Below, in pieces: positions 1-64,000 of a DNA stretch of 64,000 nucleotides. Each line of letters opens with the position of its first letter. The stretch's first letter is position 1. The DNA comes from Muricea muricata (Eukaryota; Cnidaria; Anthozoa; Malacalcyonacea; Plexauridae). Both the position numbers and the translations under genes were made by a program. A model generated the notes under the pieces. The model did not search any database and was not told the DNA's origin. It worked only from the letters and a program-made list of their open reading frames with translations. The stretch is from contig OY979717.1 in assembly GCA_963855995.1 (NCBI GenBank), positions 19,877,906 through 19,941,905 of the forward strand, given 5' to 3'.

Positions 1-676
1 TCTTATAACTAGAAGTAGAAATACTAGTTCGTACAAGTGAAGATGTGGTTGTCGATTCCTGAAAGTTGTAGCTCAGGTTTGGATTTGACAAAATTGTTGA
101 TAGTTGTTGTTTTCTTGTCGCAGACAATCTAGAATATTTATTAATGTTTTTGTGTCCTGTGATTTGAATAATTTCATTTGGGGGTATTTCGCTGTCGACC
201 AGCTTCTGAATCAGATGTTTTCGGCTGCTGTGGTTTACAATCTTCCTATCCGTTTCAAATGCGCCATGCAGCATCCAAAATTAGCATTTTCATTTGTGCG
301 TTTTCATTTCCATGTTCTTCAGAAACCTTATCAAATCATCATCGGAAATTTTAGAACAAAGTCGGGAAGCTGCAATATTTAAAACAAAAACACAATAAAA
401 ACTAAAAAGGGGCCAAATCAAGTCGGGATGATCCTGCGGGAAAACACACGCATTTTTCCCTTGTTACATATTTTTTCATATCTTCACTAGTGAAATATGG
501 AAAATACGAGTGTTTTATAGTTTACGGTAAAACACTAATAACCATATAATAAACAGCCATATTTGTCACTCCATATATTTGCAGTCTATCACACAGAAAT
601 AAAGAGTAACAATTAAAAATGTATAAAATATTTAAAGTTACCAGTATCCAAAACTGTAGTCGTAGCTAAGTTCGTC

Positions 677-1181
677 CATAGACAATCAACAGAATGGACT
701 GGAAACGCAAGCTAAAGTATCAATGTTGCTGACGCGACATCCGTGATACGGCCTGATATGCTGTACTTTGGAACCATGTAACATCACTTTAAATATACTT
801 CAGGACTTTCTATTTACATATTTTAAACAAGAACGGCAATCTCTGTGGAACTATCGACTTTTAAAATTCTTTATGGATATAACAAAGCTAAAACCCAACG
901 CTGAATGTTTGCATTCTTTTTGACTGCAGAAATGTCGCCATTGTTGTTGTTGAAAAATGTTTTACGGAAACATTAAATGGTGATTTTCCGCCTCGTTAAT
1001 CTCTCTGAAAAGTTTTAAAAGTCGATAGTTCCATTCACATTACTGTTCTTGTTTAAAATATGTAAATACTAAGTTTTGAAATGTATTTAAAGTGAAGTTA
1101 CAGGGTTCCAAAGTAAAGCGTATCACGGATGTCGCGTAAACTTTAGCTTGCTTTTCCAGTCCATTCCTTAGATTGTCTATG
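677..1181. mobile_element. 505-bp palindromic MITE with empty site in unit C
   Basis: The ends form an imperfect inverted repeat of roughly 45-100 bp (left end CATAGACAATC, right end GATTGTCTATG). It is bordered by the direct repeat GTTCGTC at 670-676 and 1182-1188. In unit C (about 28150-28165) the same flank is present once and uninterrupted, which gives a natural empty site. Target duplication is 7 bp, or 8 bp with one mismatch. No coding capacity. Superfamily not assigned. Confidence 0.75.
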
Positions 1182-1213
1182 GTTCGTCACATCACATTAA
1201 CTGCCAAGTTATT

Positions 1214-2450
1214 ACTCTGCCTACCCTATAGGCGAGGCGGAGTTTTAAATTCGCCCCGTATCTGTTTTTTTTTCTTTTTCTTTTTCATTTTTTCGGTGTC
1301 AGAAGTCGGTGCAGCGCACATGGTTGATACCGCTGGGCACAAGCCACGTGAGCCAACCTAAACAAGGCGTTTAAACTCAATTTCTACCGGAATATGTCAA
1401 TAAAACACGCATTTTAATGTGTATGCTAGAAAATCTAAACCGCAAGAAGGTTTTACGTGCAAAGATTCTCATGCAAAATGTTTTAAAAGCACAAATTCCA
1501 CCGCGAAACTTTACCGAGGAGCGATGTATCGCGGTGAAGTTTTGAGAGCGTGTTTCTGTCATTTTCTGTTGTGTTTCCACTTTTAAGAAGTTCTAATTCT
1601 AATTTCTACACAAGAATCAAACGCAAATTGTAATGAAATATCTATATACAAAACACAATTTTTAACATGTAATGGTGAAAAAAAAGGGAAAGGAAGGTTC
1701 TTTCTCAAAACATTGCTCCAGAAATGTCTTAAAACGGCAAATTTTGATAAACTCCATCATTCCATGATCAGGGAGTGAGTCTAGGAAATGTGTTCCTAAC
1801 TCTAATCACGAAGTATTCGTTATGATTTCTTTGCTTGGTTTTCTATACCTATGTTGAGATGCTGATATTTCGTGCAAAATGATTTATTTGCTTGTGGGAT
1901 CTCATACATTTATAAAAGGTAAGAGACATTTAACATTCCAATTCCATAAATACATATGCTAGTCTAAAGTTCCCAACAAATTATATCGTTGAGACTTCAG
2001 GCACTGTGCTACAGAAGTGATTTAAATGATGCTATCAGGTTAATATATTTATGTATTGTATACTCTTTAGTAAAATTTTCTTTACTTGCAACTACCCAAA
2101 AATGAAACAGCCATATTTTGGTGGTATTATGACAAAAGAATTTGTTTAATATATGTACTATGAAAGTCTTTAGTTTAAATTAAATTCTAAAAAATGCAAT
2201 CTAGGACTCTGGGCAGAGTGCCTGCAAGTCACTCAGACATTGATTTTTGTTTACCTTAGTGATTACATAAGATGTGCTAGCAATGTCTTTAAATGCCTTG
2301 GTACCCTAATAATAATTGATTTAAAGGAGTTCGTTGGGCAGAACAGACCGAAATAAGAGAATATACCACCTCCAATGAACGCTCCAGTTACAGCCTTGTG
2401 CCCATTTTCGTTTTGGCAGGCGGAGTGAACGCCTTAGCAGGCGTCTTGTT
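1214..2450. mobile_element. Helentron-type (Helitron2) non-autonomous element, copy 1
   Basis: The element starts ACTCTGCCTACC; the matching inverted copy GGCAGGCGGAGT lies about 35 bp inside the right end and is followed by a hairpin (ACGCC...GGCGT) and the terminus CTTGTT. A terminal repeat at one end paired with a subterminal repeat plus hairpin at the other is the published signature of Helentron/HINE elements, which insert between two T residues without target duplication. Unit C at about 28186-28200 has the uninterrupted site and shows insertion between T and T. No Rep/helicase ORF is visible, so it is non-autonomous. A second copy is at 25170-27179. Confidence 0.7.
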
Positions 2451-3608
2451 TGTAATAACCTCTATCCTGCAGCAAGGCTCAACTTTTTCAACAAGAAGGC
2501 CCTGCACGGAAAGAAACTGTAGGGAACCAACTTAGCTTGTAGCTTAATGAAAGGGCATGTTATTGTCACAGCCTGATTTTGAAAGTGTAACTAATGAGAA
2601 GGAATAATGTTGTATTGCACGAGTTTACTCAAGATATGACCGAAATTCTAAAAATTATGACATCCTATCCTGGCCAATATACAACTTTGCATCATCTTAT
2701 GTAACAGGTTATGCTTAGCATGGAAATTGATTGCAGGAAAGCCGTAAATTTCTCAACCGATCAGAATATTCATATAGTCGGCTGTACGACTTTTGCTATT
2801 TCTACATAGAGTTGATATTTTGTGATCAAAATACATACTTGAAGAAGAAATTGAATAAATTATACTCAAGGAGAAAAATCAAGATGAATGAAAACAGGCT
2901 GGAATTCGCCTATTACTTTGGCTGCAAAAAACTAACTTGTATATCGATTATTCACTAGTTCCCCCTAAAATTGTTAACTAAAATAGATTGTACTGGTATG
3001 CCATGCTTTGATCCACCGCAGCATTTCTGCTATTGACGTGAGGTCTGGAATGAACTATAAGCAGACGGGTGGAAAATGAAAGACGGGAAATAGTTTAGTT
3101 TTTATTTGCCTTTTCGTTTGCGTTTAGGTTTGCAATGCACCTCTTGCCTTGTGATTTTTCAAATTTTATTTGTGGAACCTCGCCGAAAACTAGTCGGAAT
3201 TTGTTTCTTTCACGGCAGACCTTTTTCGGTTCTTTTAAATTAATTGAACTTAATTTTGACCTAATTTCAATTTATCTCAGGGCAATGTACAAAAGTGAGA
3301 GTTTGCAAAATGACGAAAAAAGAGGAAGATCGATTTCCGGATAAAATGAAACTAGATTAAATATCATGTATAAAAATGCTAATTGTTTCTAGGTTACAAA
3401 AACACAAGCCCAGACATGCATGAACAGACTTATACGTGTTATCCTTTGGGTATATACATACATTTTGACTTACTGGTCGACCTTTTGTGGAATGTACAAT
3501 CATACTGTTTTAAAAAAGGCTCCAGTAATTAATATTGGTTAAAATCACGGAAAAAGACAATGACTAGAGATGGAACCTTTTCCACACACCATTAATACAT
3601 TAAAAAGG
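2451..3608. other. Non-coding flank of Mab-21 copy A
   Basis: Duplicated in units B (about 13720-15306) and C (about 28195-29437). Short ORFs here are not conserved between units. A pyrimidine-rich CAG just upstream of the Mab-21 start in units B and C (TTTTTCACAG about 15284; TTTTCCACAG about 29393) suggests a 5'-UTR intron acceptor; unit A has a decayed version. Confidence 0.4.
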
Positions 3609-5041
3609 CGTATGTTACACGTGACTCTGATGCTCTTCGAAATGCGATATTACGTGTATGGACTCCTACGGTTGGCGCAAGGTCATGAGTATCATTGATT
3701 GAAAGAAACGCTGAGAAAATTTTTGCTTCTGCTGGTCCATTTCTTGCTCCTGTTATCATACGAGATCACTTTCCAACCAATATCTATTTTCCCATGGAAT
3801 GTTATTCCGAGGACAGACCGCCATTTCAATTTAAGGAGAAATACTCTCCGGCAGTTGAGCAAAGGATTATACTTAAATGGTTACTTTAACATATCAGTTC
3901 CAGATATAAATTCATGCTCGTTCTGGATCATATTTCAATTTCGGAGGAAAGCCAACGTTGTGGTAATTTGATATTGAAAGAAGATACACCATTCCTTGAT
4001 GCTTACACAACAAATAAAGCCGCTGTCATCTCTGGCAAGAATTTTTGCATGATCGAGACGTGGCACATCGCTTGTCGTCAAAGAGGCTAAAACAATAAAA
4101 TCACGAGAAGCACCAGCTGATGGATGTTTTTGGCTACGCTTGGAAAGACAATGCTACAGCTAGTGGAGATGGTGCAGCTATGTACCCATTTGGTTTATAA
4201 AATTTTTTCGCACATAAATAGTAAGTTTACTTAATTGTGTTCAATCGACTGTATTAAAGGACAATGCAAGTAAATTACATGTCTGTGTGAATTTTGGCAA
4301 GGACATATACAGTGAGGTTTGAACAGGTTGTGATATTGTACTAACCATATCTTGTGATGGTTGGCCATCTTGTGCGAGAGAATGGATCACGCGCGACCGA
4401 ATTGGGCCACAAACTGATCTGATACATCATCAACGATGGTTTTCATATTGTTCCAAAGAGTTCGACCGAAGGAGATTTTCGACTGTCATTTTCGTTTGCT
4501 GAAACTACGCTTATTGCAAGTTTAACTAAATTACAGCATAAAGTACTTTGTTCTTTCAAAGCCGTTGTCAAATTTCACCAAATTTCCTGGAGTCCAAATA
4601 TCAAAGACATTATCGCAACGTATCGCTTGACTGACAATAGCATTTTGGTATTTTGAGAAAAGAATGTAAAATTCGTTCACCGAAGAATTTTTGGGAACCC
4701 ATCTAGTTTTATTACTCCAGTAGTTGGCTGGGGCTTTGAGGAGTCGAGAATTGCCAATGTATTTCATGCCGAAGGTAAACCTCTGAAAAAATTTAGAAAA
4801 TTCTGAAGAAGCAGTTGATATTGCGGAAAAGATCGAGGAACTTTCAAACAATTTTGGTCTTGTAATAAAAGGAACAGAAAACATGACTTCTGGCTTTGCA
4901 CTGAGTTTTAGTCATCTTTCAAACATTAGTGAGATGTTGATGAAACAGAAATTCAAAGAAATTTTAAACAGAAACTGAAAGAACTATCCCGATTTTCCGA
5001 GCAGGCAAAAATTTACTTACAGTTTCTAAACCCACAGAACT
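3609..5041 (+). pseudogene. Mab-21/cGAS-like nucleotidyltransferase pseudogene (copy A)
   Basis: Aligns by eye along its whole length with the copies at 15307-16763 and 29438-30790. It is clearly dead. The start codon is lost by a one-base deletion (AAAAATGG in B, AAAAAGG here, about 3606). The Gly-Ser loop is frameshifted near 3850, the Asp-x-Asp motif is disrupted near 3908 (the first Asp remains, the Met-Asp that follows it is lost), and several further frameshifts and stops occur, for example in the stretches around 4190 and 4318. The 3' part still reads in long pieces similar to the C-terminal helical domain of the intact copies. The antisense ORF at 4531-4884 is a shadow. Confidence 0.9.
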
Positions 5042-5864
5042 AAAATTAATCATCATAAACCAAAACGGCTAGTAGAATAGGGAACAGAAAAATATAGACG
5101 AACTCCACATTATCTATGGACGAAGCTACGAGGAGTTCGACGTCACGTGTAAACTGAGACCCGCTTTATAAGGTAACGGATTCTCAAGGTCGCGCCTTCG
5201 AGTAATATTTCACAATTATATTTACTTTTGGCACTTTTTGTGTGATTAGTTGTCACGAAATTCTGTAATTTTTATAATGGACTTCAATAGACCAAAACAG
5301 ATATGGACTGTAGCTGTCATTTTTACATCGATACTACAACAAAAATTGTGTGATGCACAGTAACATCATAGCTGACATAGCACATTGTGCTATGACGTCA
5401 TTGTGCTAAGCCAATTTCAGGTTTGTGTAGCTCCACACATAATCAAATCCACAAATTTATTGCTACACAGATATTAGGTGGCCATCTGGTATATTGCCAA
5501 GCAAAGATCACTCAAGTACAATTAACAATCTCACATTGTGATACTAGATTTCTATGAGTTTGACAAAACTCAAGCTTTTTCTCACTTATGGATTTAGTGC
5601 GATAAATATATTTGCGCTAATAACTTTACTGTAACACTTTGTATTATTCATACTAAGTGAAAACGTTCGCATTTTGCGATACAAATATGTTCAATTGATT
5701 TAAAGAAAAAAACAGTAGATTTAAACTAAGAAACTATACCTAAAAGCCTGAGTAGATATGCCGTCACAAAGGCAAAACCGTAGAAAAATAACAACAATTA
5801 ATAGAAGACGCACAATATGAATACAATACGATAACACATTCGCTATATTACATTTACGTGCTTA

Positions 5865-6338
5865 GGGCCTGTAAGTTATTCCGCTTACTGCGGATAAAGT
5901 TTCTAGCTGTGACGTGTATACTGTGTCCATTTGTCTGCATCGAAGTCTAAACCTTTGAATTCCATCTCGATTTTGTATGTCTGCAAAAAATCTATCAACT
6001 GTTCGACCATCTCATCACGGAAATTTTTCGTCAGAGTTTCTACGTCCGCTATTTTGTAAAGTGTCAACAGAAAAGATGCTGACAGGCCAGAAAGTTTTCC
6101 CGTTAAGCGGGAAAGTACTAAACAAGTTGCGTTCATATGGGCCAAATATTTTCCCGTCTACCGAGATCTCGCCTGTCAACAAGCGAGATCTCGGTTAATG
6201 GGAAAACTTTTCGTCTCATATGAACGCAGGTTAACTTTTCATACTATTTTCGCAAGAATTAAGGCGAAATCTCGCTTGCAAATTTGTCGAAATGTTTTCT
6301 CGCTAACCGGGAAGACTTCTTCCCATATGAACAGGCCC
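5865..6338. mobile_element. PIF/Harbinger-type MITE with TTA target duplication
   Basis: Left end GGGCCTGT, right end ACAGGCCC, flanked by TTA at 5862-5864 and 6339-6341. A 3-bp TTA duplication is typical of PIF/Harbinger elements. The interior has several nested inverted segments (the reversed copies of CGAGATCTCG around 6163 and 6184, and CATATGGG/CATATGAAC around 6135 and 6216). No transposase; the ORFs inside (5977-6198, 6198-6401) are by-products of the palindromes. Confidence 0.65.
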
Positions 6339-7027
6339 TTAATTAAGAACAATGAAATAGACCAAGGAAAGCATTCTTGGGCCAGAGTCAATCTTCCCTG
6401 AACACCATAAACTAAAATCAGTGAGGCTGAAGTTTTGTTGCAAAAACAACTTGCATGCGAAATCCTCTGCAAATTTCACATGGGCTTGCAGCACAGAGAA
6501 GAACAAAAATGTTCGGAGCAAGATGAAAGCACCAACTGACAAGTGATAATGTAGAATTAACACAAACTATTCTGAACTTTTGTAAAATCTCAAATTGCAT
6601 AATATTATAATTGTCATTTGTCACAAATGTTGGTCCCTAAAAAGTTAATTAATTGAATTTTCAAGGAATGATTATCGTTGATTTCAATTTTCAGGTCACT
6701 TTAAGTTTTCACTGTAATATTCCGAATTTCGTTGCGAAGTTCGGAAGTACTAGTTCGTTAGGCCGCATTCCCTGGCCTAAAAAGTCACTTAGAAAAGATT
6801 TTTGTTGCCCCTCTTATATGCTGAATTCGAATTCACTTGTTGCTACTCGCACAAATCTGTAGTTTTGTTGTATTGCACGAACAAACATCAATAAATTCCA
6901 CTGCTTCAAAAATCAATTTCCGCGATCTTAAATTTGAGTACTTGATGTAGTACAGCTTTAATGTACTAGTTCCAGTCACCTAGCTGGATATTTCATGCGC
7001 GGTTATACACATTTTATGCTTATTTTA

Positions 7028-7180
7028 AAGGTGGTCTACAGTCCGTAATGTAATCAAATGCTTTGTTTACATTTCAAAGAGCTATATTTTGTAAAATATG
7101 ATGTACTAAATGAAAAGCGTACCCTGTTCGGGCATGTTATGCTAGCAAACGAATATGAACTATAATCAACTCATTCCGCC
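7028..7180. mobile_element. Fragment of the 22667-22914 TA-type MITE family
   Basis: The stretch around 7033-7075 (ACAGTCCGTAATGTAA and the following AAATGCTTTGTTTACA) matches the reverse complement of the right end of the MITE at 22667-22914. The other end was not located, so this is probably a truncated or older copy. Confidence 0.4.
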
Positions 7181-7344
7181 TGACTTCCTGATGGTGCTTA
7201 TGTTGGTTAAACTATTTCAACAGAAAAATAGCCAATTTCACAAATCAGCATCTTATGCCGCATATTTTCTCCTGTTTTGTAGTGAAGCTAAGGACGTTAA
7301 TAATATCAAAATGTGAATCTGTTGCTCTTGGAAAATGTTATATT

Positions 7345-7975
7345 ACCCTCATAGACTCGTGCCGTTGGCGCAAGGTCAAGGTTGACATTGATTGAATTGG
7401 TACAATCTCTTTATAGAAACACTGATGAACTTATAGCATCACCTGGTTCATTTCTTGCTCATCTTATGATACCAAAACAAATGCAAATCAATTTCAACTT
7501 TCCATTAGAATAGTATTCCGACGAAAGACTACCTTTCCAATTGAAAGTAAAAATACTATCAGGGAGTTGGAGTGAAGGATTGTACATTAATGGTCACTCA
7601 AACACATCAATGCCAGATATGGGTTTCATGCTCGTTCTAAAACGCATTTTATTTTCAGGAGAAAGTCAACATTGCAGTAGTTTGGTGTTGGAAGAAGATA
7701 AACGATTTGTAAACGTTTACATATGACAGGTGAAAATGCTGCCAAACTCTGGAAAGATTTTTTGTATGACCAAGATGAGTCACAAGGCAATCGTTTGCCG
7801 TCAAAGAAGCTGAAAACGAGGTTTCTGGAGAAGCATCAGCTGAGCCCACTAAGGTACATTGCTGTTCATGCTTGGAACAACACTAATATAACTGATGCAC
7901 ATGGTGCGGCCATGTACACAAGCTATTGTGACTCTTATATTTTAATATTAATTCTCAAACTCATTAAATATTCAT
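7345..7975 (+). pseudogene. Mab-21/cGAS-like pseudogene, copy D, 5' part
   Basis: Diverged relative of the other three copies. It keeps the GSWSEGLY loop (about 7559-7582) but has Asp-Met-Gly instead of Asp-Met-Asp (about 7615-7623), so the metal site is broken; an in-frame TAG interrupts the upstream part near 7511 and the frame shifts near 7725. Similarity stops at about 7940-7975, and the next piece of the gene appears at 13424, so the body was interrupted by about 5.4 kb containing the DIRS element. It is more diverged than A, B and C and may be the oldest copy. Confidence 0.85.
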
Positions 7976-8842
7976 GACCTCTCGGTTTAATCCCGCATCC
8001 TAAAATCAGTTGCGTGCCGTATGTGGATAAAAGAGGAAGATCAGTATCATCAAAATTCCTTCCAGAACAACAGGCAAATAATACACTTATTTGCATAATG
8101 ATTGTACCTTGAAATCGTGTTCTTAATACTGTGCTTAATAAATCACGCAAATCCTTTGTTGGCAAAATTTGGGAGGCAGAAAGCGCTGTTCCTGGGGGTG
8201 AGGGCCCCCAGAAAAGCTGGGGAAACAAGATCAGGGTGAGAGTTAGGGCCCCCGCCGTTATGGACCTTGAATCCCATGTCCTGACCGGGCTTCCCCACAC
8301 ATGAAGCGACCAAGAGATGCGAAGATCAGGGCGGGGGTAGGGCCCCCGCCGTTATGGACCTCGCTCTCCTTCGCTGGTGTGTGCTTCACCGTGGGGAAGT
8401 GTGGCCGTATAGACACCACTTTCTGCCACTGATCGAAACAAAGTGTAGATCCCCCACGTGAAGCTTGTTCAGTGTTTGGGATTGGCTGGAATGTAATACT
8501 GGTAATTATTAGTAGGTGATCTGAGAAGGCAGGAAACTACTGCCGCCAGCTGTCAAGTGGAAATCCATTTGATCCAAACCACTCAATCCCACGCAACATA
8601 TGTTTTACTTCGGTTCTCAAGATTTGGTAGACTTAGAGATGGATCTCCATTCCTAAGCTAGCGTCAGGCCGATGGGTCAGATCAACTAGTAATATGCATA
8701 TGGCAGTGATATTAATGCCTGATCATTATGTTATTTAATTATTTATAGTTTTTTTCAACCTTATGGAAATTAACTATGTAGTCTAGTAGCAGATAATTAG
8801 GACTATGTTGTTGTCTATGAGAACTGATTGTTCCAAAATAGC
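7976..8842. repeat. Non-coding part of the DIRS insertion, with GC-rich direct repeat
   Basis: GC-rich against its surroundings at 8180-8400. A block including TAGGGCCCCCGCCGTTATGG occurs twice (about 8243-8267 and 8338-8362), and CTGGGG/CCCCAG stretches can pair with each other. DIRS elements carry split direct repeats and an internal complementary region instead of LTRs; this block may be that, but I could not pair it with a matching terminus near 12.5-13.4 kb. Confidence 0.4.
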
Positions 8843-9780
8843 TCACGGTGTTAGCACTTGCGCGAGTTTTTCAGGTACTGAGTTAATCACCGTATCTGGT
8901 GTACGAATGTATAGTTCATAGCAGTCGGAACGCCAGCGGCCTAGAGTTTTTATTAGCCAAGGAGGCATATTGGCGGCAGCAGCTGTTGTTGCTGCACCGA
9001 TTCTAAAGCTATGTGGAGCATGATCAGTTTCCAAGTAACCTAACATGTTCAAAAGTTCACGCAGATTTGCATTTAGTATACAGCGCGACAGAGGCTGGCC
9101 GTTCTGTAACATGAAAAGAGGTTCGTCCGTCGTAGTTGAATTGCGTTGAAGGATATAATCGCGTAAGGCGATGACAGCGCATACTTTCGAATTGCTTTTA
9201 GCGATTGTTAATGTAGTACCCTGGCGAAATGGGTCTGTTTTAGACTGCTTAATTCGAACTTGAATGTAATCTGGGTTGTGGATATTAGGCACAAAGGCGA
9301 TGTCTTTAACTGCGAGGAAGGATTTTGAGCTTGAATAGGTAAATTCGCTAACTCGTAGAAACCCAAAAAAGGCCAATGTAAAGGCAGCCCATAGCATGAC
9401 GGTGTCAAGTTCCGGGGAGAAAGCAGGTCGTAGAAGGTCTGAAATTTGTGACAGAATTTGTATAGTTATCGGGCGGCGAGTTCGTTGTTAGGAGCTGGAA
9501 GTGCGTTTAATGCCTTTGAGGATACGGTGTAGCTGGTACATATTGTCAGTCCGAAGAGGCATGCTTTGTTCGACGTAGAAATTCGCTATAGCTGCAAGAT
9601 ATAATTTTACAGTTTGATATTGCACTTTGCCTTGAAGAGATGCGACGAAATAGAACAGGTTTTCCTCTGTTGGAGCTGGGAGAAGGTTTTCCTTGGTGGC
9701 GAGGTTGTGAGCAAAGCAGAAATCCAGGTATTGACGTACTCCAGAAGATTATGTTGTACGTGTAGAGGATGAGAGAGCTT
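8843..9780 (-). pseudogene. DIRS tyrosine recombinase (C-terminal part intact, N-terminal part broken)
   Basis: The 184-residue reading frame at 8843-9397 is the catalytic half of a tyrosine recombinase. Visible conserved positions are Arg in GFLRVSEF (residue 15), His-x-x-Arg in HSFRIGAA (about residues 128-131), GRW (about 152-154) and the putative nucleophile Tyr in LYIRTP. This matches the R-H-R-Y signature. The N-terminal core-binding part lies at 9400-9780 but is spread over shifted frames. In DIRS elements this enzyme integrates a circular cDNA in place of a DDE integrase. It sits downstream of RT/RNase H on the same strand, the usual gag-RT-RH-YR order. Confidence 0.85.
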
Positions 9781-9807
9781 CGCCAAGCAAGGAATTGACT
9801 TTACGGG

Positions 9808-11400
9808 TTAGACTCGGATCAAGGATTCGGGAATGACCGTAGGTTGTTCTGAAGCTGTAGGGACTAGTTGACGGAAACGTTGCATCTGAAATCGGGATAA
9901 AGAGTCGGAGACTGAGTTGTCTAGCCCGGAAACATGTTGTGCGGTTAGTGTGAAGTTGTGTATTAGAGTTTGCATTGTAATTTGGCGAACTAAATCCATA
10001 ATCTTAGTGACTTTGCTTCATTTTGAATTAAGGATATGAGTAACTGAAATGTTGTCGCACCAAAGAATAATGCGTTTGCCTGACCAAAGAGGGCCTCAAA
10101 CCGCGCATGCGAGGTACACGGGAAAAAGCTCTTTCCATGCTGCTCTGTATGCGCGTGAAATTGTTTTGACCAAATGCCCTGGAACCAAAGATTATTAAAA
10201 AATGCGCCATAGCCTAGTGAGCCGGATGCGTCAGTTAAGAATTCAAGCGCAGGCGAGTGTGTTGGCGCAATAGCGAGAAAAATGTTAGAACCATTCCATT
10301 GATCTAAGAAAACGAGCCGCGTAGAAACGTCTTTTTGAAAAGACGAATTAAGTTTGATGTGATGATGAGGTTCGGTAACGCCGCAAGTCAGGTTTATCAT
10401 GCGCTGGAGAAAAGCCCGGCCTGGCACAATAACGCGACATGCAAATTGAAGCGTGCCAATTAGGGATTGCAGTTCGCGTAGAGTACAAGATTTTTTTGAT
10501 TGCCAATTGTATAGCTCAACTTTAGTTCGCTCTAATTTTTCCGGAGGCAGACAGGCAATCATATTTTCGGAGTCGAGAAGCACACCGAGGAATTCGAGAG
10601 ATGTAGACGCAGCATAGGTTTTTGACGAAGCAATCGGAACATTTAAGTTTGTCATTAGAGTAAGCAGTTTGCATAAGGACGTCAAGCAGTTAGCCCGTGG
10701 GGGCGGTTCAATTAAGAAAAAATAGTCTAAAATATGCAAAATATGCCTGATATCGTAATTTGTTTTGGCAATCTATTGAATCGCATCAGAAAGTTGGTTA
10801 AAAATGTAAGGCGCGCTGCGTAGGCCAAACGGTAGGACTGTGTCGAAAAAATAAAGACCGTTCCAGTGCATGCCTAATAGCTCCCAATCTTTTGGGTGGA
10901 CCGGTACATTGCGGAAGGCAGAGCAAATATCGGTTTTTGCCATGTAAGAGCCCTTACCAAGCTGAATTATTAAGTTAATCGCATCGTCAATTTTGACATA
11001 CTGCAAGGAGTATGTGTCTTTCGAAATATGATCGTTCACGCTTGCACCGGTTGCTTTTGGGTGTGATAAGTGAAAAATTGTGCGCCAGTCCGTCGAATGC
11101 TTTTTAGGAACAACGCCAATTGGGTAGACTTGAAAATTTGGAAATGGTGGGCGTAAAAAAGGACCTGCAGTGCGACCTAAAGTGACTTCTTTTAGCAAAT
11201 TTTTGGAGACAAGGTCAGGGTGATCAGCGGCAGATTTAAGATTTTTTGAAAAGCGAGGCGCGCGGGGGCCCTCAAACCTATGCGAAAACCCTCCTGAAAG
11301 CCTTGAATTAAATGCGAGACAAATGTAACATTAGGATGAAATTGTAATTCGTGTTTTAGGTAAGTTACATTGACTGGCGTAGAAGTGCTAAGATTGTTAA
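9808..11400 (-). pseudogene. DIRS reverse transcriptase-RNase H, inactivated
   Basis: RT motifs read clearly from 11200 down: GPFLRPPF, VYPIGVVPKK, WRTIFHLSHP, a KTDICSAF motif holding the first catalytic Asp, and LPFGLRSAP. An in-frame TAG follows DAIQ near 10775, and the YxDD-type box downstream reads LDYFF (about 10720-10735), so the second Asp is Tyr. Both changes should abolish activity. The RNase H region follows, with the ...FLTDAS...GYGA motif near 10220-10240 and the DNSVSDSLSRFQ tail typical of DIRS/Gypsy-like RNase H (about 9885-9925). Gag lies directly upstream, the recombinase downstream. Confidence 0.85.
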
Positions 11401-11408
11401 TATAAGTG

Positions 11409-12478
11409 TTAACGTTCTCGTTTGGTATGGCTCGACTCCGCAGCTCTTGCATCGCGTTCAATGGCGGGATGCCGGCCGACGCAGCCGGATCGATTGCAAC
11501 GGTGTTTGAATGGACATGGGTTGCTGGCGCAAGGGACCTTTCGGTTGTAGTTGCGACAGAGGTCGTCATTGGAACGTGGCGTGGATCTAGTTGGGGCAAT
11601 TGGACATGCATTAACAAAGTGGTCGGCGCTACCACAGACGTGACAGGCGGTTTTGGCTAGCCCAGTAAACTTCTCTAAGTACAGTTGAGGATCTCGGTGA
11701 GCCCAAGAAATAGATATATCGTTCGCAGCCTTTTTACGGAATGCAATATCGTAGGCATACCAGGCCATGCCTGAGAATTTTCGTTGAGCATCGCGGATGG
11801 ATTGTTGATAGGCAAAAAGTTCTGAGGCCTTGTATGGAGAGAAATGGACAGCGACGCTTGCAAATGTGTTAAAGGCTGTTAGCCAACGCTCAATGGAGTC
11901 TATTCTTTGGCGTTTTGGTTGAGTTAAAGAGACTGGAATCGAAAGACCCGAGTTGCCTAGTGAGTCGAACGATATCTTTAAGTGCTCGTCGTGACCATCA
12001 ACGTTCTCGGACGTTCACCATTGCGCATCGACGTGATTATCTTGGGAGGCAGTTGTTGGGGTAGCGAGGATGAAGATCCAGGAGAGACGGTTGGTTCAGG
12101 CGGGGTGTGGACACTGGACAGCTGAGGCAGGATAGCATCGCGAATCGAGGAAGAAATCAGCGACTGCAAAGTTTCCATCTGCTCGGCCGTGAAACCACTA
12201 TTAGGCGTAGATTCTTCAGTGACAGGTCGGGACGGTACTGTAGAGTCGGTGGGAGCAGTTGAAGGAGTTACGGCTGGGGGGTTTGAAACTGCAACAGCGG
12301 GCCTGGGAGCGGCGCGAAGACGAGCAATAAGAGTTCTTCTTCAGCCAGTAGGAGACAGTTGTAAGTTGTCGCAGCGTAACCGAAGAACTTCGGTAGTCAA
12401 GGTCTCCAAAGTGTCTAGAGCAGGTTGTGGATCAGCACGACGAGAAGACGTTGATGTCGATCTTCTGATGCGAGGCAT
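11409..12478 (-). pseudogene. DIRS gag with SAP-like motif and CCHC zinc knuckle
   Basis: Starts MPRIRRST at 12478. A SAP-like DNA-binding motif follows, interrupted by an in-frame TGA near 12342. Then come a Pro/Ser/Thr-rich linker, a helix similar to FTAEQMETLQSLISSSI, and, after a frameshift near 11990, a capsid-like region. The zinc knuckle CHVCGSADHFVNAC fits C-x2-C-x4-H-x4-C (about 11600-11650), followed by a CCCH-like cluster. The N-terminal architecture equals that of the two gag relics at 53750-54875, so both belong to one DIRS lineage. Confidence 0.8.
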
Positions 12479-12500
12479 GATTAGTCCGTTTATAGGATGT

Positions 12501-13059
12501 ACTGTTGCAAATTTACGTTTTTGTTTTTGTGTTAACGCAACGAAGGTCAAAACCAGAATAAGTTAGGTTTAATTTTGAGCGAGCTTTTGCTCTAGATAAT
12601 CGTGACATTAGGAATGACGGTTATGAGTAGGTGCCAAAGCCAACAATGGTGGTGCCAGACAGTTAGGTGTGAGACAGATTTTGTAGGAAATGACTTGGAT
12701 TATCGCACGTTTTTATCTGACCTACTTTAACTGATACGAGGAATTTCTTTTAAGGATGTTGCTTCATATTAAACTCAATTTATTCTTTAAATAAATTGTC
12801 CCCATATATGTATTTAGAACGTTTCTTCTAGGTACTACATATAAACTCAGTAAATAATACCAAAAATAAAACAACTATGAACAGCACTCAAAACTATTTA
12901 TTAGACTTTTTACACATCACTCACAAATTACTTACTCAAATTAACATTTGATATTTATGGTAGCGTTATCTAAATTATTACTGCAAAATTAAATTCTGCA
13001 ATAAAATGCAACTGCTTTGTACTTCACTCTGATTGTCTTCACCTGAGGCTCAGACTTAC
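12501..13059. other. No gene recognised
   Basis: Low-complexity AT-rich sequence between the DIRS gag and the small exon-like ORF at 13060-13204. It may contain the remaining end of the DIRS insertion, but no terminal repeat was found. Confidence 0.4.
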
Positions 13060-13204
13060 GGTCCTTACTATCTAATGCCAATTCCTCGTAATTTAGACTG
13101 GCAAGATATTCATCCAAGTCGTCAACGGCAGTCTTCGACACCGCATTTCGTATTCTTTTCGAATCCTCTTCTACGCTCAACGCTTCACCAAATCGTTTCG
13201 CCAT
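13060..13204 (-). CDS. Possible first exon beginning MAKRFGEALS
   Basis: An ATG at 13204 opens a 48-residue frame starting MAKRFGEALSVEEDSKR, ending at a good donor (C|GTAAGT at 13060/13059). MAKRFGEPLS-like starts are, from memory, common in cnidarian and fish proteins related to Crypton-type recombinases and KIAA1958/ZMYM-like genes. The rest of the reading frame is acidic and helical with no domain I recognise. It lies inside the sequence that splits Mab-21 copy D, so it may be a relic of a further mobile element. No downstream exon was found. Confidence 0.3.
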
Positions 13205-13423
13205 CAAACACAAGCACAAATGAACAAAAATTATGCGGCCGACCACCTATATTCCCATATTGTTTAATCTTGCATCTATACTTAGCTTTTTCTTTTCAAA
13301 AACAACAAAAGCTTCTATTCCTCTCGAGGTCAGAAATATTTAATGAGTTTGAGAAGCTATTTCCTATCCTCGGAGCTGTGTTTGCAGTAGTATATGAATT
13401 TTACCAAACATGTTTATACTATT

Positions 13424-13612
13424 AGTAAGGTTTTCACAGGCAACGATATTGTACTAGCAATATCTTGCGATGGTTGCCGATTTTGTGCAAGAGAATTCGA
13501 ATGGATAACGCGCGATCAAATTTCGCCACAATGTGATTTGGTGCAGAAGATCATCAATGACGCTTTTCATGTTGTTCGGATTCTGAAGAGTTCGGCGGAA
13601 TGAGATTTCAAA
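13424..13612 (+). pseudogene. Mab-21/cGAS-like pseudogene, copy D, 3' part
   Basis: Reads KVFTGNDIVLAISCDG, then REFEWITRDQI and a HVV motif, matching the segment around residues 190-245 of copy B, with substitutions and a terminal frameshift near 13600. It resumes the alignment where the 7345-7975 piece stopped, so the two are halves of one gene. Similarity ends at about 13612, where unit B begins immediately. Confidence 0.8.
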
Positions 13613-15455
13613 ATCCTTTGTCACTCCATATACTTGCAGTCTATCACACGGAAATAAAGAGTAATAATTAGAAATTTATAAAATATTTAATGTTGCCAGT
13701 ATCCAACAACTGTAGTTGTATAAAGAAACTGTAGGGAGCCACCCTAACTTGTGACTAAACGTCACTCGAGTTCCATCCTAACCATGTGGTAGCAATACGT
13801 TTGAAATATTCCAGCAATGTTATCAAATGGAAGGGCATGTTATTGTCACAACCTGAAAGTATGAAACTATGACTATTGAGAAGAAATAATATTGTATTGC
13901 ACCAGCTTACACATAACATCACCGAAATTTTAAAAATTATAACATCCTATCCTGGCCAATATACAACTTTGTTTTACTTTATCTTATAATGTAACAGGTA
14001 CATTTTACTCGTAATTTGACCACAAAACACGGAGAAAAATACCGGCGAAAAGCAAATGTATTGAAACTGATTAGCATGGAAATTGATTGCATGAAAGTCG
14101 TAAATTTCTCAACAGAATATTCATATAGTCGGCTATACGACTTTTGCTATTTCTACATAGAGTTGATATTTTGTGATCAAAATGCATGCTTGAAAAAGAA
14201 ATTGAATAAATTATACTCAAGGGCAAAAATCAAGATGAATGGAAAAAGGCTGGAATTCGTCTATTGTTTTGGCTGCAAAAAACTAACTTATATATCGACA
14301 TTATTCACTAGTTCCATTCCCCCAAAAATTTTTAACCAAAATAGATTGTACTAGTATACACTGCTTTGATCCACCGCAGCATTTCGGGTATTGACGTGAG
14401 GTCTGGAATGAGCTTGAAGCAGATAGGTGGGATAAAGCCCCCAATCACTTTTAAAAAGTCGTAGGATAAAAATGCCGGCAAAAAGCAAGGCATGGCTACA
14501 TTGTATTGGAAGTACTTAAAAATTCATCCAATTTGCAAATTGATATGCCTGGGACTGCGCAGTTGCTTTAGAAAATAAAGTTCTTCTCACAAATTTGCAT
14601 AAAAAAGTCTTGAAAAATCGCATGGCATTGTCACAAATGGTGGTCCCGGCCTGAACTCGAATCGCTAAATATTCATTAATTTTACAGGTAATAGTTTAGT
14701 TTTCGATTGTCTTTCCGTTTGCGTTTGCAATGCCCCTCTTTCTTTTTCACTTTTCAAATTTTATTTCTGGAACCCCGCTGCAAACTAGTCGGAATTTGTT
14801 TCTTTCTCGGTAGACTTTTTCCGGTTCTCTTAAATTAATTGAACTTAATTTTGGCCTAATTTCAATTTATCTCAGGGCAATGTACAAAAGTGAGAGTTTG
14901 CAGAATGACAAAAAAAACAAGAAGATCGATTTCCAGATAAAATGAAAATAATTGAACTTAATTTTGACTTAATTCCAATTCATCTCAATACAAAAATGAG
15001 AGATTGCAAAATAACAGAGAGTAGGAAGATCGATTTCCGGATAAAATGAAACTAGATTGAATAATATGTATAAAAATTCTAATTGTTTCGAGGTTACAAA
15101 AACAGAAGCCCCGTGACTGCATGAATAGACTATACGTAATATCCATTGGGCATATACAAACAGTTTGACTTACTGATCGACCTTTTGTGAATTGTACAAT
15201 TATACTCTTTTAAAAAGGCTCCAGTTACTAATATTGGTTAGCATCACGGAAAAAGGCATAGACTAGAGATTGAGCCTTTTTCACAGGTACTATTAATACA
15301 TTAAAAATGGCGTATGCTACACGTGACTCTGATGCTCTTCAAAATGCTATATTACGTGTATGGACTCCTACAGTTGGCGCAAGGTCATGGGTATCATTGA
15401 TTGAGAGAACGCTGAGGAAATTTTTGCTTCTGCCGGTCCATTTCTTGCTCCTGTT

Positions 15456-16763
15456 ATGATGCGAGATCACTTTCCAACCAATTTCCATTTTCCCATAGAT
15501 TGTTATTCCGACGGCAGACCGCCATTCCGATTCAAGGAAAAAATACTCTGCGGCAGTTGGAGTGAAGGATTATACTTAAATGGTTACTCTAACACGTCAG
15601 TTCCAGATATGGATTTCATGCTCGTTCTCGATCATATTTCATTTTCGGAGGAAAGCCAATGTTGTGGTAATTTGATATTGAAAGAAGATACACCATTCCT
15701 GGATGTTTACATAACAAATAAATCCGCTGCCAATCTCTGGCAAGAATTTTTGCATGATCGAGACGTGGCACAAAGCAATCGCTTGTCGTCAAAGAAGCTA
15801 AAAGAAAAACTTCGCGAGAAGCACCAGCTAATGGATGTTTTGGGTTACGCTTTGAAAGACAATGCTACAGCTAATGTAGATGGTGCAGCTATGTACACAT
15901 TTCGTTTAGACAATTCCTTTTCACACATAAATAGTATACTTAATTCAGTTCAATCGACTATGTCAAAGGACAATGCAAGTAAATTACATACCTGTGCGAA
16001 TTTTGCCAAGGACATTTATAGTGAGGTTTTCACAGGTTGTGATATTGTACTAGCCATATCTTGTGATGGTTGGCCATCTTGTGCGAGGGAATGGATAACA
16101 CGCGATCGAATTTGGCCACAAACTGATTTAATACAGAAGATTATCAACGACGGTTTTCACATTGTTCCAAAGAGTTCGGCCGAAGGAGATTTTCGACTGT
16201 CATTTTCCTATACTGAAACTACGCTCATTGCAAGTTTAATTAAGTTACAACATAAGGTACTTCGTTCTTTCAAAGCTGTTGTCAAATTTCACCAAAGTTC
16301 CTGGAGTCGTAACATCAAGGACATTATCACAACATATCACCTGAAAACAATAGCATTTTGGTATTTTGAGAAAAGAATGCAAAATTCATTCACCGAAGAA
16401 ACTGTGGGAACCCATCTAGTTTTATTACTCCAGAAGTTGGCTGAGGCTTTGAGGAGTCGCGAATTGCCAATGTATTTTATGTCGAAAGTAAACCTCTTTA
16501 AAAATATTGACAATCCAGAAGAAGCACTTGATATTGCGGACAAGATCGAGGAACTTTCAAAAAATTTTGGCCTTGTAATAAAAGGAATTGAAAACATAAC
16601 TTCTGGCTTTGCACTTAGCTGCAATATTCTTTCAAACTTTCATAAGATAAGTGTTAAGCATCTTGAAGGACGGAATCCTTTACTTGATGAAAAATTTAAA
16701 TGCATATTCCAATCTTTAGAGGAGACAAGAACTTACTTACAGTTCCTAAACCCACAGAACTGA
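15456..16763 (+). CDS. Mab-21/cGAS-like nucleotidyltransferase (copy B; 5' frameshift)
   Basis: A 435-residue frame in one exon. Family: Mab-21/cGAS-like receptors (cGLRs), which make cyclic dinucleotide or related second messengers after ligand sensing. Visible: Gly33-Ser34 in the GSWSEGLY loop, Asp51-x-Asp53 in PDMDFM, a candidate third acid Asp196 in GCDIVLAIS, then WPSCAREW, DFRLSFS and YHLKTIAFW in the helical domain, and a YFMSKVNLF tail as in cGAS. No cGAS-type Cys/His zinc thumb is seen. The original start is the ATG at 15307 (MAYATRDSD), but a one-base deletion near 15405, relative to copies A and C, breaks that frame; translation from 15456 would lose about 50 N-terminal residues including the start of the spine helix. 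May be a sequencing artefact or a truncated gene. The C-terminal tail is longer than in copy C by about 35 residues. Confidence 0.8.
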   Translation: MMRDHFPTNFHFPIDCYSDGRPPFRFKEKILCGSWSEGLYLNGYSNTSVPDMDFMLVLDHISFSEESQCCGNLILKEDTPFLDVYITNKSAANLWQEFLHDRDVAQSNRLSSKKLKEKLREKHQLMDVLGYALKDNATANVDGAAMYTFRLDNSFSHINSILNSVQSTMSKDNASKLHTCANFAKDIYSEVFTGCDIVLAISCDGWPSCAREWITRDRIWPQTDLIQKIINDGFHIVPKSSAEGDFRLSFSYTETTLIASLIKLQHKVLRSFKAVVKFHQSSWSRNIKDIITTYHLKTIAFWYFEKRMQNSFTEETVGTHLVLLLQKLAEALRSRELPMYFMSKVNLFKNIDNPEEALDIADKIEELSKNFGLVIKGIENITSGFALSCNILSNFHKISVKHLEGRNPLLDEKFKCIFQSLEETRTYLQFLNPQN

Positions 16764-18081
16764 AATGAGCACGAAATAAAACGTGTGGCAGAATGAGCAG
16801 AAAAATCATGCAGTATACAACTATACATGAAGTATCGCTTTAGGATTTGATAATTAGCTATGTGTGCGTCATGTGAACTCTGATATAATTATGTTAAATA
16901 AAGTGTTAGCACTAGTGTTAATGCTGGCTTGCCATGTAACAACGACTAGCCGTCGCCTTATTAAATTTTGTCGCAAACTATTTGGAATATCAAGCCAGAA
17001 TGTAGAAGTAGGACACACCACGGAATTGTATAAGGTTTATTATTAATGAATATAATATAGGAGGTTGAAAGATTAAATAGAATTATTCGATCTAAAGTGT
17101 AAAATACAAATATAAATTGATTACAAATTTGTATGACCAGTACTTGTATAAATCAAGCGCCTTTCCTTATATAATTTCTGAGTACTTAGTTCTTGCCGGG
17201 TTCCCACGTTCCGCTACACACCATTCAAGCGTTCATTCTCATGTTAGCAATAAACTGTTACAACATACAGCACTTCAGGCAGATTGAATTCAGTTTATTC
17301 ACCACTTCATTTAATTATTCGCACTGATTATAATGAAAATATAAATAAAATATAGGTAAATTTATGTTTAGGGGGGAAAATATGTGAAATTGAAGGATAT
17401 GGAGTGGGGGAAAACCTCAAAAAGACAAAAACTTGTACAAGAGGCCATTTCATTGTAATTCAAAATGAGATACGTCTCTCGCATACATCCAAACGGTTCA
17501 GAATATATTCCGGAATAATTTTCATAGCATGAATCTCGTGTTTCTGTTCGTGTTAATCAAAGCGCCAATCAAATACTAAATTAGTATAAGTGTAATTTTC
17601 TATTAATATCATTTTAAAAAAAAATTTTTCACCGATTTGCTTATGTTTTTAGTTTTTAAAAATCCCGCGCCCCGTGAGGGTCGCGATCAGTGCCGATTAA
17701 TTTTCTGTCGGCACACTATGCCGATTAATGATTAATTGGCACAGTTGTTAGCCAATCAGAATCGAGTAAAAAAAGAAAAATGATATTAAAATGAATACTA
17801 ATCATATAATGTTGTTAATATTTAAATTTGTTACTGTAGTATCTACTTGTCTTCTCGACGATACACTATTGAAGCAAAAGATTCATGTCGATGAGAGATC
17901 TTTATTTTATGAATTGCAAGACCCTCTCGAACATTTGATAGTACCTGTTTTTGACGTTATTTTGCTCAAAATAACGCAACATTGATAAATCAACAGAAAA
18001 AGTCCCTACAAATATGATTTTTTAATTTAACTAGACATATGACACCTATTTTAAAATACGTCACCCTTTCCAAAACTAGTA
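16764..18081. other. No gene recognised; shared with unit C in part
   Basis: 16860-17300 is duplicated at 31280-31680, including GTTAATGCTGGCTTGCCAT; the frame at 16864-17046 is not kept in unit C. The 64-codon frame at 17791-17985 has no recognisable domain. AATAAAG at 16896 could serve as the poly(A) signal of the upstream Mab-21 gene. Confidence 0.35.
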
Positions 18082-18764
18082 GTCAGGGAAGCAGAGGTAA
18101 TTTTACCTACCTTCTCGAGGGGAAATCAATTTTGCCCTTAAATTGTCCGTTGGATGCCTAATATCACAATTCTGAATGTTGTTTGGCCCGATTTATCTTG
18201 TAGGCTTCGGTCAACACGTTTTTCTTGAGCTTTATTATAAAACTATTATGTGGTCAAAAATAGTAATTTCAAATTCGCTCATTTGAAAAATAACTTGTAT
18301 CATAAGAAAGCTTATAAAAAACAACATATAAGACATCTTACGGGCACCCTTGTTTTGCAAGCCGTTTTTGAGTTATTGCTGCTTCAAAATGGAAAAGTGT
18401 CCTAAAATGGCGCTAATTTCCTGGGCACTAGTCGGGAAATAAGTTTTCAAACGCTCATAACTCAACAAAAATGTGAAAAATAAAAGTAACCATAATAATG
18501 TGTTATATGTAATTTTTTATCACCTTTTTGATAAAGCAAGTGGTTTTTCCTAGAAATAAATCTGAAATTTCGCCTTTCTTGACAATAATATAGTATTATA
18601 GAAAATTTCGGGAAAAACGTGTTGGCTGGAGCCCACAAGAAATTTTATCGCGTTCAACATGCAGAAATATATTTATTAGACCTAAAGGTACAATATAAAC
18701 ATAAATGAAAATGCCCCTCGATATGGCAAGTAAACATATATTTTTGTAACTCTGAGTCCCCGAC
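18082..18764. mobile_element. 683-bp TA-flanked element absent from unit C
   Basis: Left end GTCAGGGAAGCAGA and right end TCTGAGTCCCCGAC are imperfect inverted repeats, with TA on both sides (18080-18081, 18765-18766). Unit C has continuous sequence at about 32527-32545. TA target duplication points to the Tc1/mariner group. No ORF. Confidence 0.55.
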
Positions 18765-19950
18765 TATAGATACAGTTGAATGTCTTGCGCCTAATCACAA
18801 GATCAGTTTGCTTCAAAACTTTGACTTTTGTTGTTAGTTGTCTATTCGTATAGTTTCTAAGCCTTTCATTCCAAATGTGTCCAATGTTATTCGAAAATGT
18901 TCACTTGTGCTTGCTCTAGCTCGTACGTATCAACATCTTACCCATACAGGGTATTTTACCTGTGCCCGGCGCTTCGTACGAGATTGTTTTATCAATTCCA
19001 ATCAATTCTCGTCCACTGGTGTACCGAGAATAAAAAAAACAAAAAAAACTAGAACCAAGCTTTGCATGGCTCGGCTGCGCCACATGTATCAGGAAGCAAG
19101 AACATCCAATTTGATGTTTGTTTTGTGTTGTATGTTAAATTTTCCATTTTTTTTTGAGAAAAGTTTTAGGACAGTTGTGAGTTGCATGTGACTGGGCTAT
19201 AAACAGCATGAGATTAGATGTGCGTCTAAAGTTATCAACACGAATAACACAATTAATTAACATTTTCAGGTCACTTAGGATATCAATAAGTTATACAAAA
19301 ATACACGCGCCATTTGAAACTTAATTATTGATAAATAATATTATTATATCATTAGCTTAATATGCAGTACTACATATAGGTTGTAATACATAATCTGTAC
19401 AAATCGAAAGTACTAATTGTATTCGATATATACAACAAACAGTTGTTCATACTAGGTGCATAATATTTGCAAGAATGAGATATTTACTGTAAGATATTTA
19501 CAAGAATGAGATATTTACTATAATATTTAAATAATGCTAATCAGTGTTTTCAAAAAAGTACGTGTGATTGCAAATTTCCAGTTTGATTTTATAATCAGAT
19601 GAAAAAAGTAGTAGTAAACTTCATTGTAGTATCAGATGTATTAAAATATGTAAAGCATCTTGAGAGCCCTTCGAAATCAAATTCTTTATATGTATAAATG
19701 ATAGGATTTATAGCAGCGTTTATCCAAAAGCGACATACTGCTGACCACGCATGCAGTGTTTTCACATTAGATGTTAGTCCACCAAGAGCGAGAAATGTAA
19801 AAATGCCATCAGGAATCCAGCAACACAAGTTTGTCATAACTTTACCAAACATTCGCTTCGCTAGGTAAGAATCTTTCTGTTTTCTCGTCATAGTACTTCT
19901 AATATCATTCGGTTTCAATGATACATGAATACATTTTTATATAACATATA

Positions 19951-21749
19951 CAGTGCGACTCACGATATTACTTTCAGTGGCGGATCCAGGGTAAGTCAAA
20001 ATAAATTATAGCAGCTCAATTTTAAATTCAAAATAACTTTATAACAATGTCATAGGTTATGAATTTCAAAAGAATAAAATCTAACCAATGAAGTTGCTTT
20101 GAAGCTATTTTAAAATGTAAATATATCCTAGAATGAGCTGCGGTAATATATTTTGACTTACGCTGGATCCGCCACTGATTACTTTTATGAGATATTTATG
20201 CCGTACGTATTCAAAATGAGCATTGCTATTCATTAAAACTTACGAACATCAAAACAAAGTTGTGAGAAGATCTTTACGATGTTGATATTTGATGTTAGTC
20301 ACATGACTGAAAAAATATGGCGTTGTTCCATATTTGGGGTGAACCACGCTATTAGTTTTAAAAATATGATAACACGACAGGACGTCGTTTTTAACTTAAT
20401 TGGAAGTGGAAACGACATTCTTTAACCAAAAACAGCATAGTTAACAACAAGAGAATGTTTTAGCTAGAAAATAAACGAACTTGGTGTCATAGTTGAAGGA
20501 TTTTTCAAAGATTACGTGGAACGGTGGAAAAGAGGGATTCTGGACTTCTAAAATGGATAAGAATGGAAGGTATTAGGCGTTTGAAGGAGAACTGTTCGTA
20601 AATTATCATGATCAACGTCTATCAACATCTTGAGAAAGTTTGCTTTTCCATATATCTTCAAAACTAGCAATGATGGATTTCTGGTAAGCAATAATAATTC
20701 TAAAAGTACCTCCACTGGTGTCGTGGAATAAACGTTTGGAACTGGATTGAGGAAAAAAAATGCTTGAGAGCACAACAAGTCGAGAAAGACAAGACAGACA
20801 AGTCGAGATCAACATGATAATTCCCTAATGCTGGAAAAGGAACTTCTGATGAAAGGTTTTAGGTACCTGCCAAAGAAGTGGTAGAACGATCATTTAGATC
20901 TGTATTATTAGCAACCAACATGTCTTCATATGTGCCTAAATGTGCAAAAGAGACCTCTGATCCCTATTTCCGCTATTACCAGCAGAACTCGTTTACTTTG
21001 CCACTTTTTTGTTGACTCCTTAGCCTCGCTAATCACATACCATCATTGAATATCAATAATCTAACCCATGCATACATTTTCCAAGCTTTATCATGCTGAT
21101 TTCGTCTGCCCGTCAAAAGGACAAACTTCTGTTGTGCTCTCAAGCATTTTTTTTGCCTCAATCCAATGCCAAACGTTTATTCCACGACACCAGTGGAGGT
21201 ACTTTTAGAATTATTATTGATTACCAGGAATCCATCATTGCTAGTTTTGAAGATATATGGCAAAGCAAACTTTCTCAAAATGTTGATAGACATTGATCAT
21301 GATAATTTACGAACAGTTCTCCTTCAAACGCCTAATACCTCCCATTCTTGTCCATTTTAGAAATCCAGAATCCCTCTTTTCCACCGTTCCACGTAATCTT
21401 TGAAAAATCCTTCAACTATGACACCAAGTTCGTTTATTTTCTAGCTAAAACATTCTCTTGTAGTTACCTAGTATGCTGTTTTTGGTTAAAGAATGTCGTT
21501 CCCACTTCCAATTAAGTTAAAAACGACGTCTTATCGTGTTATCATATTTTTAAAACTAATAGCGTGGTCCGCCAGAAATATGGAACAGCGCCATATTTTT
21601 TCAGTCATGTGACTAACATCAAATATCAACATCGTAAAGATCTTCTCACAACTTTGTTTTGATGTTCGTAAGTTTTAATGAATAGCAATGCTCATTTTGA
21701 ATACGTACGGCATAAATACCTCATACAAGTAATATCGTGAGTCGCAGTG
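19951..21749. mobile_element. 1.8-kb palindromic TA-target (Tc1/mariner-type) element
   Basis: Ends CAGTGCGACTCACGATATTA and its inverted copy at 21726-21749, flanked by TA (19949-19950; 21750-21751). The intact 7TM copy in unit C has a single TA at this site. The two arms (19951-20822 minus the nested MITE, and 21087-21749) are about 660 bp each and nearly identical inverted copies, with a spacer of about 260 bp. ORFs on the arms (20548-20815, 21093-21360) mirror each other and show no transposase motif. Confidence 0.85.
19975..20177. mobile_element. 203-bp hAT-type MITE nested in one arm of the palindrome
   Basis: Begins CAGTGGCGGATCCAG and ends in its inverted copy CTGGATCCGCCACTG. It is flanked by the 8-bp direct repeat ATTACTTT (19967-19974; 20178-20185). 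The opposite arm of the host palindrome (about 21718-21728) has the same site uninterrupted. An 8-bp duplication and a CAGNG-type end fit the hAT superfamily. Confidence 0.85.
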
Positions 21750-22666
21750 TAGTCACGTAGAGGCACATAAGGGCATTAAGGACACCAAATAATCCAAAGC
21801 AGTATTCCCAACCAAAAACCTTCCTGCTTTCATCAGGTAACTGAAGTGGAAGATAAACACTGTTTTGGCCGTAAAACGTCACATAATTTGTGTTAAAGTA
21901 CTGACGAAACATTACTGGAAAAATGGCAATTGCACGGACAAACAACCAAGTAAAAACGACAGTACTCTTGCTGATTTTGTTCCAAAGTTTACGACTCTTC
22001 GGCTGCCTGCGTTGGCAATGCTCCGGTATCGCTCTTTTGTGATAGCCACGATCATGAACAATGAAACTTGACTTGAAATTAGAGAGAAAATACCTGCGAC
22101 AGTACAGCTCGTGCTCGACCGCCATTTTTCGTCGCATTCAAAATAATGTCCTTTGTAAGTGGCATTTTTATACCCAATGATTAAAAGATAGATGCTCATT
22201 AGGATATCGCTTGAAACCAAACTGTTAATGAACAGAGCTTGTGAACATTTTGTGTCGATACTTAATCTGATGAAAATTACGCCAAGATTTCCACAAGCAA
22301 CAAGTACAGCAACAATCCACATGAACACCTCGAGGCAATCATTCTTCAAAAGTTCGCTGCAACTGGAAAAGACGTCCGTCGGAAAAAACGATCGATTTTG
22401 GGGTTTACTTCGCTTGCATAGCAGCAGTGCGTAAATGCTATGTTATATATACCCACGTGATACTAAGAAACTTTTAGTCTATAATATTTAAATATTTAGT
22501 ATGCTCTACATGGAGCATACTAATGAGCCTATTTTTTCTCTTTTTAATCAGAGATCATTTGCGTGCTCTGTATATACAGCTCGTGAGAATGTAATGTTAT
22601 CATGTAATATTATAATGTAATACTCTAATTAAGTAATAACGCAACGTGTTAACATCTAATAACTTA

Positions 22667-22914
22667 AAGAGGGGTTACAGTCCGTTCTGCGCATCGGTTC
22701 TGCTCATAACAAAGGTGGGCCACCAAATATAAACAGTGTCCAAATTTCACACTTTTCGAACTCTTTTTGAATTGAAACTCTGGTTTACATTCATGTATAA
22801 GCATAGCAAACCAGAAAAGTGTCAGATATTCATTTCGTAAGTCATATTTTACGAATATGGAATTTCAAAATGTGAACAAAGCGTTTGTTTACATTACGGA
22901 CTGTAACCCCTCTT
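22667..22914. mobile_element. 248-bp TA-flanked MITE with empty site in unit C
   Basis: Terminal inverted repeat AAGAGGGGTTACAGTCCGT at both ends, TA duplicated at 22665-22666 and 22915-22916. Unit C at about 34570-34580 has the empty site with one TA. A diverged fragment is at about 7028-7180. Confidence 0.8.
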
Positions 22915-25169
22915 TAATAATTGTAAATATATGTCCTCAGCTCAATTAGTTGTACAATCACATATTGACATTTTAATAAACTTATTTTAAATTATTAATA
23001 TTATTTATGTAACGCGACACGTCATGGATTTCAGAGACAGGTTGAATACTAGCCTGGGGCTAGTGTTTTTCAATATTTTCTCAACACTCGCAACATCCTA
23101 AGCGTGTTTGGGTCGGGCCATCCAAATACGGAACCCAATTTATTACCTTTACACAAAGATATTTATCACTTACAGAATTTTTAGAATCCACAAATTTTTT
23201 AGAAGTTTCGGATCAAATTATATTTCTGGAACTATCTCTGCAAAATAAAGAAATATTTGAATGTGAATAAATCTGAGCAAGAACACTTGTGACTGCTTGA
23301 TTACGGAACCAGACTCATGGTTACTTCAGCACATATGTGATGACGTGTTTAAGCCTGCTATAAAAAGTACCTTAGAAATAAACATGCAGACCGAAAGGGA
23401 CGCGATTATTTATAGCAATAAACAACTCAAATTCTGACAGATTCCGCACTATGGTAGTCACCATTTTGAACAGTGAACACTCCCGGGTATTTGCTGGACT
23501 GACCGTTCCTGGTGGTAGGGTTTCTGTCTGTCGAATTTTTGCCGGGGGGGGGGGGAGTGGTGCAGTTATCGATCCTTCCGTGGAATTTGACAAATAGGTT
23601 TTAAAACACTGTTCCCTTTATGCTGAGGTCTTGTTGGAAAAAAGATGCCCACATCCACTGTGTAACCAAGGTACGTCATGACATGATTATTTGAATAGTG
23701 GTGTGAAAGTCAGGTTGGTCTTAGTATGAATTATAACAAATTGCTTCGATTTTTTACTAGAATAAAAAAACTAATCTTGGGGAGAGTAATTCACCTTTTA
23801 GAAGCAGTTACTATCTTTGTGGTACTTTGCAAGAGACCAAAAAGTTAGGGCCTTTGCGTTAAACTCTGTGTGCTCTACATTCATCAATTTTGTAGTTTTA
23901 TGATTTGCTGTAATCAATGTGACCAGTGGTACCACGGAAAGTAGGTGGAAATAAGAGAGATGTCAACAGAGAATATTGGAATTCTTGTTTGCAATCATGC
24001 AAAGAACATGGTAAAGTTTCCATCATCTTGCTAATAGTTATATAATCATAAAAATATTTGATAATTGTATTAAATAAGCGGTGTAAAACAATTTTGGGTG
24101 CTAATGACATACCAAAAAGTAGGTTAACTTTTTTGGAATCATTTCCAGACTGAGTGCTAGATATTACCAATCATTGAATTATTTTGGGTTTATATTTAGA
24201 TTATGGTGGGCTTATTTTTTAAGGTATGAGAAATCTTCCAATCCCTACTAGCTGCTATCCAGATCACCGTGCAGTTTCTTTCCATACCTAGTGGCTGACG
24301 TTACCCGATCTTGGGAATGGATGGACTGCACAAGTTGTGTTGGGGATTGCCATTATGTAACATTTGTATCTCAGTTATTAGCGTTATATGAGGATGGAAA
24401 AGCCATGATGTGTCTCCCACCAAGTGAAATATTGTCGAACTCCCACAAAAACCTAAATGGAAAATCTGCGGAAGAGTCGGATGTTCTCATGTCAGCAAAG
24501 AAATGTTTACTGTCGACAGATGACGTCAAACTGGCTGCAACACTTGATGCAGGCTTCAAAGAACTGGGATAGGGTTGGGGTGACAAGAAAGAGGGCAAAT
24601 AACTGTTAACTATTTAGTTGGAACATTTTAGTATTTTATCACTTCCGATTTATACATAAGCGGTGCTACAGAACAATACATCAATAACTATTTATAATGA
24701 CTGTGCCCAAGGAAAACAGCATGTTTTGCTGACCTAAGTCTTTGGTCATGAAACATACTGTTTCCAAAGAGAGAAATATTTTACTATATACTAAGATTCA
24801 AATGAGAAGAAACAAATTTTAACAGAAAAACGAAACCTAGGCTCCGTTGACTTGTTATTTACCGGTGAACAAAAGTAATGTCCACTGCTCCGATGTGTCA
24901 GTCGAGGAGAGAATATCTTTCTATCACGCAATCCGTTTTTGACCAATATTAAACAAGCAAGCGTAAATGAAGTTTCACATGTATAGAAGCATTTGTTCAC
25001 TTCGATAGCTTCGAACTAGTGACATGTGATCTTCTTTGCCGTTTTCTGTGGCACAAACGGATTTGGGGAGGGGGTGGGGTGGGGGGGAGGTGGTTTTGAT
25101 TCACATATTTAGATTCTACCTGTCTAATTTCTTTTGAAATAAGCTTGAAATAAGAAGTTTTGACTAATT
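22915..25169. other. No gene recognised
   Basis: 23030-23600 is duplicated at 35780-36430. There is a G run at about 23541-23552 and a G-rich tract at 25066-25093. The 93-codon plus-strand frame at 24291-24572 (starts MADVTRSWEWMDC) has no family I recognise and no good splice context; I do not call it a gene. Confidence 0.4.
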
Positions 25170-27179
25170 ACTCCGCCTGCCGTAGGCGAGGCGGAGTTTT
25201 AAATTCGCCCGGTTTCTGTTTTTTTTTTTCGGTGTCAGAAGTCGGTGCCGCCGATAATGGGTGATACCGCTGGGCACAAGCCGCGTGAGCCGACCTAAAC
25301 ACGTCGTTTAAACTCAATTTCCAGCGGAATATGTCAACAAAACACGCATTTTAACATGTATGCTAGAACATCTAAACCGCAAGAAGGTTTTACGTGCAAA
25401 AATTCTCATGCAAAATGTTTTAAAACGACAAATTCCACCGCGAAACTTTACCGAGGAGCGATGAGAGCGTGCTTCCGTCATTTTCTGTTGTATTCATTCC
25501 TACTTTTAAGGAAATTTAGAAATTTCTACACAAGAATCAAACGCAAATTCTACTGAAATATCTACATACAAAACACAATTTTTAACATGTAATAGTCAAC
25601 AAAAAGGGACAGGAGGTTCTTTATCAAAAAATTGCTCCAGAAATGTTTTAAAACGGCAAATAAAAGGTAAGAGACGTTTTACATTCCAATTCCAGAAATA
25701 CATATGTTAGTCTAAAGTTCCCAACAAATTATATCGTGGAGACTTCAGACTTAATAGCTTAGTCTAATTTTTAATTTTTGTTGTTTTTATGAGCGATTTT
25801 AATACTTGTTTTGTTAGAACGTCAACAGTCATAGCTGAGTGCGGCATTTTAGTCTTTATCTATAGTATTTATAATAACTTTCTTTATAAAAAAATTGACA
25901 TGTTTATTGTTGAATAGTTGACTCAGAGAAAGGATTTCAAATTGGGTATCACAGAAAATGCAGATCACAGAAATACTTTTAAGTCGATTACTGTAAAGAT
26001 TGTTGCTATAATTATTAAAATAGCAAGAAAAAAACTCAAAAATGCAAAATAAAAAAAAGAACAAAATTTAACTTAAATTTAGTAAAATTTCAACTGGCAC
26101 TTTCTTAATTTGCCAAAACTTTATCAGACACCCTGCCTATATACCAATGTTTTAACTGACACCTGAAGCTTTCTGGAAGTAAATACTTTGTCAGCATGTC
26201 GAAAGTCTAACTGACAACTTGTGGGCATGTACAGGTCAAAGTCTAACCGACATCTTGTCAACAAGCCAAAAGCCTAACTGATATCTTTTCAACAAGTGAA
26301 AAGCCTCACCGACATCTTGTCAACAAGCCAAAAGCCTTACCGGCATCTTGTCAACAAGCCAAAAGCCTAACCAACATCTTTTCAACAAGCCAAAAGCCTA
26401 ACTGACATCTTGTCAACAAGCCAAAAACCTAACCGACATCTTGTCAACATGCCAAAAATCTAACTAGGAGCATATCAACATGTCAAAAGTCCATTTCAAA
26501 GCTTGTCCACATATCAAAAGACTAACTCAGATCTTATCAACATGTCAAAAGTCTGCTCGAAAACTTGTCAACTAGTCAAAATCCTTACCAACATTTTATA
26601 AACATGCCAAATATTTACCTGACACCTTATCAACACATCAAATATCTAATTCAAAGCTGGTCAATATATCAAAAGGCTAGCCAACATTTTCCCAACAAAT
26701 TATATCGTGGAGACTTCAGGCAGTGTGCTACAGAATAGATTTAATAAATTGATGGATTTAATAGACTGATGTATTGTATACACTTTTAGTAAAATTTTCT
26801 TTACTTGCAAAATAAAACAGCTATTTGTTGGTGGCATTATGGCAAAAGAATCTTGTTTAACATATGTACTATGAAAGTCTTTAATCTAAATTAAATTCTA
26901 AAAAATGCAATCTTACTAGGACTCTGGACAGAGTGCCTGGCAGGTCACTCAGACATTGATTTTTGGTTATCTTAGTGATTGCATAAGATGTGCTGGCAAT
27001 GTCTTAAAATGCCTTGGAAGGTACCGTAATAATAATTAATTTAAAAAGGAATTAGTTGGACAGAACAGAAATAAGTGAATGTACCCCACCCCCAATGAAC
27101 TCTCTAGTTACAGCCCTGCCTGGCCTTGTGCCCATTTTCGTTTGGCAGGCGGAGTGAACGCCTTAGCAGGCGTCTTGTT
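25170..27179. mobile_element. Helentron-type non-autonomous element, copy 2 (with insertion)
   Basis: Starts ACTCCGCCTGCCGTAGGCGA and ends with GGCAGGCGGAGT, a hairpin (ACGCC...GGCGT) and CTTGTT, the same ends as the copy at 1214-2450, again between T and T. Internal sequence matches copy 1 at 25200-25745 and 26690-27179. Between these lies about 940 bp absent from copy 1, containing a minisatellite. The insert is bordered by two near-identical copies of CCCAACAAATTATATCGTGG (about 25722 and 26691). Confidence 0.75.
26150..26690. repeat. 31-bp minisatellite inside the Helentron copy
   Basis: Tandem copies of a 31-bp unit close to CAACAAGCCAAAAGCCTAAC plus CGACATCTTGT. The clearest array of six to seven copies is at about 26240-26460, degenerating on both sides into units with CAACATGTCAAAAGTC. 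A period of 31 is not a multiple of three, so a coding repeat is unlikely. Confidence 0.8.
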
Positions 27180-29437
27180 TCTTTTGAAATAAGAAGTTTT
27201 TAGTCGTGTCGTAATACATGAAATGAAGATGCAACTCCTCTGTCCTCTGCGCCGGGCATTTGCCAATTACTTCTTGAATAAGTTGAATATATACCAACAG
27301 AAAGTAACTGAGTTATTTGTGAATGGAAAAAGGATAATTATATAGTTGTTAATTTGTCGGATCAATCGAAGTTAACGCATATTGTTCTCGAGTAAGCAGA
27401 CTGTGGTAAGTAAGCCTTGGGCGAAAATACTATAGTCTGCGTAGGAGGCTAGAGTAGACCCAACGTAACAGCCTGCCAATGAATGGCGTATATATAGAGG
27501 ATATTACTGGTGGGATATATGAGTGGTGAAAACGATATTTTACGAACAAGCGCAGCGAGTGAGTAAAATATTGTTTTCAACACGAGAACAAAAATATTCA
27601 TATCTTCAAGCTACCGTGTACTGTTCATTTTATTATATGGTCAGACGTCGGAACAAGCGAACAGAGAACATATAAACTTCATTTTGTACATAACTGAAAT
27701 TCTAATTACAAAAACGTGAACAAAAATTAATGAGTTGCAAATGCAGCATCCTTTAGCATATTTTTCATTTTCATTCGTGTGTTTTCATTTTTATGTTCTT
27801 CCGAAAAGCTTATCAAATAATCATCGGAAAATTTAGAAAAAAGTCGGGAAGCTGCCATATTTAAAACAACGACACAATAAAAACTAAAAAGGGGCCAAAT
27901 CAAGTCACGATGATCCCGCTGGAAAATGCACCCATTTTTTGCGCGTTACATATTTTTTCATATCTTGACTAGTGAAAATATGGAAAATACGAGGGTTTTA
28001 CAGTTTACTGTAAAACATCATAGCCATTTAATAAACAGCCACATTTGTCGCTCCACATCTTTGCAGTGTATCACACATGTACAGAAATAAAAAGTAGCAA
28101 TTAAAAACGTATAAAATATTTAATGTTGCCAGCATCCTAAACTGCAGTCGTAGCTAAGTTCGTCACATCACATCAACTGCCAAGTTATTTGTAATAACCT
28201 GCATCCTGCAGCAAGGCTCAACTTTTTCAACAAGAAGGTCCTGCACGGAAAGAAACTGTGGGGAACCAACTTAACTTGTAGCTTAATGGAAGGGCATGTT
28301 ATCGTCACAGGCTGATTTTGAAAGTATGACTAATGAGAAGGAATAATATTGTATTGCACGAGTTTACACAGGATATCACCGAAATTCTAAAAATCATCAC
28401 ATCCTATCCTGGCCAATATACAACTTTGTTCAACTTCATTTTATGTAACAGGTACATTTTACTAGTAATTCGACCACAAAATATGCAGAAAAATACCGGC
28501 GAAAAGAACATGTATTGGAAGTGCTTAGCATGGAAATTGATTGCATGAAAGTCGTAAATTTCTCAACAGAATATTCATATAGTCAGCTATACGACTTTTG
28601 CTATTTCTACATAGCGTTGATATTTTGTGATCAAAATGCATAATTGAGAAGAAATTGAATAAATTATACTCAAGGAGAAAAATCAATATGAATGGAAACA
28701 GGCTGGAATTCGTCTATTGTTTTGGCTGCAAAAAACTAACTTATATATCGATATTATTCACTAGTTCCATTTCCCCCAAAAGGTAAACCAAAATAGATTG
28801 TACTAGTGTGCAATGCTCTGATCCACCGCAGCATTTCCGGTATTGACGTTAGGTCTGGAATGAACTCAGCAGACGGGTGGAAAACGACAGACGGGAAATA
28901 GTATAGTTTTCATTTGCCTTTTCGTTTGCGTTTAGGTTTGCAATGCACCTCTTGCATTTTGATTTTTCAAATCTTATTTGTGGAACCCCGCCGAAAACTA
29001 GTCGGAATTTGTTTCTTTCTCGGCAGACATTTTTCGGTTCTCTTAAATTAATTGAACTTAATTTTGACCTAACTCCAATTTATCTCAGGGCAATGTACAA
29101 AAGTGAGAGTTTGCAAAATGACGAAAAAAGAGGAAGATCGATTTCCGGATAAAATGAAACTAGATGAAATATTATGTATAAAAATGGTAATTGTTTCTAG
29201 GTTACAAAAACACAAGCCCCGCGACTGCATGAACAGATATACGTGTTATCCATTGGGCATATAAATACAGTTTGACTTACTGATCGACCTTTTGTGGAAT
29301 GTACAATTGTACTGTTTTAAAAAAGGTTCCAGGAATTAATATTGGTTAAAATCACGGACAAAGGCACGGACTAGCGATCGAGCCTTTTCCACAGGTACTA
29401 TTAATACATTTTGTTGACAACGTAAGGTGAATTAAAA
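27180..29437. other. 5' flank of unit C, no gene recognised
   Basis: From about 27740 it follows unit A and from about 28040 unit B. It serves as the empty reference for the insertions at 677-1181 and 1214-2450. The ORFs at 28333-28548 and 28943-29152 have counterparts in A and B that are interrupted differently. Confidence 0.4.
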
Positions 29438-30790
29438 ATGGCGTATGCTACGCAGGACTCTGATGCTCTTCGAAACGCTATATTACGTGTATGGACTCCT
29501 ACGGTTGGCGCAAGGTCATGGGAATCATTGATTGAAACAAAAGCTAAGGAAATATTAGCTTCAGGCGGTCCACTTCTTCCTCCTTCTATGATGCGAGATC
29601 ACATTCCAAGTAATCTACATTTTCCCATGGAAATTTACTCCGACGACAGACCGCCATTCCAATTTAAGGAGAAAATACTCTCCGGGAGTTGGAGTGAAGG
29701 ATTATACTTAAATGGTTACTCTAACATGTCAGTTCCAGATATGGATTTCATGCTCGTTCTGGATCATATTTCATTTTCGGAAGAAAGCCAACGTTGTGGT
29801 AATTTGATATTGAAAGAAGATACACCATTCCTCGATGCTTACATAACAAATAAATCCGCTGCCAATCTCTGGCAAGAATTTTTGCACGATCGAGACGTGC
29901 CACAAAGCAATCGCTTATCGTCAAAGAAGCTAAAAGAAAAACTTCGCGAGAAGCACCAGCAGATGGATGGATTTGGCTACGCTTCGAAAGACAATACTGC
30001 AGCTAATGTCGATGGTGCAGCTATGTACACATTTCGTGCAGACAATTCCTTTTCACGCTTTAGTAGTTTACTTAATTCAATTCAATCGACTGTATCCGAG
30101 CAAAATGCAAGTTATGTGAATTTTGGCAAGGACATTTTTAGTGAAGTTTTCACAGGTAGTGATATTGTACTAGCCATATCTTGTGACGGTTGGCCATGTT
30201 GTGCGAGGGAATGGATTACGCGGGATCGTATTTGGCCACAATTTGATTTGGTGGAGAAGATAACAAGTGATGGTTTTCATATTGTTCCAAAAAGTTCGGT
30301 GGAAGGAGATTTTCGGTTATCATTTTCGTACGCTGAAACCACGCTCATTGAAAGTTTAAGCAATTTGCAGCACAAGGTTCTTCGTTCTTTCAAAGCCGTT
30401 GTCAAATTTCACCAAAAATCCTGGAGTCCAAATATCAAAGAAATTATGACAACCTATCACCTGAAAACGGTAGCATTTTGGTATTTTGAGAATAGAACGC
30501 CCCAGTCGTTCACCGAAGAAACTGTGGCAAATCATTTAGTTTTATTACTTCAGGAGTTGGCTAAGGTTTTGAGGAGTTGCGAACTGCCAATGTATTTTAT
30601 GCGAAAGGTGAACCTCTTTAAAAATATAGAAAAGTCTGAAGAAGCGGTTGGAATAGCTGAGAAAATCGAAGAACTTTCAAACAATTTTAATCTGCTGATT
30701 AAAGCATTAGAAAATATAACTTCTGGCATTACAATGCTGAACTTTAATATTCTTTCCATCATTCGTAAGATAGGTGCTAAGTATTTTTAA
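29438..30790 (+). CDS. Mab-21/cGAS-like nucleotidyltransferase (copy C, most intact)
   Basis: A 450-residue single-exon gene from ATG 29438. N-terminal helix about residues 1-50; Gly83-Ser84 in the GSWSEGLY loop; metal-binding Asp101-x-Asp103 in PDMDFM; candidate third acid Asp242 in GSDIVLAIS; then WPCCAREWI, DFRLSFSY, YHLKTVAFW and YFMRKVNLF, the order seen in cGAS and Mab-21 proteins. All three acids are present, so an active enzyme is predicted; ligand and product cannot be read from sequence. No zinc-thumb Cys cluster is visible, as in insect cGLRs. It stops at KYF, about 35 residues earlier than copy B, through a TAA in sequence otherwise still homologous (30788-30880). A TTTTCCACAG acceptor at about 29393 suggests a spliced 5' UTR. 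Family role by knowledge: nucleic-acid or pathogen sensing in innate immunity; role here is inference. Confidence 0.88.
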   Translation: MAYATQDSDALRNAILRVWTPTVGARSWESLIETKAKEILASGGPLLPPSMMRDHIPSNLHFPMEIYSDDRPPFQFKEKILSGSWSEGLYLNGYSNMSVPDMDFMLVLDHISFSEESQRCGNLILKEDTPFLDAYITNKSAANLWQEFLHDRDVPQSNRLSSKKLKEKLREKHQQMDGFGYASKDNTAANVDGAAMYTFRADNSFSRFSSLLNSIQSTVSEQNASYVNFGKDIFSEVFTGSDIVLAISCDGWPCCAREWITRDRIWPQFDLVEKITSDGFHIVPKSSVEGDFRLSFSYAETTLIESLSNLQHKVLRSFKAVVKFHQKSWSPNIKEIMTTYHLKTVAFWYFENRTPQSFTEETVANHLVLLLQELAKVLRSCELPMYFMRKVNLFKNIEKSEEAVGIAEKIEELSNNFNLLIKALENITSGITMLNFNILSIIRKIGAKYF

Positions 30791-31009
30791 GGATGGAATC
30801 CTTTACTTGATGAAAAATTTAAAGGAATATTTTGATCTTTCGACGAAGCAAAAATTTACTTACAGTTCCTAAACCCACAGAACTAAAATTACCACGAAAC
30901 AAAACATGTGGCGGAATGGGCAGAAAATCTAGAGGAGATGAACATTATCCTTCAAATGACAAGTAGCTATGTGTTCGTCATGTGAACTCTGATAAAGTGT
31001 ATGTTAAAT

Positions 31010-31279
31010 TTAAGAAATATAAAACATTTTTCGTGTTGATATACAGTCATATCAACACGAGTGGATATTGTGTTTTCACACAATTTCGAGTTTTTCCAAT
31101 TTTCACGAGTGTTGATATAACTGTATATCAATACGGAAAAAATGTTTTATATTTCTTTTATAATATAGCACAAAGAACTTTAACAGAAGAGTGGCGGGAA
31201 ATTTTCCGTGTTGACATAGAGTTATATCAACACGGCTCTTAGCCAATCAGCGTTCAGAATTTACAAATGCCATATTATA
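31010..31279. mobile_element. Hairpin-rich insertion specific to unit C
   Basis: Unit B runs straight through this point (about 16895). The insert contains three hairpins built on one motif: CGTGTTGATAT...ATATCAACACG (about 31034-31061), GTGTTGATATAACTGTATATC (about 31109-31129) and CCGTGTTGACATA...TATATCAACACGG (about 31208-31236), plus a larger inverted pair around AAACATTTTT and AAAAAATGTTTT. Probably a MITE; ends not resolved. Confidence 0.55.
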
Positions 31280-33174
31280 AAAAGTGTTAGTACTAGTGTT
31301 AATGCTGGCTTGCCATATAACAACGACTAGCCGCCGCTTTAATAAATTTTGTCGCAAACCATTTGGAATGTCAAGCCAGAATGTAGAACTAGGACACACC
31401 ACGGAATTGTATAAGGATTATTATTAATGGATATAAAAATATACGAGGTTCAAAGGTTACATAGGATTATTCGATCTAAAAGTGTAAAATACAAATATAA
31501 ATTGATTACAAATTTGTCTGACCAGTACTTGTTTAAGTCACGCACCTTTCCTTCTATAATTTCTGGGTACTTAGTTCTTGCCGGGTTCCCGCGTTCTACA
31601 CACCATCAGCGTTCGTTCTCATGTTAGCAATAAACAGTTACAGCAGAACTTCAGGAAGATTTAATTCAGTTTATTCACCACTTCATTGAACTATTTGCAT
31701 TAATTAATATTACAAAATATAGGTAAATCTGTGTTTAGGGGCCATGACCCTCAGCCTCGTTTTCGTGTTTAAGCTTATTTCTATGCTTAATAGTCAAAAT
31801 CCCAAATTCTTTTTATGCATGTGTTGACAAAGGATGTTCCGGGCATCTGACCGTAGCCTGTGAGAAACAAACTTAAAATCCATTACATTTAAGGTAATCC
31901 TAAGTTAAAAACAGTGTTAGCTGTGCGTAATTATCTTACCGGAAAGGTCTGTAGCCAATAGATGAAACCACACTCAAACCGTAGAGATTTTTAATAATAT
32001 ATTTAGTAATACATTCTAAAGGTGATTAAGATTCATTAGATTACATTACATTAAATTTGATATCGATTGAGTTGGAATCAGATATACAAAAAATTGTAAA
32101 GACGTAAAACAATAAATTACCTGAGGAGTGGATCTCTCAGCCTGAAAGTGCTCTTAAAAATAGCGTGCTCCCCGTCTCTAAACGTCTCAATGTCTCTAGT
32201 TAGTCTTGTATCACATTTCACTGCGCGCCACTCGCTTACAATAAAGTGATGAACTATCAAAATTACAACATGCAAATCAATGTGTAATCAAATCAAGTGT
32301 AAAATTACGCAGTATTTAATCATCAAAGGTGCGGTGCATAATAATGTATTAACTTTCGTGAATGTCCGAAACAAGGTCTATTGCAAGACTCTCTTCAAGA
32401 TTTACGTGTTTTACGTCACATTGCCCTAAATAACGCTACATTGATAAATCCACCGAAAAAGTCCCTATAGATATGATTATTTGACTTAATTATACACATG
32501 ACCTATTTTAAAAATACGTCACCCTTTCCGAAACTAGCTACAGTTAAAGCTTTAAGTTTTGTTGTTGGTTGTCTACTTGTATCGTTAAGCAAGAATATCC
32601 AATTTGATGTTTGTTTTGTGTTGTATGCTAAATTTTCCATGTCTTTTGCGAATAGCTTTAGGACAGTTGTGACTTGCATATGACTCGGCTATACACAGCA
32701 TGAGATTAAATGTGCGTCATAAGTTATCAACACGAAATAACATAATTAACATTTTCAGGTCACCTAAGAGACCAGTGGCCTATACAAAAATGCAGTCTCC
32801 ATTTGAAACTTATATATTGATAAATAATATTATTATATCAGTAGCTTAATATTCGCCTATGTAGTACTACATGTAGGTTGATTACAAATCGAAAGTACCA
32901 ATTTGATATATACAACAAACAGTTATTCATACTACATTATTTTTAATTGCATAAATAATTGCAACTGTTGATAAATATTTTCAACTGTATTAAATAATGC
33001 ACGACAAGAATGAGATATTTACTAAAATATTTAATGGTAATCAGCGTTCTGAAACTCTGTTGTACACTTTGAAAGTACGTATGACGAAACTTCATGGCAA
33101 TATCTGATACAATAAAATACGTAAAGCATCTAAAATGATCAAACACGTTCTAGGATGCTTCAATGCTCGGATGA
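31280..33174. other. 3' flank of the 7TM exon, no gene recognised
   Basis: Mostly paralogous to 16895-19590 of unit B with indels. 31720-32430 is unmatched in unit B and shows no gene. Confidence 0.4.
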
Positions 33175-34201
33175 TTAAACACTGCGATCATGTAAGTCCT
33201 TCCAAATCAAATTCTTTATTTTTTCTTTTACACGAGGAACAAAAAATGTATAAATGATAGGATTTATAGCAGCGTTTATTGGAAAGAGACATACTGCTGA
33301 CCACGCATGCAGTGTTTTCACATTAGATGTTAGTCCACCAAGAGAGAGGAATGTAAAAATGACAACAGGAATCCAGCAACACAAGTTTGTCATAACTATA
33401 CCAAACATTCGCTTCGCTAGGTAAGAATCTTCTTGTTTTCTCGTCGTAGTACTTCTGATATCATTCTGTTTCAATGATACATACATTTTGATATAACATA
33501 TAGTCACGTAGAAGCACAAAAGGGCGTTAAGGACACCAAACAATCCAAAACAGTATTCCCAACCAAGAACCTTCCTGCTTTCATCAGGTAACTGAAGTGG
33601 AAGACAAACACTGTTCTGGCCGTAAAACGTCACATAATATGTGTTAAAGTACTGACGAAACATTACTGGAAAAATGGCAGTTGCACTGCCAAACAACCAA
33701 GTAAAAACGACAATACTCTTGCTGAATTTATTTCCAAAGTTTAGGACTCCTCGGCTGCCTGCGTTGGCAATGCTCCGGTATCGCTCTGTTGTGATAGCCA
33801 CGATCATGAACAATGAAACTTGACTTGAAATTAGAGAGAAAATACCTGCGACAGTACAGCTCGTGCTCGACCGCCATTTTTCGTCGTACTCAAAATAATG
33901 TCCTTTGTAAGTGGCATTTTTATACCCAATGATTAAAAGATAGATGCTCATTAGGATATCGCTTGAAACCAAACTGTTAATGAACAGAGCTTGTGAACAT
34001 TTTGTGTCGATACTTAATCTGATAAAAATTACGCCAAGATTTCCACACGCAACAAGTAGAGCAACAATCCATATGAACACCTCGAGGAAGTCATTCTTCA
34101 AAAGCTCGCTGCAACTGGAAAAGACGTCCGTCGGAGAAAAACAATCGATTTGGGGGTTAACTTCGTTTGCATAGCAGCAGTGGGTAAATCGACCGGTGTA
34201 T
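33175..34201 (-). CDS. LGR/relaxin-receptor-like hinge plus 7TM, last exon
   Basis: Exon starts after a clear acceptor (TTTTATTCTAG, 34202-34212) and ends at TAA 33175; 342 codons. Hinge: FTHCCYA, then a CFSP motif and FSSCSELL, close to the RXFP hinge pattern (YC-x-YA...C-x-P...SS...LL). TM1 begins FLEVFIWIV with GN; ERY at the end of TM3 in the DRY position; CWIP in TM6; NPIIY in TM7; Cys in SCTVAG and CLPLQL for the loop disulphide. The codon at 34101 is TTG (Leu), so the exon has no own start. It fits the LRR exons upstream (44270 and beyond) in phase: CT|A makes Leu. Class A GPCR, leucine-rich-repeat type, most like relaxin receptors; ligand unknown. A paralogous pseudogene is at 19595-22433. 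Confidence 0.9.
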
Positions 34202-34399
34202 CTAGAATAAAATTAAAGATTAAGGTCTGGATACATGTGTAAGCATTACTTTCATCGGTATTATACTAGTGAGCTCATTTTGCTCTTTTTTTTTACTAGC
34301 TCACTGATGTGTTTGTATAGATAGCTTGGTGTATTATGAGGAAAATGCTATGTTATGTATACCCACATGATACTAAGAAACTTTTAGTCCATAACATTT

Positions 34400-34880
34400 A
34401 AATATTTAGTATGCTCTATATGGAGCATACTAATGAGCCTATTTTTTCTCTTTTTAATCAGAGATCATTTGCGTGCTCTGTATATACAGCTCGTGAGAAT
34501 GTAATGTTATCATGTAATATTACAATGTAATACTCTAATTAAGTAATAACGCAATGTGTTAACATCTAATAACTTAATAATTGTAAATATATGTCCTCAA
34601 TAAGTTGTACAATCACATATTGACATTTTAATAAAGTTATATTTAAATATTTAGTATGCTCTATATGGAGCATATACTTATGAGCCTATTGTTCTCTTTT
34701 GAATGAGAGATAATTTACGTGCTCGGTATGTACAGCTTGCCAGACTGTAATGAAATATTATGATGTAATCTATAATGTGACTCTAAATTAAGTAATAATG
34801 CAATGTGCTAACATCTAATAATTGTAAATATATGTTAATAAAGTGTTCTCAATTAGTTGTACAAGCTAAACATATTGACA
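34400..34880. repeat. Tandem duplication of about 240 bp upstream of the 7TM exon
   Basis: The block starting AAATATTTAGTATGCTCTAT at about 34400 recurs at about 34646 with substitutions; both contain the palindrome-like ATGCTCTATATGGAGCATA. Unit B has a single copy (22483 onward). Confidence 0.8.
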
Positions 34881-35244
34881 TTTTAATAAAGTTATTTTTA
34901 TTATTATTATTTATGCAACGCGACACGTCATGGATTTTTGAGACAGGTTGAATTGAATGTTCATAGCATATGTTATATATCCTTGTATTCGTCACAAACA
35001 TGCCAACAAATAATTCACTGTATAACGACGTCAGCGTAGTGAAACCAAAAAATTCTTGAGATATATCTTACTATGGCCGTATAACAAGGTGGAAACCAGC
35101 TTCCACATGTATTTGCAAGTATCCATAAAACGAATTCAAAATTTTCATTGCTTTGTTGTATTATATCATAGCTTATTTTAATGAAAAAAAACCCTAATAT
35201 CACATGACAAAAACAAACGATATCGCGGGACAAGCAGCATCGTT

Positions 35245-35530
35245 TTTATGTCAGCCTAGCTGTTATGGTCCTGGTATTGATGGTTTGCAATCGACGCCAT
35301 CTTGGTTGACGTTTGAAACACATGGCAACCACAAAGTATCTATTCATTATTTCTGATCCTATCGAGTCATACGTCTTTAAAGTATCATTCATAATACGCT
35401 AAAACTAACGATAAAATAGTAAATTGACGCAAGTACTTCGCCGTAAACAGCTGAAGTAATCTACAGAGTCAACCAAGATGGCGCCCAATGACACGAAATG
35501 ACGTCATGTGCAAACCAAGAATAGGCCCAG
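35245..35530. mobile_element. Inverted-repeat element, copy 1 (second copy at 46349)
   Basis: About 250 bp that reappears in reverse orientation at 46349-46590 with high similarity. Its own ends are inverted: GATGGTTTGCAATCGACGCC and CGCCATCTTGGTTGA-type sequence on both sides. It lies in a block absent from unit B. MITE; superfamily not assigned. Confidence 0.65.
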
Positions 35531-36581
35531 GTATGTGATAATATCAAATTGTAGGCAAACGATTTCGACAAGAATTACATCCTTCTTCCGCTCACGATGC
35601 TGTAATTTTAAATGACTTTCTTCTTCCGCCCATTAAAGAACATAATTATACAGTACGCACGTTTCGATTGGTCAATAGTCGTGTTTGGATCAGGCCATCC
35701 ACACGTGGCAATTTAAAACATTGTGATTATTTTATAAAACATGCATATATATGATAGGTTCCGTGTTTGGATGGACTGATCCAAACACTTTAGGATAATA
35801 CTAGCCTAGGGCTAGTGTTTTTCACTCTCTTCTCAACACTCGCAACGTCCCAAGCGTGTTTGGGTCGGGCCATCTAAACACGGAACTCAATTTATTACAC
35901 AAAGATATTTACCACTTACAGAATTTTCAGACTCCACAAATTATTAAGAAGTTTTGGATCAAAATGTCTTATTATATTTCTGGAAATATCTCTGCAAAAT
36001 AAAGACACATTTTAATGTAAATAAATCTGAGCAAGAACACTTTTGACTGCTTGATTACTGAAACTAACACATGGTTACTTCAAAACATACGAGATGACAA
36101 TTGTATAGGCATGCATGTTAGAAAGCAGCATACTCAGAAGATGAATAAATAAACATGAAGTCTGAAAGCGAAGTTTTCACGGCCGGAATGCATCATATTT
36201 GATGACATGATTATCTATAGCAATAAAACAACTCAAGATTCCGACAGATTCTCCACTATCGTAGTCAACAGAAACATTCTGAACAGTGAATGCGTATATG
36301 TATAGTTAAAAGAGGTGCATGGTTTTGAGATACGTCAGAACTAACAATATACCACGTTATCTATGTTTTTTGTTTGTCATGAGCTGACGCAGTGACGCAC
36401 ACACTCCCGGGCATTTGCCGACAGACAGTTCCCCGGAGTATAGGATTTTTGTCTGTCGAAGTTGTGCCCAGGGGGCAAAATTGATTTTTAGAATATGAAC
36501 TAAGTTAGGGAGCGCTCATATACCCACGGGCTGCACAAGAATATTGGAGTAGGGTACAGAATATATTTCAGGAATAAGAGT

Positions 36582-36620
36582 AGCGTATGAAATAGCGTAT
36601 GAAATAGCGTATGAAATTCA
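36582..36620. repeat. 12-bp tandem repeat, three copies
   Basis: Three consecutive copies of AGCGTATGAAAT. Confidence 0.8.
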
Positions 36621-37584
36621 TTATCACTTGAAAAAGGAAGTATGGAACAAAATTTATTTGTTCAAATCTAAAAAAAATCTATGTGTTATTATAGTTAAAT
36701 ATATTATATAGTTAATATAATAAATTAAAATATATCGTGTTTAGCGGTCTTAAAATACAACGCACTGAGGCTTTCATTTTCTCCAAGTTATCTCACATTT
36801 TTAAATGTCTTATAAGACAGTTATATTCAAAAGCTAATTACCTACATGGACAAATTGACGGTGATTCTGCAAAATAAATTTTATGCGCTATAAAGCACTC
36901 CTACTGTTTACTTTTTGGGTATCTGCACTAAATAGGCCCACACAGTAATTTAGCAAAGATATCAGTAGTTAGCTACTGTTTGCGAGCAAACAGTGTAGTT
37001 AATAGCAAAATACATTTTTATCAAGTACAAACATTAATTAGCCGAGTTGTGACATGTAAATAATTTCCATTCGAGATTAACATACATTTATCATTTACAC
37101 ATTATCCAGCACAGAGGTTGCACCACGGTTAATAGACCTAGATGGTTAGGCTAGCCGGCAAACTTCAAAGGGAGCGGCTAATTATGTCGAGAACCAATTT
37201 TATTTGTGTCACGTGACGAGCAAAGGGGGTGCTTTGTTGCGAGTGATAAGGAAAACATATGGGCGAGAATATGATATGACAACAAAAGATCATATTTCAA
37301 AACGCTAGAGGGCTTCTGAGGTCAAAATGTAGGTCGAAACAGAAAGCGAACAAAGAAACGAAACTATTTTGAACGTTGGAGATGAAAATATCGAAGAAAG
37401 CGAGCCGGGTAATGAGCAGTTTATAATCGTGACATAAGGGACAAAGGCGAAGACATTTTATCACAGGACAATGCAACCCCAGATTAATTTATACAACTTT
37501 GATGTGTCTGTTGCTCTAACGGACATACAGTCAGACGAGATAGACTCTGAATTCACCGAAGCCATACACAAATTGATGACGAGA

Positions 37585-38448
37585 GGGATTTTCCTTGTAG
37601 TCAGTGCGAGAAAGTGTTCAAGTCTAAAGGGGGCTTAACAAGACACACAAGATCAAAACACCCGGCTGAGGATAAACCAGACAAAACTCGTGTTGCGTTG
37701 ACTAAAGAGGTCGTGGCTTCGATTGTTGAATCCATAAAAGCCAAACTTAAAGAGGAGAACTTATACGGAACCGAAATAATGAACAGTATGGCTACTGTCT
37801 CCTGTACCGATGCTTTGTGGCCTTTTTACACAACATTCTGTCGAAAGAACAATCAGGACAACTTTTTAGAATGTGTTTATGGCTTGATTACTCGTTCGTT
37901 TGAGCTGCTAAATTGTGAGAACTGTAGGTTCCTAAACATTTGGCCGGATTTTACAACTATATCGCAGCAAAGGAGGAGTCCCCAGTCCTGCAGTAAAACC
38001 AGCACTCCAAAACAACTTGACCCAGCTGAACGTGGACCTCTTTCCTATGCTGCAGGGTACGTTATAAGTAAACTATTTCATTTTAACAAAAAAAAAGAAA
38101 TATGGAAACCAGAGACTGCATATATTTCCCGTCGGTTGTGATCTAGAAAGTTGCTGAGATTTCTTTCAGAGAGAACATTGGACATATTCCATTAGAAACA
38201 GTGTGTGATGCTACACTAAAGTCTCAAACAGTAAGATCATTGTGGGAATATATCGTATTTTCGTGTGAAGTTCAACTTTCAAACTGTTCACAGAAACTGT
38301 GCTTGGAAAACATAGTTAAACTTTATTTAAGAGTCAGGGCATTTTCCTACACCAGAGACTTTATTACTAAGTATCGTATTAATGAAAGGCAGTTGAAGAA
38401 AAAGGCATTGAGAAAGGAGATGAAACAAGGCGATAAATGTAAAATGTG
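37585..38448 (+). pseudogene. Transposon protein with C2H2 finger, interrupted
   Basis: Begins in frame with a C2H2 finger, CSQCEKVFKSKGGLTRHT with His-x4-His completed by SKH (about 37595-37660). Then comes a helical region and the motif ERGPLSYAAGYVISKLF (about 38038-38090), which resembles the C-terminal ...YVAGYV... motif of several THAP-associated transposases. The frame stops at 38141 and resumes in another frame at 38150-38448 with LYLRVRAFSYTRDFI and a Lys-rich tail, so it is probably frameshifted or has a small intron. No upstream start was identified; an in-frame stop lies near 37550. Confidence 0.55.
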
Positions 38449-39062
38449 ATAAACTTATTGTTAAAGATTGTCATAAGTTCAGAACACTGTTTCCATGTAC
38501 AGTAGCTAACCCACACCAATTTTATTATGTTTCAATAATTTCATCATAGTCATGCAAATAAATGTATTGTACAATAATAATATTGTTTTTAAACATTATT
38601 AACAAATAGTTTTGTGTATACTGCTTCAGCAAGTCAGGCAAATACCAAACAGTTCGATTATAATAATCTGCCACCATTCAATACAGCCATGCACAGTAAT
38701 TAACTCATTAGAACTTTATGATACAACAGATTCAATATCTCAAGCTAAGGCCATTCATTAAATTCCGATGTAGGACCTTTGCTTGAAACGTTGGATCTGA
38801 TGTATATCAACTGACCATAGTTCGAAGTTCAAACCCCCTTCTTGATGGGGGATAAGCCCTCAAGTTTCTGTAACAGTTCTTTCACGCTAATATTTTTTAC
38901 AGAAGGATTTCTGCCGTTGTATATTTCATGGTCATCAGGAATGGGCCATTTGTATGCAAAAACACTAAATTCAAGCACCTTGTACTTTGGAACAATGTAC
39001 TGTTCCTGGAATAGTTTTATACCGACTTCCTTATTTTCTCTCCTTTCATATTTGCGTAGTTT

Positions 39063-39637
39063 TTAAATCCGCCATCGGTTCTTCAATACTTGACACACCA
39101 GCCGCCGGCGTATGTTCGAAGCTGGTCGGTTGTTCCTGTGAAGTACTTGACTGGATATATCTTGTTCTACGAGGACGCGAGGCTTAACTTTGGGAGTTTC
39201 GTCGCTTTTTAAGGGCAAATTTTCAGTAGGCACGCTACCAGTTATCAAAATCTTTCGTTTGGGGTCTGCAAAAACATACATATTAATATCATGCATCAGT
39301 AAATATGCAAATACAATGCCCTCTCTTTTTGTATCCGATTTACATTAACATAGACAAAGCGCATGCATATAAAAATGCAAATACTTACAAGTCAATATAC
39401 ATTCTGGCTTGAAATGACGCTCACAAAGGAAAATCTTATTTCCCTCAATTTGTTTCTGAAGATCTGTCGTCTTTTCTCTAGTCCTTAAAATAATTCGAAG
39501 CCATTCTTTGCGAGCATTACTCTTCTTCGTTGCGGTTTCCTCGCCGCCTGCCTCACCAACAACAGGGATTTTAAAAATTGCAATTCATGCGTTCTGCTGG
39601 TCGGACAGCCATGCAAAGCCCAATTAGAGCCAACCAT
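39063..39637 (-). CDS. THAP-domain protein in the transposon, two exons
   Basis: Exon 1 is 39637-39389, starting MVGSNWALHGCPTSRTHE; exon 2 is 39265-39063. Donor T|GTAAGT at 39388 and acceptor TTTTTGCAG at 39266 join in frame. THAP is a C2CH zinc-dependent DNA-binding domain: here Cys11, Trp in KEWLRI, and CERHFKPE with Cys and His are present, and the exon junction yields the typical tail GSVPTENLPLKS. The first zinc ligand expected around residue 6 is Trp (NWALHGC), so zinc binding may be lost. It ends at TAA 39063 without a catalytic domain, so this looks like the DNA-binding part of a decayed transposase or a stand-alone THAP protein. Confidence 0.7.
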
Positions 39638-39964
39638 ATTGCTTAATATAATTTTAAAAGTTTAACCGTATCCTGACATACTAAAACAACGCCAAAAATA
39701 CGATTTTCTGAACGCAGTATGTAAACAAAGACTCTATGTACAAATAGCTTCTTCGAACATCTCGCCCCCTTTCCTCGTCACGTGACCGAAAACAAAAATG
39801 AACAATAACATATTTGTCACGTGATCCAGCTAGCCTAACCATCTAGGTCTATTAACCGTGGTTGCACAGAGGTGTTTGAGTGCATATGAAATCATAATTA
39901 TTAGCATTTAGCCGACTGTATTTTATTAAAATGTACATCTGCAGCGAACTTAATTGAGGTCTGC

Positions 39965-40081
39965 TTCAAACGTCGAATTTTGCATGCATCGAATGCAATT
40001 CAAACAATAGATAATGAGATAACCAACTGCATTATCTATTGTTTGAATTGCATTCGATGCATGCAAAATTCGACGTTTGAA
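39965..40081. repeat. Perfect 52-bp inverted repeat with 13-nt loop
   Basis: Arms 39965-40016 and 40030-40081 are exact reverse complements over all 52 positions; loop AGATAACCAACTG. It includes GCATGCATCGAATGCAATTC, itself partly symmetrical. A transcript would form an unbroken 52-bp stem. It lies about 100 bp outside the right end of the THAP transposon, in an intron of the receptor gene. Confidence 0.95.
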
Positions 40082-41675
40082 ACATGCCTGAGAAGAAATG
40101 TAGATACGTTATCAATTTCAATATGAGTTAGGTCAAATATACAACTTTGACTGCCACATGTCATTGCACAATGTCAGGAGTGTACTCACTTTTTGCATGA
40201 TTTATGATAATTTATAAATAACAAATTAAACACACGCGAACGTTATAGTAAATTTTGACATTCGCGGTCGCGTATCCTGTTGTCTTCTGGCGTTGTCACC
40301 TTAAATCGGCTCATTGCAGCACAGCATATAACTATAAGGTAAGTCTTTTCTAAAATAGTATGTAGCTATATGTGTGTATGTCGAAACAGCATTGTGTTTT
40401 TATCGGTTTAGTAGGCTAAACATTCTCGGGTTTACCTTGACTTGACCTGTCAAATTTTGTGTTTGTAACGTTCGAATTTTCACCATTATAAGCGTTGAAG
40501 ATTGAGATGGAAGGTCTTTGCGGTCGCAAAACAGATATTTCACGACCGTTTGACAGTTTGGTGAGTGTAGAAGAGTATTATTATTCATTGAAGTTCCGAT
40601 ATTTGACAATTTACTGTAGTCTATACTGTATGATTATTGTCACTTTGGTGGAATATGGACCGACTCATTGTACCAATTTAGGAAATTTAGGGCTACATAA
40701 ACCTTGCATTTGATACATTACATGATAAGGAAGAATTCAATTACATGATTGAGGAAGAAATCTTATAGGCAGGAAGATTTGAAACACGAGTACATCTATA
40801 TATTATATTGAATTATATAGCAGCTACAACTTCCGCCTTTTCAGATTATCTTAAAATAAAGCCTGATTGTTTGCGGAGTCATGGCCCCTGCAGGGGCAAA
40901 ATAACGTGACCACTCAAATTTTGTGTTTGTGACGCTCAAATTTCCTCAATGAGGCGCTGATCAAAAATAGAGGTGGAAATTCTCTGCGATTGCGAGATGG
41001 ATATTTTAAAGTAAGGTTTTTATAGGTAAATGGAAGAGTATTATTCAATCACATTTGAAGACGCGATATTCGATAGTTTACTATGCTATATATGTTTGTC
41101 ACTCTGTTGGAATATAGACCATATATCTTGTATTTGATACATTACATGAGGAAGTTTAAGTTACTTGATTATTAAGGACTGGAGATTGAAAATTTGAAAT
41201 ACATAGACAGGAAGAATTGAAACATGCTTATTCCATGCGTATATTATATGCCAGCTACAGCCACCGTAAATAACGCCTGATAATATGCGGAGCCAGAAGC
41301 AAAATTCAGTTCTGAAGTCTTTTTAGCGCCAAATTTTTTAAGCAGGAGCAGTCCGAGCGGAGACGAAAGCAGGATTAAATTGAATTCAAGTATGCACGTC
41401 AACAAATTTTGCCGCTGGTTGTTACTAATTTTCTATGCAAATATTGCTCGAACTGACAATTAGTGTGCAAATTTGATTCACTTTCAAAGTCCAAAATGTA
41501 TAACCCTACTTGCAATTGAAAAAAGTATTCCTTTTCTTGTCAGCTACATTGTAAAGAAACTGATTAAGTATAAGGTTCCGGTGTCAGCTTAAATATTAAG
41601 TCTCATTTAACATGATATTGGTTGATTATATTATGTAGGTTTTCCCAAGGAAATCCTGTTTATCGCTACATCACG
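40082..41675. other. Upstream region of the PI-PLC gene
   Basis: A strong donor (AAG|GTAAGT, exon end 40338) and an acceptor (TATTATGTAG, 41637) could define a 5'-UTR exon spliced to the PI-PLC coding exon. Two diverged copies of a block (about 40440-40700 and 40910-41170) resemble each other, for example GTCAAATTTTGTGTTTGT and CTCAAATTTTGTGTTTGT. No other gene seen. Confidence 0.4.
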
Positions 41676-42989
41676 ATGGGTATGGGAGGATACATATGGA
41701 TTGTCAACGCTAGTAGCAGAAGTCTCAAGCTGACTTATCAACATAGTTATCAAATGAATAACTGGGTATTTAAAAGCATATCTCCACAGTCCATGGAGAG
41801 ATTTTACATTGAATACAATGAAACGATTTCAGCCAACTCACCCAGCGATGACGCTGGGGAAGCTACATTCGAACTGGACGGCGCAAGTGAAAGTTTCCAG
41901 TTGCAAGCCCGATACCCGTATAACAGTGGAGAGTGCGGCTTAAAGGTTGATTGGAGTGATCTGAAGTCTCGGGATAGTTATGCAGTGTTTCCACCTCCTG
42001 ATCAAACAAGCATTGGCGAATTGGGCTGGTTCCATAATGGATCCTTGTCTCTGCTGGTAATGGAGAAGGCGATTCGAAACACGGTGCCAACCGTTCTTCC
42101 AGGAAGCGATTCGATTGTTTCTGCAGTAAGCAATTTGCCGTATCCTCAGACATTCCTGTACGACAAATGGATGTTTTACTACAGTGATGTGTTGGGAAAG
42201 CTTACCTTAACCGAAATGACGCTTCCTGGCACACACGACTCAGGAACGTACAAGCCAAAATTTTCTCCAGGTGATTTGTGGATTAGAACACAGCATCTTC
42301 CCCTTGTCCAACAACTGAAGCTTGGCGTGCGTGTTTTGGATTTACGTATCGGGCAAAATTCACCAGGTGATTATGCAATTGTTCATGATGTCTGGCCTAC
42401 TAGTTACACACTTGCCGCTGCGCTCAAAGAAATCACGAATTTTGTCGATCAGGATGCCACAAACAAAGAGATTGTTATCCTCGATTTCCACCGATTTGTC
42501 AATCTTGGCGAAGGTAGTTATGACTACAGCAAACTAAAAGCTCAGATACGTTCTTGCTTGGATGGCTATCTCCTTTCTGTTCAAAAAGGACAAGGAAAAC
42601 AGCTTCAAGAGATATGGAAATCTTGTGGGAAAGGAAGAGTCGTCGTTGCATGGAACACTAGTGATCCTGACAACTACATGTGGCCAGCGGTGAACCAGCA
42701 CTGGTATAGCCATGCCAATAGTGAAATTAAATTATACGAGGCGATCAAGAGTGATATGCAGAATCCTCCATCCGGTTTATGGGCCTCTTGCTCGTTTATG
42801 GAAAGTAGTGGGCTTCATCCTCCCATTGAAAATGCCGATGCCACTGATCCTACTATAAAACAGTGGTATTTTGGTGGATCTACATTCTGTGAGAAAGCAA
42901 GTATAATTTCGGTTGATTTCTTCCTTGAGCATACTAATGTTGTTCAGGCTTCAATCATCGGCAGTCTTCTAAAAGCAGGAGCAAAGTAA
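41676..42989 (+). CDS. PI-PLC X-domain phosphodiesterase
   Basis: About 437 residues from ATG 41676 (MGMGGYIWIV). The open frame reaches back to 41638, next to a splice acceptor, so an upstream exon could add a few residues. The N-terminal 170 residues look like a beta-rich lipid/carbohydrate-binding-like domain (GGYIWIVNASSRSLKLTYQ). The second half is a bacterial-type PI-PLC X domain: LPGTHDSGTY holds the general-base His and its Asp, RVLDLRI the substrate Arg, YAIVHDVW the second catalytic His, and ILDFHRF the conserved strand. All the expected catalytic residues are present. Family: cleaves phosphatidylinositol or GPI to a cyclic inositol phosphate, without calcium. No signal peptide or GPI site is seen, so cytosolic location is likely. 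It sits on the opposite strand inside an intron of the receptor gene, between LRR exon 44270 and the 7TM exon. Confidence 0.9.
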   Translation: MGMGGYIWIVNASSRSLKLTYQHSYQMNNWVFKSISPQSMERFYIEYNETISANSPSDDAGEATFELDGASESFQLQARYPYNSGECGLKVDWSDLKSRDSYAVFPPPDQTSIGELGWFHNGSLSLLVMEKAIRNTVPTVLPGSDSIVSAVSNLPYPQTFLYDKWMFYYSDVLGKLTLTEMTLPGTHDSGTYKPKFSPGDLWIRTQHLPLVQQLKLGVRVLDLRIGQNSPGDYAIVHDVWPTSYTLAAALKEITNFVDQDATNKEIVILDFHRFVNLGEGSYDYSKLKAQIRSCLDGYLLSVQKGQGKQLQEIWKSCGKGRVVVAWNTSDPDNYMWPAVNQHWYSHANSEIKLYEAIKSDMQNPPSGLWASCSFMESSGLHPPIENADATDPTIKQWYFGGSTFCEKASIISVDFFLEHTNVVQASIIGSLLKAGAK

Positions 42990-44269
42990 TTGATGCATGC
43001 TTATCTATTACTTATTATTACAAATTTTATGATTAGTGATGGGTTCCTCAAATAACTGCAAGACAAAATTAAACGCTAAATCTCCCTAAATTATTTACAC
43101 TAATTGAAGGTGTGGGGGTTGAATATTTTATATAGCAATGTAATGCTAATCTATCTTGCGGCGTAAGTGTCAACTTTCCGGGAAGGCAAAGTCTTCATTA
43201 GACCAAAATTAAGAAGGCAAAGTCTTAATTAGACCAAAATTATAGCCCTACAGCTTGCCCTAATTAAACACAAACTAAGAAATTTAACTGCGACTTTAGC
43301 AACATTACACAAATTTATTTTTGTGATTAAACATATAATATGTTGAATATTATAAAACGAATTACTCTGTTCTGCCAAATAATTACAACATTAATATTTA
43401 CATCACCTCTTTTCTGAGATAATTACATTAGTTTATCGTTTTCAAAATCTGCACAGAATATAAAATGTTTAAATTAACCTAAAATTTTCCAACGAATAAC
43501 TGACCATGTCAACTGGAATGTGCTTTACGTTTAGACTCGTTGTGTGCACCAAACCCAGTTGATTGTGTGGAAACAGGATCTTCGCTCCAGAAGAGCAGAT
43601 ATCTCATGCGTAATCGACGTTTTCGATCGTCAGAAAAACAACAAAAAGTCTTCATTACGTAGCAAATTGATTAGATTTCATTTTAGGAACCGTCCAATTA
43701 GGCGCTATTTTTTAGCCTATAATCATTTCGGTTCAAGCAGCTTCTCCCTAGAAGATTTAAGGCTAATCGAAGCCAACCCGCATTTCCGTTATGGTACAAT
43801 TATTCTATACAGTCCACACGATAACTTTGATAAAAAATACCATGCACCATTAGGCGCGTGACATTTTGTCTTGGAACTATCATTAACGAAATGTCCGGCC
43901 ATACCAATCCAACCGTGTAAAAAAGCCCGGAAAGCGCCCGTATACGCTATAGTTTCTTACATATACCTATACAAAAGCGTACCCAGGCGAAAGGCAGCAA
44001 ATTTACACGTCATCATTACACAATTACTTTGTTCTGGTCACGCAGCAACGCATACATCTATCAGCCTTTATCTAGTCAACTTATCAATCTTATCAAGCTA
44101 TATCAATCACGTACAACGACTGAATACCTGCATCCGGTTTCTACATAAACATAAAAAATATCCTCCTGGCGTCGCTAACCTAACCAGATAATTATATGAC
44201 GTCTGGACAAATTGCTCTGGCCAGCTACGCTGCATTTTGCATTGAATATTAGAAGTCTTGTGTACTTAC
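42990..44269. other. No gene recognised
   Basis: Two plus-strand frames of 105 and 106 codons (43544-43861, 43871-44191) carry no recognisable domain and no typical splice sites. A direct duplication of about 20 bp around AAGGCAAAGTCTTAATTAGA occurs at 43185-43240. Confidence 0.4.
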
Positions 44270-44341
44270 AGCACTTCTAAATCGTGTAAATTATTCATCA
44301 TTTCAGGAGTCAATGATTCAATTTGATTTCCTGAGAGATTC
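44270..44341 (-). CDS. Receptor gene: LRR exon 4 (72 bp)
   Basis: Exactly 72 bp between acceptor CGTTTTAACAG and donor CT|GTAAGT. Reads NLSGNQIESLTPEMM then NNLHDLEVL, one leucine-rich repeat with the LxxNxI core. Starts with one base and ends with two bases of split codons, both giving Leu with the neighbours (46164 exon upstream, 34201 exon downstream). A 72-bp phase-2 single-repeat exon is the hallmark of LGR genes. Confidence 0.9.
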
Positions 44342-46163
44342 CTGTTAAAACGTTAATGAAATCAGTTAAAATATTCGTCAAATATTAATTTTTTTGATGC
44401 TTACCGTTCTTTAGAGTTTCCATCTGTTTTATTTTATAAAGAAATTATAATTTTCGGTTGATGTCACACGTGGTTCGCCATCTTCAATTTGAGTAAACAG
44501 GGTAGATGACGAGGAAAGATCGAACGCCTGCCGGATAAATGTGTCTTTCCGGCTAGCAAATTAAGGTTCGTTTGCCGGGGAACGAAGTGCTCTGGTTGGG
44601 CCGTTGAAGTAAGTTAACGTCAATCATCGCAAAAGGGCTGCATTAAATTCAGAGGATTAAATATAGCTAGAATTAATTTTATTTTAACAGGGTAATCCCT
44701 TCAGTTTAATAACACTGGTATTAGTAGAGGCCCTGTGTAAATAACGAAGTACATTTTTACATATGTACTAACAAAAAAAAATCAAGAAAACCAGAAATTC
44801 GTGAACGAGTCGATAGCTTTTACTTCTTGGGCAATCTATATACTCTGACACTTTCGTACATTTGCTATCTCTACATTGGCTAATCCTAGGTAGAGAAATG
44901 TGCATATAATCCATTTCAATATGTAAAATCTGTAACCTGATAAAACTCTCTTTGTATGTTGACAAAATGGTGAATGTAAAAGAAGCAATAAGAGTAGGTA
45001 CAGATTTTGTTAATTTAAATGAAAAACAAGCCGTTCACTGAGCTCTGTATAAAGCTAAATCGTTGAGCAGGCGGCTACCTTGAGTGGCACAGTTAACTGG
45101 CAGGCGTTCAATGCCTAAGGCGTGTGAAATCAACCGAAACATTAATACTGGTAATAATCTGGGTTTTTCTTGATTATAAAATAAATTAAAGGAATAAAAA
45201 CACAAAAGAACGCCTGTTACCAGCCTATTTTTGACAGTAGAGTTTTATAGGAATATTGAATAAAATTTTGTTGGCAGGAGCTACTGATTTATTTTCCTGG
45301 TAGAGCAGGTCGGCATGAAAACGTGCCCGCCAAAAATGGCGTACTACGGCTAATTGGAGACAATTGGTACCAGCGGCTACAGGTAATTGCCTCGGTGCTA
45401 TTTGGTGATTTATACTTCCTCCAGCTTTGAGGAAAGCCCGAAAAGACAAAAACCCAAGACATTTTTAATACAGTGTCAAAAAATTGGACCTCTTATGGAT
45501 GTAATAGTCACAGCTCATCTACGTGACTACAACACCTTTTTGTACACTTTATATAACTTTAAGGGTTGCATGTAAGTAAAAAAGGTCCTTAAGATCGTGA
45601 GAACATAACAATAAAGACGACTTACATTTTGTTTTTGTACACCCTTAATATCTTAAGATTGTAGGTCAATTAACAACTGCTGAGCACAAGAATACCACTA
45701 AACACTACTCAATAATATTTGCTGATACCAAAGGCTGAAGTAAAAATTAATCGACGAGCTACGGAAAAAATGCGTACGATATGTTGTGCTACCAAGTTGA
45801 ATAATTGTCTCATCATTGTCTAGTTTATTTGGTTAGTTTTCGTAATCTCATATGTTTTTAGAGACGAGTTTGCTTTTGCGTATAGAATTCTAAAGACAAG
45901 CTATTTGAAATAACCAATCACAATTTTCAATTTGGTAGAGCGCGTGCTTTCCCTATGTTCATTAAAAAATATTGTTGCATTTAGTATCTTTCGAGCTTTT
46001 ATACACAATCTACCCTATAATTATATGTATTGAAAGTTAAATTGCGTTGAAAAGTAGTTTCAACTGTACATGCAGAAACCAATATTTTGCAACTAGTGTG
46101 CAGGAGGTCTGTGATTGAGTTTCATACTGCGGAAAACTGATGTATGATAAAAAGCCTACTTAC
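44342..46163. other. Intron of the receptor gene
   Basis: No further LRR exon found. A short minus-strand stretch at 44401-44437 has an acceptor and donor only 19 bp apart (AAAATAAAACAG...GAACG|GTAAGC) and is not used in the phase-consistent model. The frame at 44768-44965 contains FIRLQILHIEMDY, faintly LRR-like, but lacks matching splice phase. Confidence 0.4.
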
Positions 46164-46235
46164 AGACTACGAAGCTGACTGGTACTTCCAAATAATTTTA
46201 GAGGTATATTTGATATATGATTCTCAGATAAATCC
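46164..46235 (-). CDS. Receptor gene: LRR exon 3 (72 bp)
   Basis: 72 bp, acceptor TGAATGTTTCAG, donor CT|GTAAGT. Reads DLSENHISNIPLKLF then GSTSQLRSL, a textbook LRR with LSENHI core and IPLKLF second half. Phase 2 at both ends; TT|G and CT|G junction codons are Leu. Confidence 0.92.
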
Positions 46236-46348
46236 CTGAAACATTCAGCAAAGAAAAAAATGTTAAAAGGAAGATATTTAAAAATTTCTAGTTTAAACAG
46301 AAGTTGGTTTATAGGAGTATGGGCAATCCAACTTCAGCGTATTCTTGG

Positions 46349-46590
46349 TTTGCACAAGACGTCATTTCGTGTCATTGAGCGCCATGTTGGTTGACTCTGC
46401 AGATTACTTCAGCTGTTTACAGCAAAGTACTTGTGTCAATTTACTATTTCATCGTTAGTTTTAGCGTATTACGAATGATACTTTAAAGATGTATGGCTCG
46501 ATAGGATCAGAAATAATGAATAGATTACTACTTTGTGGTTGCCATGTGTTTCAAACGTCAACCAAGATGGCGTCGATTGCAAACGATCAA
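46349..46590. mobile_element. Inverted-repeat element, copy 2 (reverse of 35245-35530)
   Basis: Near-identical reverse complement of the copy at 35280-35527, with its inner inverted ends GTTGGTTGAC and GTCAACCAAG. The ORF at 46489-46707 is accidental. Confidence 0.65.
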
Positions 46591-46856
46591 TATGCTATTC
46601 TGTATGATCTACTTTATGTATATTTTCATTTAATTGGCACATTTTTAGAGTCCGACGAAAATGTTAGTCGGTCATTGGCTGTGATCGGAAAAGGGATCAT
46701 GTGTTAGCAAGTTTTACTAAAGGTAACCGGCATCCCGCAACAGAACACGTTTGTTTAATTTAGTAGAACTATTCCAGGACCTGTAAACGAGTTTTTATGC
46801 ACTTCATTTGGGGCAGATGTTCTCAATTGTTTTAGGGTAAGTTGATCACGGCGTAA

Positions 46857-47463
46857 ACATGCTAACGATGCCCGAACCCGAATCCGGGACGAAACGTCTA
46901 AAACTGACCACACCCAAATACGACGCTTTTGCCATAGTGCTATCTAATAAACCATAAAAGTTTTGGCTTATCTTATGTGCTAATATGGTTCAGAGATGGT
47001 GCTTTAGGGATCATCATTGGGAGGTGTGATAGGGTTGTAACTAATATTTCACCATAAAATGTCCTTTCAACAATCATGTCGAAATGTAAATTTAGGAGTA
47101 AGAGCTGCAAACAAACAGCAGTCAGCAGTGGACCTACATTACCTTTTTTCCTGGATCTTTTCCTATAGAAACATAGTTGGTATTTATTTAAATATATCAT
47201 CACTATTTTGGTGTAAGATAGTTGGGATTTTGTGACCGAAATATTATTTTAAAATGTACCTACCTCTTGCAAATGGACGTATTTGGCCAAATCCGCTATT
47301 TTACTCCTTGTTTTATCACTAATAGTTGTTGAAATCCTTCCAATTATGCAACTAAGCTCAGGCATAATGGTATCGAAAATATTTAATAACGTTGTAACGA
47401 CGTTTTAAGCAGATTCAAGTTGTTTAACCATCGAGTCGACAAGATAAAACCTAAACTTTGTCC
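46857..47463 (+). pseudogene. Decayed exon-like repeat (AVNM...PEPESG...KLTTPKY), copy 1
   Basis: Reads MPEPESGTKRLKLTTPKY then FAIVLS, followed by a stop. After an insertion of about 300 bp (46975-47275) it resumes RIWPNPL and LLKSFQLCNSA. The same sequence in reverse orientation is at 49017-49340. I do not recognise the family. Probably part of an unidentified mobile element. Confidence 0.5.
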
Positions 47464-48080
47464 CAAGCAGTTCGGCGGCATTGTATAATCCAGTGTCGGT
47501 TGTCATTCACTCCCCATGTCCCGGCCAAAATATATTGCCCACGGGAAACTTGCACGAAATATTTTGGCAGGCTTGTAAACAGAATTTGAAAGGGCGGTAA
47601 AATGCTACGTTTTATATACTTAGTTCTATTTTTTTATTTGTGCACGACCAGAGTTATTTTGTGATTTCCTGCAATTTTATTGGCTGCACGAGCGGGCGGC
47701 TTTTTACGATTTCTTGGCCCGCGGACCAAAAGAGTTATTTTTTAAAACAGACCAAGGAGTGGAGCTGATTGTTGAACTTGAATAAAAGTGTCTAAAAGCC
47801 AAAAACAATCTAACAAAATTAAAGATAGGAAATAGACTGAATTGACCTCAGCAAATGTCTTTTGAAGATTAAAATTTACTTGAAACAACGAAAAAAACGG
47901 CAGAATCTATAACAAAATTTTACAAACAAAGCCGAGCAAAGCCGTACATGTAAAAGCCGGCGTACATATTATGCACGGTACTCATCGAAAAGTAAAAAGC
48001 ACACATTGAAACAAACAGTGAAACGTACAAAAACCCAAAAATAATATTGTTTCGTAACACCTTGACTACTCACCGTTTAG

Positions 48081-48187
48081 GTCGGTCCGTACTAGAAAAA
48101 TATTTTGTCTCGGTCTCAAAAACGTCCCTCAGCCTTCGGCCTCGGGCCATTTTTGAGACCTCGACAAAATGTTTTTCCAGTACGGAC
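48081..48187. repeat. Long hairpin MITE-like palindrome
   Basis: Arms GTCCGTACTAGAAAAATATT and AATGTTTTTCCAGTACGGAC, continuing through GGTCTCAAAAACG / ATTTTTGAGACC, with a GC-rich centre CCTTCGGCC. Imperfect stem of about 45 bp. Confidence 0.75.
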
Positions 48188-49016
48188 CTCCCATCCGGTA
48201 AATAACATATATATATTTTCTTTTCATATATTATTGCTGCCGCAGCGAGTGAGTATTAAGCGAGCGAGCAAGGCAGCATACTAATTTCGTACAGCTGCTC
48301 AATATCTCAATCTTGCCTGAGCCGCAAAGCATGTTGGTTAAAAGTTGTTTTACCAACATGCAACACGCGGCTATATGCGAACTTCACGGAGCACGTGTTC
48401 TTACTGTATTTCTTTCATCAAAGTGGTATAACTTGTGTCGGTCGGCTGCCGGTGCTTCATGATTGTGGCAAGATGTGGTGATATACTTAAATGTTTCATT
48501 TTCACAGGCATAGCGTGTCGCATGTCATAAACTTGTAGCTTTTCGGCTTTGTTCATCCTGCTAACGCATAGGCTACATATGTCGCACAATTAAGTCAGTA
48601 TCAAATTTCCGATATTTGATAGATATGTATTCATTGTACTGATCAATTTATTGCTACTTGCGGTAGCCTTCTACGGCAGTATTCACTATAAGGATGCATT
48701 GCTTACTGAGCACTGAAATCTACATCACCAAATGCTTTAATTAAAACTTTTGGGGGCAGATCAGAATATGGCTTTACATTTTTCATGATTGCAACTTGCA
48801 TTGAAGGTGTCGCATATCATGTTTACTTTGCTAAAGCATATATGCTGAGCAAACCCTAAGTGTACTGATCACTTTATTCCTTCTAGCAGTCGCTGTACGG
48901 CAGCATTTACTACATTTTAGGTATCCTAGTTAATTTTCATAGATAAATTTGTCATTATTGCAGTCAAATTGGCTTGGATGGAAATATAACGTTGACAACC
49001 GACATTCGGTTATACA

Positions 49017-49340
49017 ATGAAACCAAATTTAGACAAAATTCAGGTTTTATCTTTTACTTAAGACCTGGTTACAACGTAATTAAAATATTTTCGATATCAT
49101 CATGTCTCATGAGCTGAGTTGCATAATTGGAAGGATTTCAAAGAATATCGGCGATAAACAGGGGATTTATGTAGCGGATTTGGCCAAATACGCTCAGATA
49201 AGCCAAAACTTTTATGGTTTGGTACTGTAGATAGCACTATGGCGAAATCGTAATATTTGGGTGTGGTCAGTTTAGGACGTTTCATTCCGGATTCGGGTTC
49301 CGGCAGAGTAACCATGTTGACCGCTTTTGTCAACTTGCCC
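49017..49340 (-). pseudogene. Exon-like repeat (AVNM...PEPESG...KLTTPKY), copy 2
   Basis: Uninterrupted version of the 46857-47463 repeat, in reverse orientation: AVNMVTLPEPESGMKRPKL, then KSFGLSERIWPNPL and SLKSFQLCNSAHE. The match continues non-coding to about 49017. Which copy is ancestral is unclear; no domain recognised. Confidence 0.5.
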
Positions 49341-49490
49341 TACAACAGTCGAGATTATCTGTCATAAATGAAATGCATACAGGCTCATATACAGGTCCTA
49401 GACTAAATGCTTTGTATTTTTTTTGCTTTACAAACTAGTTTTTTTTTCATGATCATACAAAAATGTTGCACAAAGTTATTGAAACTATCG

Positions 49491-49770
49491 TTAGAATAAC
49501 GGGTTGCTACGTTTTGCAAGAAACTTAAATACTTCTGCGTATATGTTTACATCGGCTGTGCGCGAACTTTTACTCGTACTTGGCAACCTTATTATGTAAA
49601 CACTGGCGTGTGACTTTGGGCTGCCCATGATAAAACCAGGTGCAAGCGGACTCGTTTTCCTTATTTGGTATTGAAACCGTAACAATCAATGAAAGGATAA
49701 AAGCTAAGACTGAGATTTTACCGAGTGTGAAAAACAGATTTCGCTGATACACTGAGTTAACATAAAATAT
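49491..49770 (-). other. Hydrophobic exon-like ORF
   Basis: A minus-strand frame reads LFFTLGKISVLAFILSLIVT, then a short Cys-containing segment (ACTWFYHGQ), ending near a GTAAAA donor at about 49575. It begins with GTG, not ATG, but after an acceptor-like TTAACTCAG (49758). A TATATAAGG lies at about 49797. It could be a membrane-anchor exon of an unrecognised gene; it does not fit the receptor gene's phase. Confidence 0.2.
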
Positions 49771-49917
49771 CGCGCGAAGGTTGCATCAACTTTTCCTTAT
49801 ATACAATGTACCATAAGAAAAATGTAAAAAAATGTATACTTGCATAAATATGATGTATTTAAAACTGGCACTATGGTGAGTGCTATTATGCTAGTTATTG
49901 ACATATAGAAAACTTAC

Positions 49918-49989
49918 AAGTCTCTCAATTGTTTTGTATATGAGAACACGTCTTCCGGGATTTGCGATATTCGATTGTGTGATAAATCT
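49918..49989 (-). CDS. Receptor gene: LRR exon 2 (72 bp)
   Basis: 72 bp, acceptor TTTTGCTACAG, donor TT|GTAAGT. Reads DLSHNRISQIPEDVF then SYTKQLRDL. Junction codons TT|A (with 51125) and TT|G (with 46235) are both Leu. Confidence 0.92.
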
Positions 49990-51124
49990 CTGTAGCAAAA
50001 AAGTAGAGGTTCAAAACATGAAATATATTCGGCAGAAATTAAGATTCGTTTCAGCTATAGTAAAGCATGCCAGGCACCGAAGAAAGAACAAAAGATATCT
50101 TTTTCCAGGCTTCTCTATACGTTTTCATTAATCCTATTAGGATGAATATGTGAAACTAAAATCGGCTCTTATATAGTTAACGCCATGTACCTATAATTAT
50201 ATTACAGGCGCCGTGAAATCAAGACAAGTTAAAATTCAGTTAAATTTCATATGTGAAATTTTAATTTGTTTCATTACATATTAAGGACTATCTACACGAT
50301 ACGATTTGTCGCATACGATTCTTACTCTGGTAGTCTGGTATATCTGATCGAGTTAACACGCGTAAAATTAAAAAACGTCAGGTTTCAAGTTTCTTCATCA
50401 GCGAACGAGTAAAAATCTGACATCAGCGCTCGTTTCCTTACGCCACAGTAAGAACTGTATGCGACAAATCGTACCGGCCTTTACGATATGTAAGTCAGTA
50501 AGAACCAACTGTGCATGTGCATTTTTCTTGAGCTGTTTAAATTTAAACTAGACGAGGGACATTTATAATATCGCCCTGAGAGCGATAAAACTGATACCAA
50601 CTCGTCCCGAGAGTGATAACCTGTTTATTACATAATTCTGCATTGGTCAGGGTAAAAAATACTTGAGGCTATTTTGAAAATGAACATTTCACCAATGTAA
50701 AATCATAAAATCATTAAACACAGAGGAATTAACAAACACAAACAAAAAATAACTTATCTTTTAATAGCTGCAAGTTTCTGTGTGATTTTCTCACTCTAAT
50801 AATGTTTTTAAATCGTATATTTTGTAAAATTTCACGTCGACAATCCTTCGGTCAGACGCCATCTTTGTTTTGACAGCGACAAATTTTGCGGGGCAAAAAG
50901 CGATATCAGGGACATTTTTATATCACCTGTCATCGCCCTCATAAAGGCCCAAGTATGTGATATGTATTTATTCTATACTTATTCACATGTGTTAATCATT
51001 ATTTCGTATGGGAAATTTGAACGCTTCTCATGTGAGATGTCATATTCACAGTGAAATCAAATGTGCAATTTTTACAAGGATTAATGGTAGCAAACTATAT
51101 TTGATTATTACAAAATAAACTTAC
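49990..51124. other. Intron of the receptor gene
   Basis: No gene seen. A diffuse inverted pair lies around ACGATACGATTTGTCGCATA (50297) and ATGCGACAAATCGTA (50459), about 180 bp across, probably a MITE. Confidence 0.45.
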
Positions 51125-51199
51125 AATTTATGGACATAAGTGAATTCCCGAAGATCAAACTTGTTCAAAGTGTTAATAGCGTTTTTCTCAAGAAGATAC
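51125..51199 (-). CDS. Receptor gene: LRR exon 1 (75 bp)
   Basis: 75 bp between acceptor CATGTACTTTTCAG and donor TT|GTAAGT. Reads YLLEKNAINTLNKFDL then REFTYVHKL, an LRR with one extra residue. Its first base completes GA|G (Glu) with the cap exon at 62017-62131, giving the continuous reading NVQEYLLEKNAINTL, as expected after an LRRNT. Confidence 0.85.
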
Positions 51200-51843
51200 C
51201 TGAAAAGTACATGAATATCTTTAATTCATTATGAATACAATTACATGCAAATAAGGAAATCCAATGTTTTACAGTTTCAAGAAATGATACATGGGTATAT
51301 AAGTTCGCGGCAAGTTAAAAGTCAGAAAGATCAAAATGCGTACTAAAACGAAAAAGCATGTTTTGTGCTTCATATAATCAAAAACGTTTTGACAATACTT
51401 AGAGAACATGGACAGGGAATGATACTTACGGTGACCAATTACGGACATGTACTTTCCGTAGAAAATTATGTAGTTCGTTTCGTAGGATATACGTTGTCTT
51501 CATTACAAATGCTGTCATTTTCCGTAAAAATGCAGTATTTTTCGTTGAGATGAAAAGTTTTTCCGTAGAAACTGTATTACACAAAGAAAATGTTTAATTT
51601 CCGTCACAAAAAATGTAATGATATTCGTAAGGAGAAGTTTACACTTTTGTGTAAGCAATTCTATGCTCCCACATGCTTGTCCTCCAGGTTCAGCGCACGC
51701 TGAAAAAACCTTAAGAATACTGGCGTGAATTCACGATATTCTGTACGGTGATATTCTGTAACGTTTCATCAATTAATGCTTGAAAATCATAGCCTCAGGA
51801 ACACAAATTCGCTGTCTATATAATTATTACAACTGCTTTCACT
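51200..51843. other. Intron of the receptor gene
   Basis: No gene recognised. Motifs such as TTTCCGTAGAAAA recur several times at 51450-51570. Confidence 0.35.
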
Positions 51844-52309
51844 TTACTCCATACGGTCTCGACAGGATTCAACATTGGGCAATACGGCTCCAGACGACAG
51901 ATACAGTAGTTGCTCAATCTCACATTCTTCAAACTTACTATGACAAGGAACATTGTCACAAACCACGACAACTGAGTCCATGGTTTTGCCAACAGGGAGA
52001 TGTTCCAGCATTTCCAGCAACCACCCTTGGCAGTATCGGCGCTTTAAACGCTCCACGACCTGCGGTCATGTATATTATCTGATAGGCTGATAATGCACAG
52101 ACAACATGAATATGTTGGGTCTCTTGGATGTTGGGAGCGCCATAACTGCTCGCTCACCAACAAGTGCTCTCCCTTGACCCCTACGGTCTCCCTGACTGAC
52201 CTGTTGAACATAATGTCTTCGCAGTTCTTTGTTGGCGCCCGTGTTCATAGTAGCAGAAATAGCATGAGCCTTTTTTATGGTTATAAGTTTCCCCTGCAAA
52301 TAATTGTGG
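51844..52309 (-). pseudogene. IS630/Tc1-type DDE transposase fragment (C-terminal part)
   Basis: The frame at 51844-52056 contains VVVVCDNVPCHSKFEE, the D-N-x-P-x-H motif around the second catalytic Asp of IS630/Tc1 transposases, and a decayed LPNVES (normally P-x-L-NP-x-E with the third acid). Upstream (52075-52299) are frameshifted pieces with ISATMNTGANKELRR and QGRALVGERA. The stretch 51989-52309 is nearly identical, without gaps, to 59511-59831. Confidence 0.75.
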
Positions 52310-52475
52310 TTAATGGTTCAAATGCGTGAATACTGGAAAAATGCTGAAAAGCATTAAGGACACACAGACGTACACAATTTTTGTGGGAGAATGGGGTCGT
52401 AGGATTGAAGTACTCCAGCTTTATATTAGTCAGTTGAACCCAATTAGACTCGTTACAGTTATACGTATATATTCG

Positions 52476-52675
52476 TCCTGAGGGTATCTATAAGGCCCTG
52501 CAGGAGATAAAAGATGCTCAACGTGGGGTGATAATCCCCAGTGGGGTGATAATCCCCATAGAGCCATGTTAGACAGGGTGATAATCCCAACATCCAACAT
52601 GTATTGCTAGATAGGGTGATAATCCCTTCTTCCAGCAATCAATCTGAACCTATGGGTGATAATCCCCTAGGTCAG
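52476..52675. repeat. Array of hairpins with shared loop GGGTGATAATCCC
   Basis: Five copies of GGGTGATAATCCC in 150 bp. Each is the apex of its own stem: 52524-52540 and 52542-52558 (TGGGG/CCCCA), 52565-52601 (CATGTT/AACATG), 52604-52638 (TTGCT/AGCAA), 52644-52675 (CTGA-CCTA/TAGG-TCAG). The stems differ in sequence but remain complementary. Two of them share an internal loop AGAYA opposite a run ending TCC. A related hairpin with another loop (TCCTG-GGG/CCC-CAGGA) precedes them at 52476-52505. Confidence 0.85.
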
Positions 52676-53749
52676 TTCCTATAAATTAGTTTACTATTTA
52701 CATAAATACAACTGAGTCTATGGGCTTGAAGGTGATATTTGGAGCACTTCATCCCCACAAATGTAGTGTATTCCCCATAGACGAAGTCAGACCGCACAAA
52801 AATTTGCGTAACGCAGAGAAAGTCGAGGGATTTTAGTAAGTTTTGGTAGTGACTCTATAATGTTGAACCAATAACTTTAAGTAGACTCCCCATGTTCAGG
52901 TGAGGCCAAGATAGCGGAAATTAACGTTCAGCAGGTATAACTATTGTGAAGTTTTTTTTTTTTAGTTATCGTTCCAGCTAAAACTTTAGTTAACTTGATT
53001 TTGATAATGATTTTAGGATACAATGAAATAGAATTAAAAGAAACCGGTGTTGGCGAGCATGGCTGACACTCCCGATAGTGTGGGACAGCTAGCGGTGCTT
53101 AACTCACTGTGCAAGCCGCTATGTTTCCCGATTCAGTATAGTGTTTGGTTATGCGACTTAAGCAGAAACCAATTTGAAATAAATAAACTGTGTCAAAATT
53201 TAACTCTAATAAGATGCCGAATGCCGCTAGAATTAATATCAATTTTTGAAAGTAAACATTGAAATTTAAGTACAGTTTGGAGAAATAGATTTTCCTTTGT
53301 GTAAGCAGAAATTTTTTCCACTGGTCTTAATAACGGGGTAGAATTTCTTGATATGTGTCAAATACAGATCTTGTGCTCAATATTTCTCAAGATATCTCAT
53401 CTAGGAAAGCAATCATATTTGTATCGCATGTCTAAACCAGGTTAAGATATATTCAGCTGATTAGATCAGGTAAGATTACACAATAATCTCTCTTGGTAAG
53501 CGTTATTTGTGCTCGTGTTCTACCACAAACGACAAATTGTGTGCATTTTGATTAGATTTTAAACGAAATATGCAATAAAAATTTTGGAATGCCCGGAATA
53601 CTTACGATACCATATACAGCTGGCGCACATCATGATAAATGTAATATCAGATGCGACACTCAAACTAGGTGCCACAATCCCCTTGAGACGCTGGTGTTGT
53701 TGCAAAATCTGCTGTACCGTACTCGCCAGAGCGCGGGGAAGAAACCGCG
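52676..53749. other. No gene recognised
   Basis: Intronic sequence. The 71-codon frame at 53047-53262 has no recognisable domain. Confidence 0.4.
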
Positions 53750-54309
53750 TCAACAGCTAGTATACACGCATGCTTGAAACGATGTTGGAGACACTATACA
53801 AGCTCTTCTACAGGACTGAGACGCGACGCTCGACGTTAGGTTTGGACAAGAATCTGCGGTGTTGACCGCGATCTCGTCTAGAACAGCTGGGCTGCTGTTG
53901 TAACAAACTTGCTGAGGCATCGTGGACATGGCTTCGACAGCGACACGGGCCGCATTGGTTGCTATAACGGCTACCGATTCTTCCACGCTACGAGAAACAG
54001 TTGATCATATCTTACATGCGCCAAATGGTCCTCGGTAAATAACGAAGATTGTGGGTTTTCACGTTAAGGAAATGTCAACGTAGATGGCAAATTTGCGTTC
54101 CCTGCGGCATCTACCGTTGGCCTCGAAGACGAAGTAATTGCGTGTTGTTGTAGCGAGAGACTAAAGCATTCTTTTGTCCATGGTTAGGTAGTCCTCTCTC
54201 AGTACATTGGCGTCGTAAACTCTCCGTATCACTATTGGCCGCCGTTGATCGAGATCGATAATTGCGGTTAGAAATCCCTTTGGCGTTTTTACGACGAACA
54301 GGAGGCATT
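53750..54309 (-). pseudogene. SAP-gag relic 2 (DIRS type)
   Basis: Starts MPPVRRKN at 54309, followed by the SAP-like motif SLRRQCTERGLPNHGQKNAL (about 54210-54150) and then, in shifted frames, helix and linker pieces such as AVIATNAARVAVEAM (about 53940-53985). Same layout as relic 1 directly upstream. No RT or recombinase follows. Truncated. Confidence 0.65.
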
Positions 54310-54875
54310 TCGATGAATAATAATTTGCGTTGAAATTCAAAATTATTGTAGCAGCTCCTATCTCTTGAGACGAATTTGGCAGGAACTTCGTTGAAGCCAT
54401 TAGCATACGGCGCAGTGGTTGTCGAAGGCGGTACGGAACTTTCCATTTGTATTTCGACGCTCGGGACAGCAACGTTGGTCGACGCTGTTTCAGATTGGGT
54501 TGTTGGTTGAGAGTGTTGCCGTTGAGGGATCGTGTTAGTCATGGCTTCGATGGCAGTGCGTGCGGCGTTTGACGATATCTTAGCGATGGCTTGTTCGACG
54601 CCTCGGCTTACGAGACTTTGAATTTGCGTTAACTGTGTCGCGGAAAAAACTGACTCCGATGGCGAAGGTTGTATATTTCGTGCTTCTGGTGACTGTCGAC
54701 TGTTTGCTTCGGCTTGTGATTGAGCGTGTTGTTGCAAACGTGAAACAAGGACATGTCGACGGCCATGTGTTGGTAAGCCTTTCTCAGCGCATTTCTGACG
54801 AAGGCTCGCGATGTTATCGCCATTGACTGCTGGTGTTGAATTGGTCGGTTCACTTCTGCGTCTCAGAGGAGGCAT
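54310..54875 (-). pseudogene. SAP-gag relic 1 (DIRS type)
   Basis: Starts MPPLRRRSEPTNS at 54875. SAP-like motif SLRQKCAEKGLPTHGRRHVL, Gln/Ser-rich linker, helix FSATQLTQIQSLVSRGVEQA and ISSNAARTAIEAM. The helix parallels the one in the DIRS gag at 11409-12478. The frame runs on into relic 2, so one element is inserted in, or tandemly joined to, the other. Confidence 0.7.
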
Positions 54876-55182
54876 TGTCGCAATATCAGTGAATGAAAAA
54901 GCCTCTATTTTAAATTTTAAACGTTTATGAGCGCGTAGAACCGTACTCGTGGTAGCTTTACACAAAGTGATAGTTAGAAGGTCGCGGAATGTTTAACGTT
55001 ATGGTGACGCGGATTCTCATTGGTTAGTTTTATTCCAATTAAGGAATGGCATTTTGATTGCGTAGGCTCGCTTCCGATACACGTGTTTGTATCGTGCTAT
55101 GGCACAAGGAGGAAATGACCCAAAGTGGCGACTGATTTATATCACACCTTTTTGAAGTAAATGCATTGTCCCATTAACTTAA

Positions 55183-55398
55183 AGTGCCCCTACAGGCAAA
55201 TTTTTTTATTGGCGATGTTAAATCTAGGCATGATTTCTATTATATCTGTCCAAAAATTTTTTGATTTGGTCAAATCGTTCGTATTTTATGACCGTTTAAA
55301 GTTGGCCTTCGATGGACCTTGTCCGTCATTTTTAGAGCCTGGAACGAGCACGTTTTGTGACGTAATCCAAGGTAGTCGGCTTCTAGCTTTGGTGCGCT
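55183..55398 (+). repeat. Left terminal repeat, or solo TTAA MITE
   Basis: 216 bp between TTAA at 55179-55182 and 55399-55402; outer end AGTGCCCC, inner end GGTGCGCT. Inverted homologue at 59237-59460. Confidence 0.75.
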
Positions 55399-55598
55399 TT
55401 AATGTCAAGATCAACTTTTAGTTACACTCTACCGTTTCTGGTTTGGTTGCATTTGGTTAAACTTTACACTGTTTTTTTTAAATATCATGTCTTCTGATAA
55501 TGAAACCGATTCGGTGGAGAGTTATCAAACGGATGACTCGGATATAAACTTTATTCAGGGGTATATTATGGAATGCCCCGAGCGTGAAAATTCCAGCA

Positions 55599-56165
55599 AT
55601 GGGCGCATTTGCCCACGAACCTTTGGCCAACGAAGAGTGGCTGGAAAACTATCATAGACAAGAAAGAGAGCGCCTAGAGTTAGAAGAAAAGCTAAGAAAT
55701 AGGCTAGATGGCTCTGTGGAAGTGAGCGAGTGGTAAGTGAATTAGTAAACATGGATTAAAATCGTATTTGTTTCGTGCAATTTTAATTGTATTTGGAAAG
55801 GTAGCGTTGAAGTCTTCCTCATCTCTAAATGTTTTTACCACAGGTGTAGTTGTGGTAATTGTGGGATCACACTCCTCACTAATTTAAAGGAATGTCAGTG
55901 CTGTGTCGCACTGGAAGGATGCGATGAAGCTATGAAAAGCGAAGAAGTCATCATAGATCTCAAAGCCGACGGTATTGAAATGTGTATAACTCAACACCCC
56001 GGATTCAACTGCATACGCCTCCAAAAGTGGAGTTTGAAGCAAGCTGCAGTCAATTACAAAACCAAGAATAAAACAAAATACAGTCAAGTGGGAACACAGA
56101 ATAGGTTGAATAATTTATTTAATTTATACTCTTGCTTATGTTCAACACCACAGCATATTTTATAA
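55599..56165 (+). CDS. P2X7 C-terminal (ballast) domain-like protein, two exons
   Basis: Exons 55599-55732 and 55844-56165 (donor TG|GTAAGT, acceptor TTTTTACCACAG) give 151 residues. Exon 1: MGAFAHEPLANEEW, then a charged helix. The junction makes a Trp followed by CSCGNCG, ECQCC and GCDEAM, then IEMCITQHPGFNCIRLQKW. This order of Cys pairs, CITxHPGF and a following Trp is the zinc-binding cytoplasmic ballast domain known from the vertebrate P2X7 C-terminus. There is no channel part. An ATG at 55487 starts a Ser/Asp-rich frame (MSSDNETDSVESY) that would join with a one-base shift near 55570, so the true N-terminus may be longer. The end lacks the usual final Arg/Tyr/Trp block and is probably truncated. 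It sits within the TTAA element, convergent with the transposase. Confidence 0.7.
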
Positions 56166-57270
56166 GCTTGACTTTACTGTTCAAGACCACAGCATATTTC
56201 ATAAATTCTTATTTGTTTTTGTTTTTAAGTTTTTACGCAGCATCTCTTATAGGGAGTTTACAAGACTGGTACATGGTCCCCTCAGTAATAGGAGAATTCC
56301 ACTACCTGCATGTGCTTACACTGCAATTAGGAATAAATTTCCTGTTGTTGATAAAGAAAGTTTTATTGGATATTCTGATGACTCAACTAGGAAATTCTAG
56401 CATGGTTAATACGTATACATCTGGGGCTGGTTGTTCAAACAAAAGTAACTAAGTAAGATAACTTAACCCTGGGTTTACTTATTTATTTCAATAGTTTGTT
56501 CCAGAAAAGATCCATCCCCCTCCCACCGGGGAAATTAACAATACCACCTTCCCTTCATTAGACAGTTTATACAAATTTAAGACATCAGACAAACCCCCCA
56601 ATGGTTGGAAATTCCTGGATGACAGAAATTTCATCTGTTGGTGGGTTATGGATCTTTTTTGGAATGACCCAATCTACTTTATAAACTTGGGGATATGTTT
56701 TCAAAAATATCTTGTCATAAATGGATTTGTGGAATGCACAAACTAAAACAGGTGGTTAAATTTTAACCTGGGATTAGCATTAACCTACTTTGCAACAACT
56801 GGTCCCAGATGTAACAAACATCTACAATTTGTCATAAAATTTTTTGTTCATTAATATAAATTATTCTTTTGAACATAAATAGAAATGGTGGGCATAAATA
56901 AACTGAAGTGAAGTGCAAGTGTGTTATGTAACTTATTTTACTCTGTTAAGCTCCAATGTGCCCAAATGTGCCCTGCTTTATTCTCTCTCTGTCTAATGTC
57001 AGTTGAATTTAATGTCCAAGAGGACAACAGAGTAAAACAAGTATTACAGATTTGGCAAATTTGTGCAGTATACTGTACGGAATGAAACTGGTGACCGCTA
57101 CCAACTTCTCACTTGTTCAGTGGGCAGTCTTTCACATTTTTGTGCCCCTTCATAGGATGCCCACATGATCCGCAATGAGGAGCAACCCTGCTTTTTCCCA
57201 AATCTTTTTCTTTTCCTCGTTGCTCCTGATAATGTAATACTGAAAAGTAAAAAAAATAAACATAGTTTAC

Positions 57271-59167
57271 TTATGTAAACAGATTGTGGTATGTTATCCA
57301 ATCAGAGTCAGATCTGGAAAGTACTTGGAGTAGTGGGTGGAACATCTTGGATGGCAATTTGACTCCTGTCAGATCTTTTTTTATTGCATCTTGCTTTGTT
57401 TGCTTAGTAAGGATGGAATTCATCAGAGGCAGGCACATTTCTTTCAGTTCTAACTCGGCATCTCTTAACTGCTCTTTGGTAGATCTCAAGAATGTATTAT
57501 AAATATCTTGGACATATGCTGTAAAATACTTTAAATAATTATTTACAAACAGAATTTAACATGAATATTGTTCATGCAGAGAAAACTCACCAAAGTTCTG
57601 TGCAACCCTAACACTTCGGATTGTAGCCTCTCCATTCTTGAACTTTGGATAGCTGACCTTTAGCCTTTCAGAGTTGTCAGAATTCAGTTTCTTGTCCCTC
57701 TGATGGTTTAGATTAAATTCAGGACAGCTAGAATATGTCTATCAACAATAAATAGAAATATTACTATCTTCCTGAGATAAAGTATCTTAATTATATAAAA
57801 ATTCATGCTTGGAAGCTTGAGTGAATATAAGGATGCCAGTAAACCAAGTATATTATAGTGACTGAAAAACTACCAGGCAGCTTTTTTATCCAATTCCTAA
57901 CCTGCAATATTGACCAACATAACTATATGCAATCATCTTTGGAGAAAAGTGATTTAGGACATTGTGAAAGCCTTCCAAACAGCTGGTTTGTGCTAATGGA
58001 GAAGCTTTCTTGATTCCTTCCATCAGCCTTTCGTTGGTAAGCGCAGTACACACTTTTGTATGTGGGGTAGAATCTATAGGAAAATAATAAATAGGCTATA
58101 TCTGTCTGATATAATATAATTAATATAATAGATGTACATGTATATATACACGCATACCAATAGTCAACCACTTTCTAGCTGGAATGTCACTTCCATGAGC
58201 ACACTTGTTGAAGAGTGGATCACTGTGATTTGAATGCTGATTGACAATATGCCTCAAGAAAGACTTGAATTTGGCCCAGATTACAAGCCCACTCATTCAC
58301 TGCCTCACACTCTTTCTCTTTGCCAATTTTGGAAAGAACCTTTCTGATTTCTGCCAAAAAATGGGAAATTTAATAGCAAAAATTGGTTCATTTATATCAA
58401 CATTTTGTAATTCATTCATCATGCATAAGATGTCCAGTTATGTTTATAGTCCAGTTGTCTCTTATTTTAACCTGAAAACAGGTTTTGGCAATACTTGAAG
58501 ACTAGATTGACTAGATGTAAATCACTGGAATTTGGAATATCTTTGTACATGTTATTAATTTATAGTAGAGAAATTGGGAATGCTTTTACTTTTCTTCAAA
58601 TGCCAGATGTCAAAATAGTGGACAATGCTCTTCAAAACATCCCTCATGTACTTAGCAATCGATGTGTGTCTGTCAGAAATAAATGTTATGCAGAGGCCAT
58701 ACGTAATGAGGTAGTCCATGCTCAACTTAAGCTACACAATTTTAGTCGATACAACTCGGTTATTAAAGTTCGTAAATATATTCAAAACAAAGACTCACCA
58801 TACGTCTATCCCTGGGACTTTGTGCAGGTGGTTCGCTTGAAGATTCCTTCGACGGAGCATCATGTATACTTCGGAAGACACAAATACCAAAATCGTCGCT
58901 CCTTAACTTGGGAAAATTATGTCTCGTTTGTCCAGGTAAAATTGAAAACCTTCGCTCGTAATCTTCAGGCAAAAAATGCGCTGAACATAGCGTTGATGCC
59001 TTCGAAGGTTGAAAGACACGCTTTGCCTTTACGAAGTCTACCCAAATTATCCTTCTCCGCTTAGCGTCAGGGCGATCGTCATTAAAAAAAGGTATAGTAT
59101 GGAGACTTATACCCAAACTAAGAGACGATTTATTCGTACAATTTGCAGATACACAGCTATTCACCAT
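57271..59167 (-). pseudogene. THAP transposase, Kolobok-like, internally deleted
   Basis: Exon 58799-59167: THAP domain (CVSANC, WVDFVKAK, LCSAHFLPEDY) up to donor G|GTGAGT. Region 58560-58735: ISDRHTSIAKYM then HYFDIWHLKK, which holds a catalytic-type Asp and the conserved WH. Region 58157-58380: GKEKECEAVNEW, then in another frame WAKFKSFLRHIVNQHS and LFNKCAHG. Exon 57902-58073: CLEGFHNVLNHFSPKM. Exon 57591-57738: YPKFKNGEATIRSVRV. Exon 57271-57518: ends WITYHNLFT and stop. The first 150-200 residues of the catalytic core (first Asp) are missing between the THAP exon and SDRH, and one frame break is visible, so the enzyme is dead. Splice sites are consistent throughout the 3' exons. Confidence 0.75.
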
Positions 59168-59236
59168 TTTTATTTATCGAAAACGCACGCATTATATGTA
59201 GATGCCAACTGTCAATATACAATGAATTTGCATTAA

Positions 59237-59460
59237 AGCCTATGTATGTTCACGAGTACCTTGGATGACGTCACGAAATATGCTCGTTCCAGACTTCTGG
59301 TAACAACGGACAAGGTTAATCGAAAAGTGCTCTTTTGCCAACTTTAAATGGCCATAAAATACGGACGAATTGACCAAATCGAAAAATTTTTGGACATATA
59401 CTATAGAAATCATGCCTAGATTTAATATCGCCAATAAAAAAATTTGCCTGTAGGGGCACT
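59237..59460 (-). repeat. Right terminal repeat, or solo TTAA MITE
   Basis: 224 bp, reverse complement homologue of 55183-55398; TTAA at 59233-59236 and 59461-59464. Confidence 0.75.
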
Positions 59461-59510
59461 TTAAATTTATGTTGTTCATAAATTGGCTATAGTTGATGCG
59501 CCGACATGTA

Positions 59511-60125
59511 CCAACAGGGAGATGTTCCAGCATTTCCAGCAACCACCCTTGGCAGTATCGGCGCTTTAAACGCTCCACGACCTGTGGTCATGTATATTAT
59601 CTGATAGGCTGATAATGCACAGACAACATGAATATGTTGGGTCTCTTGGATGTTGGGAGCGCCATAACTGCTCGCTCACCAACAAGTGCTCTCCCTTGAC
59701 CCCTACGGTCTCCCTGACTGACCTGTTGAACATACTGTCTTCGCAGTTCTTTGTTGGCGCCCGTGTTCATAGTAGCAGAAATAGCATGAGCCTTTTTTAT
59801 GGTTATAAGTTTCCCCTGCAAATAATTGTGGATAGTTGATGCGCCGACATGTACTTCAAGTTCGAGTAGGGTTCTTTCTGACAACTGGCTCCGCGTAACG
59901 TAGGATCACTCTCAATCATTGCTGCAAGAGCAACGATCTGTTCATCAGTACACTTTCTGCTTCTTCCCCATTTCTGCTTTGCTTCGTCGCGACCTTCACG
60001 AATCCATGTACTCCCGTTTTGTGATTTACACCGAGCTGTCCAGCAAGTTGTTGCCAATTACCACCGTCATACAATTCTACTTCTATCCGCGGGTGATACA
60101 GTTGTGTACCGTAGAGTAATAACAA
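59511..60125 (-). pseudogene. IS630/Tc1-type DDE transposase fragment (N-terminal part)
   Basis: In shifted frames from 60125 down: a helix-turn-helix WQQLAGQLGVNHKT, the linker GRSRKCTDEQIVALAAMI, then VGASTIHNYLQGKLITIKKA (second HTH) and ISATMNTGANKELRR. At 59511 it breaks off. The overlap with 51989-52309 is 321 bp with two mismatches by eye. The overlapping segment is bordered in this copy by a 23-bp direct repeat (ATAGTTGATGCGCCGACATG..., 59489-59511 and 59832-59854). Confidence 0.75.
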
Positions 60126-60246
60126 GAAGCGAGATTAAAACTTGACGATTTTACAGTCCAACAGTGTACAGTCGTCTGCTTGTCACAAATAACTGCAGCT
60201 CCTTTTAGACCTAACGTTGTGTATTTGCATGTGATTTTCTATACAT

Positions 60247-60567
60247 GGTGTACCAAAAAAACCGCAAACTATTGAAAATAATCTATTGTTAGAATTTCAA
60301 TGGCGCCGAGCACTAAGTTAAACCCACGAGTGCATAAATTATTGACTGGTGTCATCTTTGCAAAATTATTCTCCTTTAGAATTTACGAAGCTGCTTTAAA
60401 TTCCCAAGGGCACAAAGTTACAAAGATATTTTAATTTCTTGGTACGTCAGTACTTAATATTTGCACCCTGTCAATATTTTGCACTCTTTACCTTTAGATT
60501 AGTGCTCGGCCATTGGAATTCTAACAATAGATTATCTTCAATACTTCGCGGTTTTTTTGGTACACCC
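60247..60567. mobile_element. About 320-bp MITE with long inverted ends
   Basis: Left end GGTGTACCAAAAAAACCGCA, right end the inverted copy; the match extends for about 60 bp (AATAATCTATTGTTAGAATT and its reverse). No ORF. Target duplication not obvious. Confidence 0.75.
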
Positions 60568-61619
60568 AGGCATTTTTCCTAGTAATTATACAGGAATTGT
60601 CTGATTGAGTATGTCTGAATTTCTATGGGAATTCCCTGAAGTGTACTTTATAATGTTTGAATTTCAATTGAAAATGTCTGATGTTACTATGGAGGATCTG
60701 AATATCATTTTATTTTGAATTCACCTGACCAATTTGTGACCATGTGGATATATCTGATTTTCATTTGGCCAAACTTAATCTCAATCTGAAATACGTTTAT
60801 CCAAACTAGATATTTTTTAAACATATTTGAATTTCATCTCAAAATGTCTGAAAACGACCAGGAAAAGGTGTAGTAAATAAAAACTGCTATTATTAAAAAG
60901 AATTAAGATTTCCTGGTCACGTTTTACGTTTAATTGAATTTGCTGTGTGGTGTTTGAGATTGTGACACTAAGATTTGTGTTTTGTTTGCTAGTAGGGAAA
61001 TAAGTAAATAAATAATGGTTTTCACGCATTTCGATTGGTTGTCTGGCCAGTTAATATGAGGCATTATCACTAGTTACATTTTTTTCAAAATGCCGACAAT
61101 GAAAGTCGTATTGGTGCTGTGTATTTTGCCAAAATTAACAAATTGAGAAAAATTTCATTAATACAAAGTCAAAGAATACAAAAAAACTTACGTTAAATTA
61201 TCGTCTGCAAATAACATATTAACTACTTTTTTCACTATCTAAAAATTAAAAATAAACTTTAGTTTTTATTTAGGATTTTCCGAAGTTAACTGTATTCATA
61301 AAAGAAGCGCATTTTATACATGTTTTACTAAAGTAATTATGCTAATCAAAACCAATTATTCGCGTTAGGCTCAACAATGATTGGCAAATTCAAAATGAAT
61401 AGGGGGTGTCAAAATGGCAAAAATGCAGTTTTAATCGTCAAAAACAGATATTTTGGATCACTAAGCTATATAAAATTATTGGCTTGGAAATCCTTTTTAT
61501 TTTTAATAATAGCAGTTTGTATACAAGTGTATTTACAATTCATGCGAGTCTGCGAGATATTTGCATTTAAACTTTGCATATCAATTAATATCGAGTACGC
61601 ACCCGGTTTGGAAGATGAG
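60568..61619. other. Intron of the receptor gene
   Basis: No gene recognised. A short acceptor/donor pair at about 61190-61205 does not give an LRR-like exon. Confidence 0.4.
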
Positions 61620-61687
61620 CACAAACCACATTTTTGGCAGTACTTGGTGTTGTCTAAGAGCTTCGTTTCACACTCTCGGCAAAACAT
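61620..61687 (-). CDS. Zinc-ribbon start exon (low support)
   Basis: ATG at 61687 followed by MFCRECETKLLDNTKYCQKC, two CxxC knuckles typical of small zinc-ribbon N-termini. The frame continues open to 61466 without a recognised domain. It lies on the same strand as the receptor and inside its first LRR intron. Either the first exon of a nested gene or chance. Confidence 0.35.
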
Positions 61688-62016
61688 GGTTCAAAATATG
61701 AAATGCCATTACAATAAGGTAACCTGGGAATGACAACATATTCACATGCGCGTGCATTACGAAACGAACAATATTTTCTACGGAAAATACATGTCCCTAA
61801 CGAGCCAACGCAGATACTATCCCCCTCCAGTTATATAATTTACTTTTTGAGCAAAAAACACTTTCTAATTCTCGCCGTGGAACTATTGTAAAAAACCACA
61901 TGTGATACTTATTTTTTGGTCGTATTCCTGATATAGTTAAAAAAGGGGGTTGATGCCTCTTAAAGCATGCAATCTCTCAAAAATGACCCGCTTCAACATA
62001 AACAATTTTCACTTAC

Positions 62017-62131
62017 TCTTGTACATTTTCTGCTGTAAAATTGGATGGAATCCACGGCATCCGTTTTAATTTTCCTCCATTACAATTCACGGAATGATTT
62101 CGACAAACGCATGCTTTGCAAAGCTGCTCGC
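62017..62131 (-). CDS. Receptor gene: LRR N-terminal cap exon (115 bp)
   Basis: Acceptor CTATTGCGTTCCAG, donor GA|GTAAGTG. Reads EQLCKACVCRNHSVNCNGG then LKRMPWIPSNFTAENVQ, with the C-x2-C-x-C...C pattern and the IPSN strand typical of an LRRNT. Starts in phase 1, matching the end of the SRCR exon (G|GC, Gly), and ends in phase 2, matching LRR exon 1 at 51199. Confidence 0.88.
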
Positions 62132-63428
62132 CTGGAACGCAATAGAGATAATGGCACTTAAAAAGTGGCTATCGGCAATACTTGGACGTACTCGTGTGCC
62201 GGATGTGTCAAAAAGATCGGAACACAGTTGCAAAATTTCGGGGGTGTTCTCGCGCAAGACTTTTAAATTATTTTGAGGCTTGAACTTTCAACTCTGACAT
62301 TCAATTTTGTATGAGCGGTTTTTACATGAAAGTTTGATTAACGTTTACAAAATAAAATTTGAAACAATTCCAAAATAAACTAGTGTTAGATCTAAATGCA
62401 CATAAAGACGAAGAAGAGGCATTTATTGAGCACGTGCGCGGAAGCGGCTGCAATATACATACGCATGAAGACGAAGAAACGGCATTTATTGGGCACGGGC
62501 CCAAAAGCAGCAAGACGGTGTCCAGTCAAAACGTCCCCATGTCAAAACGTCCCCACTTAATTGTCGAGACATGCAAAGTCAGAGATAAACGAACCATACT
62601 GCACAGTTCGGAAAGAGGACGAAACTTGGTTGTATTATTAGCCATCTATGATTATGGAAAATTAAAGTACAAGAATTGGATAAACGAAAAAAAAAAAAAG
62701 AGATGTCAAAATATGCCTGAAATCGTGTTTTTTAGGGGGGAGGTGAGTGAAATACAATGCCTTACATTTCAACGAAACAATGCCAATCCTTATGAAATGT
62801 ACAAAAATTGTATTCTATTAAACATAGTTTTTCATACTATAATAGTTTTTTAGGAAATATGAAAATGTAATTCCTGTCAGCAATTGTAATGATTTTATGC
62901 ATAATTAGATGCTGACCTAGGTTGTTTTTTACCGAATTCATTTATATAATTCAACTTTTTCTGTTGTCAATCATGTAATAAATCTGCGAATTCTAATAGC
63001 TCTATGTTTTGGTAAAGCCAGCATACCAGAAATTAACTTCCAGAGTCACTGCAACCGTGAACTCTTGAACGGTACTTTCTACTTTCTCCTAATTCCTGCT
63101 ATTTTTGACAGACGGCATCACAAATCGCGTTATCAATTTCAAAATTATAATGTTATGATTGCTAGTCGAACGCAAAAACACAAAATTTCGGTGCACTCCA
63201 TTCATCGTACTTCTTACCAACGACCAATTTTGCTTAGAATTTTCGCGTCAGTTTTTATTAGAGCTTTCTGGCCAAAATATACTTTAATATCAATTTTAAC
63301 AAGACCTCGCGCAATGTTACGCTTAACTTAGTTCGACTAGCTCGTGGATAATCTGCCAAGCCATGTCCAGTAGGTAATTTCTAATTAATACTGCTATGTA
63401 TATTTAAGATTAACACACGATTACTTAC
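62132..63428. other. Intron of the receptor gene
   Basis: Plus-strand ORFs at 62094-62276, 62359-62853 and 63065-63331 have no recognisable domain. The first overlaps the LRRNT exon antisense. Two similar 30-bp blocks with GACGAAGAAGAGGCATTTAT and GACGAAGAAACGGCATTTAT lie at 62405-62435 and 62467-62500. Confidence 0.45.
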
Positions 63429-63755
63429 CGTCGGCAGTGCAATGGACACCAACAGCTTTTGCTTGATATCCAACTTTGGCTTTTTGCTCTTTCTGGAAGC
63501 AATCAGCTAATTCTCCTTCTTTGCCATTGCAATTAAAATCTATATGCAAGGCTGCTGCATTTATGTTTTCTAGTTTCCCTGTATAGTTCTCGGATGCGCT
63601 GCCATAGCCCAGGGAACGACATACAATGTTAGCATCGGCCTTACTCCAGTTAGCATCAATTAGTTTCCACCATTTTTCCTCACGATAAATTTCAACAAAT
63701 CCATAGTGGTCACTGTTGTTCCGAAAACCAGTATCATTATTTACCAACCGAACAG
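63429..63755 (-). CDS. Receptor gene: SRCR domain exon
   Basis: 327 bp, acceptor TTACATGTCTAG, donor G|GTAAGT, phase 1 at both ends, the standard class for SRCR exons. Reads VRLVNNDTG, YGFVEIYREEKWWKLIDANW, ADANIVCRSLGYG, IDFNCNGKEGELADCF and AVGVHC: a nearly complete SRCR domain, with Cys positions for two or three disulphides. No signal peptide is here, so the gene starts beyond the window. Its phase fits the LRRNT exon downstream (62131). Role by family: extracellular protein or ligand binding. Confidence 0.88.
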
Positions 63756-64000
63756 CTAGACATGTAAAAAAACAGATTATATGTTTTGCACACCTAATAA
63801 TTTATCCTATTAATTTATTAAGAAATAGAGAATAGCACTACGACCTAGTTTGTACAACCTAAGGACAACTCAATAGACAGTTTGGTAACCGAAATAGGCA
63901 TCGTCGAAAAAAGCTTGATCATCAACAATAGAATTAAAATTAACCATATAACAAAAACGGATGCATAAATGCTTGATGAGCATTTTATAATCAGTGGAAA

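What the first reader, a model, noticed from the sequence alone, without database searches (positions are those of the whole stretch)
55183..59460. P2X7 ballast-like domain gene travelling inside a Kolobok-type transposon
A gene encoding the zinc-binding cytoplasmic tail domain of P2X7, with no channel, lies convergent to a THAP transposase between long inverted repeats ending in TTAA. If the unit is mobile, it offers a way for this orphan domain to spread in invertebrate genomes, and possibly the source of the domain fused to a P2X channel in vertebrates.
Basis: partly seen in the sequence, partly recalled or inferred. Interest (0 to 1): 0.88.

Follow-up and report, generated by a model that had tools for sequence, protein, structure and literature searches.

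The report
P2X7 tail-domain gene carried by transposon
The stretch is a recently moved but internally damaged copy of a jumping gene that carries, beside its transposase, the same small zinc-binding domain that forms the tail of the vertebrate P2X7 receptor; that link is already published, and this genome gives strong extra evidence for it.

Summary
It carries a ballast-domain (KolX) gene convergent to a THAP transposase. It is mobile: a copy with 3 differences in 4286 bp lies elsewhere with unrelated flanks that diverge exactly at TTAA, and unoccupied copies of its target repeat exist. Both genes recur together: all 15 two-ended copies found hold KolX, and 71 of 150 scored KolX hits lie convergent to a Kolobok D1 exon within 10 kb. 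KolX and transposase co-diverge and are under similar purifying selection, dN/dS 0.12-0.17 and 0.10-0.16. The window copy is non-autonomous: a 2.3-kb internal deletion removed the exon of the first catalytic Asp, and its KolX is damaged. This is a new member of that known kind. Open: 150 apparently intronless ballast copies in this genome have no identified carrier.

The parts
55179..55182 (.). left TTAA target site duplication
   Evidence: alignment with the sibling copy L015 ends exactly here
55183..55390 (+). left terminal inverted repeat, begins AGTGCCCC
   Evidence: 40 scored matches in the genome
55487..55733 (+). KolX exon 1; frame shifts near 55599-55600 (26 nt fewer than in L017); donor GTAAGTG
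55845..56104 (+). KolX exon 2, cysteine-rich ballast core (CSCGNC...CQCC...CITQHPGF...), two residues shorter than L017 and with Arg at a cysteine kept in 29 of 29 other copies
56230..56400 (+). KolX exon 3 with stop, FLRSISYREF...PLPACAYTAIRNKFP; acceptor reads TAAG where relatives have TAGG
   Evidence: start inferred from relatives
57112..57210 (-). transposase C-terminal exon with CCHC-like knuckle (CGSCGHPMKGHKNVKDC), seen by eye; limits approximate
57320..57519 (-). transposase exon T10, frame broken
57592..57717 (-). transposase exon T9
57901..58074 (-). transposase exon T8 with the putative catalytic Glu (LEGFHNVLN)
58156..58354 (-). transposase exon T7, 18 residues missing and frame shifted versus L017
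58588..58728 (-). transposase exon T6: putative second catalytic Asp (SDRH) and D/CxxH signature (FDIWHLKK); first 15 residues lost
58724..58730 (.). junction of a 2.3-kb internal deletion relative to L017 (removes coil, acidic, Cys and D1 exons); a few bases match on both sides
   Evidence: window-extract 4553-4559 aligns to both L017 4874 and 7132
58802..59167 (-). transposase exon 1, THAP domain
59253..59460 (-). right terminal inverted repeat, ends GGGGCACT
59461..59464 (.). right TTAA target site duplication

Best explanation
The unit is a non-autonomous, internally deleted copy of a Kol0-type Kolobok transposon. Relatives of about 6.6 kb encode a THAP-DDE transposase and, convergent to it, KolX, a ballast-domain accessory protein. 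Shown here: TTAA insertion, recent movement of this very copy, recurrent pairing of both genes, co-divergence and purifying selection. Inferred: transposase from other copies binds the ends through its THAP domain and moves the defective copy in trans by cut and paste at TTAA. Also inferred, at about 0.7: KolX is a working part of the transposition machinery (a zinc-dependent, perhaps guanine-nucleotide-binding, factor) and not a passenger, since it is conserved as strictly as the transposase. The confidence below is for identity, mobility and two-gene architecture.
For: Ends and TTAA. Sibling L015: 3 differences in 4286 bp, homology stops at TTAA on both sides. 23 of 41 matches to the joined flanks run across the empty TTAA site, best 98% (recount; 2 of the 41 are the window itself; the target is a repeat that mostly ends 24-27 nt right of the site). 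L009, L010, L011, L013, L016 and L017 hold every exon class searched, including D1 (GDGRHDSMGHSAK) and D2/DxxH; in L010, L011 and L017 each of these was found without a stop or break, while L009, L013 and L016 show stops or frame breaks. 15 of 15 two-ended elements contain KolX, 8 of 15 also a D1 exon. 73 of 150 scored KolX hits lie within 10 kb of a D1 hit, 71 of them convergent, against a mean of 1.9 (maximum 8) for random placement. Mantel r 0.81, 0 of 5000 permutations as high; 0.66-0.68, 0 of 20000, with one member per family. dN/dS KolX 0.12-0.17, transposase 0.10-0.16 in 5 comparisons of L017 with the sister subfamily.
Against: The window copy has no D1 exon and a damaged KolX, so neither gene product is made intact from it. 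77 of 150 KolX hits have no D1 hit within 10 kb, though only the best 150 of 461 D1 candidates were scored. The five dN/dS comparisons share L017 and are not independent; two closer copies give KolX 0.33-0.34 and transposase 0.22-0.34. Rank correlations of the distance tests are lower (0.34-0.41). KolX function was not tested by any means. The ballast assignment rests on one Pfam profile: no PDB sequence match, no structure predicted, and two of three other family cores score below the cut-off.
Confidence: 0.9

Rival explanations
1. A host ballast-domain gene that happened to be hit by, or caught between, transposon ends (passenger or chance juxtaposition).
For: Window KolX is broken; 77 of 150 KolX hits lack a D1 hit within 10 kb; 146 of 150 single-stretch ballast copies are not within 10 kb of a scored D1 hit.
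Against: 15 of 15 two-ended copies carry KolX, 71 convergent pairs, co-divergence, shared purifying selection, published KolX of Kol0 (PMC9587614).
Confidence: 0.04
2. Same element, but KolX serves it only as a cargo acting on the host (for example by blocking a host defence), not in the transposition reaction. (This rival concerns only the role of KolX.)
For: Purifying selection without any catalytic motif known to me; D1-less derivatives keep KolX exons (window, L015, L020, L023).
Against: Nothing here separates this from a role in transposition.
Confidence: 0.25
3. A KolobokP-type or piggyBac-type element.
For: TTAA target, also used by piggyBac (PMC9587614 background).
Against: Ends are inverted, not long direct, repeats; accessory gene matches P2RX7_C; termini are 5'-AG/CT-3', the RR/YY rule given for Kolobok in contrast to piggyBac; DxxH signature and THAP present. 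No piggyBac or His-Me nuclease model was run on the element beyond Pfam scans of its exons.
Confidence: 0.01

Closest known systems
Kol0 lineage of Kolobok transposons (Kolobok-1_XT type) with KolX; Kojima and Bao 2022, PMC9587614
   Same: TTAA target duplication, 5'-RR/YY-3' ends, DDE transposase with D/CxxH, second protein KolX with P2X7-ballast similarity
   Different: The strand layout of Kol0 was not stated in the parts read, so convergence is reported from this genome only
Orphan ZCD/ballast genes of invertebrates (PTHR36981), Rump et al. 2020, PMC7016195
   Same: Ballast domain without a channel, conserved cysteines; by eye the counterparts of R546 and R578 are kept in L017 and the window (the first is Cys in L009)
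   Different: That paper saw fewer than 10 per species, no large families, and its main text does not hold the word transpos-; here two non-overlapping lists of 150 places each, broken copies included
Vertebrate P2X7 C-terminal ballast
   Same: Pfam P2RX7_C match
   Different: No channel attached: the 17 P2X_receptor matches lie on C14:0.92-1.06 Mb, the nearest listed ballast hit about 3.2 Mb away (ballast lists capped at 150)
Xenopus Kolobok/T2-MITE elements, PMC6004289
   Same: THAP, DDE, TTAA, AG termini
   Different: No short MITE form among the 40 scored matches to these ends

Membership tests
Kolobok superfamily | TTAA target site duplication | tested here: met
   empty sites
Kolobok superfamily | termini 5'-RR and YY-3' | tested here: met
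   AG...CT; rule from PMC9587614
Kolobok superfamily | DDE transposase with C/DxxH signature | tested here: met
   D1 GDGRHDS, D2 SDRH, FDIWHLKK, LEGFHS in L017 and relatives; catalytic assignment by eye. The window copy itself lacks D1
Kolobok superfamily | THAP DNA-binding domain (usual) | tested here: met
   PF05485 40 bits; usual feature per PMC6004289 passages
Kolobok superfamily | H2CH zinc motif between D2 and E | tested here: inconclusive
   NHLHW...KCAHG seen by eye in L017 exon T7; its first half is missing in the window copy
Kol0 lineage | second protein KolX with ballast similarity | tested here: met
   direct comparison with Kolobok-1_XT KolX not made
Kol0 lineage | transposase groups with Kol0 in a tree | not tested
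   no reference Kolobok sequences were fetched
KolobokP | long terminal direct repeats | tested here: not met
   only inverted repeats at the ends
KolobokP | His-Me finger nuclease as accessory protein | tested here: not met
   the accessory gene matches P2RX7_C; Pfam scans of the exons named no nuclease
P2X7 ballast fold | sequence profile match | tested here: met
   33.3 bits over 23.5 for the L017 full protein; of 3 other family cores one is over the cut-off (30.1) and two below (18.3, 14.2)
P2X7 ballast fold | zinc-coordinating cysteines | tested here: inconclusive
   9 cysteines invariant in 5 exon-2 sequences; over 29 copies these nine are kept in 24-29 of the 26-29 that have a residue there. 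Not mapped residue by residue on P2X7; one of the nine is Arg in the window copy
P2X7 ballast fold | three-dimensional fold | not tested
   no structure was predicted; the fold tool takes proteins read letter for letter from DNA, and this one is spliced

The most novel reading that the evidence does not exclude
The ballast domain is an ancient, selected transposition cofactor that has been distributed on a very large scale, and by more than one carrier: besides the spliced KolX of Kolobok, this genome holds at least 150 apparently intronless ballast copies (better P2X7 profile scores, up to 138 bits), 146 of them without a scored window-like Kolobok D1 exon within 10 kb. P2X7 could then descend from a second, so far undescribed carrier, and the 'ancestral synteny' of orphan ballast genes reported in 2020 could be pieces of the transposon itself.
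Probability: 0.2. Interest if true: 0.65.

Novelty: new member of a known kind. Interest (0 to 1): 0.42.

Why it matters
It gives independent, quantitative support in one genome for the published view that P2X7's cytoplasmic ballast came from a transposon protein: recurrent pairing, co-divergence, similar purifying selection and recent movement. It also shows that ballast copies can number in the hundreds, against the earlier statement of fewer than ten per species, so orphan ballast genes should be checked for transposon ends before synteny or gene-family arguments are built on them. Copies with open KolX and transposase exons make a transposition assay possible that could give KolX, and so the ancestral ballast, a first function.

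Tried and rejected
MITE explanation rejected: no two-ended element shorter than 4.27 kb among 15. Fixed ancestral host locus rejected by the sibling and the empty sites. No P2X-ballast fusion seen, within capped ballast lists. A first splice model (exon 3 starting at SISY) was replaced after comparing families: the full protein then rose from 25.8 to 33.3 bits. Single-exon Pfam and PDB searches gave no ballast match. Carriers of the single-stretch ballast copies were sought without success: near window-like D1 4 of 150, none convergent; near PF20700 Mutator hits 0 (65 of the 114 places entered); near the best 150 of 1373 THAP candidates 2. A piggyBac test (PF13843) did not complete. The random-placement control used guessed lengths of 20 Mb for contigs other than C1 and C3 (C2 is really 71.7 Mb), which overstates chance. 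One nearest-neighbour 'pair' (C1:49228173) uses a D1 that belongs to the adjacent element; it is not among the 71.

A filing attempt failed only because four fields were not written as objects.
Full report
WHAT IS THERE. The element runs from 55183 to 59460 between two TTAA sites (55179-55182, 59461-59464) with inverted ends AGTGCCCC/GGGGCACT; the inverted arms are 135 nt (92%) plus 43 nt (86%). On the + strand lie three KolX exons (55487-55733, 55845-56104, about 56230-56400). On the - strand lie transposase exons from a THAP domain at 59167 down to a CCHC-like knuckle near 57112.

FAMILY ASSIGNMENT. Spliced KolX of L017, a copy of the same subfamily with all exons searched (and an insertion near its right end), matches Pfam P2RX7_C at 33.3 bits (cut-off 23.5, E 5.6e-08). 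Exon 2 shows CxCxxC...CxCC...C...C...C; nine cysteines are invariant in five sequences, and over 29 copies they are kept in 24-29 of the 26-29 with a residue there. Exon 3 ends in PLPACAY.AIR..FP. By eye the arginines corresponding to P2X7 R546 and R578, the two that Rump et al. found kept beyond deuterostomes (passages), are present in L017 and the window; in L009 the first is Cys. Evidence the other way: the bare L017 core scores 20.7 bits, two of three other family cores score below the cut-off, and no P2X7 chain in the PDB was matched by sequence. The THAP exon scores 40 bits against PF05485. L017 also shows GDGRHDSMGHSAK, SDRH, FDIWHLKK and LEGFHS, the DDE and D/CxxH pattern, recognised by eye.

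STATE OF THE WINDOW COPY. Compared with L017, about 2.3 kb is missing at 58724-58730, which removes the coil, acidic, Cys-rich and D1 exons. Exons T7 and T10 are frame-broken. KolX exon 1 has 26 nt fewer and shifts frame, exon 2 has Arg where 29 of 29 compared copies have Cys, and the intron-2 acceptor is altered. So the copy is non-autonomous, and its KolX would not be made intact.

IT MOVED RECENTLY. L015 (C3:16681246-16685531) differs at 3 of 4286 positions, and the similarity stops exactly at TTAA on both sides. The window's joined flanks find 41 matches, 2 of them the window itself; 23 cross the junction, best 98% (recount). These are other copies of the repeat into which the element jumped; on the right they mostly extend only 24-27 nt beyond TTAA, where that repeat ends. 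Four two-ended elements of 4.27-4.30 kb without a D1 hit exist (window, C3 copy, two on C1), and a fifth without D1 has a large insert (L023), so the derivative has multiplied, presumably in trans. For one of the four, C1:13343386, the interior was not read beyond the KolX locus L029.

THE TWO GENES TRAVEL TOGETHER. A 30-nt end pattern with up to 3 mismatches has 28 places in the 453-Mb genome. Of 18 loci fetched around them, 15 hold KolX and at least one transposase exon and 3 (L018, L019, L025) hold neither in the stretch read. The 212-nt end has 40 scored matches: 15 two-ended elements, all with KolX, 8 with a D1 exon, and 10 single ends, of which 5 have KolX and 3 D1 nearby. Beyond this family, a search with KolX exon 2 scored 150 hits of 596 candidates and a search with the D1 exon 150 of 461. 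73 KolX hits have a D1 within 10 kb, 71 in convergent layout, mostly 2-5 kb apart, against a mean of 1.9 (maximum 8) for random placement. The other 77 have none among the scored D1 hits.

CO-DIVERGENCE AND SELECTION. For 29 convergent pairs (of 30 fetched, of 73), protein distances of KolX exon 2 and D1 exon correlate: r 0.81, rho 0.41, 0 of 5000 permutations as high. With one member per family r is 0.66 (16 families, rho 0.34) and 0.68 (14, rho 0.39), 0 of 20000. Between L017 and the sister subfamily (L009, L010, L011, L013, L016) dN/dS is 0.12-0.17 for KolX and 0.10-0.16 for the transposase. These five comparisons share L017 and are not independent. Two closer copies (L014, L020) give KolX 0.33-0.34 and transposase 0.22-0.34; recent unselected mutations would explain that, but it is the weaker result. 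KolX thus behaves as an integral, selected gene of the element.

HOW IT PROBABLY WORKS. Shown: TTAA-targeted insertion, recent mobility, two-gene architecture. Inferred from family knowledge: the transposase binds the ends by its THAP domain and cuts and pastes by its DDE core. Inferred with less support: KolX assists this reaction. A guanosine nucleotide sits in the P2X7 ballast according to PMC7016195 (passages), and the P-element transposase, a THAP protein, uses GTP (recalled, from no call); a nucleotide-sensing role of KolX is a speculation.

WHAT IS KNOWN. Kojima and Bao 2022 (PMC9587614; parts 1-3 of 6 and section 16 read, plus passages) state that KolX of the Kol0 lineage has clear similarity to P2X7 476-595, adopts the ballast fold, and that P2X7 arose by fusion of a P2X4-like gene with KolX; they also think Nanor a likely domesticated KolX. 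In the held library a full-text search for 'KolX' found only this paper, and one for Kolobok plus P2X7 found it and one review (listing only). Rump et al. 2020 (PMC7016195, passages only) described the orphan domains, fewer than 10 per species, no large families, and two linked marker genes across invertebrates. Those markers, and the frame with an N-terminal THAP domain (printed TAHP) and ballast they noted in Ixodes scapularis, may be parts of Kolobok elements; this was not tested. The Xenopus Kolobok paper (PMC6004289, passages only) supplied the THAP, H2CH, TTAA and AG-terminus features.

WHAT REMAINS OPEN. P2RX7_C itself scores 150 hits of 743 candidates, up to 138 bits, most of them covering the domain in one stretch and therefore apparently intronless there, some with stops. 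None overlaps the 150 exon-2 hits, and only 4 have a D1 hit within 10 kb, none convergent. Their carrier was not found. P2X channels (17 matches) are confined to C14:0.92-1.06 Mb, with the nearest listed ballast hit about 3.2 Mb away, so no P2X7-like fusion is seen in these capped lists.

VERDICT. Real, correctly read by the first stage, and already explained in print; a well-supported new member of a known kind, with clean evidence for mobility and for KolX as a selected transposon gene, and one open lead in the intronless copies.

Noticed in passing
G000 (window's genome), 150 places: At least 150 apparently intronless ballast (P2RX7_C) domains, up to 138 bits, some with stops, not overlapping the 150 scored KolX exon-2 hits and with no identified transposase partner.
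   Followed up: partly
G000 C1:21231323-21231646 (+): A ballast-domain match (62 bits) inside an open frame of 2543 aa: a possible fusion of the domain into a very long protein. Its letters were not read.
   Followed up: no
window 54111-54992 (-): 293-aa open frame with a SAP domain (51.6 bits), directly left of the element; by eye it holds a second SAP-like motif, and a similar short frame lies at 53750-54004.
   Followed up: partly
window 8843-12014 (-): Frames suggesting a tyrosine-recombinase retrotransposon: a sub-threshold Phage_integrase match at 8843-9487 (23.3 bits, cut-off 27.1) and reverse-transcriptase-like frames recognised by eye (9990-10772 matched no Pfam family).
   Followed up: no
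window 15405-16763 and 29426-30790 (+): Two long open frames with Mab-21 nucleotidyltransferase and Mab-21_C domains, similar to each other.
   Followed up: no
window 59481-59511 and 59824-59854; window 51989-52242: 31-nt direct repeat (90%) right of the element; the right flank has a 99% second copy at G000 C2:19929894-19930147, that is window 51989-52242, about 3 kb left of the element, same strand.
   Followed up: no
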